Source: Polyangiaceae bacterium
GTDB taxonomy: Bacteria > Myxococcota_A > Polyangia > Polyangiales > Polyangiaceae
Direction: 5' to 3'
Length of the DNA stretch: 64,000 nt
NCBI GenBank assembly: GCA_013214025.1
Contig: JABSRN010000140.1
Location: 62,001-126,000, forward strand
This document shows, one piece after another, positions 1 through 64,000 of the stretch. The notes beneath the pieces were generated by a model, which was not told the origin of the DNA, searched no databases, and saw nothing but the letters and a program-made list of their open reading frames with translations. The translations under genes and the position numbers were made by a program. The first letter of the stretch is position 1; each line of letters opens with the position of its first letter.

Positions 1-526
1 CACCATCTCGCCAGAGGGTTTGCCGCACGTTGAGGAGAGAGGTGATTCGCTGCACGATGCTGCCTCGGCTCTCGTCACCCCAGCCCTCAGCATCGTCAAG
101 CTCCTCAAAGCTATCGGCTCCGTCGCCCCCCACGGCCCCTAGGGGCCGCGGGGGATCCGCTGTAGCGTGAGCGTTGTCGGCCCCCCCAGTGAGCTCCATG
201 TCGAGTCGCCCGAGCTCGTCTTGAAGCGACCGCAGTCGCTCCAAGTAGGGCAAGGAATAGACGTCGCCTTTGACCAACACGAGGAACAGCGAATCGTCGC
301 CAAAACGATCCCGGATCTCGTCCAGGGTTCGCACAGCATCCGAGTCATCGGAAATCGTCGCGGCAACGCCGGTATCGATGCGCAGTCGGGTTGCCGTGGC
401 GTGTCCAAAAAACGCCGTCAGCACGAAGGTGAGAATCAACATCGGGAAGCGGAAACGCAAAACGAACCGGGCGCACCGCTCGAAAAATGGACTGTGGGAA
501 CTCGCCGGATTGGGTTGTCGAATCAT
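1..526 (-). CDS. RND/MMPL-family transporter, N-terminal part (3' end outside window)
   Basis: An open frame of 175 codons starts at ATG 526 and leaves the window at base 1 without a stop. After a basic N-terminus comes a hydrophobic first membrane segment (about residues 20-42, containing FPMLILTFVLTAFFG). Then follows the periplasmic start typical of RND/MMPL permeases: residues RLRIDTG, a D-rich loop and FGDDSLFLVLVKGDVYS. The ordering TM1, 'R.DT...' and 'L..I...FG....' is what this superfamily shows. Substrate cannot be guessed from this part. An acidic low-complexity insert lies around residues 110-150. Recognition is by motif only. The start is the first ATG after upstream stops and its ribosome site is weak (GGAG about 15 bases upstream). 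Confidence 0.7.
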   Translation of the reverse strand, partial: MIRQPNPASSHSPFFERCARFVLRFRFPMLILTFVLTAFFGHATATRLRIDTGVAATISDDSDAVRTLDEIRDRFGDDSLFLVLVKGDVYSLPYLERLRSLQDELGRLDMELTGGADNAHATADPPRPLGAVGGDGADSFEELDDAEGWGDESRGSIVQRITSLLNVRQTLWRDG

Positions 527-614
527 GATTAGCTACGCAAAATCTCCACAACCCGCGGTTCGGATGTGCGCTTGATTTTCAGTCCGATATAGCATTTGTC
601 CCCCCCTCCTTCGA

Positions 615-1028
615 TCACAAACTCAGGCTGCCGGACGGCATGCCACCCGCGAGGATGACTTCGGCTTGGGCTGCGGCAAACGGGCGGTCGAAGAGCTTGC
701 CGTCCTGTTGACGCGAACGAAAAAAATCTACGACGAAGCTCATTCGATCCGAAAACTCCCCCGAACTATTGGCAGCGCTATCCTACAAACTGTCCTCAGA
801 GCGATCGAGCTCCCCCAAAATATTTTTCAGTGGTTCGTAGTCCACAGTTTCGAGGTCATCCGGAAAGCTGCGCCCGCAGTCGAGCGGGGGCACATCACAG
901 CCGAGGTAGTGGGACACGTTGGGGAGCTCCAGTGTCATCAACGAGCGCGTGAAAATCACGTTCCACTGTTCTTCGATCTGGTCCATCACCGGACGCAACC
1001 ACCTCTCCGCCAATCGCCATGCCACCCA
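615..1028 (-). pseudogene. Degenerate reading frame with an internal TAG, unrecognised
   Basis: Reading leftward from about 1028, the frame encodes a protein-like segment (QIEEQWNVIFTRSL, later LGCDVPPLDCGRSFPDD). It is interrupted by an in-frame TAG at 783-785 and continues in the same frame for about 55 codons to a TGA at 615-617. Composition and codon use look coding on both sides of the TAG. I do not recognise a family. The segment joins the amidohydrolase remnant in a different frame, so it is either the C-terminal part of another decayed gene fused by deletion or a divergent end of the same one. Confidence 0.4.
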
Positions 1029-1746
1029 ACTTCACTCGAACGTTTTCGCACTCCGCCAGCTGCGTCATGTCACCTGACCAGATCGGAGATATCTCGTCGC
1101 GACGGTCCGCGTAGGGCCCTACTCCCAACGGAGTCGCCAGATGATTGACCACCATTGTGGTCTCGGGCACAGCGCGCGCTAAATCCCGAAGGCCTAGGAT
1201 CTGCGTATGGTAGTTGGCGGCGTCAAAGACCAAACCTTGCGCCCCAAGGCACTTCACCCCAGCCCGATAGCCCGCATCGCCAGACTCCTTGGCATGCCCA
1301 ATGCCGGCCATCTGGTGCACGCCATCGCCCTCGCCCCAGCACGCGTTGTCCCGCACACCACGAAACAACGTGCTCGCCGCCATGTGAGCCTCAAGCAACG
1401 GCTGCCCCGGCTCTCCCAACGCCAGGTTCGCCTTGCCGACGATGCCCGCGATGCGAGCGACGCCCGCGGGCGCATCTCGGGCTTGGATGGCCAAGCGATG
1501 AACCCACTCGGTCTCGCCCGCCGCCACCAGCTCCGGCAGACCGGTCCCGCGGTAGTGTTCACCACATTCCATAAAGACGGTCTGCCCGACATTGTGCCCG
1601 CTGGTGTCACGCCACAAATCGGCGAGCGAGTAGGGCGAGATCGCCGTGCTTAGCTCGAAAATGTGATGGTGAGCATCAACGATCTCCCGCCCCGGTTCGA
1701 TTACTTCTTCGGTAACGCTAGCGATCCATTCGTCTCAAATTCTCAT
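895..1746 (-). pseudogene. Amidohydrolase_2-type metal-dependent hydrolase, broken
   Basis: The frame carries the N-terminal metal-binding signature VDAHHHIFEL near 1680-1650. It continues through DLWRDTSGHNVGQTVFMECG and a HxxxP-like segment (VVNHLATPLG) to VKLGG near 1015, as in the TIM-barrel amidohydrolase_2 (lactonase-like) family. An ATG at 1746 with an excellent ribosome site (GGAGAGG) runs into TGA after three codons (1737-1735). No other standard start precedes the HHH motif. At about 1015 the similarity stops and plausible coding switches frame. The expected C-terminal catalytic Asp region is absent. The gene is therefore inactivated at both ends, unless the sequence has errors. Confidence 0.6.
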
Positions 1747-2017
1747 GACCCTCTCCTGCAACCCACGGGCTGTGTGAGCAGAGCTTCCATAACGAGCGTC
1801 CTCAGGTCAATTCTGCGTCCCACCTGAGGACGAGTGGGCGTCCCCAAGCAGGAAAAAAGTCTGGCCGAAACTGCGGCGCCACGCATTCGGGCGTTACGGC
1901 CTGCACTGCGAGCGAGCGAAGCCCAAGGCGCCGCTGTTCCTCGAAAAGATCGAGTTTTCTACCCGGGCGCAGGCCGTCGGTTCGACGGAACGCAGTGCAT
2001 GTACTAAACTCATCAGT

Positions 2018-2173
2018 ATGTGTTTGATCTGCATCGAGTTCGAGAAACAGCGCATGACTGCGAAAGAGGCGCGGCGGGCGTTCAGCGAAATGGTGGTGGA
2101 TCTCGATCCGGACCACGCGAAGGTCGTTAAGAAGATGCTCGACGACGCCGAGACCGACGCCGACAAGTCCTAG
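2018..2173 (+). CDS. Small conserved-looking protein, 51 aa
   Basis: ATG 2018 to TAG 2171-2173. The product begins MCLICIEFEKQRMTAKEA, with a CxxC pair at residues 2 and 5. A predicted amphipathic helix follows and then an acidic end (KKMLDDAETDADKS). Codon use is GC-rich at third positions, as in real genes here. The frame is open upstream to about 1790 but contains no earlier standard start. I recall similar short 'MCxxC' proteins in myxobacteria but cannot verify this. No function is assigned. The CxxC could bind metal or be a redox pair. Confidence 0.5.
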   Translation: MCLICIEFEKQRMTAKEARRAFSEMVVDLDPDHAKVVKKMLDDAETDADKS

Positions 2174-2228
2174 CCCCACAGCGGCCGTGCGCCATTTAGC
2201 TGGTGGGGTAAACCGTTCAGTTTTCGAC

Positions 2229-2290
2229 GACACAGGCTCTCGACAACACAGGCTCTCGGCGACACAGGGCGTTCGGCGACACAGGGAGTC
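2229..2290. repeat. Short tandem array, about 16-bp unit, four imperfect copies
   Basis: Units begin GACACAGG or AACACAGG at 2229, 2245, 2261 and 2278, with 16, 16 and 17 bp spacing and a shortened last copy. It lies in the non-coding spacer 3' of the 51-aa gene. There are no spacers between units, so it is not a CRISPR array. Confidence 0.7.
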
Positions 2291-2761
2291 AACTAGATCG
2301 GCTGTTGGCTGCATCCAGCCACTTTGCCTCCCTCCGTCAACGAGTCCTGCAGCGCGCTCACCGCAGGGACTACTGGACATAGGTACGCATCGCAGTCCCC
2401 CTTCGACGCCCTGCGTAAATAGTTCGGCACGTGTCTAGTTGGGACGAATAGCGCGAAATTACGCAGTTGAGCGTCGCTCAACGCGCATCGAGAAGACCGC
2501 GACCCATCGTGTTGGTGACGCTCAAAACACCCAAAAGCAACCCGAAGCAGACCAAAAAGAGAATCGTACAGCTGGGTATGATTTGTCCGAACCGAGGCAA
2601 AATCGCTTGTGACTGAATATTGCGAATGATACGTAGAGCACTGCCGCGTTAGGCTCTGTTTCCGGATTTCTCCCGCGTGGGGAGCCCTTCCGAACTTGGT
2701 CCAACTGGCAAGCGCGTAGCCTTTGGTTTCGCTAGCACTCACTACTCTACTCGGAGCACCC
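2291..2761. other. Intergenic spacer before the SDR gene
   Basis: No convincing gene on either strand. Base composition is lower in GC around 2530-2640 than in flanking genes, as expected for a promoter region. A weak promoter-like pair (TTGTGA at 2607 and TACGTA at 2630, 17 bp apart) could serve the SDR operon. Confidence 0.4.
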
Positions 2762-3628
2762 ATGTCCCTACCCACCGGCTCGATGAAAGACCGCAACTGT
2801 ATGATCACTGGCGCCAGCAATGGCATCGGCAAAGAGGTTGCCCATCAGCTCGCAGCCCAAGGCGCCACCCTCTACCTCGTCTGCCGCAACAAAGAGCGCG
2901 GCGAGAACGCCCTCAAAGAGATTAAAGAGAAGAGCGGTAACGACAAACTCACCCTACTGCTCGCCGACCTCTCGGATCAGGCCGCGGTCAAGAAGCTAGC
3001 CGAAGACTTCCTCGCGACCGGCGAGCCCTTGCACGTGCTCGTCAACAACGCTGGTATCTTCAACTTGAAGTTCGAGAAGAGCGTCGACGGCATCGAGAAG
3101 GTCTACGCGACCAACCACCTCGCCTACTTCATTCTCACCGAGATGTTGCTGCCGCGCATCAAGGAGTCCGCTCCGTCGCGCATCGTGAACGTCACGTCCC
3201 GCGGTCACAAGTGGGCCAAGAGCATCTACCCGTTGAGCGAGGCCTTTTTCGACGGCTTCGAGGCCTACGGCGGAACCAAGCTCTCCAACATCCTGTACAC
3301 CCGGAACCTGTCCCGCAAGCTCCAGGGCACGGGCGTCACGGTGAACTGCACCCACCCGGGTGACATCGAGACGGGCCTCGCCCGCAACAACACAGGCTGG
3401 CCCTCGATGATTCTCGGCATGCTCAAGCCCTACTTCAGCTCGGTCGAGACCGGCGCCGAGTCCACCGTACACTTGGCAGCATCCCAAGACGTGCTTCACA
3501 CCTCCGGCGAATACTTTGTCGGAACCCGCGTAAAACGCTCCTCCGCGCCGTCCTACGATTTAGGGCTAGGTTCCGAACTTCGCGAACTCAGCCTAAAAAT
3601 GACCGGACTGAGCGACAGCGCCAACTGA
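2762..3628 (+). CDS. Short-chain dehydrogenase/reductase (retinol-dehydrogenase-like)
   Basis: A 288-aa classical SDR. The nucleotide-binding motif TGASNGIG lies at residues 16-23, the NNAG motif at 95-98, a Ser in NVTSRG near 146, and the catalytic YxxxK as Y169-GGT-K173. The YGGTKLSN context resembles the retinol dehydrogenase/WWOX-like group, which acts on carbonyl or alcohol groups using NAD(P). Start at 2762 is chosen over the upstream GTG at 2723 because CGGAG sits just before it and the Rossmann fold begins there. An alpha/beta hydrolase follows after 12 bp, so the two are probably cotranscribed and act in one small-molecule pathway. The substrate is unknown. Confidence 0.85.
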   Translation: MSLPTGSMKDRNCMITGASNGIGKEVAHQLAAQGATLYLVCRNKERGENALKEIKEKSGNDKLTLLLADLSDQAAVKKLAEDFLATGEPLHVLVNNAGIFNLKFEKSVDGIEKVYATNHLAYFILTEMLLPRIKESAPSRIVNVTSRGHKWAKSIYPLSEAFFDGFEAYGGTKLSNILYTRNLSRKLQGTGVTVNCTHPGDIETGLARNNTGWPSMILGMLKPYFSSVETGAESTVHLAASQDVLHTSGEYFVGTRVKRSSAPSYDLGLGSELRELSLKMTGLSDSAN

Positions 3629-3640
3629 TCGAGTACCCCA

Positions 3641-4585
3641 ATGCCTGAGACCACATCTTCTGCCCCTTCGGACATGCCGCCCGCTGACACCAGCGCGCCA
3701 CGTGAAACGTTCCTGACGAGTTTCGACGGAACCCAGCTAAAGCTCTACAGCTATGGCAATCCCAAACGTCGACCGATGGTGCTGGTCAACGGCATTGGCG
3801 CCACACGCGCTGCTTGGAAGTACGTCATTGAGCGCTTCTCGGCGGACTATCACATCATTACTTGGGACTACCGGGGGCTGTTCGACTCCGGCAGCGCTCC
3901 CAATATTGAGTCCTATCGCATGGCAGACCATGCCGAAGATCTCGCCACTATCCTCAAGGCCGGGAGCCACCAGGCTCCGGTTCTGATCGGCTGGAGCATG
4001 GGCGTCCAGGTTGTGCTCGAGTTCCATCGAAACTACGGCGATCTGCCCCACGCCTTCGTCGCGTTGAACGGCGCCCCAGGGCACATGCTCAACAAGGCTT
4101 TTGAGCACCCCATCAAGCGTAAAGTCATCGACGGCTTGCTGAAAGCTGGCGCCTACGCTACCGAGAGCGTGGGTTTCCTCGCCTCTAAGCTCAAGGGCAA
4201 GGAGCCGGTCATCGGAGGGCTCTTCAGCATGATTGGCAAGCTCGGCGCCCTGTCGCCGGACGCCGACGCCGAGCTGATGAAAGACTTGATGCGCGAGTGG
4301 CTGTGCCACGACATGCGTATCATCGCGGCGATCCTCTCTGATCTCGCGGATCACGACCCGTCGGATCTGTTGCCCAGTGTCTCCACGCCTACCCTGGTGC
4401 TCGGAGGCAGCGACGATCCCTTCACGACCCAAGAGCTGGTCGATCGCACCGCCGATGGTATCCGGGGGGCCATTCGCCACGTAGTACCCCAAGCGACCCA
4501 TTTTGGACTGTTCGAGTACCCGGTCCAGGTCAACAATACGATTGAAAACTTTCTAAACGGACTCAAGACGTCCGCAGTATCCTGA
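3641..4585 (+). CDS. Alpha/beta-fold hydrolase
   Basis: A 314-aa protein. An oxyanion-hole region lies at VLVNGIGAT (about 47-55). The nucleophile elbow GWSMG is at 117-121 (Ser119). The acid is probably in GGSDDPF (about 255), and the catalytic His is in THFGLFEYP near the C-terminus. These form a standard Ser-Asp-His hydrolase. The N-terminal 25 residues are Ser/Pro/Thr-rich and not part of the fold. It follows the SDR gene by 12 bp on the same strand. Esterase, lactonase or dehalogenase activity cannot be told apart from sequence; the Ser nucleophile argues against haloalkane dehalogenases. Confidence 0.85.
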   Translation: MPETTSSAPSDMPPADTSAPRETFLTSFDGTQLKLYSYGNPKRRPMVLVNGIGATRAAWKYVIERFSADYHIITWDYRGLFDSGSAPNIESYRMADHAEDLATILKAGSHQAPVLIGWSMGVQVVLEFHRNYGDLPHAFVALNGAPGHMLNKAFEHPIKRKVIDGLLKAGAYATESVGFLASKLKGKEPVIGGLFSMIGKLGALSPDADAELMKDLMREWLCHDMRIIAAILSDLADHDPSDLLPSVSTPTLVLGGSDDPFTTQELVDRTADGIRGAIRHVVPQATHFGLFEYPVQVNNTIENFLNGLKTSAVS

Positions 4586-4589
4586 GTCA

Positions 4590-4613
4590 CTGCCGGCGCT
4601 AGCGCGCCGGCAG
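4590..4613 (+). terminator. Hairpin downstream of the hydrolase gene
   Basis: A perfect 9-bp inverted repeat (CTGCCGGCG ... CGCCGGCAG) with a 6-base loop starts 5 bases after the hydrolase stop. No U-rich tail follows, so it is either a non-canonical terminator or a 3' stabilising structure. Confidence 0.4.
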
Positions 4614-4790
4614 GTGCCCGATAACCAAGCCCCCACCCTGCAAGCGCTTCACAGCGCCCAGCGTCGCCCTCACCCCCATCACCAGTGGATGCCGGCGATC
4701 CCGCGAGCACCGAACGCAGTTGTTCGGCGTCGTCGGCTTCTGGCTCGAAAGCCTTTGACCGGAGCCACCAGCGCTGGCAAAGGCAGCGTG

Positions 4791-5642
4791 ATGTCCCGCC
4801 GAGCTCCGCTCCTTACGGCCCTCGCCGCAGTCGTATACTCGACCACCGCGAGCGCTCATGGCGGGGATGACCACAGCATCGGGCACGCGGCTCTTCGGAA
4901 TCTTGCGGGCATGGACATCAGCGTTCTGAGCTTTGATCACGGGCGCACGGCCGGCACTCTGACAACGGTCAGCGTCCGCGGGGAGATCGCTATGGGTCGC
5001 TGGGTGGCGGGTGTCTCGCTGCCCTATCATCACCTTGTGCTCAAGGACCGGGACGACATACACGGCGTGGGCGATCCCACCAAACTGGTGAAGTACCAGC
5101 TCATCCGCATGGGCGCCGATGGGCTGAGCCTGCAGATAGGGACACGCGTCACTCTTCCGCTCGGAGCTCAACACGACGGGCTCGGTGCCGGACACTATGA
5201 AGTCAGCCCCTTCGTCTCCGCAATGGGCATGGGTGCGCGACTGTCCTGGCACGGCACACTCGGTCTGAGCGAGTCCATCAGCTCGCACTCTCACGATCCC
5301 TCCGCCACGGGCTCGGAAGAACAGTCCGGTGCAATCAGCAGCTCCCCCGTAACCGCTCACGCCAATCGGGAACTGATGGGGCACCTAGGCGCGACCCTCG
5401 TGCTCGGAGAACACTGGCTCGCCAACGCCATCGTGGAGGGCCGCCAGCCGCTCTCAGACTCCCGCTGGGAGACGAGCGTAGTGCTCATGCCAGAGCTCGG
5501 CTGGGCCAGCCATGGGCGGCAGTCACGCGGGCAAATGCGCACCATTCAGCACGGGTGGTTGGTAACACTGGGGAGCGCCCACATGGTTCTGGGGCAACGC
5601 TTTGACCACCGCGCAAGCTTCGGCATGAGCCGACGATTTTAA
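4791..5642 (+). CDS. Outer-membrane beta-barrel protein (phenol MetA-pathway/transporter-like)
   Basis: A 283-aa protein with a clear signal peptide (cleavage after TTASA). A His-rich mature start (HGGDDHSIGHA) precedes alternating amphipathic strands. The segment GVGDPTKLVKYQL followed by TRVTLPLGAQ resembles the putative outer-membrane 'MetA-pathway of phenol degradation' barrel family. The protein ends in Phe (RRF), as barrels often do. ATG 4791 is chosen because the signal peptide starts there; the open frame begins at 4614 but its upstream part is not protein-like. The His-rich N-terminus could bind metal, which is inference. Confidence 0.65.
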   Translation: MSRRAPLLTALAAVVYSTTASAHGGDDHSIGHAALRNLAGMDISVLSFDHGRTAGTLTTVSVRGEIAMGRWVAGVSLPYHHLVLKDRDDIHGVGDPTKLVKYQLIRMGADGLSLQIGTRVTLPLGAQHDGLGAGHYEVSPFVSAMGMGARLSWHGTLGLSESISSHSHDPSATGSEEQSGAISSSPVTAHANRELMGHLGATLVLGEHWLANAIVEGRQPLSDSRWETSVVLMPELGWASHGRQSRGQMRTIQHGWLVTLGSAHMVLGQRFDHRASFGMSRRF

Positions 5643-5665
5643 GCGACCGTCAGCCTTTAACGGCG

Positions 5666-7459
5666 CTACAGGCGACGCGCAGCGATGGGGATGCTGAACG
5701 AAAACGCGGACGGCTGAGGCCCGAATCTGGTGGAGCGGGCGACCCCCAAGATACAACCGCCGACGGCGGTACCAGCGATGGACCCCGGAATCAGCTGAGC
5801 TCCAGACACACTGCCCGACTTGGTGATATTGAACCGTACGGAGATTCGCGGACGCCCTTCGACACTGGAAGCGTGGCGTTCAAAACAGCCCTGAACGGCC
5901 CCTTGACGCTGCTGAAAGCGTCGAGTGAGAGCTTTGGCGTCAGGCCCTGACGATGCCGCTTGGGTGCTGGCGCCACCCGTTCGGCGAGCAGCAGCAGGCG
6001 CCGAGCCGGCAGCCGTAGCAGGTGCTGAGGCACTCGGCGTAGGAGCGGCTGAAGCTGCGCCTGACCCCCCAGGCGCGGGTACCACGCTGGCTGCTGGAGC
6101 GGCGACGGCCAAGGGAGTGGCTTCCCGCTGTGCGACGACGAGGAAACGGGGAGCGGGTTCGGCCTTTTCCTTGGTGACGACGTACACCACAGCGCTGCCC
6201 GCGATCAACAACGAAGCCAGCGCCACAATTTTTAGTGCCACCGACGCCGCGGCTGCCGTGCTGGGCAGTTGTCCTGCCATACCGACAGTCTGGTCGATGA
6301 TCGGCAAGGCACCGGGGGTACCCGGATCCACAATCAGGCTGTCCGGCTGGGTCACCATGTGGTCGGTGGGCTCGGAGAAAGCGTAGGACGAGTTACTACG
6401 AAGCTCTTGCGCCGCAGGAGCCGATGACAGCGGGTGGTAGCTTCGCCCTCGTCCCTCCTTCTTCTCCTTATCCTCAAACTGGCGCCACGCGGCGTCTCGT
6501 TCTTCCAGAGACTCCACGCCTAGAGCTTCGGCGATGCCGCCCATGAAGTCCCGATGAACAGCTCTCTCCAGCTCTTGTCGAACCTCTTTGTCGGGCTTCG
6601 TGTACTGCGATCGCAGGGCTGTCGCGAACTCTTCAGCAGATTGGTAGCGATCGACCGGATCCTTGGCCAAGGCAATTTGTAGAATGTCCGCGAGTTCCTC
6701 CGAAACATCGGAGCGGACCTCGGACAATCGCGGCGCCTTGCTTTTCATCACACGATTCAGAGTTTCGCTAACGGTCTTAGCGGCGAAAGGGTTCTCCCCG
6801 GTCAGCAGCACGTGCAACGTGACCGCGCAGGAGTACACGTCGCCGCCCGGTTTCGGGCGCGATCCCGAAAAACTCTCCGGGGGCGAGAAGCTCAGTTTGC
6901 CCTTGAAGGCAATGTTCTGAGTCTCATACTCGCCGCTCTCGTCCGTTCGGGCGATGCCGAAATCCAGCAACTTGATGTTCCCCTGGGCATCAAGCAACAC
7001 ATTGCCCGGCGATACATCGCGGTGAACTACCGTAATTTTAGTGCCGTCCGGACGCGTGAAGGTGTGCGCGTAGTGCAGCGCATCCAGTACGTTGGCCATG
7101 ATGTACAGCCCGAAGTGGACTGGCATCCCGCCGATCTCGTCAATCAGGTAGCGCAGCCACTGGCCCAAGTGGTAGCCATGCACGTACTCCAACACCATGG
7201 TGTACGTGCCCTGCTCCTCGCCGAAGTCGACGACAGACACGATGCCCGGGTGGGTCAGATTGGCGAGGATTCGGGCCTCGCGCACAAACATCTTGAGGGT
7301 CTCCTCCTCCTGGACCAAATCCTGACGGATGCGCTTGATCACCACCGGACGCGCAAAACCAGCGGCCCCCTCGGTGCGGCCCAGATAGACGACACCCATG
7401 CCGCCCTTGCCGACGGCTCGTAGAATCCGGTAGCGCCCCAGCACTACCGTGTTCAACAT
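5666..7459 (-). CDS. Membrane Ser/Thr protein kinase with periplasmic TonB/AgmX-like C-terminal domain
   Basis: A 597-aa protein. It is an N-terminal Hanks-type kinase with Gly loop GKGGMG (17-22), catalytic Lys in VVIKR (42), HRDVSPGN (146-153) and DFG (166-168), so it should be active. The 'HRDVSPGN' form is common in myxobacterial kinases. A linker precedes one membrane segment (about 415-437, IVALASLLIAGSAVVYVV). A Pro/Ala-rich periplasmic stalk follows. The last about 85 residues form a TonB-C-like domain of the AgmX/PglI type (RQGAVQGCFERH ... ISVRFNI ... GCILGVARSTRFG). Start 7459 (ATG) lies 28 bp after the upstream FecR gene stop, so it is the third gene of an operon. The domain layout suggests envelope input, cytoplasmic phosphorylation output, or the reverse. 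Confidence 0.85.
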   Translation of the reverse strand: MLNTVVLGRYRILRAVGKGGMGVVYLGRTEGAAGFARPVVIKRIRQDLVQEEETLKMFVREARILANLTHPGIVSVVDFGEEQGTYTMVLEYVHGYHLGQWLRYLIDEIGGMPVHFGLYIMANVLDALHYAHTFTRPDGTKITVVHRDVSPGNVLLDAQGNIKLLDFGIARTDESGEYETQNIAFKGKLSFSPPESFSGSRPKPGGDVYSCAVTLHVLLTGENPFAAKTVSETLNRVMKSKAPRLSEVRSDVSEELADILQIALAKDPVDRYQSAEEFATALRSQYTKPDKEVRQELERAVHRDFMGGIAEALGVESLEERDAAWRQFEDKEKKEGRGRSYHPLSSAPAAQELRSNSSYAFSEPTDHMVTQPDSLIVDPGTPGALPIIDQTVGMAGQLPSTAAAASVALKIVALASLLIAGSAVVYVVTKEKAEPAPRFLVVAQREATPLAVAAPAASVVPAPGGSGAASAAPTPSASAPATAAGSAPAAARRTGGASTQAASSGPDAKALTRRFQQRQGAVQGCFERHASSVEGRPRISVRFNITKSGSVSGAQLIPGSIAGTAVGGCILGVARSTRFGPQPSAFSFSIPIAARRL

Positions 7460-7487
7460 CGGATCTTGTTGTTGTTCCCCCAAAAGC

Positions 7488-9401
7488 CTACTCCGCGGCG
7501 CGTCGCAGGTAGTAATGCACGCCACGGCTCGGATGGGCCAGTCGTATGCCGATCGCCCGCTGATTTGTCGGGGCGGTCGTCTGTCCGGAAAACCGATACT
7601 GGCCGTCCAAAGGCAGGTCGACACCGCCTACGGAGGCACTCCAGCCCGGGGCGCAGGCCCCGGAGACCGTCACCAAATTGCCGGAAGTAAATGTGCCATT
7701 CTTCGGGGTTTTGATGCTGGCGGTGGCGGCAGCGTTGTCAAAACGGATGCTCAGAGATGTCGTTTTCGACGATCTGCCGCCCGACGACCGGAAGGTCAGC
7801 TTGTGGGTTCCCTCCCCCAATGCACCGGGCCGAAAGGAGTGGTTCGGTCGGGAAGTCGACACGGACTTGCTCCCCGTGGGCGACGCAACCGACAAAGTGT
7901 AGCCGCCAGCCTTGGGGGCGTTGGGCCAGAGAACCGACACTCGTGGGAGGTGATTTTGGTACAGGACCGTGTATCGGCGGCCGTCCGTCTCGACCTGGGT
8001 CGGAGGAGCACTCCTCGGTAATCGGCGCTGACCGGAGTCCCGGTACACAGCGATGCTGCCTGAGCCAGAGGTCTCTTTGGCTAGTCCGTCACCCGTAAGA
8101 CATCGAAGAACATAGCTGTACGAGCCACCGGGTACGTAGATGTTCGCTGTCCCCTCGCCCCGAGAAGACGACACCACGCGACCGGCGCGAAGCAGCTGGA
8201 TGACCCCCACCTCTTCGCACTTGCCCACGAAGGACAATCCGACGGACGTCGGCGGCCGCGGATCGTGGATGGCGGCGGAGGCGCCAATACCGAAACGGAT
8301 GTCAGCGTAGGCAGGACCGCGGCCACTGACCTTTACGCTGCCCTTACGCTTCAGCGCAGCACTCTCGCCGCTAGCGAGATCCTGGCTGCCCTCTTCGCTC
8401 TCAAGTCGGACTTCGCCGGCGATGACGCTGATCTTCGTGTCCTTGCGGCGCACAGTAACGTCAGCACGAGCCAACGGCTTGGCGATGATCGACCCGCCCG
8501 GCACCGTAACGCGCACAGTCACTTCCGCACCAGTGAGCGCCAGAGAGCCACTCTGTGCCTCCACCAGTACGCCCGGTGCTGGCGCTACTACGAAATTTCC
8601 GGAGCCGCGCAGCGTGGCCGTCATGCTTCCGTGCTGCAGATCTGCATTCACCCCGCGAGGAAGCTTGAGGGTCGACCCCTCAGGCAACTGATTGGGTCCC
8701 TTCTTCAGGACCTCCCACTTCTTGGAGCCAGGAGCCTTCATGGTAGCCCCCCTTCCGCTGATAGAGGCCGAGACTGGGCCAGTGGGGATCTCTTCTATGA
8801 TCTCCGGCTCCGGTTCGGGCTCCGACTTTAGCTCGGGCACCGGTTCGGGAACTTCAATTTCGATGACCGCATTTCCGATGTCGACGAGAAGCTTTTGCCC
8901 CGCGCCCACTTCCATCGTCTTGCCATCCAGGGTCTCGAAGTTGGCGCGGCCGACACTCACTTCGAAGCGGATCTTGCCGCCCTTGCGGCGGATGTACACC
9001 CGCGAGCCCGCCAGGATGGTCGCCGAACCGATTTCGGTGTCCAACACCAGCCCACTGGCTTTGGTCTCGATCAGAGCCGCACCCATTTCGACGTCCAAGC
9101 TCGGCTGATCGTTGGTGCTACGAAAGCGCACGGTCGTGTTGCTTTCCAGCATCGCGGTCGCGCCATCGTCCAATTCGAGCTCGGCACTGGACTCCTTGCC
9201 CGTGCTGACGCCATCATCAAATTTAAATTTGGCAGAAACGGTAGCCGCTTCCCAATCGCCGATAGATGCCGCAAAATCCCGCTGCACGGTGCCGTTCACA
9301 CCGATCAGCACTGCCAGAGAGTCACCGCTACAGCCACCACGGCACGAGAACGCGCCGAACATGATGAGCACGCCGGCGAATCTCAAAAACCAGCGGGTCA
9401 T
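7488..9401 (-). CDS. Lipoprotein with two FecR-like domains
   Basis: A 637-aa protein. The N-terminus MTRWFLRFAGVLIMFGAFSC ends in a plausible lipobox. The first FecR-type domain (about 30-170) has the characteristic order of a glycine-rich strand, LDDGATAMLESNTTVRF, and the LDTEIGSATILAGSRVYIRR segment. A Glu/Pro-rich linker (about 190-215) separates it from a second FecR-like region (about 235-350, ending SEEGSQDLASGESAALKRKG). The C-terminus is Ser/Gly-rich with Ig-like strands. The start overlaps the upstream barrel gene by 4 bp (ATGA), which indicates translational coupling. Classical FecR proteins relay TonB-receptor signals to ECF sigma factors. None is nearby here, and the next gene encodes a kinase. 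Confidence 0.75.
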   Translation of the reverse strand: MTRWFLRFAGVLIMFGAFSCRGGCSGDSLAVLIGVNGTVQRDFAASIGDWEAATVSAKFKFDDGVSTGKESSAELELDDGATAMLESNTTVRFRSTNDQPSLDVEMGAALIETKASGLVLDTEIGSATILAGSRVYIRRKGGKIRFEVSVGRANFETLDGKTMEVGAGQKLLVDIGNAVIEIEVPEPVPELKSEPEPEPEIIEEIPTGPVSASISGRGATMKAPGSKKWEVLKKGPNQLPEGSTLKLPRGVNADLQHGSMTATLRGSGNFVVAPAPGVLVEAQSGSLALTGAEVTVRVTVPGGSIIAKPLARADVTVRRKDTKISVIAGEVRLESEEGSQDLASGESAALKRKGSVKVSGRGPAYADIRFGIGASAAIHDPRPPTSVGLSFVGKCEEVGVIQLLRAGRVVSSSRGEGTANIYVPGGSYSYVLRCLTGDGLAKETSGSGSIAVYRDSGQRRLPRSAPPTQVETDGRRYTVLYQNHLPRVSVLWPNAPKAGGYTLSVASPTGSKSVSTSRPNHSFRPGALGEGTHKLTFRSSGGRSSKTTSLSIRFDNAAATASIKTPKNGTFTSGNLVTVSGACAPGWSASVGGVDLPLDGQYRFSGQTTAPTNQRAIGIRLAHPSRGVHYYLRRAAE

Positions 9402-10933
9402 TTGCCCCCGCGCAGATCGACGTTGAGAACAGTGACGCCGTTCTCTTCGACCCTCACTTTGCGTTTCTGAGACTTGTAGCCAGCCGCCTCGACGGACACC
9501 TCGTAGCTACCGGGTTCGACACCCACGCGGAAGTGACCGTCCTTGCCAGCCTGAACGGTCGCCACCGCATCGCCGCCCTCCTTGGACAGAATCACAATGG
9601 TCGCTGCGATGCCGCGACCACGAAACGACCGAACCAGACCGCGAACCTGACCGGGCGGGATCGCCGGCTCCATCTGAATCTTGGTTTGGAGGGCCTTGCC
9701 CTTCTCCAAGCTCACGTCGATCGACTGAGAGACGAAGGACTCAGCACTCACCTGGAGGGTCGCCTTACCAAGGGGTACACCTTCTGCTCTCAGAGCTCCG
9801 CCTTCGCCCGCCTTCAGGGTTATCTTCTTGTCGCCTTGCACAAGCACGACCGTGGCACCTGGGATGGTCGCGCCATTCGAATCGACAACGCTCACCTTCG
9901 CAGAGCTAGTCGGGGTCGCTGCGGCTGCCGGAGCCTCCGTTTCTTCCGGCTTCTCTTCCACCGGCTTCTCTTCTTCCGTGTCGGTGGTGGAAGCAGTGGG
10001 AGCAGCCGGGCCGTAACGCAATCCCAGCCATACCGATGATCGAGGCTCAACGGGAATCACCACATCCGTCGGAAGAAGCGCGGGCCGATCGCTCAGCGTC
10101 ACATCCACGAATAACTCTCCAGAGAGCGTATCCGAAAAGGCATGCCGAACGCCTGCGCCCACCCGCATGGGCGACTGCATCATGTCAGGCGCGCCATCTC
10201 CCACTAGAAGATCGGCGCTCAGCTCGGCGAGGTATTCGGTCTTGCCGGAGCGGTAAGACATGGCAATGCCAGCCAGTACCGCGTCGACCTCGCTCAGGCC
10301 CAAGGCGAGCCGGTCAGAATCACTCAGGCGCTCGATGTCATGCATGGCGGCCGCGCTATTGTCCAGGCGATAGCCGCCCCGGGCCGCCAACGTCAGAGAG
10401 CCGCTTGTGTGGCTTAGCAACAACGACATACTGGGCGTCAGCGCATCGACGATTAACGACGGCGCTTCGCCTCCCGGCATCATGAGGTCCATGTCCACTC
10501 CGAAGGACCAAGGGCTCGCTGCCGTCGGTGCCGTGTCCGTCGCTAACCAACGCACCATCACCGTAGGATCTCCGACCAAACCGCTGTCGCCTTCGGGGTG
10601 TTTGTCGTAACGCCCCGATAAATTTCCCCCAAACAGAAATGCGGGCGCTGGCGAGAGCACAGCCGCGAGCTTGCCCATCAGTCGGTGGTGAGTGCCGTCA
10701 GCATCGGACTGCGCCTCGGTGTATGCGTAGCCTCCGCTGCCCGCTACTCGCACCCCCGAAGGAACCGGAGTGGGCACGCCAACACGAAAAACGCCGGGCA
10801 TTGCTGAACCCGAATCTCCAACCCCCTGAGCGAGTGCGCCTGAAGGTACGCACAGCACTGCCATCACCACAGCAGCCGACACAGCTTGTTCTGCCCGTCT
10901 CGGAAATCTAGGAAAGCCGAAGAATCCCACCAA
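9398..10933 (-). CDS. Outer-membrane barrel with two carboxypeptidase-regulatory-like (PEGA-like) domains
   Basis: A 511-aa protein. A signal peptide ends near GALAQG. Residues about 40-300 alternate in the way of an outer-membrane barrel (RVAGSGGYAYTEAQ, repeated W/F-ended strands). A Glu/Pro/Ala linker follows (about 305-345). Two beta-sandwich repeats complete the protein: KVSVVDSNGATIPGATVVLV and VRGLVRSFRGRGIAATIVIL, the latter with PGSYEVSVEAAGY, typical of carboxypeptidase-regulatory-like or PEGA-like modules. It is the first intact gene of the barrel-FecR-kinase operon and overlaps the second by 4 bp. It probably acts as the surface or outer-membrane component; ligand unknown. Confidence 0.7.
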   Translation of the reverse strand: MVGFFGFPRFPRRAEQAVSAAVVMAVLCVPSGALAQGVGDSGSAMPGVFRVGVPTPVPSGVRVAGSGGYAYTEAQSDADGTHHRLMGKLAAVLSPAPAFLFGGNLSGRYDKHPEGDSGLVGDPTVMVRWLATDTAPTAASPWSFGVDMDLMMPGGEAPSLIVDALTPSMSLLLSHTSGSLTLAARGGYRLDNSAAAMHDIERLSDSDRLALGLSEVDAVLAGIAMSYRSGKTEYLAELSADLLVGDGAPDMMQSPMRVGAGVRHAFSDTLSGELFVDVTLSDRPALLPTDVVIPVEPRSSVWLGLRYGPAAPTASTTDTEEEKPVEEKPEETEAPAAAATPTSSAKVSVVDSNGATIPGATVVLVQGDKKITLKAGEGGALRAEGVPLGKATLQVSAESFVSQSIDVSLEKGKALQTKIQMEPAIPPGQVRGLVRSFRGRGIAATIVILSKEGGDAVATVQAGKDGHFRVGVEPGSYEVSVEAAGYKSQKRKVRVEENGVTVLNVDLRGGK

Positions 10934-11074
10934 TTATGATTATGCTAATACTCGGGGCAGGAAGCGAAGCCTAAGTCGTCGATATCCTCACACTTTCGTC
11001 AATCGGGACCGACACCGTCACCCGCCGGACCACCCGGACCACCAGCTCTCCACATGGAGCATTCACGGCCAGCG
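10934..11074. other. Short spacer upstream of the barrel-FecR-kinase operon
   Basis: AT-richer just before the barrel gene start (TTATGATTATGC on the plus strand around 10934-10945). No gene is seen. It probably holds the operon promoter, although the upstream pseudogene on the same strand may once have been cotranscribed. Confidence 0.35.
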
Positions 11075-11354
11075 TTAGGGCGAATCCTTCGCGGGGGCAT
11101 CGGACCCCATAGCGTCCAACAGCTCAGCCGCCGGACGCTGACGCTAGGTTCCAAAGTTTCCCGCAACAAACAGCGTTAGCGCTGCTCCCGCTTCGGTCCG
11201 ACGGCCAAGTCGCAACAAACAGTGTGGCGCGATTGTACCGGGCCTCCAATGCAAAGCGCCCACTCGCGCACGACGGTAAGTACTTATTCCAAGCGACGAC
11301 GGCCTTTGCAGAGTTGCGCTCATTGAAGTGCGCGTGATGAGCGGTTTGGTACAT
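11075..11354 (-). pseudogene. Remnant of a TPR-type C-terminal domain, frameshifted and with a nonsense codon
   Basis: In one minus frame the sequence reads MYQTAHHAHF, then AVVAWNKYLPSCASGRFALE and ARYNRA. Close to 11205 the coding sense moves to another frame, giving LGRRTEAGAALTLFVAGNFG. A TAG at 11144-11146 stands where Tyr is expected, and the frame resumes as RQRPAAELLDAMGSDAPAKD to a TAA at 11075-11077. This A-W-xx-YL / G-F-LEARYNRA / LGR-EA pattern is the TPR tail seen on many myxobacterial FecR or anti-sigma-associated proteins (from memory). A 12-bp direct repeat (CGCAACAAACAG at 11162 and 11211) flanks the frameshifted part. It lies directly upstream of, and on the same strand as, the barrel-FecR-kinase operon. 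Confidence 0.6.
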
Positions 11355-11592
11355 CTTCGACGACTCAGCGCGCGCCTTGGCCCCCTCCGGAGAAGGAGTT
11401 TCAGCCGACTGCCGTGGACGACTGACGGCTGCTTTGGCTCCCCATCGTCCGCGGCAGTCGGCTGGGGCAGCGCCGACGTCGCGAGAGCCGTCTCGGTCAC
11501 GCAAAATCGCCCTCCGGGGCTGTCCTTTCGCAACAACAGGGACTACCAAGCCCCCTCTCGGATCCATTCCGGGACACCCAGAGACCGACGCC
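11355..11592. other. Spacer before the MATE gene
   Basis: No intact gene. The minus strand may extend the TPR pseudogene a little further (Ser/Pro/Ala-rich linker-like codons to about 11420). The rest should contain the MATE promoter, but I see no clear boxes. Confidence 0.3.
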
Positions 11593-12975
11593 ATGGGGGT
11601 ATTCGAAATTGTCCGAGAATCCCTCAGCGGCAAGTCCCACGACTTTACGCGCGGCAATTTGAACCGCTCCATCGCGCTGCTCGCCATCCCCATGGTGATC
11701 GAGATGAGCATGGAGTCGGTGTTCGCACTTTGCGACGTCTACTTCGTCAGTCGCCTCGGCACTTCGAGTGTCGCGGCCATTGGCATCGTCGAGGGGCTGA
11801 TCACATTGGTCTACGCCTTGGGCATCGGCCTGGCCGTCGCCACCACCGCCACCGTGGCCCGACGGATTGGAGAAGGCGATCCCGAGAAAGCGGCGAGAGC
11901 GGCGGTGCAAAGCAACTGGCTGGCACTCGGAGCAGGAGCTGCACTCGGGCTCGGCGCAGTGATCTTTTCGTCAGAGCTCTTGGAGCTCATGGGTGCCGAC
12001 GCCCTGGTCGTCGAAATTGGCGACACCTACGCGACGATCCTGCTCGGCAGCCAGACCGTCATCCTTCTGTTGTTCGTGAACAACGCAGCGTTCCGCGGTG
12101 CTGGCGACGCCAGCCTCGCCATGCGCTGCCTGATGCTCGCGAATGCCATCAATCTGGTGCTCGATCCCTGCCTCATCTTTGGTCTCGGCCCCTTTCCCGA
12201 GCTGGGACTGACGGGCGCCGCCGTGGCGACCACCATTGGCCGCTCCGTTGGGGTCGGCTATCAATTTCTGACGCTGTATCGAGCGCGCGGCAAGCTCAAT
12301 ATCACGCGCGAACAGCTGCCCCCAGATACAGCTCAGCTCGTCCCGCTCGCTCGTCTAGCCATCGGCGGCTTCGCTCAACACGCCGTCGCCATGGCCAGTT
12401 GGACGATGCTGGTTCGCATTGTCGCCGGCTTCGGCAACGCGGCTCTCGCGGGATATACTGTCGCCATCCGACTCATCATTTTTGCGCTGCTGCCCAGCTG
12501 GGGCCTGTCCTCCGCCGCCGCCACATTGGTGGGTCAGAGCTTGGGAGCAAAACGGTCAGCTCGCGCCGAAAGCGTCGTCTGGCGCATCGGCGCTTACAAT
12601 ATGGTGTTTCTGGGCTCCATCTCTCTCGTTTTTGTCACCTGCTCCCGAGCCTTGCTCGCCCCCTTCGGTATCAGCGACGAGGCCATGGCCATCGGTAGCG
12701 ATGCCTTGCGCATCATCAGCTACGGCTTCGTGTTCTACGCTTGGGAGTTGGTGCTCAGCCAGGCCTTCAACGGCGCCGGTGACACCCAGACGCCCACCCG
12801 AATCAACCTGTTGTGTTTCTGGGCCTTCCAAATCCCCTTCGCCTACGGACTTTCGCGCATGCCTGAGTACGGCGTGCATGCGGTATTCTGGATCGGCGCC
12901 CTCGCCTACTCCGTCGCTGCCACCCTCGCACTACTGTTGTTTCGACGCGGCAAATGGAAACAGGTCAGCGTCTGA
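11593..12975 (+). CDS. MATE-family efflux transporter
   Basis: A 460-aa, 12-TM protein with two MatE halves. The first starts RSIALLAIPMVIEMSMES and contains AAFRGAGDASLAM. The second starts LVPLARLAIGGFAQHAV and contains SQAFNGAGDTQTPTR. The duplicated 'FxGAGD' signature is characteristic of the NorM/DinF type, which exports drugs or metabolites by Na+ or H+ antiport. ATG 11593 is chosen because membrane-protein sequence starts there. The open frame extends upstream to 11377 without plausible protein sequence, and the ribosome site is weak. It is transcribed alone, away from the barrel-FecR-kinase operon. Confidence 0.9.
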   Translation: MGVFEIVRESLSGKSHDFTRGNLNRSIALLAIPMVIEMSMESVFALCDVYFVSRLGTSSVAAIGIVEGLITLVYALGIGLAVATTATVARRIGEGDPEKAARAAVQSNWLALGAGAALGLGAVIFSSELLELMGADALVVEIGDTYATILLGSQTVILLLFVNNAAFRGAGDASLAMRCLMLANAINLVLDPCLIFGLGPFPELGLTGAAVATTIGRSVGVGYQFLTLYRARGKLNITREQLPPDTAQLVPLARLAIGGFAQHAVAMASWTMLVRIVAGFGNAALAGYTVAIRLIIFALLPSWGLSSAAATLVGQSLGAKRSARAESVVWRIGAYNMVFLGSISLVFVTCSRALLAPFGISDEAMAIGSDALRIISYGFVFYAWELVLSQAFNGAGDTQTPTRINLLCFWAFQIPFAYGLSRMPEYGVHAVFWIGALAYSVAATLALLLFRRGKWKQVSV

Positions 12976-13367
12976 TATCAACGGCGTCACCGGGGCGTTG
13001 GTGAGCCCTAGCCATGACGCGGGCAGAGGGCGCGGCTCAATTGACTGAAGATGAGGGGGCTCTAGTTCGGGCGGGCTCAGCTCAGTCGTCAATTCGGGTG
13101 CCCCAAGCCCAAACAGCGTCGTCCCAGTCGACCTGGTGCCCGAGGGATCCCGAAACATCGCAGCATCGCCCTCAGTGCCCGCGGCCCTCCTGCCTGTTCC
13201 AGCCATCTGGAGTCACTGCGGATCCGGCCCATTTTCGCCTGCGAGCGTGGGCCCGTCGCCGGGTTGTGCTGCTCCTGGACGAAAGCGTGTCGGAAGGGTT
13301 GAAAGCATCGCTCAGTCAGCGGTAAACCCCCCGAGATCAGACCGACCCGCCGGAGAATCAGCTTCCC
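12976..13367. other. Intergenic spacer, nothing recognised
   Basis: Short open frames occur on both strands but none has a ribosome site, domain or coherent composition. Presumed to carry the promoter of the TatT-like gene. Confidence 0.4.
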
Positions 13368-14327
13368 ATGAATTCGATCCTAAAACGCCTCAGCACCTCC
13401 CTCACTCGCCAACTACCGATGGCTCTCGCCATGGTCGGAGCTCTCTGCACCAGCGGCTGCGACATGGGGAAATTCATGGCGGACCAAGCTTTCAAGAGCG
13501 CCGGCAAGGCGGGCCAAGGGGTTCAGACCATTCACGACTACGAGACGATCAAGAAGATCGCCATGGCCGGAATGGGGCAGTTGGAAGGCTTGCACGCCAT
13601 GTCGCCGAACAACCCGGCAGGCCTGCAGCTGTTGATGAAAGCCTGGGCCGGCGTTGGCTCGGCGTTCATTTGGGACGAGTACGAGCTCGCCTTCGACAAC
13701 GATGACGATGCCGAGATGGAGTACCAGAAGCTGCGCGCCCAAGCCGCCTTCAAGCGAGCGAAGTTCTTCGGCGAGCGCCTGATGGCCCAAAAGGTCGACG
13801 ATTTCGACGAGATCAAGCAGAGCGGCGCCAAGGAAATCCGCGCTTGGCTCAAGCTCAACTTCACAGACGAAGAAGATGCGCCCCTGCTACTTTGGTACGC
13901 CTTCGCCAGCATCAATGCAGTCGGCGCGAACACCCACGACTCGGCGCTCATCAGCGAGTTGTACGTCTCGGAAGAGTTCTTCCAGCGTGTAGTCGAGCTA
14001 GACGAAGGTCTCGAGAACGCGCTCGCCCACATCGTGCTCGGCGGCTTCTACGCTCGTCCCTTCGGCGAGCCCGAACGTGGCAAGAAACATCTCGATCGCG
14101 CCCTTGAACTCACCGGCGGCAAGTTCACCGCTGTGCAGCTCGCCACGGCCATCACCTACGATTGCCAGACCCACAACAAAGAGAACTACATCAAGAATCT
14201 GCAGGCCGTCATGGGAGCGCCGGATCCGCTACCCGAGCAACGCGTCGGCACTGTGGTGGCCCGCCGCAAAGCCTACCGTTATCTGCACAACCCTGCCTGG
14301 CAGGACGAGTGCGGCTTCACGCTCTAA
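13368..14327 (+). CDS. TatT-like lipoprotein (TRAP transporter T-component family)
   Basis: A 319-aa protein. The signal peptide ends in a lipobox (GALCTSGC, Cys about 27). The rest is all-helical with degenerate TPR-like repeats, including AFKRAKFFGERLM, WLKLNFTDEEDAPLLLWYAF and GGFYARPFGEPERGKKHLDR. The last motif (G-x-x-x-ARP-GG-xxA..HF-RA-like) matches the TatT family known from Treponema, where TatT is a trimeric periplasmic partner of a TRAP transporter. No TRAP permease genes are nearby. In myxobacteria such proteins often stand alone. Confidence 0.7.
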   Translation: MNSILKRLSTSLTRQLPMALAMVGALCTSGCDMGKFMADQAFKSAGKAGQGVQTIHDYETIKKIAMAGMGQLEGLHAMSPNNPAGLQLLMKAWAGVGSAFIWDEYELAFDNDDDAEMEYQKLRAQAAFKRAKFFGERLMAQKVDDFDEIKQSGAKEIRAWLKLNFTDEEDAPLLLWYAFASINAVGANTHDSALISELYVSEEFFQRVVELDEGLENALAHIVLGGFYARPFGEPERGKKHLDRALELTGGKFTAVQLATAITYDCQTHNKENYIKNLQAVMGAPDPLPEQRVGTVVARRKAYRYLHNPAWQDECGFTL

Positions 14328-14359
14328 TCGGCAGCGCCCGCTAATCGCCGCCCCCGGTA

Positions 14360-15244
14360 TCACTCGGTCGGCGTACTGCTCTCGAAAACCGACGGCTGGC
14401 TCGGCAACAAGAACGACGCCGCCAAAAAGAACGCCATGTCGCTCTCGATGGAGGGCGCGCCGGCCCTTTTTTCGATCTGGTGAATGAACGCGTCCACGCC
14501 GACGCTGAACGCGAACCACGAGAGACCGGGATACACCTTCAACCCGCCACCAGTAGTGCCGACCGGGCCCCATTCGCCATTCAGTTCGCGCATGCCGCCA
14601 CCGAGCATGCCGTACAAGTCTAGCTCCAGCTGTCCACGCTCACCGACGCGCATAGCGGTCGCGTTGGAGATAAATAACGCGCCTTTCACGTACTGCATGC
14701 GATCGCTCTGAAGATTGCGAAAGTACTCCGACGATTCGTCGGGCTTGATGGTGAGTCGTCCGTAATCGGCACCCAGCGCGAGCATGTTGTTAAAATGAAA
14801 TATGCCGCGAGCGCCGAACGCGAAGGTCGAACCCAAGGTAGCGCTCAAGTACTGCGCGGCATAGGGAGCTAGCTCGAGCTGAAGCGCGCTCCGATGACGA
14901 TAGGCGTCGTCCAAAATCGGAGCGAGTGCCCAGATATCCGGCCCCGGCGCTGCGGCTCGTGAGCTCTCCCCTGCGGTCCCAAGCGGCACGGGTGCTGTCG
15001 GTGGTACTGCCCCGTTTTGGGCGGTGGTCGACGAGGACTCTGCGCCCGTGGCTGCAGCGGCCGTCACAGTGTCGGAGGGCGGGCTTTGAGCGTCGCTGGT
15101 GGCCGCCTGAGCCGCGTTCTGTGCGCTGGTCTCCTCGCTACCCAGCGCTGACGAGACGGCAGCAGAAGCCCAGACAGACGGCGCGACGAGAATCAGGGTC
15201 AGGCAAGTAGCAATCGACGGGCTGTACAACATGGCGAAGCCCAT
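14360..15244 (-). CDS. Outer-membrane beta-barrel domain protein
   Basis: About 294 aa from ATG 15244 (an in-frame TTG lies at 15253). A signal peptide (MLYSPSIATCLTLILVAPSV, cleavage near VWASA) precedes a long Ala/Ser/Thr/Pro-rich segment (about 35-95). A compact barrel of about 170 residues follows, with alternating strands such as LQLELAPYAAQYLSATLGS, GLKVYPGLSWFAFSVGVD and FFLAASFLLP. The layout resembles the short myxobacterial 'OMP_myx_plus' barrels, from memory. It converges on the TatT-like gene with 32 bp between stops. A queuosine-precursor transporter lies upstream on the same strand. Confidence 0.6.
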   Translation of the reverse strand: MGFAMLYSPSIATCLTLILVAPSVWASAAVSSALGSEETSAQNAAQAATSDAQSPPSDTVTAAAATGAESSSTTAQNGAVPPTAPVPLGTAGESSRAAAPGPDIWALAPILDDAYRHRSALQLELAPYAAQYLSATLGSTFAFGARGIFHFNNMLALGADYGRLTIKPDESSEYFRNLQSDRMQYVKGALFISNATAMRVGERGQLELDLYGMLGGGMRELNGEWGPVGTTGGGLKVYPGLSWFAFSVGVDAFIHQIEKRAGAPSIESDMAFFLAASFLLPSQPSVFESSTPTE

Positions 15245-15370
15245 ACCATGCAACCGGACAATAACCTTCCCTTTTTGTCCCCCGGCGTCAGGACGTTAGC
15301 CTCCACCGTTACCGCGGCTTAGCTGGACCGAACTCTAAGCGCCCTGCGTCGCGCAGCGCCCACCACCCAG

Positions 15371-16153
15371 CTAGCCATCGAGCTCAGCCTGGGGATCTAA
15401 CCCCAAGTAGGCCGACAAGTATTTGACCCCCACGTAAAACGGAAGAGTGTCCACCGCCGCGATGGTGAACTTAAAAACGTAACCCGATCCGATGAACACC
15501 CAGAGCTGCGGCCAGAGGGGCTCTGCCGCATGGATCGGCAACCCACCGGCGTAAAAATGCGTGATGGTGATCACGGCAAAGGAGTCGACAAACTGACTCA
15601 ACATGGTGGAACCGTTGTTGCGCAACCACAGATGTTTGCCAGCGGTCAGCCGCTTCCAAAAGTGAAAGAGATACACGTCGATAAATTGCGCGGCCATGTA
15701 CGCAATCATCGAAGCCACAACCGCCCCCACCGCGAGACTCCTCACCTTGTAAAAGGCGAAGCTATGGTCACTGGAGAACGGGAGCCCCGTCTCAGGGTTC
15801 ATCTCTGGCACCTGCGGTAACACTCCGCCCAGCCAAAGAATGAACAGCACCCACGCGTTAAGCATGAGCCCGACCCAAACCAAATTGTTCGCGCGCCGTT
15901 GCCCGTACAGCTCGCTAATAAAGTCAGTACATAAAAATGTAACCGGATACGGCAGCACACCGATGGCAAGCACAAAGGGCACCTCCACCGAGCCGATGCG
16001 GAAAGACATGTCCAAGAAGCGCGTGACTCCGAGCACATTGAGGAGAGTCATCGAACCAAGAAACAAACCCGCCAATACAAGAAACACACGCTCCCTGCGG
16101 GCGTGCAATTCCGACGCCTCGACGGGGTGAAGCGTGGATGCTGGGGTGCTCAT
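15371..16153 (-). CDS. yhhQ: Queuosine precursor transporter, YhhQ/VUT family
   Basis: A 260-aa, six-TM protein of the VUT_1 family. The signature region PYPVTFLCTDFISELYGQRR (about 73-92) and LRNNGSTMLSQFVDSF (about 182-197) are both present. YhhQ imports the 7-deazaguanine precursors preQ0 and preQ1 for tRNA queuosine. The length is slightly above the E. coli protein because of a loop around 115-135 and an N-terminal extension. Transcribed leftward and divergent from the PPOX-type gene. I see no riboswitch-like structure in the 145-bp divergent spacer. Confidence 0.85.
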   Translation of the reverse strand: MSTPASTLHPVEASELHARRERVFLVLAGLFLGSMTLLNVLGVTRFLDMSFRIGSVEVPFVLAIGVLPYPVTFLCTDFISELYGQRRANNLVWVGLMLNAWVLFILWLGGVLPQVPEMNPETGLPFSSDHSFAFYKVRSLAVGAVVASMIAYMAAQFIDVYLFHFWKRLTAGKHLWLRNNGSTMLSQFVDSFAVITITHFYAGGLPIHAAEPLWPQLWVFIGSGYVFKFTIAAVDTLPFYVGVKYLSAYLGLDPQAELDG

Positions 16154-16298
16154 AATGCGGGAGCCTATCGAAACCCAGGCTCAGTCCCCCAGGCGAATTC
16201 CCAACACTAATTTATGCCTACGATCTTCAGCACTTACGGACTGCCGCCCCTGGGACCATGCTGCGAAAGACCGCCCCGTTGATACTCGGGAGCCGAGT

Positions 16299-16736
16299 AT
16301 GCTCCCAGCCATGGCGAACACCACAAAGAGCCTCATCGAGGCTGCACAATACGTCAGTCTCGAATCCTACAAGCCCAACGGCGGAGCCGTACAAACTCCG
16401 GTGTGGTGCGCCCCCTTCGAGGACCGCCTGGTCGTGTTCACGAATGTGAACTCCTACAAGGTCAAACGGTTACGTCGCCAACCTGACCTAAAATTGGCGC
16501 CCTGCAACGCTCGCGGCACCGTGCACGGACCGTGGGTAGCCGGCTCCGCCACGATCCACAGCGACGCCGAGGAAAATCGAAGCGCATTCCGCGCGCTACT
16601 AAAAAAATACACCTGGCAAATGGGCAGCATGATGTTCTTCGCGCGCTTCACCGGACGACACAAACAATGGGTAATTCTGCAGATTCAGCTCGAACAAGCG
16701 ACTCCGGACCCCGACGCCGACGCGTCTCCTCTCTGA
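16299..16736 (+). CDS. PPOX-class F420/flavin-dependent oxidoreductase-like protein
   Basis: 145 aa. The sequence EAAQYVSLESYKPNGGAVQ, TPVW, then NSYKVKRLRRQPDLKLAPCN and RGTVHGPWVAGSA closely follows the split-barrel Rv2061-type F420-dependent family. The KVKRLRRxP and LAPC motifs are the most diagnostic. ATG 16299 is preferred over 16311 because GGGAG sits 5 bases before it. The protein would bind F420 or FMN and reduce an unknown substrate. Whether this organism makes F420 cannot be judged here. Divergent from yhhQ; an FAH-like gene follows after about 140 bp. Confidence 0.8.
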   Translation: MLPAMANTTKSLIEAAQYVSLESYKPNGGAVQTPVWCAPFEDRLVVFTNVNSYKVKRLRRQPDLKLAPCNARGTVHGPWVAGSATIHSDAEENRSAFRALLKKYTWQMGSMMFFARFTGRHKQWVILQIQLEQATPDPDADASPL

Positions 16737-16877
16737 TCGCTACATGGCAATCCTCCATGACGTCAGGCGCACTATCGGACGACCCAATCATCCACGAACG
16801 GGCTTCCAGCTGACGGCGGTGGACCACTACCGCGTATTTATCGTGTTGGCCCCTCGCGAAACCGCTATAGCCCGCGG

Positions 16878-17714
16878 GTGTATGACTTTCGAACGGGAAC
16901 CATTGGCCTCGGCGTCGCCGGCAATTTCACGGGACACCTAGAGCAAGCAGGGGAAGCCGCAGATTTCGCAGCCGTCAGCGGCGTCGCCGCCTGTGCGCCG
17001 AAGGGTCTGTTTCCCTTCTATGCCCTGAACGCAGCCGAGCGGCTGAGTCCGTATCCACTGTCGTCAGACCGCATTCGGCTGCCGACAGGCGACGCGGGCG
17101 CAGCGGTGCAAATCGAACCCGAGCTCGCGCTGATATGCCAGCTCCAGTACGCCGGGGCTGCCGTCTCTGGAATCGTGCCCACCCATTTTGCAGCCTACAA
17201 CGACTGCTCGCTGCGCATCACTGGCGCGACGAAAATTAGCCAAAAGAAGAACTGGGGCGCCGATTCCAAAGGGCTGAGCGCTAGCCACGTAGAGCTCAGT
17301 CAATTCAACGCAGTGGGGTCTGTCGACCGCTTCCGCATCGCGTCGTTTCTCAAGCGCGGTTCCGAGGTGTTCGATTACGGCATCGATAGCCCGGTCAACG
17401 GCTACTCGTACTTCTACGACGCCCTGCTCGAGTGGGTTGTAGATCGCATGAACCATCAAGTGCATGCCGGCCCCCTCGAAAATATCAGCGAACTGCTGGC
17501 TTCCGGCGGCAAACCCACAACCCTTGTGCTCAGTGTCGGCGCCACCCGCTACACCCAGTACGGCGAAAGTCATTACCTACAAGCCGGTGACGAAAGTTGG
17601 GTCATAGTGTACGACGCCGGGAACCACGATGCCGTCTCGATTCGACAGCACGTCATCAACGGGCACACCGCCATCGAGACGGCCTCAGTGCTGCGCCAAT
17701 CCGTCGAGCTCTAG
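16878..17714 (+). CDS. Fumarylacetoacetase-fold-like protein (possibly the DUF5718 group)
   Basis: A 278-aa protein starting at GTG 16878, the only in-frame standard start. An early motif GLGVAGNFTGHLEQAGEAAD, then IEPELALICQ (the E..E metal-binding style of the FAH fold), HFAAYNDCSLR and an Asn/Asp-rich C-terminal half fit a fumarylacetoacetate-hydrolase-type barrel. I associate GVAGNFxGHLEQAGEA with the DUF5718 group from memory only. Metal-dependent hydrolase or decarboxylase activity is possible but not shown. No clear ribosome site is seen, which leaves the exact N-terminus open. Confidence 0.6.
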   Translation: MYDFRTGTIGLGVAGNFTGHLEQAGEAADFAAVSGVAACAPKGLFPFYALNAAERLSPYPLSSDRIRLPTGDAGAAVQIEPELALICQLQYAGAAVSGIVPTHFAAYNDCSLRITGATKISQKKNWGADSKGLSASHVELSQFNAVGSVDRFRIASFLKRGSEVFDYGIDSPVNGYSYFYDALLEWVVDRMNHQVHAGPLENISELLASGGKPTTLVLSVGATRYTQYGESHYLQAGDESWVIVYDAGNHDAVSIRQHVINGHTAIETASVLRQSVEL

Positions 17715-17873
17715 AGCAAATCCGAAAAAGCACCTGCGACCATGGATTCGGCAGAACTACGATCGGAAAACCCCGGGAGGAGCAGTGCCAGACTTCGCTA
17801 GCGTGGCGTCGCGCAGGGACAGCGGGGCTTTAGGAGCGGTTCTGAGCGACGCGGGACAACGGCCCGCCTCGAG

Positions 17874-19361
17874 CTAGTTGTTCAAGAACACGCCGGACAC
17901 ATTGAACTTGGCTCGATCTGCCGGCAAAATGTTAGCGATCTTTGGGAAGACTCGGCCACCTGCGGGAGCGCCCAAGTCCACTTCGCGGGGAGGGTTGAGG
18001 CCCCGGCCGTTGCGATCCGTGACCAAGCGTACCCGCGGTCTATCCAGCGCGGTGGGCTCCGCTGACGGCCCGATGACCACGCCCCACTCTCCCGTCTCGA
18101 ACTCGATCACGCTGCCTGTCGGAATCAGACCAACCGCAGCGATCACCAATTTTACATGCAAGGGATCGACGTTCGGATCTTCCGCGAGCTTCTGAAGCGC
18201 ATCCAGCGGCGACAAGGTTTCAACCGTGGCGTCTCGCGGCGCCAACTTGTCGAGCAGGACACGAACCGTATGAAGGATCTGCGTTTCAATGAGAGGGCTC
18301 ATCGATTTCTTGTAGAGCGGACCCATCACATCTGTACGCTCCAACCATGTCGCCTCGTGAGACACGACAGTTCGGAGAGCGTTGGGGATGTTCACGCCGC
18401 CGGTTGCCAAACAGACCTCCGCGGTCGTGGGCGGCACCTTGCGATTGACATCGTCGGCCAGGGCGACATAGTGGTCCCTGCCCTCGGGCCCCAGTAATTT
18501 CACGCGACCTGCGTCCATGACCAGAGCCGACATGGTGAGCCGCGCCAGGGTGAGTCGATCGGTCGTCACCTGACGCGCAATCACCACCGTCAGTATCGCC
18601 GCCTGAACCGCCCGACCGGCGTCATCACGATGCGCATTCGCCATCGTGGTTAGACCCAATAGCGCGGGGTCCTCGTGCTCCGACAGCCCGACGAAGCCCT
18701 GGGCCAAGCGCTTCACTTTTGGCGGCATGATGATCACACCCTCCGCTACATCGTCGAAGAACTCGCGCATCACCATGAGTGCCGAAGCGTAGAGCTTCAG
18801 GATGCGCTGACCGACGGGCAGCCCATCGTCTTCATCTCGAGCTTGTAGCGAGGCTTCCACCTTGCGCACCGAGACGTGATCGATCTTCGTCGACAACAAG
18901 GCCGCGCGCTGGTTGGGGTCCCGGTACGCGAGAATGAACAATCGGCAGAACTCGAACAAGTCCGGCGGCGTGACGTTCATGTCGATGGTGATTTCCGAGA
19001 TTCCGCAGCGCTCGAAAGCCTTACCAAGTTCTCGTGCAGAACCGTAGACAGCTTTGGTCGCGCGCAGTAGTTGCCCGCAAACAAAAATCGTCTCGTCAAG
19101 GAAGGTGATCGATGGGTTCTGACCAACGACGCCGCCGAAGTCGACGAAGATCTTATGCGTCTGCTCCACCGTTTGTAAAACAGCTTTGTTCTGTAGATCA
19201 TGAACGAAGATGTTCTTGACCATGCGGTACAGAGCCTGCACCGCCTCCGCTCCCTTTTCGCGGATTTGTTCCAACATCGGGTTGCCCGACGATGAGGTCG
19301 CGACGGCTTTCGCGAGAAAATCGAGCTGGGGAGCGTCTTCTGAAGTGGCTGGATCAGACAT
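17874..19361 (-). CDS. Degenerate HD-type protein paired with the HEAT-repeat kinase
   Basis: A 495-aa soluble protein with no signal or TM segment. Residues about 35-160 form an N-terminal domain that seems related to the middle domain of the kinase encoded just upstream (ITFLDETIFVCGQLL ... AFERCGISEITIDMNVTPPD). Residues about 235-400 resemble an HD-GYP-type helical domain (TMANAHRDDAGRAVQAAILT, SALVMDAGRVKL). However, the usual HD pair and GYP residues are missing (MDAG for HDIG), so phosphodiesterase activity is unlikely. The last about 90 residues form a small beta domain (GEWGVVIGPSAEP). Separated from the kinase gene by 9 bp, hence cotranscribed. Confidence 0.5.
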   Translation of the reverse strand: MSDPATSEDAPQLDFLAKAVATSSSGNPMLEQIREKGAEAVQALYRMVKNIFVHDLQNKAVLQTVEQTHKIFVDFGGVVGQNPSITFLDETIFVCGQLLRATKAVYGSARELGKAFERCGISEITIDMNVTPPDLFEFCRLFILAYRDPNQRAALLSTKIDHVSVRKVEASLQARDEDDGLPVGQRILKLYASALMVMREFFDDVAEGVIIMPPKVKRLAQGFVGLSEHEDPALLGLTTMANAHRDDAGRAVQAAILTVVIARQVTTDRLTLARLTMSALVMDAGRVKLLGPEGRDHYVALADDVNRKVPPTTAEVCLATGGVNIPNALRTVVSHEATWLERTDVMGPLYKKSMSPLIETQILHTVRVLLDKLAPRDATVETLSPLDALQKLAEDPNVDPLHVKLVIAAVGLIPTGSVIEFETGEWGVVIGPSAEPTALDRPRVRLVTDRNGRGLNPPREVDLGAPAGGRVFPKIANILPADRAKFNVSGVFLNN

Positions 19362-19370
19362 GGGTAATTC

Positions 19371-22300
19371 CTAACGGCCCGGCGACTTGGGTTTCGCAGA
19401 CCCTGCCTTGCCGGCCTGGGATTTGTCAGCCCGCGGCTTGCCCGCCTTCGATCTATCAGTCCGCGACTTGCCGGCTTTCGCTTTCGCCTTGGCCTTGGCC
19501 TTGGCTTTGGCTTTGGCCTTGGCTGCCGCCTTCTTCTTTTCAATCGCCGCTTCCTCCGCGGCCGCAGTGCGGGCTGCGAGGCGTTCTCCGAAGGTGATGA
19601 TGCCTCGGCTCGCGGCTTCGCGAACCTTTTCGCTGTTCTTCCACCGGGCAGTGGATAACTCGTTCAACAGGTCCACCACCTCTTGGGATTCCGCATTGGC
19701 AGCCAACGCCTCCACGGCGAGGGCTCGACTTTGCTCGTGAGCCTCCGAGCTCATCACTTTCCCTGAGTTGGCGACCTCGAGGGCAACCGCGTCGCCACGC
19801 GACGGAGCCAGGGTGTACATGGTGCTGAAAGCCTGCCGACGCTCTTCTTCTGGGAGCGAATTAAAATCGTCCGAACGAATCCGTAAGACCAAGAAAGGCC
19901 CGGCCGCGCGAATTTGGTACTCCTCCATCGCCCGCAGCGCGGCGAGGCGCACACCGGGTTCTAGATCGTCAAGCAAGGACCGCAACTCCAAGCGGAGCCG
20001 CTCACTAGAGACACCTTCCACATGGCCCAGCGCTTCGATGCGGACGACGGGGTGAGGGCTCTTGACCGCTTCGGAAATTGCCTCTTTCGCTTCGGGGGTT
20101 TTTAGCCCAGCAAGAACGCGGACCAAGGCCAATCCGAGATCGATATCGGCGTCAGCGAACAGTGCCGCCATTTCAGCCTCGTGCCCGGCACCAGCGCGCT
20201 GCAGGTATTCGATTACGATATCGCGCAACTCCACATTAAGCAGAGAAGTGATCGCGCCCACCACAACGCTGAAATGAGAATCGTCGACGAATCCCAATAT
20301 CTTCGTAACGGCCGACTGGAAGCGAGGTTCCAGCTCCTCCTTGCCAGCGGCTTCTACGAGACAGGCCTCGATGGTCTCGGGAGAAACGATGCTGCCCGCC
20401 AGGGATGCCCGTATCTGCTTCGCGTCTTTCGCGCGCCCATTTTCGCCAACCATGTCACACAGGGAGTTGACCATCTCGACTGCCGTCACCGCATCGTCTG
20501 CGGCCATGCCGTCCACCGCAACTCTCAATGCGGTCGCAATTTTCTCGCCACCCGCCGCGCGAAAGGCAGCGTCGTAAGCCGTCGTGGCGGCCACAAGAAA
20601 ACGCAGGTTCAGCTGATCCGAGTCCATGGTGAGCCGTGCGGCCAACATAGTCCTCATCGCATCGTCGACCTTCACGGCAGCGTTGCCCGATACCTTCGGC
20701 GCCGCGGCTCCCGGAGCCACTGTGCCGCGAGAGCTCGACGCAATCAGCGTACTAAATATTTTCTGCTGCTGTCCGGCGATGGTCATCGCTCGCTGGCTGC
20801 TTTGGCGTTGCTTCCAGCTTCCTTGCAGTTGATCGATGTCGTAGTGCCGGGCGGACGACATGATCACATCCCGCGCGTTTTCGAATTCCAAACGCGAGTC
20901 CTGGTCGCCTTCAGCATAAGCATCGATCGCCTGGTGGATCACGTGATCGAAGTCCGCGTCCCAGAGCATGGTGACGAAGTCATCTTCCGGCGACAGGTCC
21001 TTGGCTCGGTCCAAAGTGATCAAGCGAAAGAACTTGTCGAATTCCTCTTCGTCCAGGCCCGGCTTGATTCCCAATAGGCGTATGCCATCCGCAAATAGTT
21101 GATACGGCAAGCGATCGAACGGCGAATGGGGCTCCCAGAGCGATTCTTCTCGGGCTGTGAAGGAGTACGGTGTCACCACCCAGGCCATCGGGTGATCCAC
21201 GTGCATGAACATCGACGCGCAGTGACGAAATGCCAAGTCGGCGCGTCGCTTCACCTCCGGATGCTCACGACCATATTGCTTTTCACCGGTGAGTTTCCGC
21301 TCAACGAGCACGAACAGCTCACGCATGGCTTCGATGTCATCGTCTGTCGAATCTTCTGGGCTGTAGCCCGCGCCGCCGCGCCCCTTCGGCTTCGACGTAA
21401 TCTGAACGCCTTCGGCTCCGCCGGACGGCCCCCCCATGCCAGTGTGCGCAGCACCGACGCCACCGATGGCGGTGCCGGAAGATACGACGGCGGCTCCGCT
21501 GACCGTTCCGCCACCGGACTGAATGGACACCGCTTGGCCCCCCTCGGTCTCAGGCGCGGTCGGCGCGGCCTCCATCCCCAGCAAACCCAACACCGCTGCG
21601 CGCATCTCGGCAGCGTTCTGATAGCGGTTGGCAATTTCAAATTGGAGAGCCGTGTCGACGACGTGAACGAGATCCGGAGGAGCGTCCGTGAGAAATCGCG
21701 CCAACGATGGCGCCGGTCGCGTCGCCGCCTGAATCAACATTTCGTTGTCGGTGTTCGCTTGGTGAACCGCGCGTCCAGTCAGCAGCGTAAAGATGATGGC
21801 ACCAACAGCCCAAAGGTCAGTTCTGTGGTCCACCTGGTTCCACCGGCCCAGAGCCTGCTCCGGCGCCATGTATGCAGGTGTGCCCATCATCATGCCGGTC
21901 TGCGTACGCTTCTGTTGCGTATTTTCATGCAAGCGGGCGATGCCAAAATCGAGCAACTTAATCTCGCCAGTTTTGGTGACGAACAGGTTGTCCGGCTTCA
22001 GATCCCGGTGGACGACGCCGGCGAAGTGGGCCTTCTCTAGGACAGCCAAACACTGCTCGGCGACACCGAGAGCCTCCGCCATCGGGAGAGTGCCGCCGTT
22101 GCGCTCTGCGCGTCCGTCAACGGACTCGCCCATCAGCAGTTCCATGACGAGATAGGGCTCGCCGTTCTCGGCAGTGTCATCATCGAGTACTTTGACCGTG
22201 CCCGGATGTTCCACCTTGTTCGCGATGTAGGCCTCACGGAGGAAACGCGTGAGCACCTCCGTGTGACCGGCGAAATCGGAATGGATGATCTTGATGGCGC

Positions 22301-22442
22301 TCTTGGCACCGTTTCTGTGGGTCGCCGCGTACACCGCAGCCATACCGCCAACGCCGATCAACGCATCGAGGCGCCACTTCCCATTGAGAGTGATGCCAAT
22401 GCGCTGCTGGCATTGCGTGATTAGCGGGTCTTCTTCTGTCAC
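19371..22442 (-). CDS. Soluble Ser/Thr protein kinase with HEAT repeats and Lys/Ala-rich tail
   Basis: A 1,023-aa protein. The kinase domain (about 20-290) has GVGGMA, the catalytic Lys in SAIKII, HRDLKPDN, DFGIA and the APE motif MAPEQALG, so it should be active. A Gly/Ser/Ala linker (about 300-360) leads to a middle domain (about 370-530) shared with the next gene. HEAT-like helical repeats follow (about 620-930, for example PHPVVRIEALGHVEG and LEPGVRLAALRAMEEY). The tail is Lys/Ala-rich, with AKAKAKAK dipeptides and then repeated 'K(S/P)RADKS(Q/K)AGK'-like units, similar to histone H1-type DNA-binding tails. No TM segment, so it is cytoplasmic. The start ATG lies at the 3' edge of a 480-bp spacer. 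Confidence 0.85.
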   Translation of the reverse strand: MTEEDPLITQCQQRIGITLNGKWRLDALIGVGGMAAVYAATHRNGAKSAIKIIHSDFAGHTEVLTRFLREAYIANKVEHPGTVKVLDDDTAENGEPYLVMELLMGESVDGRAERNGGTLPMAEALGVAEQCLAVLEKAHFAGVVHRDLKPDNLFVTKTGEIKLLDFGIARLHENTQQKRTQTGMMMGTPAYMAPEQALGRWNQVDHRTDLWAVGAIIFTLLTGRAVHQANTDNEMLIQAATRPAPSLARFLTDAPPDLVHVVDTALQFEIANRYQNAAEMRAAVLGLLGMEAAPTAPETEGGQAVSIQSGGGTVSGAAVVSSGTAIGGVGAAHTGMGGPSGGAEGVQITSKPKGRGGAGYSPEDSTDDDIEAMRELFVLVERKLTGEKQYGREHPEVKRRADLAFRHCASMFMHVDHPMAWVVTPYSFTAREESLWEPHSPFDRLPYQLFADGIRLLGIKPGLDEEEFDKFFRLITLDRAKDLSPEDDFVTMLWDADFDHVIHQAIDAYAEGDQDSRLEFENARDVIMSSARHYDIDQLQGSWKQRQSSQRAMTIAGQQQKIFSTLIASSSRGTVAPGAAAPKVSGNAAVKVDDAMRTMLAARLTMDSDQLNLRFLVAATTAYDAAFRAAGGEKIATALRVAVDGMAADDAVTAVEMVNSLCDMVGENGRAKDAKQIRASLAGSIVSPETIEACLVEAAGKEELEPRFQSAVTKILGFVDDSHFSVVVGAITSLLNVELRDIVIEYLQRAGAGHEAEMAALFADADIDLGLALVRVLAGLKTPEAKEAISEAVKSPHPVVRIEALGHVEGVSSERLRLELRSLLDDLEPGVRLAALRAMEEYQIRAAGPFLVLRIRSDDFNSLPEEERRQAFSTMYTLAPSRGDAVALEVANSGKVMSSEAHEQSRALAVEALAANAESQEVVDLLNELSTARWKNSEKVREAASRGIITFGERLAARTAAAEEAAIEKKKAAAKAKAKAKAKAKAKAKAGKSRTDRSKAGKPRADKSQAGKAGSAKPKSPGR

Positions 22443-22919
22443 GACTCTCTACTACGCTCCCCCAACACCCAACTCTTGAGTGTAGCCGCCAGCTTAGCTA
22501 GGTTGCAATCCGGAGCTGAGGGGATCTGCTCTGTCGAAGATATTCGGCCCGCGGGAGCGAGGCTCTGCAGCTATCAATGTCCCCCACCGAGGCGCGGCCT
22601 CAACGGCGATCTGACCACCCGGAGCGTGCCCGCTGCGCGCTCCCGGGACGCTGGGATATCCTCCTCCGCTTTCGAGGTGCGACACCGGTCATAGGGGACC
22701 GCGGTGGCATCATCTCCAACGTTTTTTGCCCCCAATCCACCCCGCCGGCCGACAAATTACCTATGCGTTTACAGTTAGTTGCGCTGGGTGCGCCCTCGAG
22801 TAGCAAATAACCCAGAGTGTAGTAGCACTGGAATGACTTGGTCGTTATAGTGTGGGTGCAATTTCCACCGTCCACCCGGGCGTGAGCGGGGATTTTCCCT
22901 AGCCTTTGAGGAGGTCACC
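22443..22919. other. Divergent intergenic spacer between kinase and response regulator
   Basis: No gene is supported. It should contain promoters in both directions. A -10-like TATAGT lies at 22846-22851 but has no good -35 partner. The response regulator has a strong ribosome site (GAGGAGG) at the right end. Confidence 0.4.
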
Positions 22920-23528
22920 ATGGCCATCGAACTGCCAGCCGTCCGAATTCTTATCGTCGATGACGATCAGCAAATCTGTGATTACATGCAAACCCTCCTT
23001 GAGAAGGATGGCTTCGCCGTAACCGCGCTCACGGATCCAACTCTGGTCGAGAACGAAGTTCGTCACGGCGAGTTTCACGTGATCATCCTCGATCTGATGA
23101 TGCCGAAGCTGGACGGTATCGAAGTGCTGCAGCGGATCCGCGGCATCGACAAGGACATCGCCGTAATCATCCTCACGGCTCACCCAAACCTAGACTCAGC
23201 GATTCAGTCGATGAAGCTCGATGCCGTCGACTACATCAAGAAGCCGTTCAACGTGGACGAGTTCCGCGACGTGTTGGGTCGAGTCATGCGCAAGAAGGGG
23301 CTCGCTCGGACCCCCGAAGAGCAGCTCCACAAGATCATCGGCGACACAATTCGCGGGCTCAGAAAATCCAAAGAGCTGACCCTCAAACAAATGAGTCGCC
23401 GGACCGGCTTGAGTATCTCCCTACTCAGCCAGATCGAGCGTGCCGAATCGAGCCCCTCGATTTCGAGCCTTTACAAGATCGCGGTAGCCCTGGACTCCCG
23501 GATCCAGGACCTATTCGGCAAAGAATAG
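22920..23528 (+). CDS. Response regulator with REC and XRE-type HTH domains
   Basis: A 202-aa protein. The receiver domain (about 8-122) has the acidic pocket IVDDD, phospho-acceptor Asp in VIILDLMMP (about 59), Thr in ILTAH and the Lys in YIKKPF. The C-terminus (about 140-200) is a Cro/CI-type helix-turn-helix (LRKSKELTLKQMSRRTGLSI, SLLSQIERAESSPSISSL) instead of the usual OmpR, NarL or Fis output. No histidine kinase is adjacent. The ribosome site GAGGAGG is 6 bases before the ATG. It probably regulates transcription by phosphorylation-controlled DNA binding. Targets are unknown. Confidence 0.85.
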   Translation: MAIELPAVRILIVDDDQQICDYMQTLLEKDGFAVTALTDPTLVENEVRHGEFHVIILDLMMPKLDGIEVLQRIRGIDKDIAVIILTAHPNLDSAIQSMKLDAVDYIKKPFNVDEFRDVLGRVMRKKGLARTPEEQLHKIIGDTIRGLRKSKELTLKQMSRRTGLSISLLSQIERAESSPSISSLYKIAVALDSRIQDLFGKE

Positions 23529-23609
23529 CCGATTTTCCCGGGGAATCCGTCCCCTGGCGCCCGGCCCAGCTCCGAACGCTCTGGCATGGTTTCTTAACTA
23601 TCCGCAAGC

Positions 23610-23638
23610 TTGACAGAGCGGGTTCGGCTAAGCATATT
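23610..23638 (+). promoter_or_regulatory. Sigma70-type promoter of the tRNA gene
   Basis: A perfect -35 box TTGACA (23610-23615), a 17-bp spacer and a -10-like CATATT (23633-23638), ending 13 bp before the tRNA 5' end. Confidence 0.65.
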
Positions 23639-23651
23639 CGCGCGCCCAAAA

Positions 23652-23728
23652 GCCGAAGTAGCTCAGCTGGTTAGAGCACGCGCTTCATAAGCGCGTTGTC
23701 GGCGGTTCAAGTCCGCCCTTCGGCACCA
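23652..23728 (+). tRNA. tRNA with CAT anticodon, probably elongator Met
   Basis: A full cloverleaf of 77 nt. The acceptor arms GCCGAAG/CTTCGGC pair perfectly, the D arm is GCTC/GAGC, the anticodon stem is CGCGC/GCGCG with loop TTCATAA (anticodon CAT), and the T arm is GGCGG/CCGCC with TTCAAGT. The CCA end is encoded. It is not an initiator, because pair 1-72 is G-C and the GGG/CCC anticodon stem is absent. Acceptor positions 4-5 are G and A, not the C-C expected by TilS for Ile2, so elongator Met is favoured. Confidence 0.9.
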
Positions 23729-23739
23729 ATCCCCTCATT

Positions 23740-23760
23740 CACGACCCCCTCGCGGGGGCA
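23740..23760. terminator. Weak GC hairpin after the tRNA
   Basis: CCCCCTCGCGGGGG forms a short GC stem about 15 bp after the tRNA and before the convergent TonB-like gene. There is no T-run, so confidence is low. Confidence 0.25.
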
Positions 23761-23784
23761 GCTCTCGGCATCAACGAGCCCCCC

Positions 23785-25032
23785 TCAGCGTCGTCGGAGC
23801 GGAACCGCCGCGTTCAGCGCGTCGAAGCCGATCTGAGCCCGCAACGACGAGACCCCCAACACTGCTGGCAACGGCGGGAAGGGCGAAGCCCCCCGAAGAG
23901 CAGCTAACAGTCTGGAGTCAAACAGCGGCACTCCGCTCGCACGGCGTACCCGGGCCTCTGCCAGACTGCCGTCCGACAGGATCCGCACAGAGATGATGCA
24001 GAGCCCACTGACGCCCTCGGCGATGGCGTCAGTGGGGAAGGCGTCCCGCCACAGGGGCTCGAAATTGTGAACCAGGTTACGGAAATAGGCCACTCGCCGA
24101 TCGTCCGCGCCATCATCTCGGATGGGCCCCGCGCCCGTCCCGCTTGGCGACGCGTGAGCGGCATTGTCAGACTGCTTACCATTGCCAGCCCCAGGAGTGG
24201 CAATCGCGCCGCGACCGTCACGTCCGGTGCCACCCGACGAACTGGACAGGACCAACGATTCGATAGCGTTGGCTACCTCCTGGCGACTGTCGACTGTGTC
24301 GCGAGGGCGCCCTCGAGTCTCGCTCGGAATCGACGCTCGGGCTCGCTTCACTTGGGGGCGCGCTAGCATCACCCGGGCGCTGCGCCGTTGACCGTCATAT
24401 CGCCGCTGCTGCTGCACCCCGCGGGGGCGTACCTCTTGCCGTTGACCAACTGGCTCCAGCTCGGCGGAAGCAATGTTTGGCCCCGTCAGCCCGCGGGTCC
24501 CCGCCCGAGTCGGGACACCTCCACTGGGCAGCCCCGAGGCGCCGTCCGCGCGGGAGGGGCGGCGGCGCTGCTCCCGTTCCCATTCGCCGGACGCGAGCAA
24601 GGATAGCTGCATGGGGTTCGGAGTTGCCCGACGATTCTCGCGCGAAGCGCGCTCCCGACCCGTATCGATGCGCTGTACCTGGCTCCGATCTAATCGGTTT
24701 TTGATATCCCGGGTACGCGTCACCCGTTCGCTACTGGAAGCCAAGTTCAACGCCGGAGCTCCGGCGCCATCCCCTCCCCTGCCGGGAGCGAGGCGGTCAG
24801 GCAGCATCTGTTGGTCCCCGCCCTGACGCGGAATTTCCCGCGGGGGAATCGAAACGGACGGCGAGCGCCGGGCGGAATGAGTCACCGCTGGGGACGTGGG
24901 GACCAGAGCGATATCGATCTCCGTGCGGGACTCCACCGGCGCTGGGCTACCCGCCCAATACGCCACTGTCCCGAGAGCTATCATGTGCAGCAGCGCAGAG
25001 CCACCGAAGGCTGTAGAGCCAATCCTCCTCAC
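23785..25032 (-). CDS. TonB-like energy-transducer protein
   Basis: About 415 aa from GTG 25032; the frame stays open to a TTG at 25074. An N-terminal membrane segment (GSALLHMIALGTVAYWAG) is followed by a long, disordered Arg/Pro/Ser/Gly-rich periplasmic region (about 50-300). The C-terminal about 95 residues resemble TonB_C: LCIISVRILSDGSLAEARVR, RASGVPLFDSRLLAALRG and SPFPPLP are the usual 'G.V....v..SSG...lD..a..a....f.P' pattern. GTG 25032 is preferred because GGATCATGGA precedes it and the signal anchor starts right after. No ExbB/ExbD genes are nearby. It would link inner-membrane energy or signal to an outer-membrane partner. Confidence 0.65.
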   Translation of the reverse strand: MRRIGSTAFGGSALLHMIALGTVAYWAGSPAPVESRTEIDIALVPTSPAVTHSARRSPSVSIPPREIPRQGGDQQMLPDRLAPGRGGDGAGAPALNLASSSERVTRTRDIKNRLDRSQVQRIDTGRERASRENRRATPNPMQLSLLASGEWEREQRRRPSRADGASGLPSGGVPTRAGTRGLTGPNIASAELEPVGQRQEVRPRGVQQQRRYDGQRRSARVMLARPQVKRARASIPSETRGRPRDTVDSRQEVANAIESLVLSSSSGGTGRDGRGAIATPGAGNGKQSDNAAHASPSGTGAGPIRDDGADDRRVAYFRNLVHNFEPLWRDAFPTDAIAEGVSGLCIISVRILSDGSLAEARVRRASGVPLFDSRLLAALRGASPFPPLPAVLGVSSLRAQIGFDALNAAVPLRRR

Positions 25033-25128
25033 TCCATGATCCTGACAGGAGTCGGGACGGCTGACCACAGGCAAGTCGGGGATTGCCTCCTTCGCGGTAC
25101 AATCGTCCCCCTTCGCCAGGAACGCAGC

Positions 25129-26400
25129 TCAGCTCGCGGGGGCCAGCAGCCGGCGGCGCCCCATTAACACCAGTCCCCCCACTGCCAGAACCCCACCGGC
25201 AACATACAGCTCTTCCCATTTGGCTCCCTGCGCCATCAGCGCTGTCACTGCGATGGCAATCGGGACCACCCACAGCCCGCGCGGGGGAAGAGCCGCATCC
25301 CCCCGCCGACTCAGACACCAATACGCCAGAATGGCAGCCAGGTATTGCGCCAACACGGCAACGCTAGACAGTACGAACAGTCCCTCCAACGAGCCCACGC
25401 TGACCAACAGCACAATCCCGAAGGCGGATAGCCAGAGCGCCAGCTGCGGCACATCGCGCTTGTCTTCACGACCGATGAGCTCACCCAAGACATCTTTGCG
25501 CCCGAGCGCCGCGAGATATCGCGGGGTCAGCGCGAACATGCCGAAGGCGATGCCCATCGCAGAAATGGTCGTACCGATAGTCGCCAGAGTGCCGACGCCG
25601 TCTCCTCCCAAGGTCCGGGCGGCCTCCGCGATCGGTGAACCACTCCGAGCCAAGCTGGGCAACGCGCTGACGCAGGCCGCGTGCAACAACGAATAGAGCA
25701 CGGCTACACACGCCAATGTCCCCAGGGTCGCCATGGGAACAGAACGGCGAGCGTTTCGCACGCTCCCCGCGAGCACTGGCACAACTTCGAAACCCTGAGT
25801 CGCGAATACGACCACCAAAACAGCGCGGGACAATCCCCCAGCGTCGGGGACGACAGTTTGCGCGGGAGTCACGCCATTCGTCAGGAAAAGCCCTACGAGA
25901 AGCAACAACGGCACTAACTTGATCACCGTCATGGCATTCCAAACGATCGCGCTGGGAGACAAGCCCAGGCTCGCCACTAGAGCGAAACTGAGCGCGCAAA
26001 GCACTGCCACCGCGCTCTCGCTCACATTACATAACTGCTGAACCGCCGGGGCGACGTGATGCCCCAAGCCTGCCAGCACAGCCCCGGCGCTGAACAAGGC
26101 AGCCACATAGGCGATCCAGCCGACGAAGAACCCGGCGGTCCCACCAAATGCCTCCCGAGCCCACACATAGGGGCCGCCGTTCTCCCGGTATCGCGCGCCC
26201 AGTCTGGCGTAGACCAGCGCGATGGGCACCAGACACAACACTGTCAGCGGGTACACCGCGACGCCGAGGTAGCCCGGTATGGATTCAGCGACCGCTGACG
26301 GAGCGAAAAATATCCCCACTCCCACCGTGCCGTTCACGCCCAAGGCCAGTAGGGAGGGAAGCCCCAGGGGGCGCTCCGTCCCGCCGGCATCTGGGCTCAC
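25129..26400 (-). CDS. APC-family amino acid/polyamine permease
   Basis: A 423-aa protein with about 12 TM segments. TM1 contains the unwound-helix motif GVNGTVGVGIFFAPS and the TM2-3 region contains ARYRENGGPYVWAREAFGG, both typical of the APC superfamily. TM6 contains VFATQGFEVVPVLAGS. It would import or exchange an amino acid or amine. Its ATG overlaps the stop of the PrkA gene by 4 bp (ATGA), so the two are translationally coupled. Confidence 0.85.
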   Translation of the reverse strand: MSPDAGGTERPLGLPSLLALGVNGTVGVGIFFAPSAVAESIPGYLGVAVYPLTVLCLVPIALVYARLGARYRENGGPYVWAREAFGGTAGFFVGWIAYVAALFSAGAVLAGLGHHVAPAVQQLCNVSESAVAVLCALSFALVASLGLSPSAIVWNAMTVIKLVPLLLLVGLFLTNGVTPAQTVVPDAGGLSRAVLVVVFATQGFEVVPVLAGSVRNARRSVPMATLGTLACVAVLYSLLHAACVSALPSLARSGSPIAEAARTLGGDGVGTLATIGTTISAMGIAFGMFALTPRYLAALGRKDVLGELIGREDKRDVPQLALWLSAFGIVLLVSVGSLEGLFVLSSVAVLAQYLAAILAYWCLSRRGDAALPPRGLWVVPIAIAVTALMAQGAKWEELYVAGGVLAVGGLVLMGRRRLLAPAS

Positions 26401-28646
26401 AACAGCTCGCTGTATCGCTCGCTGACGAGCACGGCCGCGGCATCAGCCGCCGAGCTATCTTGGTATGCAAAATCGCTCTTGAGTCGTGAGAGAGCGCGCT
26501 CCGCCGCCTCCCGCTGGTGGTCATCCAGTCCTGTGGCATCATCGCGAACGAGCACTACGAGATCGCGACACAGCTTGGCCACCGCGCCACTTCGTTCCTT
26601 GAACACGGCGTTCTTGATGCGCCGAATTTCGTCACGAAATACGTCTTGATTATCGACTTTTTGGCCTGGGTTTTCGATGGCCCACGCGGCGATACGACCA
26701 AGAATCGCGTTCCTAAATTGTTCGCTGCTGTCGGGAGTCCCAATCAGCGTCTCCACCTCTGCCATCAGCGACTCGTCGGGCTCTTCGTAGGATCCGGTGT
26801 GTTCGTTCAACACTTTTTCGCCCTTCACCGCAAAACTTACGTGGTGAACGTAGCGATCGAACATGTCGTGATATTGCCCTTCGTCGACGATTCCGCTGGC
26901 GCCGCGGAGCTCCAGTTCCAACGCGTCAAGCAATCGCACACGCAGCCCCTTGCGAAATTTTTCGTGGTCGTGATAGCCGCCGTCTGTCGCCTCCTGCTGC
27001 AACCAGACAAATTCCCCCGGGCCTTCACACAGCTCGTCGAGTTGGTCAAGCACCGCGAAAGGCGACAAGTAATCGTATCTCTCGCTCTGGGCCGCGTCCA
27101 ATAGGACCGTCCGCATCTCGCGCGGGCTGGCTCCGATACTGCCCTCGTAAATCGGGTAGGCGTCGGTCTCAGTGTACACTTCCCCCAGATTGGCACGTAG
27201 CAACTTGGCTGTATCTTCGTCGAGACGCTCTGGAGTGGCACCCGACGTATAGAGCTCCATCTTCTCCACCACGGTCAGGCTAGAGATCACCTCTTTCAAG
27301 GCCTCGCCGTACTGTTCCGCTTCCGGGCGGCGCATTCGGGTCAGGACTGCAAAGATCGCGGCCATGGACGTGGCGTGCGGCGCCACATGGCCCCCGACTT
27401 GCGGTACGATCTGAGCCTCGTAGATGGCGGTCTCGTCGGCGTAGTTTCGTAGATAGCCCGCTCGCACCAATTCGAAACGGCCACGAAAACTCTCAAATTC
27501 GTGGTGGTCACGGAACGCCGCCAGCTGAATTTCGTTCACGCTGGCGATCATCACCGCATTCAGTTGGACGTTCTGCGAAGCGAGGGCGAACTCCCCTGTT
27601 TCGATGGTCTGCTGCAAATACTTGAAGGCATCCAGCGGTCGCTTGAACAAGTCGGAAAATTCTAACAACCCGCCGGAGGCATCGATCAGTTCGCCATAGG
27701 CCTCGTACAGAGTCAGAGATTGCAGCGACGTGGGCAATGCCCCTACGGAGCGATCGGCGGTGAGTTGTCGCTCACCGGCATCCACTGACAGGTGGGGCCC
27801 GATCGTCACGGCACCGCAGCGGTAACGCTTGGATATAAAGTAACGCTCCACTTGCACATGGCGCAGAACGCTTGCCAAATCGCCGTCGTAGTCGGTGAGC
27901 AGCGCGGAAAATATTTCCCGATTCTTGTGGGACAGCTCGCCGTTCATCAGCCACTGGCTGGGCAGATCCGATACGTCATTTTCCGAATAGAGCTTCGTCA
28001 ACAGTTCGCGGCGCTGCGTGCGCGGCAGCAAGAACAAGGGGTGGTCCCGAAATTCGATCCGTAGCCGGGCGTCAATTTCCTCCTCGGGTAGGTGAGCGTA
28101 GCTGGCTAGCGTCTCGCCGGTGCTGTGGCTGCGGTCGAATCCGATGGCGCCACTGAGCTTGCTCTTCGTGGGGAAAACCCAATGGAAGCGATACAGCGCC
28201 CCGTCATCCAGGCTTGAGTAGTGCTCCAACGCACGAATCATGCAAGCGGCTACCGTGGACTTGGCGGAGCCGTTGGGGCCGTGAAGCACAGTGAGCCGGT
28301 TGGACCGCCCCTCCCGAGCGAAGTTCCTTAGAACTCGGTACACTTCGGACTGGATCTCCTCCTGCCCGACCAGTCGCAAGCGATCGGCCTCTGACTGCTG
28401 CAGCCACGGGAGATCGAATAGCTTGAACCGGGACAGCGTGCCCCACGGTTTCTCGACGGTTGTAGACCCCCAGTGATCGAACACGTCCTTCAGATACTGG
28501 ACCGAATCGCGACAGAACAGTGGAGGCGCGGCTTCGAGCAGCTCAAGGTACTCCCCGAACGACAGCGACCGTTTCTCGTCAGCGAACTTACGTTGGATCT
28601 CATCAGAGATCCTTCCGAGATCACCCAGAATCCCACCCTCGGACAT
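26397..28646 (-). CDS. prkA: PrkA-family serine protein kinase/AAA+ protein
   Basis: A 749-aa protein. PrkA-type AAA domain with Walker A GPNGSAKST (about 123-131) and the preceding RLRLVGQEEIQSEVYRVLRN. The family-specific segments VFPTKSKLSGAIGF, ASVNEIQLAAFRDH and FRGRFELVRAGYLRNY are present, as is a PrkA C-terminal region with QDVFRDEIRRIKN. The family is known from Bacillus PrkA and E. coli YeaG, which act in stress and sporulation physiology. The usual neighbours YeaH and YcgB/SpoVR are absent. Instead an APC permease gene is coupled by a 4-bp overlap. The length is longer than YeaG (about 640 aa). In mechanism it may act as ATPase/protease-like rather than kinase. Confidence 0.85.
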   Translation of the reverse strand: MSEGGILGDLGRISDEIQRKFADEKRSLSFGEYLELLEAAPPLFCRDSVQYLKDVFDHWGSTTVEKPWGTLSRFKLFDLPWLQQSEADRLRLVGQEEIQSEVYRVLRNFAREGRSNRLTVLHGPNGSAKSTVAACMIRALEHYSSLDDGALYRFHWVFPTKSKLSGAIGFDRSHSTGETLASYAHLPEEEIDARLRIEFRDHPLFLLPRTQRRELLTKLYSENDVSDLPSQWLMNGELSHKNREIFSALLTDYDGDLASVLRHVQVERYFISKRYRCGAVTIGPHLSVDAGERQLTADRSVGALPTSLQSLTLYEAYGELIDASGGLLEFSDLFKRPLDAFKYLQQTIETGEFALASQNVQLNAVMIASVNEIQLAAFRDHHEFESFRGRFELVRAGYLRNYADETAIYEAQIVPQVGGHVAPHATSMAAIFAVLTRMRRPEAEQYGEALKEVISSLTVVEKMELYTSGATPERLDEDTAKLLRANLGEVYTETDAYPIYEGSIGASPREMRTVLLDAAQSERYDYLSPFAVLDQLDELCEGPGEFVWLQQEATDGGYHDHEKFRKGLRVRLLDALELELRGASGIVDEGQYHDMFDRYVHHVSFAVKGEKVLNEHTGSYEEPDESLMAEVETLIGTPDSSEQFRNAILGRIAAWAIENPGQKVDNQDVFRDEIRRIKNAVFKERSGAVAKLCRDLVVLVRDDATGLDDHQREAAERALSRLKSDFAYQDSSAADAAAVLVSERYSELL

Positions 28647-28812
28647 CTGCTAACTCTATCACAATGAAACACCCTGTCCGGCGAATGCTAGGCGTAGGCG
28701 CGCGCTGACTATTAGGCGGCGTAGTTCTCGCCTCCCTTGTCGGCGTGTTCCGCCCGCCCTGTTTCGCCGCTAGGTGTCAACGGTCTGACGACCGAGCACC
28801 GCCCATTCCGGC

Positions 28813-29307
28813 CTATTTTACGGTAATCGGGAGGCTGAGGTTTTCGCGCTCCACGCGACACTGCTTCTCGGTGCAGACGGAAAAGTAGAACTTCCCGGAA
28901 ACGGTCTGCGAGCCGGATGCGATCGGAGTGAACTCAACGGTCATGACAGCTCGCCGACCGTCAACCTTCGCGCCGCGGCTCACTTCACTCTTGAACTTCA
29001 GCTTGCCGTTTTTTGCGCTCTTGAACTTGTAAGGATAATCCTTGTTCGCTTTAAACGGCGCCTTCGCAACGAGAACGATTTCGATCTTGGCGGGTTTGCC
29101 CTTCTCGTACGATCCGGCCTTACGTAGGTCCAACTCGAAGGCGGCATTGGAGATGTGCTGCGTCAGCTGGCTCGCGTCAGGAAGCGCGGGCTCGGATGCC
29201 CCAGCAGTGGTCGCGGCAGACAACGCGATCCCCAGAAGCAGCGACGTCCCCAGAAATTTCCGCGGGAGATTGAGGGGAGAATATCGACGGAAATCAGGCA
29301 TCGTCAT
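28813..29307 (-). CDS. Secreted protein resembling a DsbD N-terminal domain
   Basis: A 164-aa protein. Signal peptide with hydrophobic core FLGTSLLLGIALSAATTAGA. The mature part is a small beta-sandwich with Lys-rich strands and ends with YFSVCTEKQCRVERENLSL. This 'C-x-(4-5)-C-x(1-3)-E/P' ending resembles the thiol-containing DsbD-alpha/N domain, which receives electrons in the periplasm. No DsbD membrane or thioredoxin domain is attached or nearby. The assignment is by motif only; a lone immunoglobulin-like periplasmic protein is the alternative. An in-frame second Met (MPDF) is an equally possible start. Confidence 0.5.
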   Translation of the reverse strand: MTMPDFRRYSPLNLPRKFLGTSLLLGIALSAATTAGASEPALPDASQLTQHISNAAFELDLRKAGSYEKGKPAKIEIVLVAKAPFKANKDYPYKFKSAKNGKLKFKSEVSRGAKVDGRRAVMTVEFTPIASGSQTVSGKFYFSVCTEKQCRVERENLSLPITVK

Positions 29308-29433
29308 CTAGTACGCACGCCTCGCCCCAAAAGTTCCGCAGAAGTGACTATTTCGCACCACGCCCGGAGCGGCTGCCAATAGGCAGAGAAATGGGTGCTG
29401 GCGTGAGTTCCGCCTGACCGGCGCAAACCGGGC

Positions 29434-30735
29434 CTAGCCGAGGATAACAACGATCGCCATGCCCACTAGAAGCATCACAACAGCGACTATCGCGGGAAGC
29501 ACCCAGTTCGGGCGGCTGCCCATCGGCAGGGCGTCCTGAGTCGCGCTCATGGGAGCGGTCGGCGCTCGGGCACCCGACGGCGCCTCGACCGCAGCGAAGG
29601 CATCGTCCATAGCTCCCAAACTGTCGTCTTCGCCAAAGAAGTCATCAACGCCGGCGTCCGCCCCACTCGTGGGGGGCAGTACCACGGCCATTTCGTTCCT
29701 TTTCGCAGCAATCAGCGTGTCGAGCTCAGATTCCGGAATCTCCGCCCATTCGGCGTGGGTACCACTGAGGCCAAAAGCCTGACCCAGCGCGTCAGCAAAG
29801 GCGCCAATCGACGCCGTACGAACCGCAGCAGTCTTCTTCAATGCGTTGGATATCGCTCGATCGAGGGTCGGCGGTAGAGGGTGCTCCTGCTTGCACTCCA
29901 CCTGGCTCGGCGGAACTGGCTCCTTCGTCAAGATCTCCAATAGGATGCTGGGACCGTTAGTGCCGTAAAAGGGGACGCGTCCTGTCAACATCTCGTAGAC
30001 GATCGCCGCCATCGCCCACACATCGGCGCGGTGGTCGAGAGTGTCGAGGCCCTGAGCTTGCTCCGGTGCCATGTAGAAGGGCGATCCGATCGTGGTGCCC
30101 ATCACAGTTAGTTTCTTAGCGGTCTCGCCTTTGTCTTTCACTGAGCCAAAATCGAGCAACTTGACGATATCGCCGGCGCTCGTCTGACAAAGGAACAGGT
30201 TGTCGGGCTTGAGATCGCGATGCACGAACTTGCGAGCATGCGCTTCGCCCAAACCCAGCGCGGTCTGGCTCATCATGCGAATAACTCGTGCGGGCTTCAG
30301 TATTTTCTCGCGTTGCAGAGTGCTGCGCAGCTCCTCGCCGTACAGAAATTCCATCGCCAAGACGTAACTGTCGTCCGTCGTCGCCTGAAAGTCGGTCACC
30401 TCAACGATATAAGTATGCGGGAGCTGGCAACTGACGTCGTACTCACGCTTGAAGCGCTCAACCGAAACCTCATCGTGAGCGATTTCCGCATGCAGTATCT
30501 TCAGCGCGACACTACGCCTCTCATACATGTCTAGGGCCTCATAGACCCGGCCCATTCCGCCGTCGGCTACCACTCGGCGGATCTGATATCGAGAACAGAT
30601 GAGCTGCCCCACGCGAGGATCGCCGTCATCCGCTTGGACAGGAACCTGAGTGGCGCTATGCAGTAGGGCGCCTTCGACAGGACAAAACCCTGCCTCGTCG
30701 GGGTACAATCTCCCACAGACCCGGCAGGCCTTCAC
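29434..30735 (-). CDS. Ser/Thr protein kinase with N-terminal zinc ribbon and C-terminal membrane anchor
   Basis: A 433-aa protein starting at GTG 30735. The first 20 residues contain a short zinc-ribbon (CRVCGRLYPDEAGFCPVEG). The kinase domain (about 50-310) has a modified Gly loop VADGGMG with Ala in place of the first Gly, the catalytic Lys in VALKIL, HRDLKPDN, DFGSV and APEQAQG. A long acidic linker (DDFFGEDDSLG) precedes a C-terminal TM helix (WVLPAIVAVVMLLVGMAIVV) with only a few residues after it. The protein is thus tail-anchored, with the kinase in the cytoplasm. This N-zinc-ribbon kinase class is common in myxobacteria. The coiled-coil zinc-ribbon gene lies just upstream. Confidence 0.85.
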   Translation of the reverse strand: MKACRVCGRLYPDEAGFCPVEGALLHSATQVPVQADDGDPRVGQLICSRYQIRRVVADGGMGRVYEALDMYERRSVALKILHAEIAHDEVSVERFKREYDVSCQLPHTYIVEVTDFQATTDDSYVLAMEFLYGEELRSTLQREKILKPARVIRMMSQTALGLGEAHARKFVHRDLKPDNLFLCQTSAGDIVKLLDFGSVKDKGETAKKLTVMGTTIGSPFYMAPEQAQGLDTLDHRADVWAMAAIVYEMLTGRVPFYGTNGPSILLEILTKEPVPPSQVECKQEHPLPPTLDRAISNALKKTAAVRTASIGAFADALGQAFGLSGTHAEWAEIPESELDTLIAAKRNEMAVVLPPTSGADAGVDDFFGEDDSLGAMDDAFAAVEAPSGARAPTAPMSATQDALPMGSRPNWVLPAIVAVVMLLVGMAIVVILG

Positions 30736-30788
30736 CCTTCGCCTCGCTGCTCGGGCCCGGTCACAAGATCTGTCTCCAAGCTCCGGCC

Positions 30789-31556
30789 CTACTCTTCGGC
30801 TGACGCGGCTTCTGCCGGCGCCTCCGCCTCAGCTTCGCCTTCTGGCGGCGGTGGCTTGAAGTAGATGATTCGATTGCAGCTGGCACATTGCTCAAAGTCT
30901 TCGCGACGGCGCATCTTCTGAAACATTTGCGGCGGAATCAGAATGTTGCACTCGCTACATTTTCCGTCCGTCGTGTACGCCAGAGCGTTGCCGCGTCGCT
31001 TCCGAATCATCTCGTAACGACGAAACATCACCGGCGGCACGTCCTGGCTCAGCACGTCGCGCTGGACATGCTTTTCGTCGGCCTCTTTTTGCAGCCCGGC
31101 TAGGCGAGTAGATAACTCCCCTTCAGTCGTGCCCAGCTCGCCGGACAGTGTGTCGCGCTCGGCTTGAGTGGCATCTATATCGGACCGAGCCTGCTCAGAA
31201 AGGGCTGCGAGCTTCTCAATTTCCAACTCACGGTCGCGATAGAGTCGGCGTAATTCTTCTATCTCGCGTTGCCCGGCGTTGACCTCGCGCTCGGTTCGAC
31301 AGCGCGCGAGCTTTTCGCGGGATCGCTCCATCTGAACGCTCATGGTCCGCGCCTCTTGGATCAACCCGCCACGGACGTTATCCATCTCGTCGGCGCTGGC
31401 GGTGGCGGCCTGGTGCTTCTGCTCAAGCTCCGACAGCTTGTCCTTCTTCTCCTCCAGTGCGGTACGCTCCCGGCTGAGTTCGTCTTCCAAAGCCTGAAGG
31501 GCGGAATCTAATTGCGATAGCCCCTCGAGGGCGTCGACTTGAGCTTCTATGTTCAC
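30789..31556 (-). CDS. Coiled-coil protein with C4 zinc-ribbon (zf-RING_7 type)
   Basis: A 255-aa protein. Residues about 1-165 form a long coiled coil (heptad-rich, QLDSALQALEDELSRER onwards). A C4 zinc ribbon follows at about 198-230 (GKCSECNILIPPQMF ... CASCNRIIYF). The end is Glu/Ala/Pro-rich. This is the widespread 'zinc ribbon, C4-type' family whose chlamydial member CdsZ acts with type III secretion. In most bacteria its role is unknown and it often sits next to DUF34/Nif3-like genes, which are not present here. The ATG is followed at once by the coiled coil. Its stop lies about 50 bp before the kinase gene. Confidence 0.8.
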   Translation of the reverse strand: MNIEAQVDALEGLSQLDSALQALEDELSRERTALEEKKDKLSELEQKHQAATASADEMDNVRGGLIQEARTMSVQMERSREKLARCRTEREVNAGQREIEELRRLYRDRELEIEKLAALSEQARSDIDATQAERDTLSGELGTTEGELSTRLAGLQKEADEKHVQRDVLSQDVPPVMFRRYEMIRKRRGNALAYTTDGKCSECNILIPPQMFQKMRRREDFEQCASCNRIIYFKPPPPEGEAEAEAPAEAASAEE

Positions 31557-31675
31557 TTGGAAGAGGGCTCCTTGCCTTGTTTTAAGCTGTATACCGGCCT
31601 GGCTACGCCAAATCGACGCTGAGCGGAACCCCCCCTGGCAAATCGCGATCTGCTTTGGGTGTACGAGGAGGATTC

Positions 31676-31717
31676 GTGCTGAAGCATCATTTATTTTTGG
31701 ATTTGGACGGCGTCTGA
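31676..31717 (+). other. 13-codon open frame with strong ribosome site, HAD-like start
   Basis: GTG 31676 follows GAGGAGG by 5 bases and reads LKHHLFLDLDGV before TGA. FLDLDGV is the start motif of HAD phosphatases. It may be a decayed gene, a leader peptide or chance. Confidence 0.2.
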
Positions 31718-31776
31718 ACGGAGTAAAAAATGCGCTTAGTGGAAGGTGATGCGCTGGGGAATTAGGGAGAAAACAG

Positions 31777-31850
31777 TGGGCCCACCTGGGTTCGAACCAG
31801 GAACAGCCCGGTTATGAGCCGGGGGCTCTGACCGATTGAGCTATGGGCCC
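31777..31850 (-). tRNA. tRNA with CAT anticodon, probably Ile2 (lysidine type)
   Basis: A complete 74-nt cloverleaf on the minus strand. Acceptor GGGCCCA/TGGGCCC, D arm GCTC/GAGC, anticodon stem CCCGG/CCGGG with loop CTCATAA, T arm CCTGG/CCAGG with TTCGAAC. CCA is not encoded. Acceptor positions 4 and 5 are C-C, matching the C4-G69 and C5-G68 pairs that TilS uses to recognise Ile2 in E. coli, unlike the other CAT tRNA in this window. The Ile2 call is inference; elongator Met is the alternative. Confidence 0.8.
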
Positions 31851-32259
31851 CGATGGCACCGACGGTGACCACCACGACTGCAACCCCAACGACAAGGTAG
31901 GGATGGCAAGCGCGTGAATCTTCAGACGAGCGTCGCCCGGATAAGGACGAAAATCGGCGAAGGTTCGGTGATTCTGTGGAGATCGGCGATGCACGGACGG
32001 GAAACGTAATGCATGGGCGAGAACGGAGCAACCGTCGCGGCTGCCCCCCAGCGCAGTCTTTTCCCTTGAGCATCGCCGACTTGCCCGGATTTGCCCGGCC
32101 ATCCGGCACGGCGCCTGGGAGCAAGTGCGACTAGGGGGCCGGCCGTGACCCTCCTGAGTCCTCCCTCAGGGCTGAGATCGCGGGGATGGACGCTGTTGCG
32201 TTGGGGATGTAACGCTGAACTACGTCCGTCCATCGGGGATAGACGCTCCCGGGGAACAG
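31851..32259. other. Divergent spacer between tRNA and uvrA
   Basis: No gene is supported on either strand. It should hold the tRNA and uvrA promoters. I do not see a clear LexA-type box. Confidence 0.35.
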
Positions 32260-35235
32260 ATGCCAAAGCTGGTTGTTCGTGGTGCTAATCAGCACAATCT
32301 AAAAGATATTTACTGCGAACTGCCACGCAACCAGCTCGTGATCATCACGGGACCGAGCGGATGCGGCAAGTCCTCCCTCGCCTTCGATACGATTTATGCT
32401 GAGGGCCAGCGGCGCTACGTCGAATCGCTCTCGGCCTACGCCCGTCAGTTTCTCGATCAGCTCCCCAAGCCGAAGGTAAAGAGCATCGAGGGCCTGAGCC
32501 CGGCAATCGCCATCGAGCAGAAGGCGCTCGGCAAGTCTCCGCGCTCCACCGTCGGCACAGTGACAGAAATTGCAGACTACCTACGTTTGCTGTTCGCTCG
32601 GGCCGGTACCCCCCATTGCCCCAAGTCGGGCAAGGTGCTGCACGCCCACACCGTCCAGGAAATTGTCGACAGCATCCTCGCCCTAGAAGAGGGCTCGCGA
32701 GTCATCCTACTGGCCCCCGTGTTGCGCGATCACCGCGGAACGCTCGAAGAAGCCATCGAGGGGCTACGCCGGGACGGCTTCGTGAGAGCCCGCATCAACG
32801 GCGAAGTGATCGATTTGGGAGATTATCTCGAATCTGGCTCCAAGGGCCCGCACGATCTCGACGTCGTCGTAGATCGCATCGTCGCGCGACCCCAAGCCAA
32901 GGGGCGAATCACAGATTCCGTAGAGCTTGGACTTCGGCTGGGCGACGGCACCGTGCTCATCGACGAACAGAACGGCGAAGAACCGCGGGTGATGAGCGAA
33001 CGGCTCGTTAGCTGGGAATTTGGCATCGTATTGCCACCGTTGGAGCCCCGCCTCTTCTCATTCAACAGTCCTCACGGGGCGTGCGGCGTCTGCGATGGCC
33101 TGGGCACTCGCTCTAGGATCGATTCTGCGCGGGTCGTACCCGATCCTGGAAAAAGCCTCCGCGAAGGAGCCGTCGCCGCCTTCGGTCGCCGGGGCTCCAT
33201 CGCGATGGCGACCGAGATCGACCGGGTCGTCAAAGTACTCGGAGTGGATCCGGACGTGCCCTTCATCGAGCTCTCCAAATCGAATCAGACGATGATTCTC
33301 GAGGGCACGGGAGCCAAGAGTCGCCGGGGCAAGGCCTACGACGGCATCATCCCGCGCCTCGAAAAAATCCTCGAAGAGGGTGCTGGCGAGGGAGAGGATC
33401 AAGAGACCGAAGAGGGCGCTATCGGTCCCGAGGACCTGGGGCGGTTCATCGTGACTCGCACCTGTGAGGCCTGCGATGGGCACCGACTGCGCGAGGAAGC
33501 TCTCGCCGTAAAGCTCGCCGACCGCACCATCGCCGATCTTTGTGCCCTCCCCTTGGGTTCCCTGCGCACCTTCCTTCTGGATGTTGCCGAGATCGGCGGG
33601 TTAGATGCAAAAAAAACGGCCATCGCGGAGCCCTTGATCCAGGCCGTGACCGCTCGACTCGGCTTCCTCCTGGATGTAGGCCTCGACTACCTATCCCTCG
33701 ATCGGCCTGCTCAAACGCTATCGGGCGGCGAAGGACAACGCATTCGACTCGCCACGCAAATTGGCGCAGCTCTGATCGGCGTCTTGTACGTTCTCGACGA
33801 ACCCAGCGTTGGCTTGCACGCGCGCGACAACGAGCGCCTTCTTCAAGCGCTGCGGCGCCTCGTCGACAAGGGCAATAGCGTACTTGTGGTTGAGCACGAT
33901 CGGGATGCGATCCTGGCTGGCGATTATGTCATCGACATGGGTCCGGCGGCAGGGATTCACGGCGGGCAGATCGTTGCCCAGGGCACCCCCGAAGATATCA
34001 TGCGGGATCCGAATTCCGTCACCGGCCCCTATTTGTCAGGCGAGAAAAAAGTCGACATCCCCGCCAAGAGGCACAAGGCCAAGCGCAAGAAATTATCCAT
34101 CGTTGGCGCGCGGGCACACAATCTCAAGAACGTCACCGTGGACATCCCCGTGGGTTTGCTCACTGCCGTCACCGGGGTCAGCGGCTCCGGCAAAAGCAGC
34201 CTGATCGTCGACACTCTGCTCAGCTCTGCGCGTGCCACGCTGTATGGCGCGTCTACCTGGGTCGGGCCCTGCGACGCAATCAAGGGACTCGAGCACATCG
34301 ACAAGGTCATCAGCATCGATCAGGCGCCGATCGGTCGAACGCCGCGCTCCAACCCCGCGACCTACACCGGAGTGTTCGCCCACCTGCGCGAACTCTACTC
34401 CGGACTGCCCGAAGCCCGCGCTCGAGGCTACAAACCGGGCCGCTTCTCCTTCAACGTAAAAGGCGGGCGTTGTGAAGCCTGCCAGGGTGACGGCGTCCTA
34501 CGAGTCGAGATGCACTTCTTGCCGGACGTGTATGTCCGCTGTGAAAGCTGCAACGGCCGCCGATATAACCGGGAGACATTGGAGGTCACCTATCGAGGCC
34601 TCTCTGTCGCCGATGCGCTCGAGCTAACCGTGGACCGTGCCTTCGAGTTATTCGAAGCCATTCCCAGAATCAAACAGCGGCTCCACGCACTCCGCCAGGT
34701 GGGGCTCGGCTACCTTCAACTGGGACAGCCAGCCACCACGCTGTCCGGAGGCGAGGCTCAACGAGTCAAGTTGGCAAGCGAACTGGCGCGAAAAGCGACC
34801 GGCAATACGTTGTACGTGCTGGATGAGCCGACCACCGGGCTCCACTTTTCCGATATCGAGTTGCTCACCGACGCGCTGTACGGATTGCGGGACGCCGGCA
34901 ACACCGTCGTGGTGATCGAACACAACCTGGACTTGGTGGCCTGCGCCGATTGGGTGATCGATATGGGCCCCGAAGGCGGCAACGGCGGAGGCGAAGTCCT
35001 TGCCATCGGCACGCCGGAGGAAATCGCAGGCGTGAAAGCCAGCCACACAGCTCGGCATCTCGGACCCGTGCTCAAGCAAATTCCGCTCCTACGCGTCCGG
35101 AAGCCGACAAATACAAAAGCCAGCGGCCAGGGAAAGTCTAAGAAAGCTCCCGCTAAGAAAGCTCCCGCTAAGAAAGCTCCCGCTAAGAAGGCTCCCGCTA
35201 AGAAGGCTCCGGCCAAAGCCAAGAAGAAGCGATAG
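32260..35235 (+). CDS. uvrA: UvrA, excinuclease ABC subunit A, with Lys-rich tail
   Basis: A 991-aa protein. Two ABC halves: Walker A GPSGCGKSS and GVSGSGKSS, signatures LSGGEGQRIRLA and LSGGEAQRVKLA, and Walker B ending VLDEPSVGLH and VLDEPTTGLH. It recognises bulky DNA damage and loads UvrB. The second zinc module is intact (CEACQGDGV ... CESCNGRRYN). At the first module the leading Cys pair is gone: the segment before LEPRLFSFNSP reads SWEFGIVLPP, with no CxxC. The early CPxCG site reads CPKSG. The C-terminus ends in five KKAPA-type repeats, which are absent from typical UvrA. Start ATG 32260 has GGGGAA just upstream. Confidence 0.95.
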   Translation: MPKLVVRGANQHNLKDIYCELPRNQLVIITGPSGCGKSSLAFDTIYAEGQRRYVESLSAYARQFLDQLPKPKVKSIEGLSPAIAIEQKALGKSPRSTVGTVTEIADYLRLLFARAGTPHCPKSGKVLHAHTVQEIVDSILALEEGSRVILLAPVLRDHRGTLEEAIEGLRRDGFVRARINGEVIDLGDYLESGSKGPHDLDVVVDRIVARPQAKGRITDSVELGLRLGDGTVLIDEQNGEEPRVMSERLVSWEFGIVLPPLEPRLFSFNSPHGACGVCDGLGTRSRIDSARVVPDPGKSLREGAVAAFGRRGSIAMATEIDRVVKVLGVDPDVPFIELSKSNQTMILEGTGAKSRRGKAYDGIIPRLEKILEEGAGEGEDQETEEGAIGPEDLGRFIVTRTCEACDGHRLREEALAVKLADRTIADLCALPLGSLRTFLLDVAEIGGLDAKKTAIAEPLIQAVTARLGFLLDVGLDYLSLDRPAQTLSGGEGQRIRLATQIGAALIGVLYVLDEPSVGLHARDNERLLQALRRLVDKGNSVLVVEHDRDAILAGDYVIDMGPAAGIHGGQIVAQGTPEDIMRDPNSVTGPYLSGEKKVDIPAKRHKAKRKKLSIVGARAHNLKNVTVDIPVGLLTAVTGVSGSGKSSLIVDTLLSSARATLYGASTWVGPCDAIKGLEHIDKVISIDQAPIGRTPRSNPATYTGVFAHLRELYSGLPEARARGYKPGRFSFNVKGGRCEACQGDGVLRVEMHFLPDVYVRCESCNGRRYNRETLEVTYRGLSVADALELTVDRAFELFEAIPRIKQRLHALRQVGLGYLQLGQPATTLSGGEAQRVKLASELARKATGNTLYVLDEPTTGLHFSDIELLTDALYGLRDAGNTVVVIEHNLDLVACADWVIDMGPEGGNGGGEVLAIGTPEEIAGVKASHTARHLGPVLKQIPLLRVRKPTNTKASGQGKSKKAPAKKAPAKKAPAKKAPAKKAPAKAKKKR
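35140..35214 (+). repeat. Five 15-bp tandem repeats at the 3' end of uvrA
   Basis: Copies of AAGAAAGCTCCCGCT at 35140, 35155, 35170, 35185 and 35200, the last two with A-to-G changes. They encode KKAPA units. The 15-bp period keeps the frame, so copy number can vary without inactivating uvrA. Confidence 0.9.
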
Positions 35236-35295
35236 TCGGAACCTCGCTGAGCACGCCGGAGGGAGGCAATCCGGCACGCAATCAAAACGGGCGCC

Positions 35296-35373
35296 GCGCA
35301 CCAGAGACACCGCGCACCAGAGACACCGCGAACCAGAGACGCCGCGAACCAGAGACGCCGCGATGCAGACGCC
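35296..35373. repeat. 16-bp tandem array in the uvrA-dksA spacer
   Basis: Four full copies of GCG(C/A)ACCAGAGAC(A/G)CC at 35296, 35312, 35328 and 35344, plus a shortened fifth. Non-coding and without spacers. Confidence 0.85.
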
Positions 35374-35431
35374 AAGTTCGACGCGCCCCCAATGTCCCCC
35401 CGTCCGAGGCGTTGGCTATGTCAGGAAGCGC

Positions 35432-35794
35432 TCAGCTGAAGTCGCGTTCGACGCGCTCTTGATCTTCTTTGCATCGAATACAAAGAGTCGTCTCTGGACG
35501 CGCCTCAAGCCTTTTCACGCTGACAGGCTCGTCGCACTCCTCACAGACGCCGAAAGTCCCCTCGTCAATTCGATCGAGAGCTTTCTGGATCTTATCGAGG
35601 AAGGCCTTCTCGCGTCCGCGCAAACGGAACGTAAAGGCCTGGAGGTATTCGCTAGACGCCAGATCCATCTCGTCAGGGAGATCGTCTGCATCTAGAGACA
35701 TGTCTTGCTCAAGGGTTTGCTGAGCCCGACCGACGATTTCGGCGCGCTTGGCTTCGAGCAGTTTCTTAAACTTCTTCGCTTGGGTCTTATTCAT
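35432..35794 (-). CDS. dksA: DksA/TraR-type RNA polymerase-binding protein
   Basis: About 120 aa from ATG 35794, which has GGGGAG upstream; the frame opens at 35824. An N-terminal helix leads to a coiled-coil tip containing DEMDLAS, which matches the DxxDxA motif that reaches the polymerase secondary channel. The C-terminus has a C4 zinc finger (CEECDEPVSVKRLEARPE, then CIRC). The length is shorter than E. coli DksA (151 aa) but typical for other proteobacterial members. It probably adjusts rRNA and stress transcription with ppGpp. Confidence 0.85.
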   Translation of the reverse strand: MNKTQAKKFKKLLEAKRAEIVGRAQQTLEQDMSLDADDLPDEMDLASSEYLQAFTFRLRGREKAFLDKIQKALDRIDEGTFGVCEECDEPVSVKRLEARPETTLCIRCKEDQERVERDFS

Positions 35795-36095
35795 GTTTCG
35801 CGACTCCCCGCTCCGCGAGGGCACATGAACATAGGTTTGACAGCGCCCTTCGTCAACATCATCACGGCCTGAAGGCCGCTCACCCGAACGACGGCGACCA
35901 CGCGGGATTTTACAGAATTGCCCTGGGTTCCAGCATCCTACGCCCCAAACTGAACGATCGGTCGGACGCTAGGAACTAAGCGGCCACGAGAATAATTTAT
36001 CTACTCAACAGCTGCCAATTAGCCGGCCGGACCCGGACAAGTCCCGCCCGCGCGCGTACGCACAGACACCTCTCGCACAAGAACCCCGGCCCGCT

Positions 36096-36140
36096 CATCA
36101 TGGCATCATGGCATCATGGCATCATGGCATTACGGCATCT
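36096..36140. repeat. 8-bp tandem array CATCATGG
   Basis: Four perfect copies (36096, 36104, 36112, 36120), then a degenerate CATTACGG and a partial copy, ending 16 bp from the amidase stop codon. Confidence 0.9.
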
Positions 36141-36155
36141 GAACGATGTAAGCCG

Positions 36156-37832
36156 CTAGATGCCGTCGCGATAGGCGCGAATAGCATTCACGATCGCGTC
36201 CGCCATTTTTTGTCTGTACTCCCCTGTGTCCAGACGCCGCTCCTCGGTCGGGTTCGAGATGAAAGAAGCCTCAAACAGTACCGCTGGCATGCGAGCACCC
36301 GCCAATACGTAGAACCCCGCTTTGCGCACCCCGCCATCGTGCACGCCCGAATAATCAGGCGACACCGACGCCATGGCCGCCCGCTGAAGCAAATCCGCGA
36401 GGTGGCTCGAGCGGGCAACACTTCCGGCGTCCAACACACGACTCATCATCGTCGCAAATTCGGCTGCCGCTGCCGCTGACGCCTTATTTTCCCGAGCCGC
36501 AATGCGAGCTGCTGCGGCGTCTTTGGAGGCGTCGAGCACGAAGGTCATGATGCCGTGGCTCTTACGGTGCGGACTGGCATTGCAGTGGATGGACACGAAT
36601 ACGTCGGCGCCAAAGGCGTTGGCTTTTGCGACACGCTCGTCGAGGGGCACGTACACGTCCGCGTCCCGCGTCAGCAAGGTCGATATACCCAACTCGCGAG
36701 CTAGCAGCGGCGCCGCCCGATGCGCGATATCAAGAGCCACGTCCTTCTCTCGCAATCCCACTGGCCCTGTAGCTCCTGGGTCGTTGCCGCCATGCCCAGG
36801 ATCGAGAACGATCCGCCTCACCTTTCGAGGGCCTTTGGGAGCGGTTGTGGCTACCTTGGGGGGCTTGAGAGACACATCGATGACGAGTCGGAAAGGCTCA
36901 GGCAAGTAGAAAACATGTTGGTACACGGTGGTGTCTAAATCGAGAACGATCCTCGTACCCTGTTGTCTTTTGCCCAGCCGGACGCGCTGCACGACCCCGC
37001 CGACCTTATACTCACTCGGGCCGCTAAAAAAGGCGCCGCTCACATCCACGTAGAGCCTCGGCCCTTGGCCTGGGGAGCCCGCGAGCGAACCCACTTCAAA
37101 CAGCACTGGGCGGGTTAGGAACACGACGACTCGAGCGGCATCCTTAGCCCCATAGCGCTCCACTCGGCTGATCGTCGCGGGGCCGCTGGCCACAGGATCC
37201 ACAACTGGCATCACCGGCGCCGGTGATGCCAGTTGTGGATCCTGTGCACTCCCTACCGCCGCCGCGCGGCTGCCCCGCGAGGCTTGGATCTCTCGATCCA
37301 AGGCGGCGATCTCGGACTGTCCAGGCCGGAAAGCGGACAAGGCCTGGATCAACAGTTCCGCCCGGGCGATGCACTGAGCATTGTCGCTCTTGCCGCGGGC
37401 GAGGTAGGCCCCTGAATACGCCACCAGAGGCTCGTTCTTGGCTTCTCCGCGGAGCCGCGCCGCGTCGACTTGCGCCTGACATGCCAGCGCGCTGTCCCTA
37501 CCGGCCACCTCGTCATACAGGGCAAGCGCCTCCAAAGCATCCGCCTCCCGGTGTTCGAGGCGCCACATCCGCTCTCTAAGACGAGCCGCCTGCAGTGACG
37601 CCGCCGCACCGGCTCGACCGGGATCCTTAGCGGCCTGGGCGCTCAGACGGTTCGCCTCCGCCAGAACCTGACCCCGGGGAGCCAACTCCAAACTGGCAAC
37701 CGACGCGCTCGCGGGAGAGCTAGTCGGGCTGGGAGCCGACGCCGATATCTCACCGTCCCCACAGGCAGAAGCCAGCAGGAGCAGCAAACTGGGCAACCCT
37801 CGCCAGACCGAAACCGGCATTGTCTTATGCAT
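36156..37832 (-). CDS. N-acetylmuramoyl-L-alanine amidase lipoprotein with AMIN domain
   Basis: About 558 aa from ATG 37832. The N-terminus MHKTMPVSVWRGLPSLLLL leads to a lipobox (LASAC), so it is membrane-anchored in the periplasm. A helical N-terminal region (about 55-185) precedes a linker, an AMIN domain (about 215-310, RVVVFLTRPVLFEVGSL ... LYVDVSGA) and Amidase_3. Zinc ligands and catalytic Glu are visible in VLDPGHGGNDPG, REKDVALDIA, SIHCNAS and LFEASFISNP. It cleaves the stem peptide from MurNAc, as AmiA/B/C do in cell separation. AMIN directs such enzymes to septa or secretins. The linker is encoded by a perfect 56-bp palindrome. The frame is open to 38027 but the lipoprotein signal fixes the start. 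Confidence 0.9.
   Translation of the reverse strand: MHKTMPVSVWRGLPSLLLLLASACGDGEISASAPSPTSSPASASVASLELAPRGQVLAEANRLSAQAAKDPGRAGAAASLQAARLRERMWRLEHREADALEALALYDEVAGRDSALACQAQVDAARLRGEAKNEPLVAYSGAYLARGKSDNAQCIARAELLIQALSAFRPGQSEIAALDREIQASRGSRAAAVGSAQDPQLASPAPVMPVVDPVASGPATISRVERYGAKDAARVVVFLTRPVLFEVGSLAGSPGQGPRLYVDVSGAFFSGPSEYKVGGVVQRVRLGKRQQGTRIVLDLDTTVYQHVFYLPEPFRLVIDVSLKPPKVATTAPKGPRKVRRIVLDPGHGGNDPGATGPVGLREKDVALDIAHRAAPLLARELGISTLLTRDADVYVPLDERVAKANAFGADVFVSIHCNASPHRKSHGIMTFVLDASKDAAAARIAARENKASAAAAAEFATMMSRVLDAGSVARSSHLADLLQRAAMASVSPDYSGVHDGGVRKAGFYVLAGARMPAVLFEASFISNPTEERRLDTGEYRQKMADAIVNAIRAYRDGI
37191..37246. repeat. Perfect 56-bp palindrome inside the amidase gene
   Basis: Two 28-bp arms meet without a loop at 37218/37219 (centre CCGGCGCCGG). 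Every pair from 37191-37246 inward matches; the next pair outward does not. It encodes the linker QDPQLASPAPVMPVVDPV before the AMIN domain. Such a sequence can extrude as a cruciform or fold in mRNA. Confidence 0.95.
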
Positions 37833-37947
37833 GTAACGCCAACCGCGAACAAAGGGCGAGCTTTCCCACAAATGCTTCAACAAAGTGCAGTTTGCCAGCG
37901 CGATCTCTGCGGTGTTAGGGTGCTCTCGGACAACGTCAAGTACGACA

Positions 37948-39198
37948 ATGGTGGGATCACGGGACGACGAGCAAGGGGACAAAGAGTTGTCTCCCGACCA
38001 GGCAGATAGGCTCGCAGACAGCTTCAAGGCGGTCTGGGACGACGATGCCGAGCCATTGCCCAGCGATCATCCGCCGGCCCAACTTCCCACGCAAGAGGCT
38101 GCCGAACGAGCGAAAATCGCGAGCGCGCCAGCGAATACCCTAAAGCCTGTCGCTCCAGCGAAGGACACTGCCTCCAAACTGGGTGCAATCGGAGCGCAGA
38201 TCCCCGGGACACTGCGGGACAGCGCATCCCCTCCAGGCTTTCTCTCCGGAAGCCCCACGCAGACATTGCACGGGATGGCGCCTGTCCGAGTCGGCAAAGG
38301 TCCAGAAGACGAGCCCCCCAAAGATATCGGGCTCAGTCCGAAGACGACCATGGTCGGTCTAGCTCCTGCCCCCGAGACGCTGAAGCAAATTCGCGAAGCT
38401 GCAGATGCTGCCCCACCGCCCGTTCATCCCATCCCGCCGCATCCGGACGAAAAGGCGAACCCCGACTTCGAGGCCGCAAGCCCGAGCTCTTCGAGCCCCG
38501 CAGAGAAATCTGCCGCGGAAAAATCCATCCCGTCAGCGCCAGCCAGCGCCCCGAGCTCGACTGATGCCAACGAGTCGCCCGAGGCCTCACCTGAATCCAG
38601 GGCGAGTTCGAGCCCCGCGCATGCTCCGCCCGCCTCCCTCGATGACGTTATCGCGCCAGCCGCCGGCAGCGCATCCACCATAATCCTGGGAGAAAACTAC
38701 GCGGCGCAGCCAAAGGGCTCCAACACGCTGTGGGTCGCCGTCGGAGCTGGCACGACTGCAGCCCTGTTGACATTTTTCATCCTCAACGGACGATCGGACA
38801 ACGCGCCAGAGCCCTCTCAGGCTGACAGCGACACAGCTACGAGTGTGAGTCCACCGCCAGCGCCGGCGCCTCCCCCGGCGCCTCCCTCGGCAGAAGCGGC
38901 GGACGAGATTCCAACCGAAAATCCCGCCGCGGAGGTCGATGACACAACGCCGGAGGCGACCCAAGCGGCCCCGCCCCCCCCCCCCCCGCCGGCCCCCGTT
39001 CCAAAGGCGATTCCAGCCCGGGTGAAGAAGCCTCGCCCAGCAGCCAAAGCCAAGCCCAAGTCCCGACCGAGAGCGACACCCAAAGCTCGGCCAAAATCAA
39101 AGCTCAAGACCTACAAACCGGCGCGGAAAAAGCCCGCCAACCGGAAAAAATCGTCCACCAGCTCTCGCGGCGGAATCGTCCGCGACAGCCCGTTCTGA
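37948..39198 (+). CDS. Low-complexity single-pass membrane protein, unknown function
   Basis: A 416-aa protein starting at ATG 37948. The N-terminus is short and acidic with a helix (SPDQADRLADSFKAVWDDD). Ala/Pro/Ser-rich sequence follows and then one membrane segment (LWVAVGAGTTAALLTFFILN, about 270-290). The distal part is Pro-rich, then strongly basic (KPRPAAKAKPKSRPRATPKA). Three short 'T-(h)-(h)-G' motifs occur before the TM: TQTLHGMAPVRVG, TTMVGLAP and STIILGEN. These resemble small repeated motifs seen in myxobacterial kinase-associated proteins, but this is only an impression. A 14-base C run encodes part of the Pro stretch. Divergent from the amidase gene. Confidence 0.6.
   Translation: MVGSRDDEQGDKELSPDQADRLADSFKAVWDDDAEPLPSDHPPAQLPTQEAAERAKIASAPANTLKPVAPAKDTASKLGAIGAQIPGTLRDSASPPGFLSGSPTQTLHGMAPVRVGKGPEDEPPKDIGLSPKTTMVGLAPAPETLKQIREAADAAPPPVHPIPPHPDEKANPDFEAASPSSSSPAEKSAAEKSIPSAPASAPSSTDANESPEASPESRASSSPAHAPPASLDDVIAPAAGSASTIILGENYAAQPKGSNTLWVAVGAGTTAALLTFFILNGRSDNAPEPSQADSDTATSVSPPPAPAPPPAPPSAEAADEIPTENPAAEVDDTTPEATQAAPPPPPPPAPVPKAIPARVKKPRPAAKAKPKSRPRATPKARPKSKLKTYKPARKKPANRKKSSTSSRGGIVRDSPF
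38974..38987 (+). repeat. Poly-C tract (14 C) within a coding sequence
   Basis: Fourteen consecutive C in the Pro codons before the basic tail of the membrane protein. Gain or loss of one C would shift the frame of the last about 70 residues. Confidence 0.9.
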
Positions 39199-39239
39199 CA
39201 TAATGCGCCCCTATTCCGCTTCCCTCCGTTGGAGATCTC

Positions 39240-40493
39240 ATGACGCCTAGTGCCCGCTTTCTTTGCTCTCTCACTCTTGCTCTCGCCACTGCGCTCCCCA
39301 TGGCGGCACCGTCGACCGCGCAAGCCGACAGCGCGACCACCCAGGTTGCCCGCGAGCGTTTCCAAGAGGGAGTCGAGCTTTATGATCAACGCCAATTCGA
39401 AAAGGCGCGGCTGGCCTTCCTCCAAGCCTACGCACTCAAGCCCCACCCGGCAGTTCTTCTAAACCTGGCGCAAAGTGAACTGCGCGGCGGACACACCGCG
39501 GACGCCGCGACCCATTTCAACAATTTCCTGTTGGAGAACAGCGGTGGCAGCCCGGATCAAATTCAAGAAGCCGAGCTTGGACTGGCCGCCGCCTCGTCGA
39601 AAGTCGGTGTCCTGAAGCTCACGGTCGACAAGAGCCACGCCGAGATTTTCGTCGATGGCGAGTCCGTTGGGCGCACACCGCTGGCGTCACCGATTTACCT
39701 CGAGACCGGCGCTCACAAGATCGAGGCCCGTTCGGGAAATCTTCGTGCGGAGCGAAGTGCCACCGCGGTTGCCGGCGAAAAAATGAAGCTGTCCCTCACG
39801 CTCACGGAATCTTCCGGCGTCCCCGCCGCAGCGCCCAGCAGTGCGGTGGAACCCGAAGAAACTGTGTTGGAGTCAGATGAGGACCCCGAGGACCCCGATG
39901 ATCTATCCGTTAGCACGGGGGGACGGAGAAACATCATCGACTGGTACCTCGATACGCCGCTGGCCTGGTACCTCAGCGGAGGCGGCTTGCTGGCCCTCGG
40001 CGGCGCCGGCTTCTTCGCCGTCAGCTCAGAAAATAGCTACAACACCGCCAACGATTACGCGGCTCAGATTAAGGCCCAACAAGCTGCTGATAGTGTGTTG
40101 TGGGGGCCAACGTCAGAGGCCACAATCGCGAGAAACATTGTCGGTGCGGCGCCCGGGGCCGACTACAGATCAGCCGGTGCTTGTGGGCACGATGTCACAC
40201 TCAACGACGACCAACGCCATTTGTACGAAATCTACATCACCGCCTGCGATTCGTTTAACGCAGCGGCCAACGACGGTGACAACTACTACACCACGGCGGT
40301 TGTGCTCGGAGTCGTCGGCGGGCTCGCTATCGGCGGAACCGTCGCCTACTACTTCATCGACCCCGCCGCGAAGGACGACCCCGATACGACGGAAGATACG
40401 GCGGACCGCTCGCAGCGAAACACGGCGACGGTTCGCGTCATCCCGGTGACCAGCCCGGACTACAACGGCATTTCGATCCTAGGCCGGTTCTAA
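39240..40493 (+). CDS. Exported TPR-PEGA membrane protein
   Basis: A 417-aa protein. A signal peptide (LTLALATALPMAAPSTAQA) precedes TPR-like helices (ARERFQEGVELYDQRQFEKA, AYALKPHPAVLLNLAQSELR). A PEGA domain follows (about 120-180; AEIFVDGESVGRTPLASPIY, then LETGAHKIEAR). After an acidic linker there are two hydrophobic segments (about 240-260 and 355-375) around a central region with two Cys. This TPR-PEGA-TM form is common in Myxococcota, and its role is unknown. The ribosome site is GGAG 6 bases upstream. It follows the low-complexity protein by about 40 bp, so cotranscription is likely. Confidence 0.7.
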   Translation: MTPSARFLCSLTLALATALPMAAPSTAQADSATTQVARERFQEGVELYDQRQFEKARLAFLQAYALKPHPAVLLNLAQSELRGGHTADAATHFNNFLLENSGGSPDQIQEAELGLAAASSKVGVLKLTVDKSHAEIFVDGESVGRTPLASPIYLETGAHKIEARSGNLRAERSATAVAGEKMKLSLTLTESSGVPAAAPSSAVEPEETVLESDEDPEDPDDLSVSTGGRRNIIDWYLDTPLAWYLSGGGLLALGGAGFFAVSSENSYNTANDYAAQIKAQQAADSVLWGPTSEATIARNIVGAAPGADYRSAGACGHDVTLNDDQRHLYEIYITACDSFNAAANDGDNYYTTAVVLGVVGGLAIGGTVAYYFIDPAAKDDPDTTEDTADRSQRNTATVRVIPVTSPDYNGISILGRF

Positions 40494-40525
40494 AGCCGTT
40501 TCTGAGACATCGCTGGACAGCGGTA

Positions 40526-40568
40526 GCACTGCGGATCTAGGCACTGCGGATCTAGGCACCGCGGGTCA
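40526..40568. repeat. 15-bp tandem repeat in the spacer after the TPR-PEGA gene
   Basis: GCACTGCGGATCTAG occurs at 40526 and 40541, followed by a degenerate third copy at 40556. Confidence 0.8.
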
Positions 40569-40612
40569 CCCCAGCCCGCAAACTCGTGCGGTCAGCACGG
40601 CATCAACGGGAG

Positions 40613-41926
40613 TCACGCCAGACTCCCAGCGCTGACGTCGTCCGACTCAAGACCCGTGTCGGCTTCGACCTTGCGAAGCCACGCTCGGAAGGTACTGCGG
40701 GGCACCCTGGCGGCCCGTGCGGCGGCGGCAACGTTTCCGCCGTGCAGTTTCACGAGATCGACGACGCTGGGACGATCGCCAGGATCGGCGTTGAGGGTAA
40801 TCGGCAATGCGGCGTCCACGTGAACGCCCTGGATCTCACTGCCGGTCGCCGCTACGGCCGCTCGGTACAAGACGCTAGATAACTCTCGAACATTGCCGGG
40901 CCACGAGTGAGCCACGAGTCTTCCTAACGCCCCGCTGTTGAGTTGTTTGCTCCCGATCTGTGGAGCGAGCCGCTCTAACAGAGCCACGGCGATCGCCGGG
41001 ATGTCGCTCCGCCGAGTGCGCAACGCCGGAATGTGAATACGGGCCGTCGAGATGCGATGAAACAGATCTCCTCGAAACCTCTCCTCGGCTACCCGTTGCT
41101 CCAAGTTGGCCCAGGTTGCAGACACCACGCGAGTGTCCACCACGAAGGACGAGTCGGCCCCCACCCGTCGTATGCGACCGTCCTCAATGACACGAAGCAA
41201 TTTAACTTGAATTGGCATCGGAAGATCCGCGATCTCGTCGAGCAACAGCGTGCCGCGATGAGCTTGTTCAAACGCACCGGAGCGCTTGCCTACGGCTCCG
41301 GTGAACGCTCCACGTTCGTGGCCAAACAGCTCGGAATCGGCAAGCGATTCTGCCACCGCCGCGACGTTGAGCGGTACGTACTCACCGCGCCGTCCGCTCA
41401 ATTCGTGGATAGCGCGCGCCACAACGTCTTTGCCACTACCGGACTCCCCCTCCAACAGCAGGGGGGCGGAGGTACGCGCGTGAGCGAACACATCGCGAGC
41501 CAGTCGTCTCATCGGTTCGCTGTTACCGATGACTCCGGGTAGCTGCGGCGCCGAACTCGAATCTACGTCCTGCTGGGCGGAGCAAACGGTCACCGTCGAC
41601 CGCCCGATAACGAAACTCAGGCTTTCGCTAACAAGAGACGCCGCTTTGACCTTCGCTGAGCCGACATACACGCCGTTGCGAGAGTCCAGATCCACCACGT
41701 CCAATCCTCGATGCCCCGCTCGAATCGCAGCGTGTTCTCCGCTCACGGCGGCGTCTTCGACTCGCATACCCGCAGACCGCCCCCCACCCAGGACCATCGA
41801 CTCCCCCGCCCGCAATATTTGCCGCTGGTTGCCGCCCGGTCCTCCCACTTCGACGAGCCAGGGGCCCCTCGGAGGGCTAACCGATATTTCAGTGGTGCAA
41901 TCGCGATCCGTTTGTAGCTCTTTCAT
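40613..41926 (-). CDS. FHA-domain sigma54-dependent transcriptional activator
   Basis: A 437-aa protein from ATG 41926. The N-terminal FHA domain (about 25-105) has the conserved GGGRSAGMRVEDAAVSGEHA and LDSRNGVYVG segments that bind phosphothreonine. A sigma54 AAA+ domain follows (about 130-350): Walker A EGESGSGKD, the sigma54-contact loop HERGAFTGA, Walker B GTLLLDEIADL and a R-finger region FRGDLFHR. The C-terminus is a Fis-type HTH (NVAAAARAARVPRSTFRAWL). There is no receiver domain. FHA activators of this type respond to Ser/Thr kinases in myxobacteria. It lies downstream of the glt-like locus on the same strand, separated by a terminator. Confidence 0.9.
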   Translation of the reverse strand: MKELQTDRDCTTEISVSPPRGPWLVEVGGPGGNQRQILRAGESMVLGGGRSAGMRVEDAAVSGEHAAIRAGHRGLDVVDLDSRNGVYVGSAKVKAASLVSESLSFVIGRSTVTVCSAQQDVDSSSAPQLPGVIGNSEPMRRLARDVFAHARTSAPLLLEGESGSGKDVVARAIHELSGRRGEYVPLNVAAVAESLADSELFGHERGAFTGAVGKRSGAFEQAHRGTLLLDEIADLPMPIQVKLLRVIEDGRIRRVGADSSFVVDTRVVSATWANLEQRVAEERFRGDLFHRISTARIHIPALRTRRSDIPAIAVALLERLAPQIGSKQLNSGALGRLVAHSWPGNVRELSSVLYRAAVAATGSEIQGVHVDAALPITLNADPGDRPSVVDLVKLHGGNVAAAARAARVPRSTFRAWLRKVEADTGLESDDVSAGSLA

Positions 41927-42141
41927 GCCCAAGGCTTCGGTCGCCCGCAGCGAACAGTTGCTACAATTGTGTCGAATCGTGGCGCACCTCGGGGAAGTCA
42001 CCCAACTCGCGACAAAACCCGGGCATCCTCGATGCATGACTGCGGACCTAGCCCGCCTGTCCCGGCCAGTTGCGGTCCCACAAGACACCTCGTCACTCGC
42101 AGCTGCACCGGCGAGAACGGCAGGCTCTCGTCCCCCAAAGA

Positions 42142-42167
42142 AAAACGGCCCCCGAGGGGGCCGTTTT
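42142..42167 (-). terminator. Rho-independent terminator of the glt-like operon
   Basis: An 11-bp GC-rich stem (AAAACGGCCCC / GGGGCCGTTTT around a CGAG loop) is followed on the minus strand by TTCTTT, 29 bp after the giant TPR gene stop. The flanking A and T runs make it potentially bidirectional. Confidence 0.85.
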
Positions 42168-42195
42168 CTTGAGTTGCGGCAGACCGCTCCGACTA

Positions 42196-45100
42196 TTATT
42201 CCGCCGAGATGGCGGTGCCTAGAGCGGAGCGGAGCGCGGAGTAGTGCTCGCTGACGCTGAAGACCAAAAGGTCCTTCATCTTCTCCGCCGGCGGCAGATC
42301 CGTAGGGCCGCCAGTTTCCGCACTGAGGAGCTTCTTGGCAATCTCAAGATCCCCCGAGATCAGAAGACCTGCACGGGCGCTGGTGAACTCTGCACCATGA
42401 TTCCACTTCTTGATGTTGGCCTTGGCGCCCTCCTCGATGAATCGCTTCACCACGGTGCGCAGACCTTCCATTTGACGCGGTTGCATGAACTTGGCGAGTG
42501 CCTGCGCCGTATCTTTCACCTGTTTGGTTATCTCCTTAGGCAACGGTGTGTTCGGCGCAGCGATGATCACTCCCGCGAACAACATCACGGTCAGCTCTGC
42601 TTGCGTCGGGAACAGGTTGCGCATGTACAACTCACCCCGATAGCCGGCGAGATGTTTGCCACAAAGGAACGTCAGTTCCTGCGGTTGGAAACCGCTCAGC
42701 ACGCTTTGCCCAGCCACGGAAGCTGGCGGCGCAGAAGGAACCGCCAGAATCCCTCCAGCGACGTCGTTGCGGACGTACAGATCCGGCAGCTGCACACCAA
42801 GGACTTGCCCGGCCCAACCGAAGGTCTTGGCAAAAGTAACCGTCGAAGTCGCGGGATCTTGCTTGAAGCGCTTGTCCAATGCGGGGAGTTTCCGCTGCGC
42901 GGTTAGCAAAGCAATCTTAGCCTGAAGGGCCGCAGGGGCAATCATCTCGAAGATCTTTGATACGTATAGGTTTTGCCCCGAGTGGAAGAGGTGCTTGACC
43001 CACAGCTCGTTGCTGACACGGCCCTTTACTTGCAGCATGCCTTCGGGACGATAGTCCTCAAAGAAACGCTTCTCTTCTTCGTTAGACTTGCGCATGAACG
43101 CAATCGCGGACGCCACGCACCAGGCCTCATCGTAAGCCTTCTTGTGCAAGTAGAGCCGGTAGAGGTGACGGTACGCGTCAACCTTCAGCGGGTCCGATGC
43201 CAACACGATTCGCTGCTCAGCGATCGCGTCGTCATAGCGCTCTGAGGTCTCGTAGAGCTCAGATAGAATCTGGCGCTCCACCAAACTCTCCGGTTTAGCG
43301 ACGGAGGCCATCTTGAATGCCTCGATGGCGCTCTCCTGTTCTTCCATGCGATCGCGGTAGACCAGACCCAACTGATACCAGAGCATGTGCTCCAGACCGG
43401 CGTTGTCCTTGCCTGCCACGCGGTGGAGCATCTTTCGGTAGTTTCGCTCCAACTGCTTCCAATTCTTTTGAGCGGTAAGGATCTTGTTGATCCGCTCGAA
43501 GGCCTCCAAGAAATCCGGAGCCAGGTCGAGCGTCTCATTGAAGAGCTCCACTGCGCGCCCCTCGTCATCCAACTTGTCGCGGCAAAGCTGCGCCATGGTG
43601 TAGAGATAGCGAGACTTTTTTGCCGGAGCCGACTCAAGGTCGCCAATGACCTGCAGGGTGTCGACCATTTTCTGCCAGTCACCCGCCTGCTGATATAGCT
43701 GGAGCAACTTGTGCAACAGCACGTGGTTCTCAGGCTTGATTTCCTGGGCTTCTTCGAGCGCTTCCACTGCCTTGTCGAAGGACTTCTCTTTGTCGCCCCA
43801 AACCTCACCGATTTCGAGTAGCAGCGCGTAGCGAGGCTCGTCGTCGAACACACTGTCGAGAATCTGACGCTTGTAGGAAGCGACCTCCTTCCAGTCGTTC
43901 GCTTTTTCGTAGATGGCAACCAATGCTTCCAGCGTCGCTCGATGCTCGCTGTCCAGTCCGAGGGCTTTCTCGAAGTTGTTGATCGCCTGTTTGGATTGTC
44001 CCTGCTCACCCTTGATGCAACCCAAGCGGTAGTAGACGTCCGTACGCTCGTCGACTTCGTCCTCACCCAGTGCAGTGAGCACCTTCTGATAGTTGGTGAG
44101 AGCGCTGGGCCAATCCTTCAGGCGGTAAGAAACGTCCGCGATTCCACGAATAGTCTCCTGATCCGTCATGTCCAACTGATGAGCTTGGGTATAGGCCTTC
44201 AGAGCCTTCTCATCAGCTTCCTGCGCCGCCAACACACGGCCGTACAGCTTGTACAGCAGGTGCTGGTCTTGCTTTTCCTGCCCCTTGGACTTCTTCACCA
44301 GCAGGGCTGCCAAAGGTTCGGCATCGTCCCAGCGCTCGGCGTCCATGTAGCTCTTGACCAGCGGCAACGCAGCTTCTTCGCATTCCGGATCGCTCTGGAT
44401 TGCCAACTCGTAGGCTTGAACTGCCAGTTCCGGCTCGTCGAGCATCTCAGCTCTGACCCGACCCAGCTCCACCAGTAAGCGAGCCCTCGGTCGAGCCTGC
44501 TCCGTATTGGACTGCTCTTGCTCAAGGTATCGAGCAGCACGATCCCAATCGCCTTCGTCCACAGCAATGGTGCGAAGTGCGGCCAAGCAAGCCAGGTGCG
44601 CCGGATCCAAGTCCAGAGCCATTTCAAAGCGCTCTTGGGCCGCGACACGATCTCCGAGCTTGTCCTCGAAGGCCTGACCGATTCGGAAGTACATCTCCAC
44701 GCGTTGCTCACCGTCGGTCGTGAGATCGGCAACGCGAGTCATCGCGTCGATAGCTTGGGAGGAATCCCCCTGCTTATCGTAGAGCTTGGACAACGCATCG
44801 AGTGCGACAATGTTGTTCTCGTCGAGGTCGACGAGGTTCTGATACGCGGAGATCGCTTGATCCGCGTCCCCGACCTCATCAGCATAGACCTTGGCGATCT
44901 GGCCAAAGAATTCAATCTTGTCTTCTTGTTCGGCGGCGTCACTGATGTGCCGCTCGTAGGTCGTGATGAGATCCAACCATTGCTTGAGACGCCGATAACA
45001 ACGCTCCAGCCCTTCGTAGGCGCCCACCTCCCCTGGATTGATTTCCAATGCTTGTTCGTAGCGCTGGGCGGCTTCTTCGGACTTCAGGAACTGCTCCTCC

Positions 45101-48100
45101 TGAATTCCGGCGACCTTGAGCAATACATCAACTCGATCGCGTTCAGATTCGACGACATCCAGCTGCTGCTCAAGCACCTGAACGAGTTCGCCCCATCGCT
45201 GGAGTGTCTCATGAGCGCGTTCCAGGCCACGGAGACCTGTCAGGTTCGCAGCTTCTAGTTCGAGCACGCCGGCATACACAGTGGCGGATGCCTCGAAGTC
45301 TCCGAGTTCTGTCTCGTACAACTCTCCCAACCGAATCTTCGTGACGACAATCGCGTCGGTGTCGGTGAGAGCCTCCACCTTCTCGGTCAAGATACTGGCA
45401 AGCTCCCTGTGCTCTCCACCGGCGGCGTAAATACGCTCCAAGGCTTCGAGTGCTGGCACGAAGTGCTCGTCCACTTCCAAAGCGCGCTTGTAGTAGCTGA
45501 TGCCTTGAGCGGCCTGGTCCATCTGGAGCTCAAGCAACTCGCCCAGATCCACCAAAATGGCTTTACGATCATCGTTGGCCACCGCGACATCCAAGCCGCG
45601 CGTGAGCATCTCACCCATCTTTTGCCAGTTGGAGCTCAGGCGGTAGATGTTCGCCATCTGCCGTAGAACCTGAACGTTGTTCGGCTCCATCTGCATGACC
45701 TGCTGGTAGTAGGGCTGCGCGTACTCAGGATGACCCAAATCCTCGCCGTACCACTTTCCAAGTCGCAAGCAGAGCTGGATCTTCGTGCGCTCTTCGGTCT
45801 GCTCTTGCAGCCAAGCGTTGGCCGTATTGATGAGTTCGCCCCATCGTCCTGTCGACTGGGCCAAGGCCTCCATGTACACCACAGTGACGTCGTCGCCGTA
45901 GTCCTCCGCGAAGGCGTTCACCAAGGCATCAAAGGCCTGATTTTCATCGTCCAAGCTCTTCTCGAACACCGATGCGATGCGCCGTAGCAGGTCCGCCCGC
46001 TGGGGAGCGTCTTCGAGCGCGTCCAGTCGGTTCAGGTAGAGCTCGACCAGAGGCTCCCATCGCTCCCCTGCATTGTGGAGTGTTTCCAGCTCCGCAAAGG
46101 CGTGCTCGTGCAAGCCATCCACCTCAAGAATTTTCTCGAATGCCTCTGTCGCGGAGTCGTACTCCTCGACAGTCGTCTTCCAAATTTCCGTGACCTCAAG
46201 GAGTTCACGAATTTTCTCTTCGGGTTCCTCAAAGGCGGCGGAACGTTGGATCTTGACCTGAACCACATCGGGCCAGCGCTCGTCGGCGCGGTAAATCGCT
46301 TCCAACTCCTGCATCGCCTCAAAGTCGCTCGGCTCAACCTCCAACAGCTGCGTCCACGCTTCCGAAGCTTCAAAGGGCTGCTCGAGGACAGTTCCGTAGG
46401 TCTTGCCTAGCTCCCGATACACCGCGATGAGCTCTTCGCCCTCAATCAAGGCGGCGGCTCTCTCCACAATTGCGTGCAAAGCGGTGACCAATTCCGTTGA
46501 GTCTTCCTTGCGACGCCAGATTTCGGCGACGGCCCGCAGTGCGATGACATTGCTGAAATCAATGTCTAAGACGCGATGCCAAGCGTCATGCGCTTCATCG
46601 TCCCGCCCCAGCTTCTCTGTGAAGAGCCGGGCACGACGGGTGAGTGCATTGACACGTTCTTCGTCTTCTTCGGCGATATCAAAGTGGCGTTCGAGAACGT
46701 CACTCAGCTCGGCCCACTGAGACTCTTGCTCGTACAGATCCGCCAAGGCCACCAAGGCCTCCGGATCCTCTCCACGCAAGTCGAGCACACGCTTCCAACC
46801 TGTCACGGCGCCCTCGACGTCGCCGAGATGCTTGGCCGCGATGTTGGCTAGTTTTGCCCGGGTTTCCGCTTCTTCGACATCGCCGACGGAGTTCTCAAGC
46901 TGGCGTTCACATACTACCTTCAACTCGGTCCAGGCTTCGCGCCCTTCGTAAATGCGGGACAGCGCGAGGATAGATTCTTCGTGAGTGGGCTCCAGCTCAT
47001 CAAACACAACTCGGAAGACTCGAATCGCATCGTCGATGCGCTCTAGTTGCTCCTCGTAGACTTGACCGACTCTCGCGTAGAACTCCACCTTGTCAGGAAC
47101 TTCTTCCGCCGTCTCTGCCCGCAGCTCCAAGATTCCGGCCAGTTCAGTGAACTGATCCATCGAGGTGTAGATGCGGTCTAGATTCTCCAGGGCATCCTGT
47201 TCCTTCGGCGAGACCGTCAATACGAAGCGGTAGGACTCTTCCGCCTTGTCAGCATCAGCCAGCTCCTCTTCAAAGAGTCGAGCCAGACGTTTGCCGGCGA
47301 GCACCTGAGTTTCAGGGGATACGCCTTCGATACTCATGACGTCGGCGTAGGTGTTGGCCAACAGTTCCCAACCGCCATCGTTCATCGAAGCCAGACGCTC
47401 GATTTCCTCACCGATGCGTTCGTCTGTCGGAATCTCTTTGATGGCTCGCGCGTAGATTTCGAACGCGCGGACCGAGTCCATCAGGCGCTCCTCGGCATCT
47501 TCAGCGATCCGGTAGTACATCGCGACGCGCTCTTCTGGCTCCGTCGTATGCGTCAGCTGGGCCTCGTGGACCTGGATGAGCTTCTCCCACTCGGCAGAAG
47601 CCTGGTAGAGGGGCTCGACGATCTCGGCAATCGCCTGTTGCTTGACCCCTACAGCGAACAACGACTCCAACGCCGCCAACGCCTCTTCGTGCTCAGGAGC
47701 AGCGTTGATGACCTCACTGTAGGCTTCGATTGCCTTATCGACATCGTCCAGACGGAGCTGAAAGACCTCGCCAAGGCGGTACTTAAAATCGAGGATTTCA
47801 TCCGGGCTCTGCCCGATATCCGCTTCACGGATGAGCACCTCAGCCAGGTCACTCCAGCGCTCGGCGGAAGTGAACAATCGATCGAGTGCTCGAACAGCGC
47901 CCTGATTCTCTGGGTCGTGTTCCAATGCCGTGCGGTATCGCGCGACGGCGTTGTCGACGTCCTCTAGCTGAACTTCATAGACCTGAGCGACTCGCATCAC
48001 CAAGGCCACCAAACGGTCCGGCTCTTCCTCTAGTTTCGCCAGTTCTGAGTCGTAGAGCTCTGCGACCTGGGGCCAGCGCTCTATGGTCATCGCGAGCCGT

Positions 48101-51100
48101 TCCAAGGACCCCAAGGAATCCTCATTCTCGCTGTCGACCGCGACAGCCCGGCCGAAGACATCAAAGGCGCTAGCTAGATTGCCCAAGCTCTCCTCGTACA
48201 GAGCGGCAATGCGGTGCAACAACTCCACCTTATTGAAAGAGTCTTCGGAGCAGCTCGCCTGAACCTCCAACACGCTGATGAGGCGATCGTATTCGCCCAT
48301 CGCGTCGTAGACGGTCTCCAACACGCTCGCGGCAGCGAGCGCGTTTTCGCCATCGGTCCCCTTGATTCCCTCAAGGGCCGCCAGAGTGGGCTCGTGGTCG
48401 GCCTGAATGTTCAAGATGTCGCGATACAGCTCGACCGCTCGCACAACGTCGTCTAGACGCTTCTCGTACAGCTCCGCGATTCGGTACTGATAGCTAACCG
48501 CCTCAGCGGGGTCTGCCGTCAGTTCCGATTCTTGCGTCAACACGCTGAGCAGCTCTGCCCAGTTCTCTGCTGACTGGTACAAGACATCGAGCCGACCGAG
48601 GGCGGTCAGATCGTCCGGATCGAGTTCAAGCACTCGCTGGTAGGTGTCGATAGCATGCTCGACATCACCAAGTTCGCGCTCATATACAGCGCCAACCTGG
48701 TAATAGATCGCCTTCTTCTCATCCGGATCGAAGACCAGATCGGCCTTCTTTGCGTAGACATCGAGCAGTTCAGTCCACGTTTCGGCCGCTAAGAAGAGAC
48801 CGATCAACGCATCGATGCTCTTGACGTCTTCTTCGTCGATCTCCAAGACCTTCTTGTAGATCGCCACGGCCATCTGCTGACGCTCCAAGAGATCTTCTTC
48901 CAGCGTGGCAGCCTGGTAGAGAGCGGCTTTTTGCTCGTCCAAGTCCTCCAGCATGTTGGACTTCCGCTGTAGGATTTCGGACATCTCCGCGTATCGTTCA
49001 GTGGTCTGATACAGCCCCTGCAAGGACTCGGCGGCGGACAAGTTGGTCTCGTCGACGGTCAGAACGCAGCAGTAGAGCCGAATCGCTCCCTCGATGTCAC
49101 CCATATCGTCTTGCACGACCCGGGCAGCCGAAGAGTACAGCGCACTGCCCAGTTCCGGATCCTCCTGCTTGGCTGCGAGCTCTTCCAACACCTTCGCCAT
49201 ATCCGCAAAGCGATTGGTCAACCTCGCCAAACGGTCCAGGCCCTCTTGGCTCATCTCGGAGGACGGATCGGCGGCCAGCGCGCGTGCCGTTGTGTCGAAG
49301 GCAGCACTCGGATCGCCGGCTGCGTCGTCATAGAGCACCGCAATTTGGTGCAACAGCTCCACCTTGGTGTTCACGTCGTCGGCACGTCGTACCTGGACCT
49401 CGTGGACGCCAATTAGCTTCTGGTAGTCACCTTGATTACGGTAGTGGGGCTCCAGGATCTCCGCGATGACGAGCTCTTGCTCAGCGTCCGTTCCCAGTCG
49501 TTCGAGGGAGGTCAGCGCTGCCTCATTGCTCGGGTCCCGATCGAGAACTTCGCGGTAACCCTCGATAGCCGCTTCCGCCTCACCCATTTGCTGTTCGCGC
49601 AACGACGCCAAACGCAACATCAGCTCGAGCTGCTCGGCATCCTCCTCTGCTAGGGCGAGACGAGTCACCAGGTTCTCCGCAAGTTCCGGCCACATTTGCT
49701 GCCGCGCGAACAACCCATCAAGCGCGGTGAGCGCTGCCGAACTCGTCGGATCCATCGTAAGGACATCACGATAGGCAGCGACGGCCTCTTCCGGCTTATC
49801 GAGGCGCTCTTCGTAGGTGGTAGCTAGCTGGGCGTAGTACCCCTCTTTTTCTTCACCTTCATCGGCGAGGTCGATACGTCGAAGGAATACGCTGATCAAA
49901 TCTTCCCAGCGCTCATTGCTTCGGTACAAAGTATCGAGGGCAGTGAGCGCCTCCGCATCCGCGGCGTCGAGCTCCAAGATCTGTTGGTAGCTTGCTGCGG
50001 CTTCATCGATCTTCCCCAACTGCTCTTCGATGGCGGCAGTGCGCAGGAAGTAGTCACGGGCCAACACGGGGTCGCTGAGTTCTCCGGCTACCTCATTGTA
50101 CAAGGCGATCAATCGTTCCCACGCCGTTGCCTGCTCCGCGAACTGTTCCAATTCCAGACGCGCATCGCTGGAAGTCGGATCGGCCTTTACGGCACGCGAC
50201 TGTGCTTCAAACGCGCGACCGACGTCATCCAACTGCATGGCGCAGGTTCCGGCAACTCTCCGCAACAATGACACTTGCTCGTCGGGCTCAGCACCGAGAA
50301 CCAAGATGTCCAGCGCTCGAACCAAAGACTCCCAATCCTCGCGGGCTTCATAGATAGCCTCAAGAATCGCTGCCGCATCGCCCCGATGCTCCTCGTCGTC
50401 TAGCATGCCTTCCAAGGCCTCTCGGGCCCCTGCATGCTCTTGATCGAGGAACAGGATCTCTCGGTAGTTCTCCAGCGAGGCACTCGCATTGGACAAGTGT
50501 TTTTGGTCTGCCTGACCCAGTCGGAATTTAAAGTCGATCAGCTCAGCTTCTGTGGCGTCGAGCTCGATCCGTCGCCTCAAGATATCGGCGAAGGGGGCCC
50601 AGTCTTCCGTCTGTTGATACAAGCGATCGAGCGCGGCGAGCGCGGTCAAATCCGCAGCATCCTCTTCCAGAACAGCGCCGTATGTCTCGATGGCGCTCTT
50701 GAGATCTTCGACCTTCGCCTCATGGAGCTTGGCGATCTCGAACAGTACAGGCTTGCGCTCCTCGGGATCAGATATCAGATTGCGCTGACTCTGATACACA
50801 CCGAGCAAGTCCGTCCAACGCTCGGTCTCTCGATAAAGCTTTTGTAGCGCTTCGAGAGCCACTTGGTTCTCAGGCTCGCTCTCCTGAACAGCGCTGTACT
50901 CCGCCAACGCTTCGTCGACGTTTTGGAGCTCCTCGACCAGAACGCGACCGAGAGACAGCCGAAGCATGCTCACGACTTCAAAGTCCGAGGACTCCTCGGC
51001 GACGACGATCTGGGCACGGTATTTCTCAACCATGGTTTCCCAGCCAGCGGTAACGCCCGCTGCACGTTCGGCATCGCTCCGGGCCTGTTCGTCGCTAGGG

Positions 51101-53565
51101 GCGATGCTGAATGCCTCGAGGTAACGTTCGAAAGCTTTTTCCTTGTCGTTGATCCGCCCCTCGTAAAGCGCGGCGACCTCACGTAGCAGCTCAAGTCGTT
51201 CGTCTGGATCTTCCAGATGCCCCAACTTCACTTCGATCGCGCTGCCGAGCCCCTTCGGGTTGTTGCCCGACTGGTAAATCGGAATCAGCGACTGAGCTGC
51301 CGCTAGATTCTGCGGGTCGAGACCTAGCACCTTTTCGTAGGCGCGCGACGCCCGGTCCGGCTTGCCTTTCTGCGTCATCCACAATTCAGCGATCTTCATC
51401 AGCATTCCAATGCGCTGCTCGGGATCCTTGTTTCTGCTCTCGTTGCTCTCCAACACGCGAATGAACTCATCCCACTTACCGCTATCCGAGTAGAAGTCCT
51501 CCAACTCATCCCACCGACCGAGCGCTACGTAGCGCTTCTTCAGTTGCTCCTGAGCGCGACGGTCATCGGGCTGCAAGGTCAGCAACATGCGGTAGGCATC
51601 CACAGCGCGAGCGTCGTCCTTGAGACGATCTCCGGTGACCTGCCCGAGCTTGGTCAGAAGTTGAACGCGTTCGCCGATGTCGTCGATGTATTCGACGAGC
51701 TTCTCGATAACGTCCGCGAACTTTTCATAGTTTCGTGCCCGCTCGTATAGCTGGGCGAGAGCCTTCAGCGCGTCGTAGTCGGCGTCATCCGCTTCGAGAA
51801 CCACCGCCCACAGACCAATGCAAACATCCGGCTTCTTGATGCGCTCGGTTGCCAGCAACGCAATGTCCTTATAGGCAGCCAGTTGCTCGGGGCCTTCCGG
51901 CAGCGCGTCGGCCTCTCCTTGGCGGAGACGGATGAGCTTCTCCCAATCACGCCGTTTCTCGTACATCTGCCGCAGATAATCGATGGCAGACTCGCTGGTG
52001 GGGTCGACAGCAAGAACCTTCTCGTAGGTCTTGACGGCCTCGGCCTGGTTCATGAACTTATTAACGTAAAGATCACCAGCTTCAGCCAGCAGCGTTAGCT
52101 TCTCGTCAGCGTCGGGGACCTCTGCTGCCAAAGCGATCAGGGTCTTGACGTATTCGTGCATTCGCTTGGCGGCCTGTTGGGCAGATAGCTTCTCTCGGAG
52201 TTCAGCGACTTTGGCAGCGTCCACCTCCGGCGGGGCCTCCGCTTCCGGTGCAGCTTCGGCGGCTTCCGCCGCTACTTCGTCGCCTGCCGCCGCATCGGCG
52301 GCCTGCTCTATCTCGGACTCCGGTTCTGAAGCTGATGCTTCAGCAGACTCCGATTCGTCAGAGACTTGAGCGTCTTCTGTCGTTTCCTCGGCGGGAGCCG
52401 TGCCAGCCTCTTCTTCGGCCTCAGAATTCGATTCGCCACCACTGTTTTCGGACACAAGTTTCTCCCCGATCAATGCCTCAAACTGAGCCACTGCCGTGTG
52501 TTCTGGCGAGATCTCCGCCAATCGCTGAAAATATACCCGCGCGCCGTTCACGTCGCCGACTTCGCGCCATGTAATGAGCGCAGCGTGAGCCAAGAAGCCG
52601 GCACCTGCGGACGACCGCCCCAGCTTGTCGGCTAGCTGAGCCGCCAATGTAACGACTTTGCCCCAGTCAGCGTCTTTGGCGCCGTAGAGGTCACGCAAGT
52701 ACGCAAAGGCCGCATGGTTATCAGGAACGAGCTCTAGTGACTCAGTTACGAATCGTTCGCCGAGTTCCCGATTTTGGTGTCGCAGCGCCCAGCGCGCGCC
52801 AAATACGAAGGCCAGAGCTGCCTTGCTTTCCCGATCATCTATTGCGGACAGCGCCGACGTCTGCGCATCCACGATTTCGCTACCACGGTCAGCGGCGATC
52901 AGCTGTCCCTCGAAGAGAGCCGCCGCGGACGCGGACGATGGATCGGCCGCGTAGGCTTGTGCCAGCAGTCCCTCTTCGCCGAGGCCCTCTCGTCCGCGGG
53001 CAACACGCGCTGCGCGAAGCCCGAGGTCGGACCGCGCGGCGGGGTCCGTACCCGCGTTCAGCTCAGCCACTAGGTCCGAAATTCTGTTCTCGGCTTCTTC
53101 GTCCGAAGCTTGGCAATCCTGTAAGCGGTCACTAATTCCTAGCGCCTCGGCGTCGGTCAGCGACATGCCCTGGGCATAGGCGCGGGACGCCCTCTCCCGA
53201 TCGCCAAGGTCTGCGGAAACGTCACCCAGATCGCGGAGCGCGGCGGCGCCGCCGTCCACTCCGTTCTTCAGCTGTAGCTCCAGCAGCTTTTGCACCATTG
53301 CGAGCTTGCCGAGGTCCCAGTAGATTTTGCGAGCCTCGACCAATGCCTCAGCCAACGCCGGATTCAGCTTGAAGGCATCTTGAAAATGCTTCAGCGCCTT
53401 CACCCCTTGAAGGAACTTTTGACTGAGGACACGCCCCAACCTCAGATGTAACTCAGCCTGCGTTTCCGCGTCAGAAGCCTCCGCGATCCCCTGTTCAATG
53501 ATCTCTAGGACGGCATTCCAATCCTGTTCAGTCTCAAGCTTCGTCAGACGCTCTTCAAATTCCAT
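42196..53565 (-). CDS. gltI: Giant TPR protein, GltI/AgmK-like
   Basis: A 3,789-aa protein made almost entirely of TPR-like helical repeats (recurring L-x-x-hY-x-x-x-x-x-W-x-x-L and DP-x-x-x-A-L-x-x-L patterns). It starts with MEFEERLTKLETEQDWNAVL, with no signal peptide or TM. A Glu/Ala-rich disordered segment lies at about 375-455. The last about 370 residues (from EDYRPEGMLQVKGRVSNELW) are not TPR and look like a globular domain. M. xanthus GltI (AgmK) is a TPR protein of nearly the same length, encoded after gltD-E-F-G-H in the gliding locus, as here. It is the last gene before a strong terminator. Cytoplasmic or periplasmic location is unresolved. Confidence 0.8.
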   Translation of the reverse strand: MEFEERLTKLETEQDWNAVLEIIEQGIAEASDAETQAELHLRLGRVLSQKFLQGVKALKHFQDAFKLNPALAEALVEARKIYWDLGKLAMVQKLLELQLKNGVDGGAAALRDLGDVSADLGDRERASRAYAQGMSLTDAEALGISDRLQDCQASDEEAENRISDLVAELNAGTDPAARSDLGLRAARVARGREGLGEEGLLAQAYAADPSSASAAALFEGQLIAADRGSEIVDAQTSALSAIDDRESKAALAFVFGARWALRHQNRELGERFVTESLELVPDNHAAFAYLRDLYGAKDADWGKVVTLAAQLADKLGRSSAGAGFLAHAALITWREVGDVNGARVYFQRLAEISPEHTAVAQFEALIGEKLVSENSGGESNSEAEEEAGTAPAEETTEDAQVSDESESAEASASEPESEIEQAADAAAGDEVAAEAAEAAPEAEAPPEVDAAKVAELREKLSAQQAAKRMHEYVKTLIALAAEVPDADEKLTLLAEAGDLYVNKFMNQAEAVKTYEKVLAVDPTSESAIDYLRQMYEKRRDWEKLIRLRQGEADALPEGPEQLAAYKDIALLATERIKKPDVCIGLWAVVLEADDADYDALKALAQLYERARNYEKFADVIEKLVEYIDDIGERVQLLTKLGQVTGDRLKDDARAVDAYRMLLTLQPDDRRAQEQLKKRYVALGRWDELEDFYSDSGKWDEFIRVLESNESRNKDPEQRIGMLMKIAELWMTQKGKPDRASRAYEKVLGLDPQNLAAAQSLIPIYQSGNNPKGLGSAIEVKLGHLEDPDERLELLREVAALYEGRINDKEKAFERYLEAFSIAPSDEQARSDAERAAGVTAGWETMVEKYRAQIVVAEESSDFEVVSMLRLSLGRVLVEELQNVDEALAEYSAVQESEPENQVALEALQKLYRETERWTDLLGVYQSQRNLISDPEERKPVLFEIAKLHEAKVEDLKSAIETYGAVLEEDAADLTALAALDRLYQQTEDWAPFADILRRRIELDATEAELIDFKFRLGQADQKHLSNASASLENYREILFLDQEHAGAREALEGMLDDEEHRGDAAAILEAIYEAREDWESLVRALDILVLGAEPDEQVSLLRRVAGTCAMQLDDVGRAFEAQSRAVKADPTSSDARLELEQFAEQATAWERLIALYNEVAGELSDPVLARDYFLRTAAIEEQLGKIDEAAASYQQILELDAADAEALTALDTLYRSNERWEDLISVFLRRIDLADEGEEKEGYYAQLATTYEERLDKPEEAVAAYRDVLTMDPTSSAALTALDGLFARQQMWPELAENLVTRLALAEEDAEQLELMLRLASLREQQMGEAEAAIEGYREVLDRDPSNEAALTSLERLGTDAEQELVIAEILEPHYRNQGDYQKLIGVHEVQVRRADDVNTKVELLHQIAVLYDDAAGDPSAAFDTTARALAADPSSEMSQEGLDRLARLTNRFADMAKVLEELAAKQEDPELGSALYSSAARVVQDDMGDIEGAIRLYCCVLTVDETNLSAAESLQGLYQTTERYAEMSEILQRKSNMLEDLDEQKAALYQAATLEEDLLERQQMAVAIYKKVLEIDEEDVKSIDALIGLFLAAETWTELLDVYAKKADLVFDPDEKKAIYYQVGAVYERELGDVEHAIDTYQRVLELDPDDLTALGRLDVLYQSAENWAELLSVLTQESELTADPAEAVSYQYRIAELYEKRLDDVVRAVELYRDILNIQADHEPTLAALEGIKGTDGENALAAASVLETVYDAMGEYDRLISVLEVQASCSEDSFNKVELLHRIAALYEESLGNLASAFDVFGRAVAVDSENEDSLGSLERLAMTIERWPQVAELYDSELAKLEEEPDRLVALVMRVAQVYEVQLEDVDNAVARYRTALEHDPENQGAVRALDRLFTSAERWSDLAEVLIREADIGQSPDEILDFKYRLGEVFQLRLDDVDKAIEAYSEVINAAPEHEEALAALESLFAVGVKQQAIAEIVEPLYQASAEWEKLIQVHEAQLTHTTEPEERVAMYYRIAEDAEERLMDSVRAFEIYARAIKEIPTDERIGEEIERLASMNDGGWELLANTYADVMSIEGVSPETQVLAGKRLARLFEEELADADKAEESYRFVLTVSPKEQDALENLDRIYTSMDQFTELAGILELRAETAEEVPDKVEFYARVGQVYEEQLERIDDAIRVFRVVFDELEPTHEESILALSRIYEGREAWTELKVVCERQLENSVGDVEEAETRAKLANIAAKHLGDVEGAVTGWKRVLDLRGEDPEALVALADLYEQESQWAELSDVLERHFDIAEEDEERVNALTRRARLFTEKLGRDDEAHDAWHRVLDIDFSNVIALRAVAEIWRRKEDSTELVTALHAIVERAAALIEGEELIAVYRELGKTYGTVLEQPFEASEAWTQLLEVEPSDFEAMQELEAIYRADERWPDVVQVKIQRSAAFEEPEEKIRELLEVTEIWKTTVEEYDSATEAFEKILEVDGLHEHAFAELETLHNAGERWEPLVELYLNRLDALEDAPQRADLLRRIASVFEKSLDDENQAFDALVNAFAEDYGDDVTVVYMEALAQSTGRWGELINTANAWLQEQTEERTKIQLCLRLGKWYGEDLGHPEYAQPYYQQVMQMEPNNVQVLRQMANIYRLSSNWQKMGEMLTRGLDVAVANDDRKAILVDLGELLELQMDQAAQGISYYKRALEVDEHFVPALEALERIYAAGGEHRELASILTEKVEALTDTDAIVVTKIRLGELYETELGDFEASATVYAGVLELEAANLTGLRGLERAHETLQRWGELVQVLEQQLDVVESERDRVDVLLKVAGIQEEQFLKSEEAAQRYEQALEINPGEVGAYEGLERCYRRLKQWLDLITTYERHISDAAEQEDKIEFFGQIAKVYADEVGDADQAISAYQNLVDLDENNIVALDALSKLYDKQGDSSQAIDAMTRVADLTTDGEQRVEMYFRIGQAFEDKLGDRVAAQERFEMALDLDPAHLACLAALRTIAVDEGDWDRAARYLEQEQSNTEQARPRARLLVELGRVRAEMLDEPELAVQAYELAIQSDPECEEAALPLVKSYMDAERWDDAEPLAALLVKKSKGQEKQDQHLLYKLYGRVLAAQEADEKALKAYTQAHQLDMTDQETIRGIADVSYRLKDWPSALTNYQKVLTALGEDEVDERTDVYYRLGCIKGEQGQSKQAINNFEKALGLDSEHRATLEALVAIYEKANDWKEVASYKRQILDSVFDDEPRYALLLEIGEVWGDKEKSFDKAVEALEEAQEIKPENHVLLHKLLQLYQQAGDWQKMVDTLQVIGDLESAPAKKSRYLYTMAQLCRDKLDDEGRAVELFNETLDLAPDFLEAFERINKILTAQKNWKQLERNYRKMLHRVAGKDNAGLEHMLWYQLGLVYRDRMEEQESAIEAFKMASVAKPESLVERQILSELYETSERYDDAIAEQRIVLASDPLKVDAYRHLYRLYLHKKAYDEAWCVASAIAFMRKSNEEEKRFFEDYRPEGMLQVKGRVSNELWVKHLFHSGQNLYVSKIFEMIAPAALQAKIALLTAQRKLPALDKRFKQDPATSTVTFAKTFGWAGQVLGVQLPDLYVRNDVAGGILAVPSAPPASVAGQSVLSGFQPQELTFLCGKHLAGYRGELYMRNLFPTQAELTVMLFAGVIIAAPNTPLPKEITKQVKDTAQALAKFMQPRQMEGLRTVVKRFIEEGAKANIKKWNHGAEFTSARAGLLISGDLEIAKKLLSAETGGPTDLPPAEKMKDLLVFSVSEHYSALRSALGTAISAE

Positions 53566-53638
53566 GTTTCACCAAAAGTCGGGCAACCCGCAACAAACCA
53601 ATATTCCGCAAAAAACAACTAGGACTTAGCTCGAACGC

Positions 53639-54562
53639 TTACTGACTCAACTTTTGGAGCAGTGCTTTCGCTGTGACGCACTGGTCACGGTACTTCTCGG
53701 CATTCTTCTTCTGTTTTGCGCCGCAGTTTCGCTTGTCAAAAGACTTGAGCAAGCGAAGGGCTTTCTCTTTCTTCGGCGGCGTCATCTTCGCGTAGGTACT
53801 GCCTAGGTTGTACGCGATCTCCGGATGCGTCTTGCCGCCCACCTCTTGGGCCTTCTCCAATGCGGTTACCCTTGCGGCCTCTTCGTTCTTGGCCTGGTGG
53901 ACGTTGGAAAGAAGCGTGTACATCCCATACAAGCTGTTCGCGTTGTCCTCGATCCGAGCCACGAGATTCGTGCCCTCCTTGAGGACCTGTCCTGCCTGCT
54001 CATAGAACTGGAGAGCGATGTAGAGCTCTGCAAGCCGGGGGTAGAAGTACGCCACACTCGGCTCGTGCTCGATGGCCTTGGTGAAGTTCTCGATCGCCAA
54101 CTGGTCATCGCCAGTCCACATGAACGCCTCGCCCAGCTCGTGATAACACTCAGCATGGTTGGGATCCTTTTCGATGCACTTCTTCAGCGGCTCCTTCGCC
54201 TCTTCGTAAGCGTCAGGATTTCCGTCTGCTGCAATCTTGCTGAGCGCGAATCCGCGTCGGTAGTAATAATCGGCATTGTCCGGAGCCGCTTGTACCGCCC
54301 GAGCCAGCGTCGAGGACATGTTGCTCCAGTCCTCTTTCTTTTGATAAGCCCGCGCTAGCTTCCAAAGAATCCGATGATTCGACGGGTCGAGTCGCGTCGC
54401 CTCTTCATACTTGTGGATTGCACCCTCCACGTTCGTCTTGAGCGACCGGTCACCAGAGTTGGCGAGGTTGATCGCTTCGATGTGATCTCGACTACAGCCG
54501 ACGCTCGCGACTGCCAGTGCTGTGACAAAAATACCTGACTTCAAAATCCCTAATGTCTTCAT
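53639..54562 (-). CDS. TPR lipoprotein in the position of gltH
   Basis: A 307-aa protein. The lipoprotein signal (IFVTALAVASVGC, Cys about 23) is followed by about six TPR repeats (EEATRLDPSNHRILWKLARA, AVQAAPDNADYYYRRGFALS, CIEKDPNHAECYHELGEAF, AIEHEPSVAYFYPRLAELYI). The C-terminus is basic with two Cys (KRNCGAKQKKN, YRDQC). It lies between the gltG-like and gltI-like genes. That is the slot of gltH in Myxococcus, but GltH there is described as an outer-membrane barrel, so this is not a clear orthologue. It could be an outer-membrane TPR scaffold comparable to GltE. Confidence 0.65.
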   Translation of the reverse strand: MKTLGILKSGIFVTALAVASVGCSRDHIEAINLANSGDRSLKTNVEGAIHKYEEATRLDPSNHRILWKLARAYQKKEDWSNMSSTLARAVQAAPDNADYYYRRGFALSKIAADGNPDAYEEAKEPLKKCIEKDPNHAECYHELGEAFMWTGDDQLAIENFTKAIEHEPSVAYFYPRLAELYIALQFYEQAGQVLKEGTNLVARIEDNANSLYGMYTLLSNVHQAKNEEAARVTALEKAQEVGGKTHPEIAYNLGSTYAKMTPPKKEKALRLLKSFDKRNCGAKQKKNAEKYRDQCVTAKALLQKLSQ

Positions 54563-54955
54563 AGCGGCTCACCCTTCACGAAATGCTCAGCGCCGTCTGG
54601 TTCAGGCGTCTGAGGTTGCTGGCTACATTCGGACGAATGTCGTCCCTGGCAGCCGCCATTTGGCGGCCTTTGCGGAATAGTTCCACGATAGAATGTGGGC
54701 ATGACAAGGGTGTCAGCATACGCGGACGCATGTGACGAAGTAAAGCCGCTCGAAGTCCGCCTTTGCCCTATTTTTGATGGATTTCAGACGCCGCGACGAC
54801 GCCCACACTGGCGCTGCGTCGAGCCCAATATCGCGCGCGCGACAACCCCCTCGCCGCTTCGGCTCAGCCACGACGCACCCCCGCCACAACGCCTCAGGCG
54901 ACGCCAATGCTCACGTCGCAGGCGACCCTGCGGCGCACTCGATTACACCGACGGA
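54563..54955. other. Spacer inside the glt-like locus
   Basis: No gene is supported. Two small inverted repeats are present: GGACGA/TCGTCC near 54631-54645 and GCCGCC/GGCGGC around ATTT at 54652-54667. They may attenuate or process the transcript between the gltG-like gene and the TPR lipoprotein gene. No clear promoter boxes. Confidence 0.35.
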
Positions 54956-56950
54956 CTAACCGCCCGGTGAGAACATAATCGGATACACAACGGTCACGAT
55001 TCCACCCTCGGGCGGTGGGAAGCTCAGACCATAGTATGCCCGAACGACACACGATACGACGCCTGAATCCGGGATATCCGAACCACCGTTGCCGACGTTC
55101 GAGACTGCACCGTTTCGCCCAATAACGAAACGAACCGCCACGCGACCTTGAAGGTTCGGGTTCTTCTGTAGACCCTGCTCGTAGCAGAGGCGAAAACGGC
55201 CGTAGTTCTGACGAACGATTCGCTGAATGACCTCTTTGGGCAGTCGACCACTGACTTGAGTCGCACCCATGCGTACGCGGGGTACCTTCGTTTTGTGACC
55301 GCCTCCAAGACGGCCATGTCCGCTACCAAAGCCCTGACCGGTTCCGGTTCCGGCGCCGTGCCCGAAAGTACCGATCGAACCGAGACCGATGCCTTCACCA
55401 CGACCACCACCACCCTCGCCGATGCCGGAGAGTCCCAGACCGCCGCCGCCATATGCGTCGCCGACGTCGTCGCCCCACATGTTACCGTTGAAGCTTTCGA
55501 GGTTGGGATCGGGGTCAGCCCAATCGATTACGGGTGCATTGGGATCTCCCGCCGCACCAGTATTCAACAAACCGATGATGCCGAATTCCATCGCGTCGCG
55601 GAGTGCCTCTGCACGAGAAGTATTCTGATACCGCTTATTGGTATCTTTACTCTCCTCCTTGCCCATGGCTCCTTCTTCGTCTTTGTGCTGGTCACCGGTG
55701 CCACCTGAAGTGTCGACCGCGTCGTCATCAGCTTCCTGCTCTTCTTCCTCTTCTTCTTTTTCAGCAAGAGCGTCGAGGTACTGCTGGATCAGATACATCT
55801 GATCCTTATCGAAGCCTTCATCGTCGAGCAGCCCCAAGGGAGGAGTGAAGTACGCCATGGCGAGAATGAGCCCGCCCACCGCCGACATGGACATTCCGAA
55901 GTAAGCGAGAATCGTCCAATCGATCCCCGATGCCACTCCGTGAGCCACGGGCTTGCCGGCATTGACCGCGCCAACCATGAACACCATGTCACCGAGTTCG
56001 ATCCTAGCCTTGCCACCCGATGGCAGCGCTATCTGATGAGCACCGCTCAACTCCGCGCAAGGCTGTGCTTTCTGTCGAGCTTCATCCAAGGTCATGCGCG
56101 GTTGCCCTGGCAATTCAATGTGGCCGCTAGCGCCAGCCGGAATCACAACCGAGAGGCTACCGACATCTGCCACCACAACCGGCATCCGAGTCGTCCCCAA
56201 AATCGTAGGCGGCATGAGGAAATCGCACTTCAGATCCTTGCCGTTGTCCTCACCGACGTAGAAATTACGCGGAGGGCTGAGATGCGAAACGTGAATCACA
56301 TTCACGCCCCAAAGCACCATGATCTCCACGGCGGCATCCGCAGTCTCCACCTCAGCCAAGCTGACGTCCGGGCCACTCTTTACGAGGGTGTAGGTATAGG
56401 TCCCGGGAGCGGCATCGTCCGGAACATCGTAGACGGCGTCGCGCGCCGCGACGGCAGCACCGGCACCGAAGGGATTCGCGCCGAGGCTCCCCACGCCAGG
56501 ACTGGCATCTGCGAAGGGGTTGGCTTGGCCGGAGCTAGCGTCCGCGAAGGGGTTGGCTGCTGCAGCCCCGGCCTTCGCGAATGGGTTGGAAGCCGGCGGG
56601 GCTGGTTCAGCAGGCGCTTCTTGCGCCGGCGCGGCGACCCCCTCGGCTTCGGCTTTCTCCAACATTATCTGGACGCCGCCGACTTCGATCTTGTCGCCGA
56701 TGCTCAGCTTGCACTTGTTCACCTTTTCGCCATTGACGATGGTGCCCGGATCATTTCCTAGGTCGATCAACGTAACGTCGTCCGGCCCGGCCACCTCGAT
56801 GACAGCGTGCATGCGGGAAGCCGCCTCGTCGTCCACCTGAAGATGACTCTTGGGATCTTTGCCTACCTTGATGATGTCGTGAGCGAGAGTCTCTCGACCT
56901 AGGAGCTCGTCTCCTCGGTAAACAGCGAAAGTAAGTACCGCTTTAGCCAT
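54956..56950 (-). CDS. gltG: FHA-TM-TonB-like protein, GltG/PglI-like
   Basis: A 664-aa protein from ATG 56950. The N-terminal FHA domain (about 15-95: KVGKDPKSHLQVDDEAASRM, then GTIVNGEKV) is followed by four NPF motifs (NPFAKAG, NPFADAS twice, NPFGAG; about 120-175), a beta-rich cytoplasmic region and one TM helix (about 390-410, FGMSMSAVGGLILAMAYF). The periplasmic part has a Glu-rich coil (EKEEEEEEQEADDD) and a Gly-rich stretch. The AgmX/PglI TonB-like domain ends it (VIQRIVRQNYGRFRLCYEQG, GRVAVRFVIG). GltG of M. xanthus has this FHA-TM-TonB-like plan and links cytoplasmic and envelope parts of the gliding motor. The frame extends upstream to 57139, but GAATCG and the FHA start favour 56950. 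Confidence 0.8.
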   Translation of the reverse strand: MAKAVLTFAVYRGDELLGRETLAHDIIKVGKDPKSHLQVDDEAASRMHAVIEVAGPDDVTLIDLGNDPGTIVNGEKVNKCKLSIGDKIEVGGVQIMLEKAEAEGVAAPAQEAPAEPAPPASNPFAKAGAAAANPFADASSGQANPFADASPGVGSLGANPFGAGAAVAARDAVYDVPDDAAPGTYTYTLVKSGPDVSLAEVETADAAVEIMVLWGVNVIHVSHLSPPRNFYVGEDNGKDLKCDFLMPPTILGTTRMPVVVADVGSLSVVIPAGASGHIELPGQPRMTLDEARQKAQPCAELSGAHQIALPSGGKARIELGDMVFMVGAVNAGKPVAHGVASGIDWTILAYFGMSMSAVGGLILAMAYFTPPLGLLDDEGFDKDQMYLIQQYLDALAEKEEEEEEQEADDDAVDTSGGTGDQHKDEEGAMGKEESKDTNKRYQNTSRAEALRDAMEFGIIGLLNTGAAGDPNAPVIDWADPDPNLESFNGNMWGDDVGDAYGGGGLGLSGIGEGGGGRGEGIGLGSIGTFGHGAGTGTGQGFGSGHGRLGGGHKTKVPRVRMGATQVSGRLPKEVIQRIVRQNYGRFRLCYEQGLQKNPNLQGRVAVRFVIGRNGAVSNVGNGGSDIPDSGVVSCVVRAYYGLSFPPPEGGIVTVVYPIMFSPGG

Positions 56951-57026
56951 ATCGTTCGATTCCTGACGGGCCGTTTCGACCCTCTTGGGCTGGGCGCATC
57001 GCTTGATGGATGCGACTGGAGTTTTC

Positions 57027-57278
57027 TTAGAGGTTCTCGACGGACTTGAGCATTTCGGGAACGAAAGACGTCCTCGGCCGAATGAGAGTTGTGCGTGCCG
57101 CCTTCGGGCGAACGCGAATGGTTGCGTCGTTGGGGCCAAAGCCGCCGGCAGCTAGCGGATCATCGTCAAACTCGTAACCATAGCCGTCGCCTTTTTCGTC
57201 CTCGGCGTGGGCCAAACCACTCAGCATAGCGATGCTCAACACGACCAAACCCGATACGAAATATTTAGACCGTTTCAT
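57027..57278 (-). CDS. Small exported protein in the gltF position
   Basis: An 83-aa protein with a signal peptide (MKRSKYFVSGLVVLSIAML, cleavage after LAHA). The mature peptide is about 60 residues: acidic (EFDDDPLAAGGFGPNDA), then Arg/Thr-rich (VRPKAARTTLIRPRTSFVPE), ending MLKSVENL. The strong ribosome site GAGGAGG lies 8 bases upstream. It heads the downstream half of the locus, 76 bp before the gltG-like gene. In Myxococcus the gene between gltE and gltG is gltF. I assign position, not proven homology. Confidence 0.65.
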   Translation of the reverse strand: MKRSKYFVSGLVVLSIAMLSGLAHAEDEKGDGYGYEFDDDPLAAGGFGPNDATIRVRPKAARTTLIRPRTSFVPEMLKSVENL

Positions 57279-57317
57279 CAGACTGCCTCCTCAGGCGCTC
57301 TCGGCGATTACAGTGAG

Positions 57318-57347
57318 ATTGTAGTGACCGACCACCGAAAGCGTCAA
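57318..57347 (-). promoter_or_regulatory. Sigma70-type promoter before the gltF-like gene
   Basis: On the minus strand: -35 TTGACG (57347-57342), an 18-bp spacer and -10 TACAAT (57323-57318). The start point would be near 57311, about 33 bases before the gltF-like ATG. It would drive the gltF-G-H-I half of the locus. Confidence 0.65.
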
Positions 57348-57749
57348 CAGAAGAGACGCTAAACTCAACAAGTGATGCACGCTGAGTAAGACACTGCCGA
57401 TCCTCGAAAGTTCGGAGTATCGACGGTATCAGTGAACATTTTCGTCGTCCTGCCCGGCACCGACGAGTGAATTCCGCCCAAGCCGCAGACTTCCGCCAAC
57501 GGCGGCGTTCTACGGTCAACGAGCGGCGGGTGGGCACTCGACTGCAGCGAAATGAACGGTCCGCCCTCTGGCCAGCGCCGAGTTCCGAACGAGCCAACCA
57601 GTAGCCAGATCCCTTCCTGAACACGCCCGGAACTAGCTGCGACAAACGCGAAGATGACGCCCAGGAGCGCCATCTTCTCTTCCGAGCAGGGTTTCCCCTG
57701 GGACCTCCCCACTAGAGAGAAGCCTCACCGCCCCCAAGGGGTCCGCCTG
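57348..57749. other. Spacer between gltE-like and gltF-like genes
   Basis: About 400 bp without a supported gene. A minus-strand open frame (57712-57365) has a hydrophobic start (MALLGVIFAFVAASS) and a GGAAGAGAAG ribosome-like site, but the rest is not protein-like. Confidence 0.35.
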
Positions 57750-59216
57750 CTATTTCTTGGAGGCCTTCTGCTTCTTCTGAATTTCCTCGGACTGTTTGCG
57801 CATTTGAATGCCGTCTTCGATGAACTGCACCGTATCGGTAATGTCTTCTGACCGGTCTTCCGAGCGTTTCACTGCTTCGGCAAAGACCGAATCGCCACTC
57901 GCCTTTTGAATGAAGGTCCGATAAATCGACGCAGCCTTTTTCAGCATGGGGACAGACTGGTCCTCATTCCCGCTCTTGGCCTTGTACTCCTGAGTCAGAA
58001 TCGCCTCGTTGTAGTAAGCCTCCGGGCGTTCCGGAGCGATGCGACGGCACTCATCCAAGTGCTTCTGAGCTTCCGCCACGAACTGCGTGAAGTTTCCGTC
58101 GTTGATCTGACCGCGAATCGCCAGGGCGAGTCCCAAGTGAGCTTCGTAATCATTCGGGCTCAACTTAATAGCATCGCGGTAGGCCTTCTCAGCCTCCTTG
58201 AAACCACGGAACGTGAGGTTCACAGCACCGTAGTTCATGTGAGCCTCGAAGAACTTGGGATCGAGCCTTCGGGCTTTGCCGAAGCTCTTCACCGCGCCGT
58301 TGTACTTCTTCATCTCCACCTGGATCAGACCGGCGGTGTTATGAATCGGTGCGTACTTGGCGTTCTTCCGAATGGCCTGCGACGCAACCAGAGCTGCAAG
58401 CTCCAACTGCTGCATATTCACCTTGGCGCGTTTCGCCCCGGCAACGGCAAGCCCGCGCCGACGATGCTTACGCGAGATGCCCGACTTCGCCTTGGCCTGC
58501 TCCATGTAATAAACCGCGAGCTGGTTGAACGCCGGCATGAAGTTGTCATCGATAGCGAGCGAACGCTGAATGTTCTTCTTGGCGCGCTCGAGATCATTCT
58601 TGCCGTCTGAAGTTCGCTCAGTCCCTGAGCGCTCCATTTGTAGGGCGGCAACACTCACCAGAGCCTCGACGTTCTGGAACTTCGCGTCGCGAATAATTTG
58701 TTCCAACTTCGAGATAGTGCCGCTCAGATCCTTGTTCTTCTTGAACTCGAACAAGACCATCTGCGCGCGGGCCCGATGAAAGTTGGACCCCGCCTTTCTG
58801 GCAGCCTCATAATGGGAGATGGCCTCTTTATCCATACCACACCGCATGAACGACAATCCTGCGTTGTAGAGAGCTTCGGGCAGCGCCTTGCCGGTATCCG
58901 ACTCTTGTTGCTCCGACGCATCTTCGAACTGCCCCGCAACCGACTTGCAGGAGCTGTCATCCCAATTCTGGTTCTTGTCGTGAGCAACGAACTCGCCCAG
59001 CGCCTTGTCGTAGTCAGCTTTCGCCGCCTTACTCACCGCCGTACCGCCAGCGCTCTTGAGCCCGCTGTCCTTCTCCGGAGCCAGAGCCCCTTTGCCGCCG
59101 ATGCTTCCACCGCAAGCGGTGGTGAGCAGTAGCAGGCTCGACAATGCGAAAGTGCGTGTCCGGGTCATTCCACTGCGTGCGCGCGTCAATCCAGTGCTGT
59201 TCTTAGGAAAGCTCAT
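57750..59216 (-). CDS. gltE: TPR lipoprotein, GltE/AglT-like
   Basis: About 488 aa from ATG 59216, overlapping the gltD-like stop (TGATG) with the strong ribosome site GGAGGAG 7 bases upstream. A second start at 59168 (MTRTRTFALSSLLLLTTAC) would give a standard-length lipoprotein signal and may be the real one. After the lipobox (LTTAC) come about eight TPR-type repeats (ALYNAGLSFMRCGMDKEAIS, FFEAHMNYGAVNLTFRGFKE, YEAHLGLALAIRGQ) and a basic end (QKKQKASKK). GltE of M. xanthus is a TPR lipoprotein encoded right after gltD, as here. Confidence 0.75.
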   Translation of the reverse strand: MSFPKNSTGLTRARSGMTRTRTFALSSLLLLTTACGGSIGGKGALAPEKDSGLKSAGGTAVSKAAKADYDKALGEFVAHDKNQNWDDSSCKSVAGQFEDASEQQESDTGKALPEALYNAGLSFMRCGMDKEAISHYEAARKAGSNFHRARAQMVLFEFKKNKDLSGTISKLEQIIRDAKFQNVEALVSVAALQMERSGTERTSDGKNDLERAKKNIQRSLAIDDNFMPAFNQLAVYYMEQAKAKSGISRKHRRRGLAVAGAKRAKVNMQQLELAALVASQAIRKNAKYAPIHNTAGLIQVEMKKYNGAVKSFGKARRLDPKFFEAHMNYGAVNLTFRGFKEAEKAYRDAIKLSPNDYEAHLGLALAIRGQINDGNFTQFVAEAQKHLDECRRIAPERPEAYYNEAILTQEYKAKSGNEDQSVPMLKKAASIYRTFIQKASGDSVFAEAVKRSEDRSEDITDTVQFIEDGIQMRKQSEEIQKKQKASKK

Positions 59217-62200
59217 CACTTCTCCTCCTTCTTGGCGGGCGCCTTGCTTGCCTTGGCGGCCGTCACTACCGGAGCACCACCTAGGCGCAGGGGCTGTGCT
59301 CGCTCTTGGAGCACGCTGTTGACTCGGTTCGGAGCGCCACTGAACTCATCGATCAAGTGAAACTCATTCTTGTATTCCTCAGACAACCACTTCTCGCAGG
59401 ATCGACTGAAGTGGTCGAAGTACTGGTAAGTGACGGAGTAACCGAGGCAAGTCCGGTAGGCGGCCTTGGCGCGTCTCTTGAGGGGCTCGGACGCATCATC
59501 CAGGGCGCCGTAGTACGCCGTGCGGAGAACCGGATCCTTCTTCATGTAAGCGGGGATGGGGGCTGCTCGGAACTCCTTCACGAAGGTGCCCCACATTTCG
59601 CCGACCCGAGAACCTGCCGCGATAACCCACTGAGGGGGCGGAACAGGCTTGAGATCTACGATTTTCTTGAACTCCATGCCCGCCGTGTCAATCAGTGGTT
59701 TCTTTTTATTGATCCACTTTTTGACCTTGGTCTGGATGTGCTTCATGACAGCATCTCGAGTCCCCGCGCCCTTGTAGACAGGGAACTTCACGCCCATGGC
59801 CTTCTTGTATTCCTTTTCGGCGAAGTGATAGTACGCCTCCCCGACTGCCGTCAGTGCTCGACCTAGCCGGCGTTGACGAGAGGCCGCGTCTTCCGGAATC
59901 TCGTTAATCGCTGCGACGGCCTTAGCAGGATCCTTCCACAGCGCGAGCGTCTTACGATATTCGCCGTCCGCTCGGGTCTTCAGCTTGGTCAACACGTGAC
60001 CGAACAAGGCGTGGGCCTGAATTCGAACGTCCAGCGTGGCCTTGCGGTCAATCAGAGAGATGCCGCCAGCGAGCTGGGTGCGCGCCTTCTTCCAATGCTC
60101 TTTTTCAGCGTAGTTGGCTGCAACCGCGAATGCGATTTGCGCCGCCTTTGCGGGCTCCTTGCGACCGAAGTTTCGGTTGAAGGCCTTGGCTGCAGCGATG
60201 GCCTCGTCCTCGTGACCGAGACCGAGGTTCAACACAACAGCATCGCTCAGAGCCTGGCTGGCGTGTTCGCCCTTGTACTTCGTCTTCTCGGCGTAGCGCA
60301 TGTAGTACTTGGCGGCCTGGTCGTAGACCGCGATGGCCTGGTAGTTCCCACCGATCAAGTAGATAGCTTGGTTCGCGAGGTCGGTCTCGTGGAGACCGTA
60401 ACTTGGGTTCAGCAGAAGACGCCGAACGCCGATGGACTTCGCTAGCAATCGCGCCGCTTGGTAAGCCTGAGCACCATTGTGGAGGATTTCGTCCATGGCT
60501 CCACATTGGGACTCCTCGCCAGCGCTGAGCTGTTTCTCGCCGTAGGTGCGCCACAGTTCCACGTAGCGATCGCCACCCTTCTTGAACAGCGCCAATGCTT
60601 CAGCGGAGCCCTCGGGCTTGGTGCGCGCCAGCTCAACCGTCTTTTCGGCGGAGAGTCGTTTGATATCGCACTGAATGCGCGTCAGCAGTTCGCACTGCTC
60701 TTTGTTGTCCTCGAACTTCGAGCCCTCACAGAACAGCTTGAGGAAAACCGGTACATCGCCGGCCATATCGTCAAAACAGGTGGGCCGCGGCGGCTCTGCC
60801 TTGGCGCCCAAGACGTTGAGCGACTCCAGGTAAAGCTGGGCTGCGAAGAGCGACGCCTCTTGGTCGGAGTGATTGATCGCGATGTCTCGGAATGCGACCG
60901 CGGCTTCCTCCCAATGCTGAGCCTCGAAGTAGGTTCGCGCTCGTGCGTACTTAACTTCAACGTACTGCTCCTCCGCTTCCTTGTTGCCCTTGGGCGGTAG
61001 GATGTAGCAAATATAGCGGTTGAAAGCCGTCAACATGCCCTTTTGCATCTCGTCGAAGGGCTTCGGTTTGATCTTCTCCCACTGGCCCGTCTTGGACTCC
61101 TTGTCCTTCTTGCTGGCACCAGTCGGACCATGGCCGCCCGACTTTCGGTCGGAGCCACCTTTGTGCATCTGGTCGTACATCTTCTGGTAGCAAAGCACCG
61201 AAGCGTAGGCGGCTTCGGGAGCTTCCGCGCCGGTCGGGTTCTCAGCCACGACAGAGTCGAATGCCGGACCGCAGTCCTCCCATCGCTCCTGGACGTAGAG
61301 CAAGTCCGCCATCGCGTACTTGATCTTGTAGATGTTCGGCCAGTCCGCCTTCATGATACGGGGGAACTTGAACCTCGCAAAATCCTTAGTGCTGAAGTTC
61401 TCGACGATCTTTTTGTAGAGGTAGGCGGCGAGATCCATCGTGCGCTTGTCGCCGGTGCCTCGGGTGCCGCCACTGCCAACAGCCTCGAGGTGCCAGCTCA
61501 TCCCGGTCTCGGCGAGAACCTCGGCCGTCTTGTTGGCACAAGCGAGCTTCGAGGCCGAGCTGTGCTTGGCGCTAGCGAACTGCTTCATGACCAAGACCTG
61601 CTTGTCGAGCACCTTCTTGATAGCAGCCTTGTCGTTGGCCTTCAGGGCCTGGATGGCGTGGCTCACGTGCGTCTGGTACTCGCAGTATTTGTCACCCTTG
61701 TCTCGACTCATCAGGTCGTTGAACAAGGTGATGCCTTCCCCGTAGAAGCCGGTGTCGATGTACGCCAAGCCCAGCTCATAAAGCATGCCTAGCGTCTTCG
61801 TGTTCTCGCCACCCTTATCCCCGCTCAGCGGCTTGAAGAAGTTGTAGGCGCGCTCGGGTCGACCTTTGGCGGCATATACCGGCACGAGATCTCGTCGCGC
61901 CGTCTTCCGAAGCTGCTTAGCGTTCGGCAAGTTCTCGAAACTATCGCCGTACTCGATAACGTTTTTAAATTCCTGAATCGCCTGTTGGAGTTTGCCGCTG
62001 TTCCAGTAGACGTAGGCCAACTTGTAGCGGGCATAGCCGTAGCTCAAGTTCTCTGGTGGCTTGTACTTCGTGACCTGCCTGTAGGCATTTGCGGCCACGA
62101 CCCATTTGCTGGGATCGGCCATCGCGTCCTGGAAGAACAGTTCACCGAACGCCAGGTAGGCGTTCGGCACGTACTTGCTCTTCGGAGATTTCTCGATCAG

Positions 62201-62911
62201 CTCGAAGTACACCTTGCGGGCACTATCGAGCTTCCCCAGCTGCTCGTACTCGTAGGCTAGATAGTATAGCACTTCGTCCAACTTCGAATAGTTGGGAAAA
62301 TGCCGCTTCATCTTCTTGTAATACTTGATGGCGTTTTTGCGGGCGGTCTTGACGATCCTCTTGGACGAGGCCACCGTTTTCATCGCGGAGTTGTAAACCT
62401 TGCGCTTTTTCTTCCGCTTGGCGTCATCCGCTTGGATTTGCGCCTTAATGCGATCCCGGTCGCCGGCGGAAGCCAATTCAACGTAGCCCTCCGCGAGTCG
62501 CCGGGTCAGCTGAGCTTTGTCCGGTGAGCGCTTTTTCGTGCGCTTGTACAATCGCTCCAGCCCTGAAATCTCCGTAATTAGGAGCTTCCGGGCGCGCTGC
62601 TTAAGACGACCCTTGCGGGAGTCTCGGAAACCGGCCGACTGGCTAGCATCCGGCGGAGGGGGTGCCGCCGAGCTCTTCTTCTTCTTCGAGCGAGCAGGCG
62701 GAGCCGTGGAGAATGCGGCACTGCGCTTCTTACGGATGTCGAACTTGCTCGGGCCACCCGGGCATTCCATCAGCGATTTGTACGCGCCGGCGGAAACACA
62801 CTGGGTGCTGAGTTTTTGTTTGGCACCAGATGCTTGCGCCGCCCAGCCCACGTTGGACAGGAGCACAAGGGCGGAAGCGCACAGGAGCGCGGAGTAACTT
62901 CTTACGTTCAT
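59216..62911 (-). CDS. gltD: Large periplasmic TPR protein, GltD/AgmU-like
   Basis: A 1,231-aa protein from ATG 62911 (GGGAG about 10 bases upstream); an in-frame TTG at 62917 directly follows the preceding stop. A signal peptide (YSALLCASALVLLSNVGWA) leads to a basic, Pro-rich segment (ARSKKKKSSAAPPPPDA). More than twenty TPR-like repeats follow (YLAYEYEQLGKLDSARKVYF, YARYKLAYVYWNSGKLQQAI). The C-terminus is Lys/Ala-rich (KASKAPAKKEEK). Several Cys are scattered through the periplasmic domain. M. xanthus GltD (AgmU) is a periplasmic TPR protein of close to the same size. It is coupled to the gltE-like gene by a TGATG overlap. Confidence 0.8.
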   Translation of the reverse strand: MNVRSYSALLCASALVLLSNVGWAAQASGAKQKLSTQCVSAGAYKSLMECPGGPSKFDIRKKRSAAFSTAPPARSKKKKSSAAPPPPDASQSAGFRDSRKGRLKQRARKLLITEISGLERLYKRTKKRSPDKAQLTRRLAEGYVELASAGDRDRIKAQIQADDAKRKKKRKVYNSAMKTVASSKRIVKTARKNAIKYYKKMKRHFPNYSKLDEVLYYLAYEYEQLGKLDSARKVYFELIEKSPKSKYVPNAYLAFGELFFQDAMADPSKWVVAANAYRQVTKYKPPENLSYGYARYKLAYVYWNSGKLQQAIQEFKNVIEYGDSFENLPNAKQLRKTARRDLVPVYAAKGRPERAYNFFKPLSGDKGGENTKTLGMLYELGLAYIDTGFYGEGITLFNDLMSRDKGDKYCEYQTHVSHAIQALKANDKAAIKKVLDKQVLVMKQFASAKHSSASKLACANKTAEVLAETGMSWHLEAVGSGGTRGTGDKRTMDLAAYLYKKIVENFSTKDFARFKFPRIMKADWPNIYKIKYAMADLLYVQERWEDCGPAFDSVVAENPTGAEAPEAAYASVLCYQKMYDQMHKGGSDRKSGGHGPTGASKKDKESKTGQWEKIKPKPFDEMQKGMLTAFNRYICYILPPKGNKEAEEQYVEVKYARARTYFEAQHWEEAAVAFRDIAINHSDQEASLFAAQLYLESLNVLGAKAEPPRPTCFDDMAGDVPVFLKLFCEGSKFEDNKEQCELLTRIQCDIKRLSAEKTVELARTKPEGSAEALALFKKGGDRYVELWRTYGEKQLSAGEESQCGAMDEILHNGAQAYQAARLLAKSIGVRRLLLNPSYGLHETDLANQAIYLIGGNYQAIAVYDQAAKYYMRYAEKTKYKGEHASQALSDAVVLNLGLGHEDEAIAAAKAFNRNFGRKEPAKAAQIAFAVAANYAEKEHWKKARTQLAGGISLIDRKATLDVRIQAHALFGHVLTKLKTRADGEYRKTLALWKDPAKAVAAINEIPEDAASRQRRLGRALTAVGEAYYHFAEKEYKKAMGVKFPVYKGAGTRDAVMKHIQTKVKKWINKKKPLIDTAGMEFKKIVDLKPVPPPQWVIAAGSRVGEMWGTFVKEFRAAPIPAYMKKDPVLRTAYYGALDDASEPLKRRAKAAYRTCLGYSVTYQYFDHFSRSCEKWLSEEYKNEFHLIDEFSGAPNRVNSVLQERAQPLRLGGAPVVTAAKASKAPAKKEEK

Positions 62912-62917
62912 GTCCAA

Positions 62918-64000
62918 TTATCTCCCACAAGCCGATTCGACTACCTGTCGGTAGAAACCGAGTTCGTCACGCCAGTATTCGCCACGGAACGGCCAGAGCA
63001 GATGCTCCGCGTCCGGCTTCACGACGCCATAGATTTTCGACTCCGCCTTGCTTACCTGGTGGTGAGCGATAGCTTTGTCCAAGATGTTTCGTTGAGCAGC
63101 GGTGATATCGATGAGGATTTTCTCGCCGTTGCGAAGATGCTCGTCCAACTCGTCCAAGTTTCGCCGGTAGCGTTCCTTGGCCAAAGTCCCTGCCCCCTTC
63201 ACCGCCATGCTGCGAGCTAGCTTGAGCGAATCCTGCACCTGCTGCCCGAGTTCCGAGCTCTTGAAGCGGCCCGGGGCCTTTTTGAATCGAGCCATCTCGG
63301 TGTCGAGAACCCGGACGTACTCGATGTTACGAAGCAGCGTACGATCGCCTAGGGCGTTCTCAACGATGCCTTTGATGGCGGGGTCTAATTCCGCTGTCCC
63401 GTCCCTGACCCCAGTCAGAAATTTGAAGAACGGCTCCTCCTGGTTCTTGCCCTTGTATCGGGTCAGCACCTTCTGAAGCTCGGTCTGAATGGGAATGTAT
63501 TTCTGGTTGAAGCGGGCCACCACGGTCGTCGCTGCGTCGTAGTTGCAGTTCACGAAGTAAATGACCGCCTTTAGAATTTCCGCCTCAGGATAAAACGATC
63601 CAGGGAAGTACGGCGCCTCGATGGTGTGGATGTTCCCGAGGGCTCTCGGATAATCGCCTGCCATGAAGTAGGCCCAAGACTGTTCGAACAGCGCGTTCAG
63701 CCAGTACTCGCTCGCCACATCGATCAAGTTCCAATATTTAACAGCTGCACTCAGCTTATTGGCATTGACGGTGGGGGCATTCGTTTCAGCGTCCAGCCGA
63801 ATCGACGACGAATAGTAGGTCCGCGCCATCGATAAATACGCGAGATCCCGCATGCGGTCTTCGTCCTCAACACCCTCGACACCATCTTCGATGGCGGCTT
63901 CGATTCGTTGAAAGGCGTTGACCGCCGGTACTGACTTTCGGAGCTGCACGTAGCTGACGCCGGAAAAGAATTGCGCGTGAACGTAGAACTCGCTGTCTTG
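62918..64000 (-). CDS. TPR-rich protein upstream of gltD-like gene, 5' end outside window
   Basis: The frame is open to the right edge (DSEFYVHAQFFSGVSYVQLR just before the first in-frame GTG), so the N-terminus lies beyond 64000. About 360 residues are visible. TPR-like helices dominate (LAYLSMARTYYSSSIRLDA, ALFEQSWAYFMAGDYPRALG, AEILKAVIYFVNCNYDAATT), then a coiled-coil-like C-terminus (LAKERYRRNLDELDEHLRNG) and a WPF..EYWRDELGFYR ending. Its stop is 6 bp before the gltD-like ATG, so it is cotranscribed. It may be a partner of GltD; I do not know an established name. Confidence 0.7.
   Translation of the reverse strand, partial: QDSEFYVHAQFFSGVSYVQLRKSVPAVNAFQRIEAAIEDGVEGVEDEDRMRDLAYLSMARTYYSSSIRLDAETNAPTVNANKLSAAVKYWNLIDVASEYWLNALFEQSWAYFMAGDYPRALGNIHTIEAPYFPGSFYPEAEILKAVIYFVNCNYDAATTVVARFNQKYIPIQTELQKVLTRYKGKNQEEPFFKFLTGVRDGTAELDPAIKGIVENALGDRTLLRNIEYVRVLDTEMARFKKAPGRFKSSELGQQVQDSLKLARSMAVKGAGTLAKERYRRNLDELDEHLRNGEKILIDITAAQRNILDKAIAHHQVSKAESKIYGVVKPDAEHLLWPFRGEYWRDELGFYRQVVESACGR

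Follow-up and report, generated by a model that had tools for sequence, protein, structure and literature searches.

A conserved gene trio of myxobacteria encoding an outer-membrane barrel, a FecR lipoprotein and a Ser/Thr kinase suggests a route from the cell surface to an intracellular kinase

We analyzed a stretch of 64,000 nucleotides (hereafter the window; contig C47:62001-126000) from a 5.77-Mb genome of the Myxococcota, in which three adjoining genes encode a barrel protein, a FecR lipoprotein and a membrane-bound Ser/Thr kinase. These form a conserved module that is inherited together in one myxobacterial class. Judged from its sequences, the trio suggests a previously undescribed route by which the state of the cell surface is relayed to an intracellular kinase. 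With a probability of about 0.55, we consider it to be a trans-envelope signalling module, in which the surface state of the barrel-lipoprotein pair switches the kinase.

The genes lie on the minus strand in the order barrel, FecR lipoprotein, kinase (Table 1). An earlier note on this DNA had described them as coupled by a 4-bp overlap and a spacing of 28 bp; all three open reading frames were found and both junctions hold, the first as an ATGA overlap and the second when the kinase is taken to start at ATG 7459. Aligned relatives of the kinase start at the equivalent site, and the longer reading from GTG 7624 is mechanical and was discarded. The start of the barrel gene is ambiguous (TTG 10933, GTG 10930 or later). 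Homologues of all three genes in other genomes align over their full length with 33 to 45% identity, and because the trio is conserved in relatives, its occurrence by chance is excluded. A promoter scan at the trio found nothing. Convergent with the kinase gene, with 24 bp between the ends, lies a gene at 4614-5642 (+), the product of which weakly matches the LIC11086 outer-membrane transporter model (18.6 bits against a cut-off of 350).

Table 1. Coordinates of the trio genes and of the kinase tail within the window
Feature	Position	Strand	Basis or remark
Barrel gene	9398..10933	-	CarboxypepD_reg by Pfam, 12-strand barrel by AlphaFold, N-terminal signal sequence
FecR lipoprotein gene	7488..9401	-	Pfam FecR E 6e-8, lipobox, AlphaFold model
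Ser/Thr protein kinase gene	5666..7459	-	Pkinase E 7e-40, one TM, periplasmic tail
Kinase periplasmic tail (AgmX/PglI/TonB_C-like)	5669..5935	-	Proposed coupling element

The same note had spoken of a barrel with carboxypeptidase-like modules, a double-FecR lipoprotein and a kinase with a periplasmic TonB-like domain, and each description is supported by our analysis. In the barrel protein, Pfam reports CarboxypepD_reg in two stretches (E 4e-24) and nothing else, while the AlphaFold model (mean pLDDT 79.8) places a 12-stranded barrel N-terminal to these stretches, which correspond to two CarboxypepD_reg/PEGA-like β-sandwich domains. The barrel model matches FapF, NanC and COG4313 channels in Foldseek, and no plug or STN domain was found by Pfam, in the AlphaFold model or by Foldseek. 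According to these predictions, the protein is an outer-membrane β-barrel and not a TonB-dependent receptor.

The lipoprotein carries the lipobox AFSC with Cys20. Pfam detects a single FecR domain above cut-off (residues 65-153), and its AlphaFold model (pLDDT 87.4) displays two successive FecR folds that share their strand pattern (residues 30-181 and 210-360), and then three Ig-like sandwich domains. In fold, the FecR part corresponds to 4m0n/4m0h, a solved protein of the FecR family. The second FecR domain is absent in 5 of the 12 proteins of our first alignment and is thus a variable part; the C-terminal region (residues about 366-637), with a mean column identity of 53%, is the best-conserved part of the family and contains Cys395 and Cys434 among the invariant residues. 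Neither an anti-sigma Pfam domain nor a TM segment was found in the lipoprotein of the window. Loci L034 and L035 encode, in place of the lipoprotein, a TM-anchored form with a short cytoplasmic N-terminus in the alignment, hence outer-membrane anchoring is not universal.

The third protein is a predicted Hanks-type Ser/Thr kinase with all catalytic residues present, as K42, D148, N153 and D166 are invariant across 11 aligned trio kinases. Its cytoplasmic catalytic domain is followed by one TM segment at about residues 403-429 (hydropathy peak 402-429), an Ala/Pro-rich low-complexity linker and an AgmX/TonB-like tail. The model nearest to this tail is NF033768 (AgmX/PglI C-terminal), to which the tail of the window scores 35.3 bits against a curated cut-off of 40 and which is matched by 17 of 17 aligned tails at E 0.1 or better (best 2.5e-10). 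The tonB_Cterm model is matched by 15 of the 17, and matches in the PDB are to TonB only and weak (best E 0.017). Two cysteines, invariant in all 17 tails, presumably form a disulfide. By comparison of coordinates, the about 95 Pkinase places and 19 tail-family places in the window's genome coincide only in the trio kinase. The genome's best NF033768 match (90.2 bits) is another protein with an AgmX/PglI-type C-terminal domain, encoded in the window at 54956-57139 (-).

A check across Myxococcota genomes for conserved triples and for co-occurrence of their parts had been proposed in the earlier note, and both were found. We assembled 48 loci encoding the C-terminal domain of the lipoprotein, the window included, and took locus counts from HMM searches of all open reading frames, because gene positions in GC-rich flanks are unreliable with a simple gene caller. 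All 48 fall in the window's class. The kinase is adjacent in 42 of them, two of which are truncated at contig ends; 35 have an adjacent barrel and 32 have both. Gene order is mostly barrel-FecR-kinase, with kinase-barrel-FecR in five loci (L094, L095 and L100-L102). When the gene-called flanks were clustered, the three trio families appeared in 26 to 36 loci and any other family in at most 6, with the proviso that this clustering relies on the simple gene caller and may miss families. About a quarter of the loci hold lipoprotein and kinase without a barrel; therefore, the barrel is not essential for the lipoprotein-kinase pair. Conversely, L106 and L099, the latter on a short contig, have barrel and lipoprotein with no kinase found there, and in L036 the lipoprotein gene is solitary. 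By eye, a gene for an ABC-2-like permease adjoins the barrel gene in L106:6047-10826 and in L099:2-4373.

The same distribution emerged at other scales. Among 98 genomes of the family, the lipoprotein occurs in 11 (one of which, G050, was counted through the generic FecR domain alone), with barrel and kinase nearly always adjoining. Searches with the C-terminal domain in 377 genomes of the phylum and 183 of the order gave strong matches only inside the window's class; matches outside it were short, Ig-like and at most 42 bits, and were left out of the counts. A peptide-pattern scan of 84,980 species returned 17 loci, every one with a myxobacterial or deltaproteobacterial title; the titles name Polyangiaceae, Sandaracinaceae, Sorangiineae and Kofleriaceae.

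Tail and lipoprotein are tightly associated. With a profile of the tail only and a threshold of 60 bits or more for the trio type, such tails were found in all 29 lipoprotein-bearing genomes of the 183 order genomes and in a single other one (Fisher p about 7e-33, with shared ancestry left in). In this other genome (G048), the tail lies at a contig edge and a barrel gene is on the same 3.4-kb contig. The next-best tail, below threshold with 52.8 bits, has no kinase domain. As the profile was built from trio members, high scores of the trio are expected, and it is the absence of such tails elsewhere that is informative. At the level of the class, a trio-type tail is missing from G370 and G434, which break the rule, and G405 has its tail and lipoprotein on different contigs. 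Distances between lipoproteins correlate with those between tails (r 0.45, reached in 0 of 2000 permutations), a correlation that linkage alone would give.

Comparison of the kinases suggests that the tail is the linking part. The kinase domains of five loci (L093, L113, L114, L116 and L117) score only 111 to 159 bits with the trio model, compared with 228 to 473 for the others, and in the window's genome that of L114 finds 59 other kinases at E below 1e-25, the trio kinase not being among them. When 20 other kinases were included in a tree, the five grouped as a single clade (SH-aLRT 99), which sits among other kinases and apart from the main trio clade, whereas their lipoproteins nest inside the trio lipoprotein family. 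Four of the five loci have kept the tail (73 to 82 bits), and L113 is cut by the contig end. From these phylogenies and profile scores, we conclude that the catalytic domain was replaced in one clade while tail, lipoprotein and barrel were retained. As the tail outlasted this exchange, the simplest reading is that it is probably the tail, rather than the catalytic part, that couples the module together. The five loci of the order kinase-barrel-FecR may represent a further kinase lineage, because a non-trio kinase falls among them in the tree (support 94, with only 20 kinases sampled).

Regarding the output, the earlier note had held that no ECF sigma factor is present, that known FecR systems signal to such a factor and that the kinase takes its place. 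Indeed, the window contains no ECF-like open reading frame, and such frames occur in the flanks of 3 of the 48 loci, L034 and L104 having ECF-like genes close to the module. The general statement on known systems is too narrow, as FecR proteins have been reported beside CHASE2 adenylate cyclases (PMC9239204) and beside the c-di-GMP phosphodiesterase PmxA (PMC8844925). L108:5056-6826 lends some support to the idea of a kinase standing in for a sigma factor; there, an ECF sigma gene is directly followed by the gene of a TM protein, the C-terminal half of which is homologous to the C-terminus of the trio lipoprotein (hhalign 99.2%; no Pfam FecR match; long branch in the tree). An ECF sigma gene beside FecR elsewhere in the genome had been named as counter-evidence, and such an apparently canonical-type pair, with overlapping genes for an ECF sigma factor and a FecR-domain protein, exists on contig C135 of the window's genome (L024:316-2236). 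We rejected this FecR protein as a trio relative (weak tail match of 18.5 bits; hhalign probabilities of 6% with the tail and 4% with the lipoprotein), and since it has no detectable relation with the trio lipoprotein beyond the FecR domain, the pair does not refute the kinase idea. Large proteins combining FecR, VIT and VWA domains, with no sigma factor, are encoded at L037:7386-11414 and at L025:3797-8002 (contig C121), the latter additionally carrying TPR.

Three-gene units at L122:2718-8114 and L124:3671-8860 encode a FecR- or Ig-type lipoprotein and, after it, a hybrid histidine kinase with HAMP, HisKA, HATPase and receiver domains. Both units have Ig-like domains in common with the trio lipoprotein, at weaker similarity (hhalign 98% over 131 columns for L124). 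We did not count these units as trio members; the upstream gene of L124 is unrelated to the barrel, and both are distant cousins only, possibly representing a parallel envelope-sensing design. Taken with L108, these distant relatives suggest that periplasmic parts of one kinship can be linked to more than one type of output.

The proposed relay works like FecA-FecR-FecI, with an outer-membrane barrel, a FecR-fold periplasmic part and an inner-membrane step that changes a cytoplasmic output, and is not a member of that system. The trio barrel has 12 strands and no domains of TonB-dependent receptors, whereas the canonical one has 22 strands, a plug and a signalling domain; the trio FecR is a lipoprotein without an anti-sigma domain, whereas canonical FecR resides in the inner membrane with an N-terminal anti-sigma domain; and the trio output is a predicted Ser/Thr kinase instead of a sigma factor. 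Of four canonical FecAIR features, the FecR periplasmic fold is present, while ECF linkage, an anti-sigma FecR and a TonB-dependent receptor are absent. GltG and GltJ (AgmX) of the Myxococcus Agl-Glt gliding machinery likewise combine a single TM, a periplasmic linker and a TonBC/AgmX-type C-terminal domain, and their TonBC motifs are proposed to reach outer-membrane barrel proteins (PMC5349195). Here, however, the cytoplasmic part is a kinase, the GltG model is matched with 19.1 bits against a cut-off of 650, no motor genes recur beside the module and the lipoprotein is of the FecR type. The FecR systems with CHASE2 cyclases or PmxA (PMC9239204, PMC8844925) also link a FecR envelope protein to a non-sigma signalling enzyme, yet this enzyme is a different one, no TonB-like tail is reported and the partners are LysM or TPR proteins, not a CarboxypepD_reg barrel. 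PASTA kinases of the PknB/Stk1 type are Hanks-type kinases with one TM and an extracytoplasmic sensor region too; that of the trio is a TonB-like tail, not PASTA (NF033483 217.6 against a cut-off of 450). Our search for FecR with kinases in the literature, covering few subscription journals, found no description of a barrel-FecR-kinase trio. Thus, the link of FecR to non-sigma enzymes is already known, and the kinase trio is new as far as the literature was searched.

In the mechanism we propose, the barrel would sit in the outer membrane with its two β-sandwich domains in the periplasm, and the FecR lipoprotein, acting as adaptor or sensor, would be anchored nearby, probably in the outer membrane as well. 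The inner-membrane kinase would reach across the periplasm via its TonB-like tail on the flexible linker, and the tail would contact the lipoprotein and, where present, the periplasmic domains of the barrel. A change at the surface would then alter the state of barrel and lipoprotein and, through it, kinase activity in the cytoplasm. In this scheme, we infer the contact of the tail with lipoprotein and barrel, the outer-membrane placement of the lipoprotein, the outside-to-inside direction and the signal. A wider and more tentative reading, which we hold to be possible though somewhat doubtful, is that a TonB-type domain, once an energy transducer, has come to serve receptor kinases as their sensor tail, so that outer membrane and kinase are directly connected, and that the conserved periplasmic unit of barrel, FecR lipoprotein and tail can take different cytoplasmic outputs. 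These would comprise no fewer than two unrelated lineages of kinases and, where distant lipoprotein relatives are concerned, a hybrid histidine kinase or an ECF sigma factor.

The main rival reverses the direction: instead of reading the surface, the kinase would use its tail to grip and control an outer-membrane barrel complex (a channel, adhesin or export pore), FecR being structural. In GltG/GltJ and TonB, such tails exert an effect on partners in the outer membrane and do not sense them (PMC5349195), and the barrel is similar to those of export or transport (FapF, NanC, COG4313). We nevertheless regard such inside-out control as unlikely: no other gene family, hence no energising gene of the ExbBD or TolQR type, recurs widely beside the module, and the loci with FecR and kinase but no barrel would leave the tail nothing to act on. 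Those incomplete loci, along with the loci lacking a kinase and the varying gene order (kinase first in the five loci named above), rather suit genes linked without contact of their products, that is, a co-transcribed envelope operon in which barrel and lipoprotein serve structure or transport and the kinase reacts on its own, for instance to peptidoglycan or, via a disulfide in the tail, to redox state. That the tail persisted when the catalytic domain was exchanged, and that it co-occurs near-perfectly with the lipoprotein, both point to contact via the tail and make this loose association quite improbable in our view. A variant of canonical cell-surface signalling, with a distant ECF sigma factor as output and the kinase as accessory, could draw on the sigma gene preceding the lipoprotein relative in L108 and on the ECF-like genes in L034 and L104. 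We give it very little credence: the window is free of ECF genes and 45 of the 48 loci have none detected nearby, the trio lipoprotein has neither an anti-sigma domain nor a TM, and the barrel is not a TonB-dependent receptor.

To our knowledge, myxobacteria possess very many Ser/Thr kinases, and the inputs of most of these are unknown. If the trio relays the surface state to the kinase as we propose, it offers one kinase family a specific candidate route by which input could cross the entire envelope. The natural series of domain replacements, with the same tail on different catalytic domains, makes the coupling step testable. Such a relay would carry FecR-type signalling beyond sigma factors to protein kinases.
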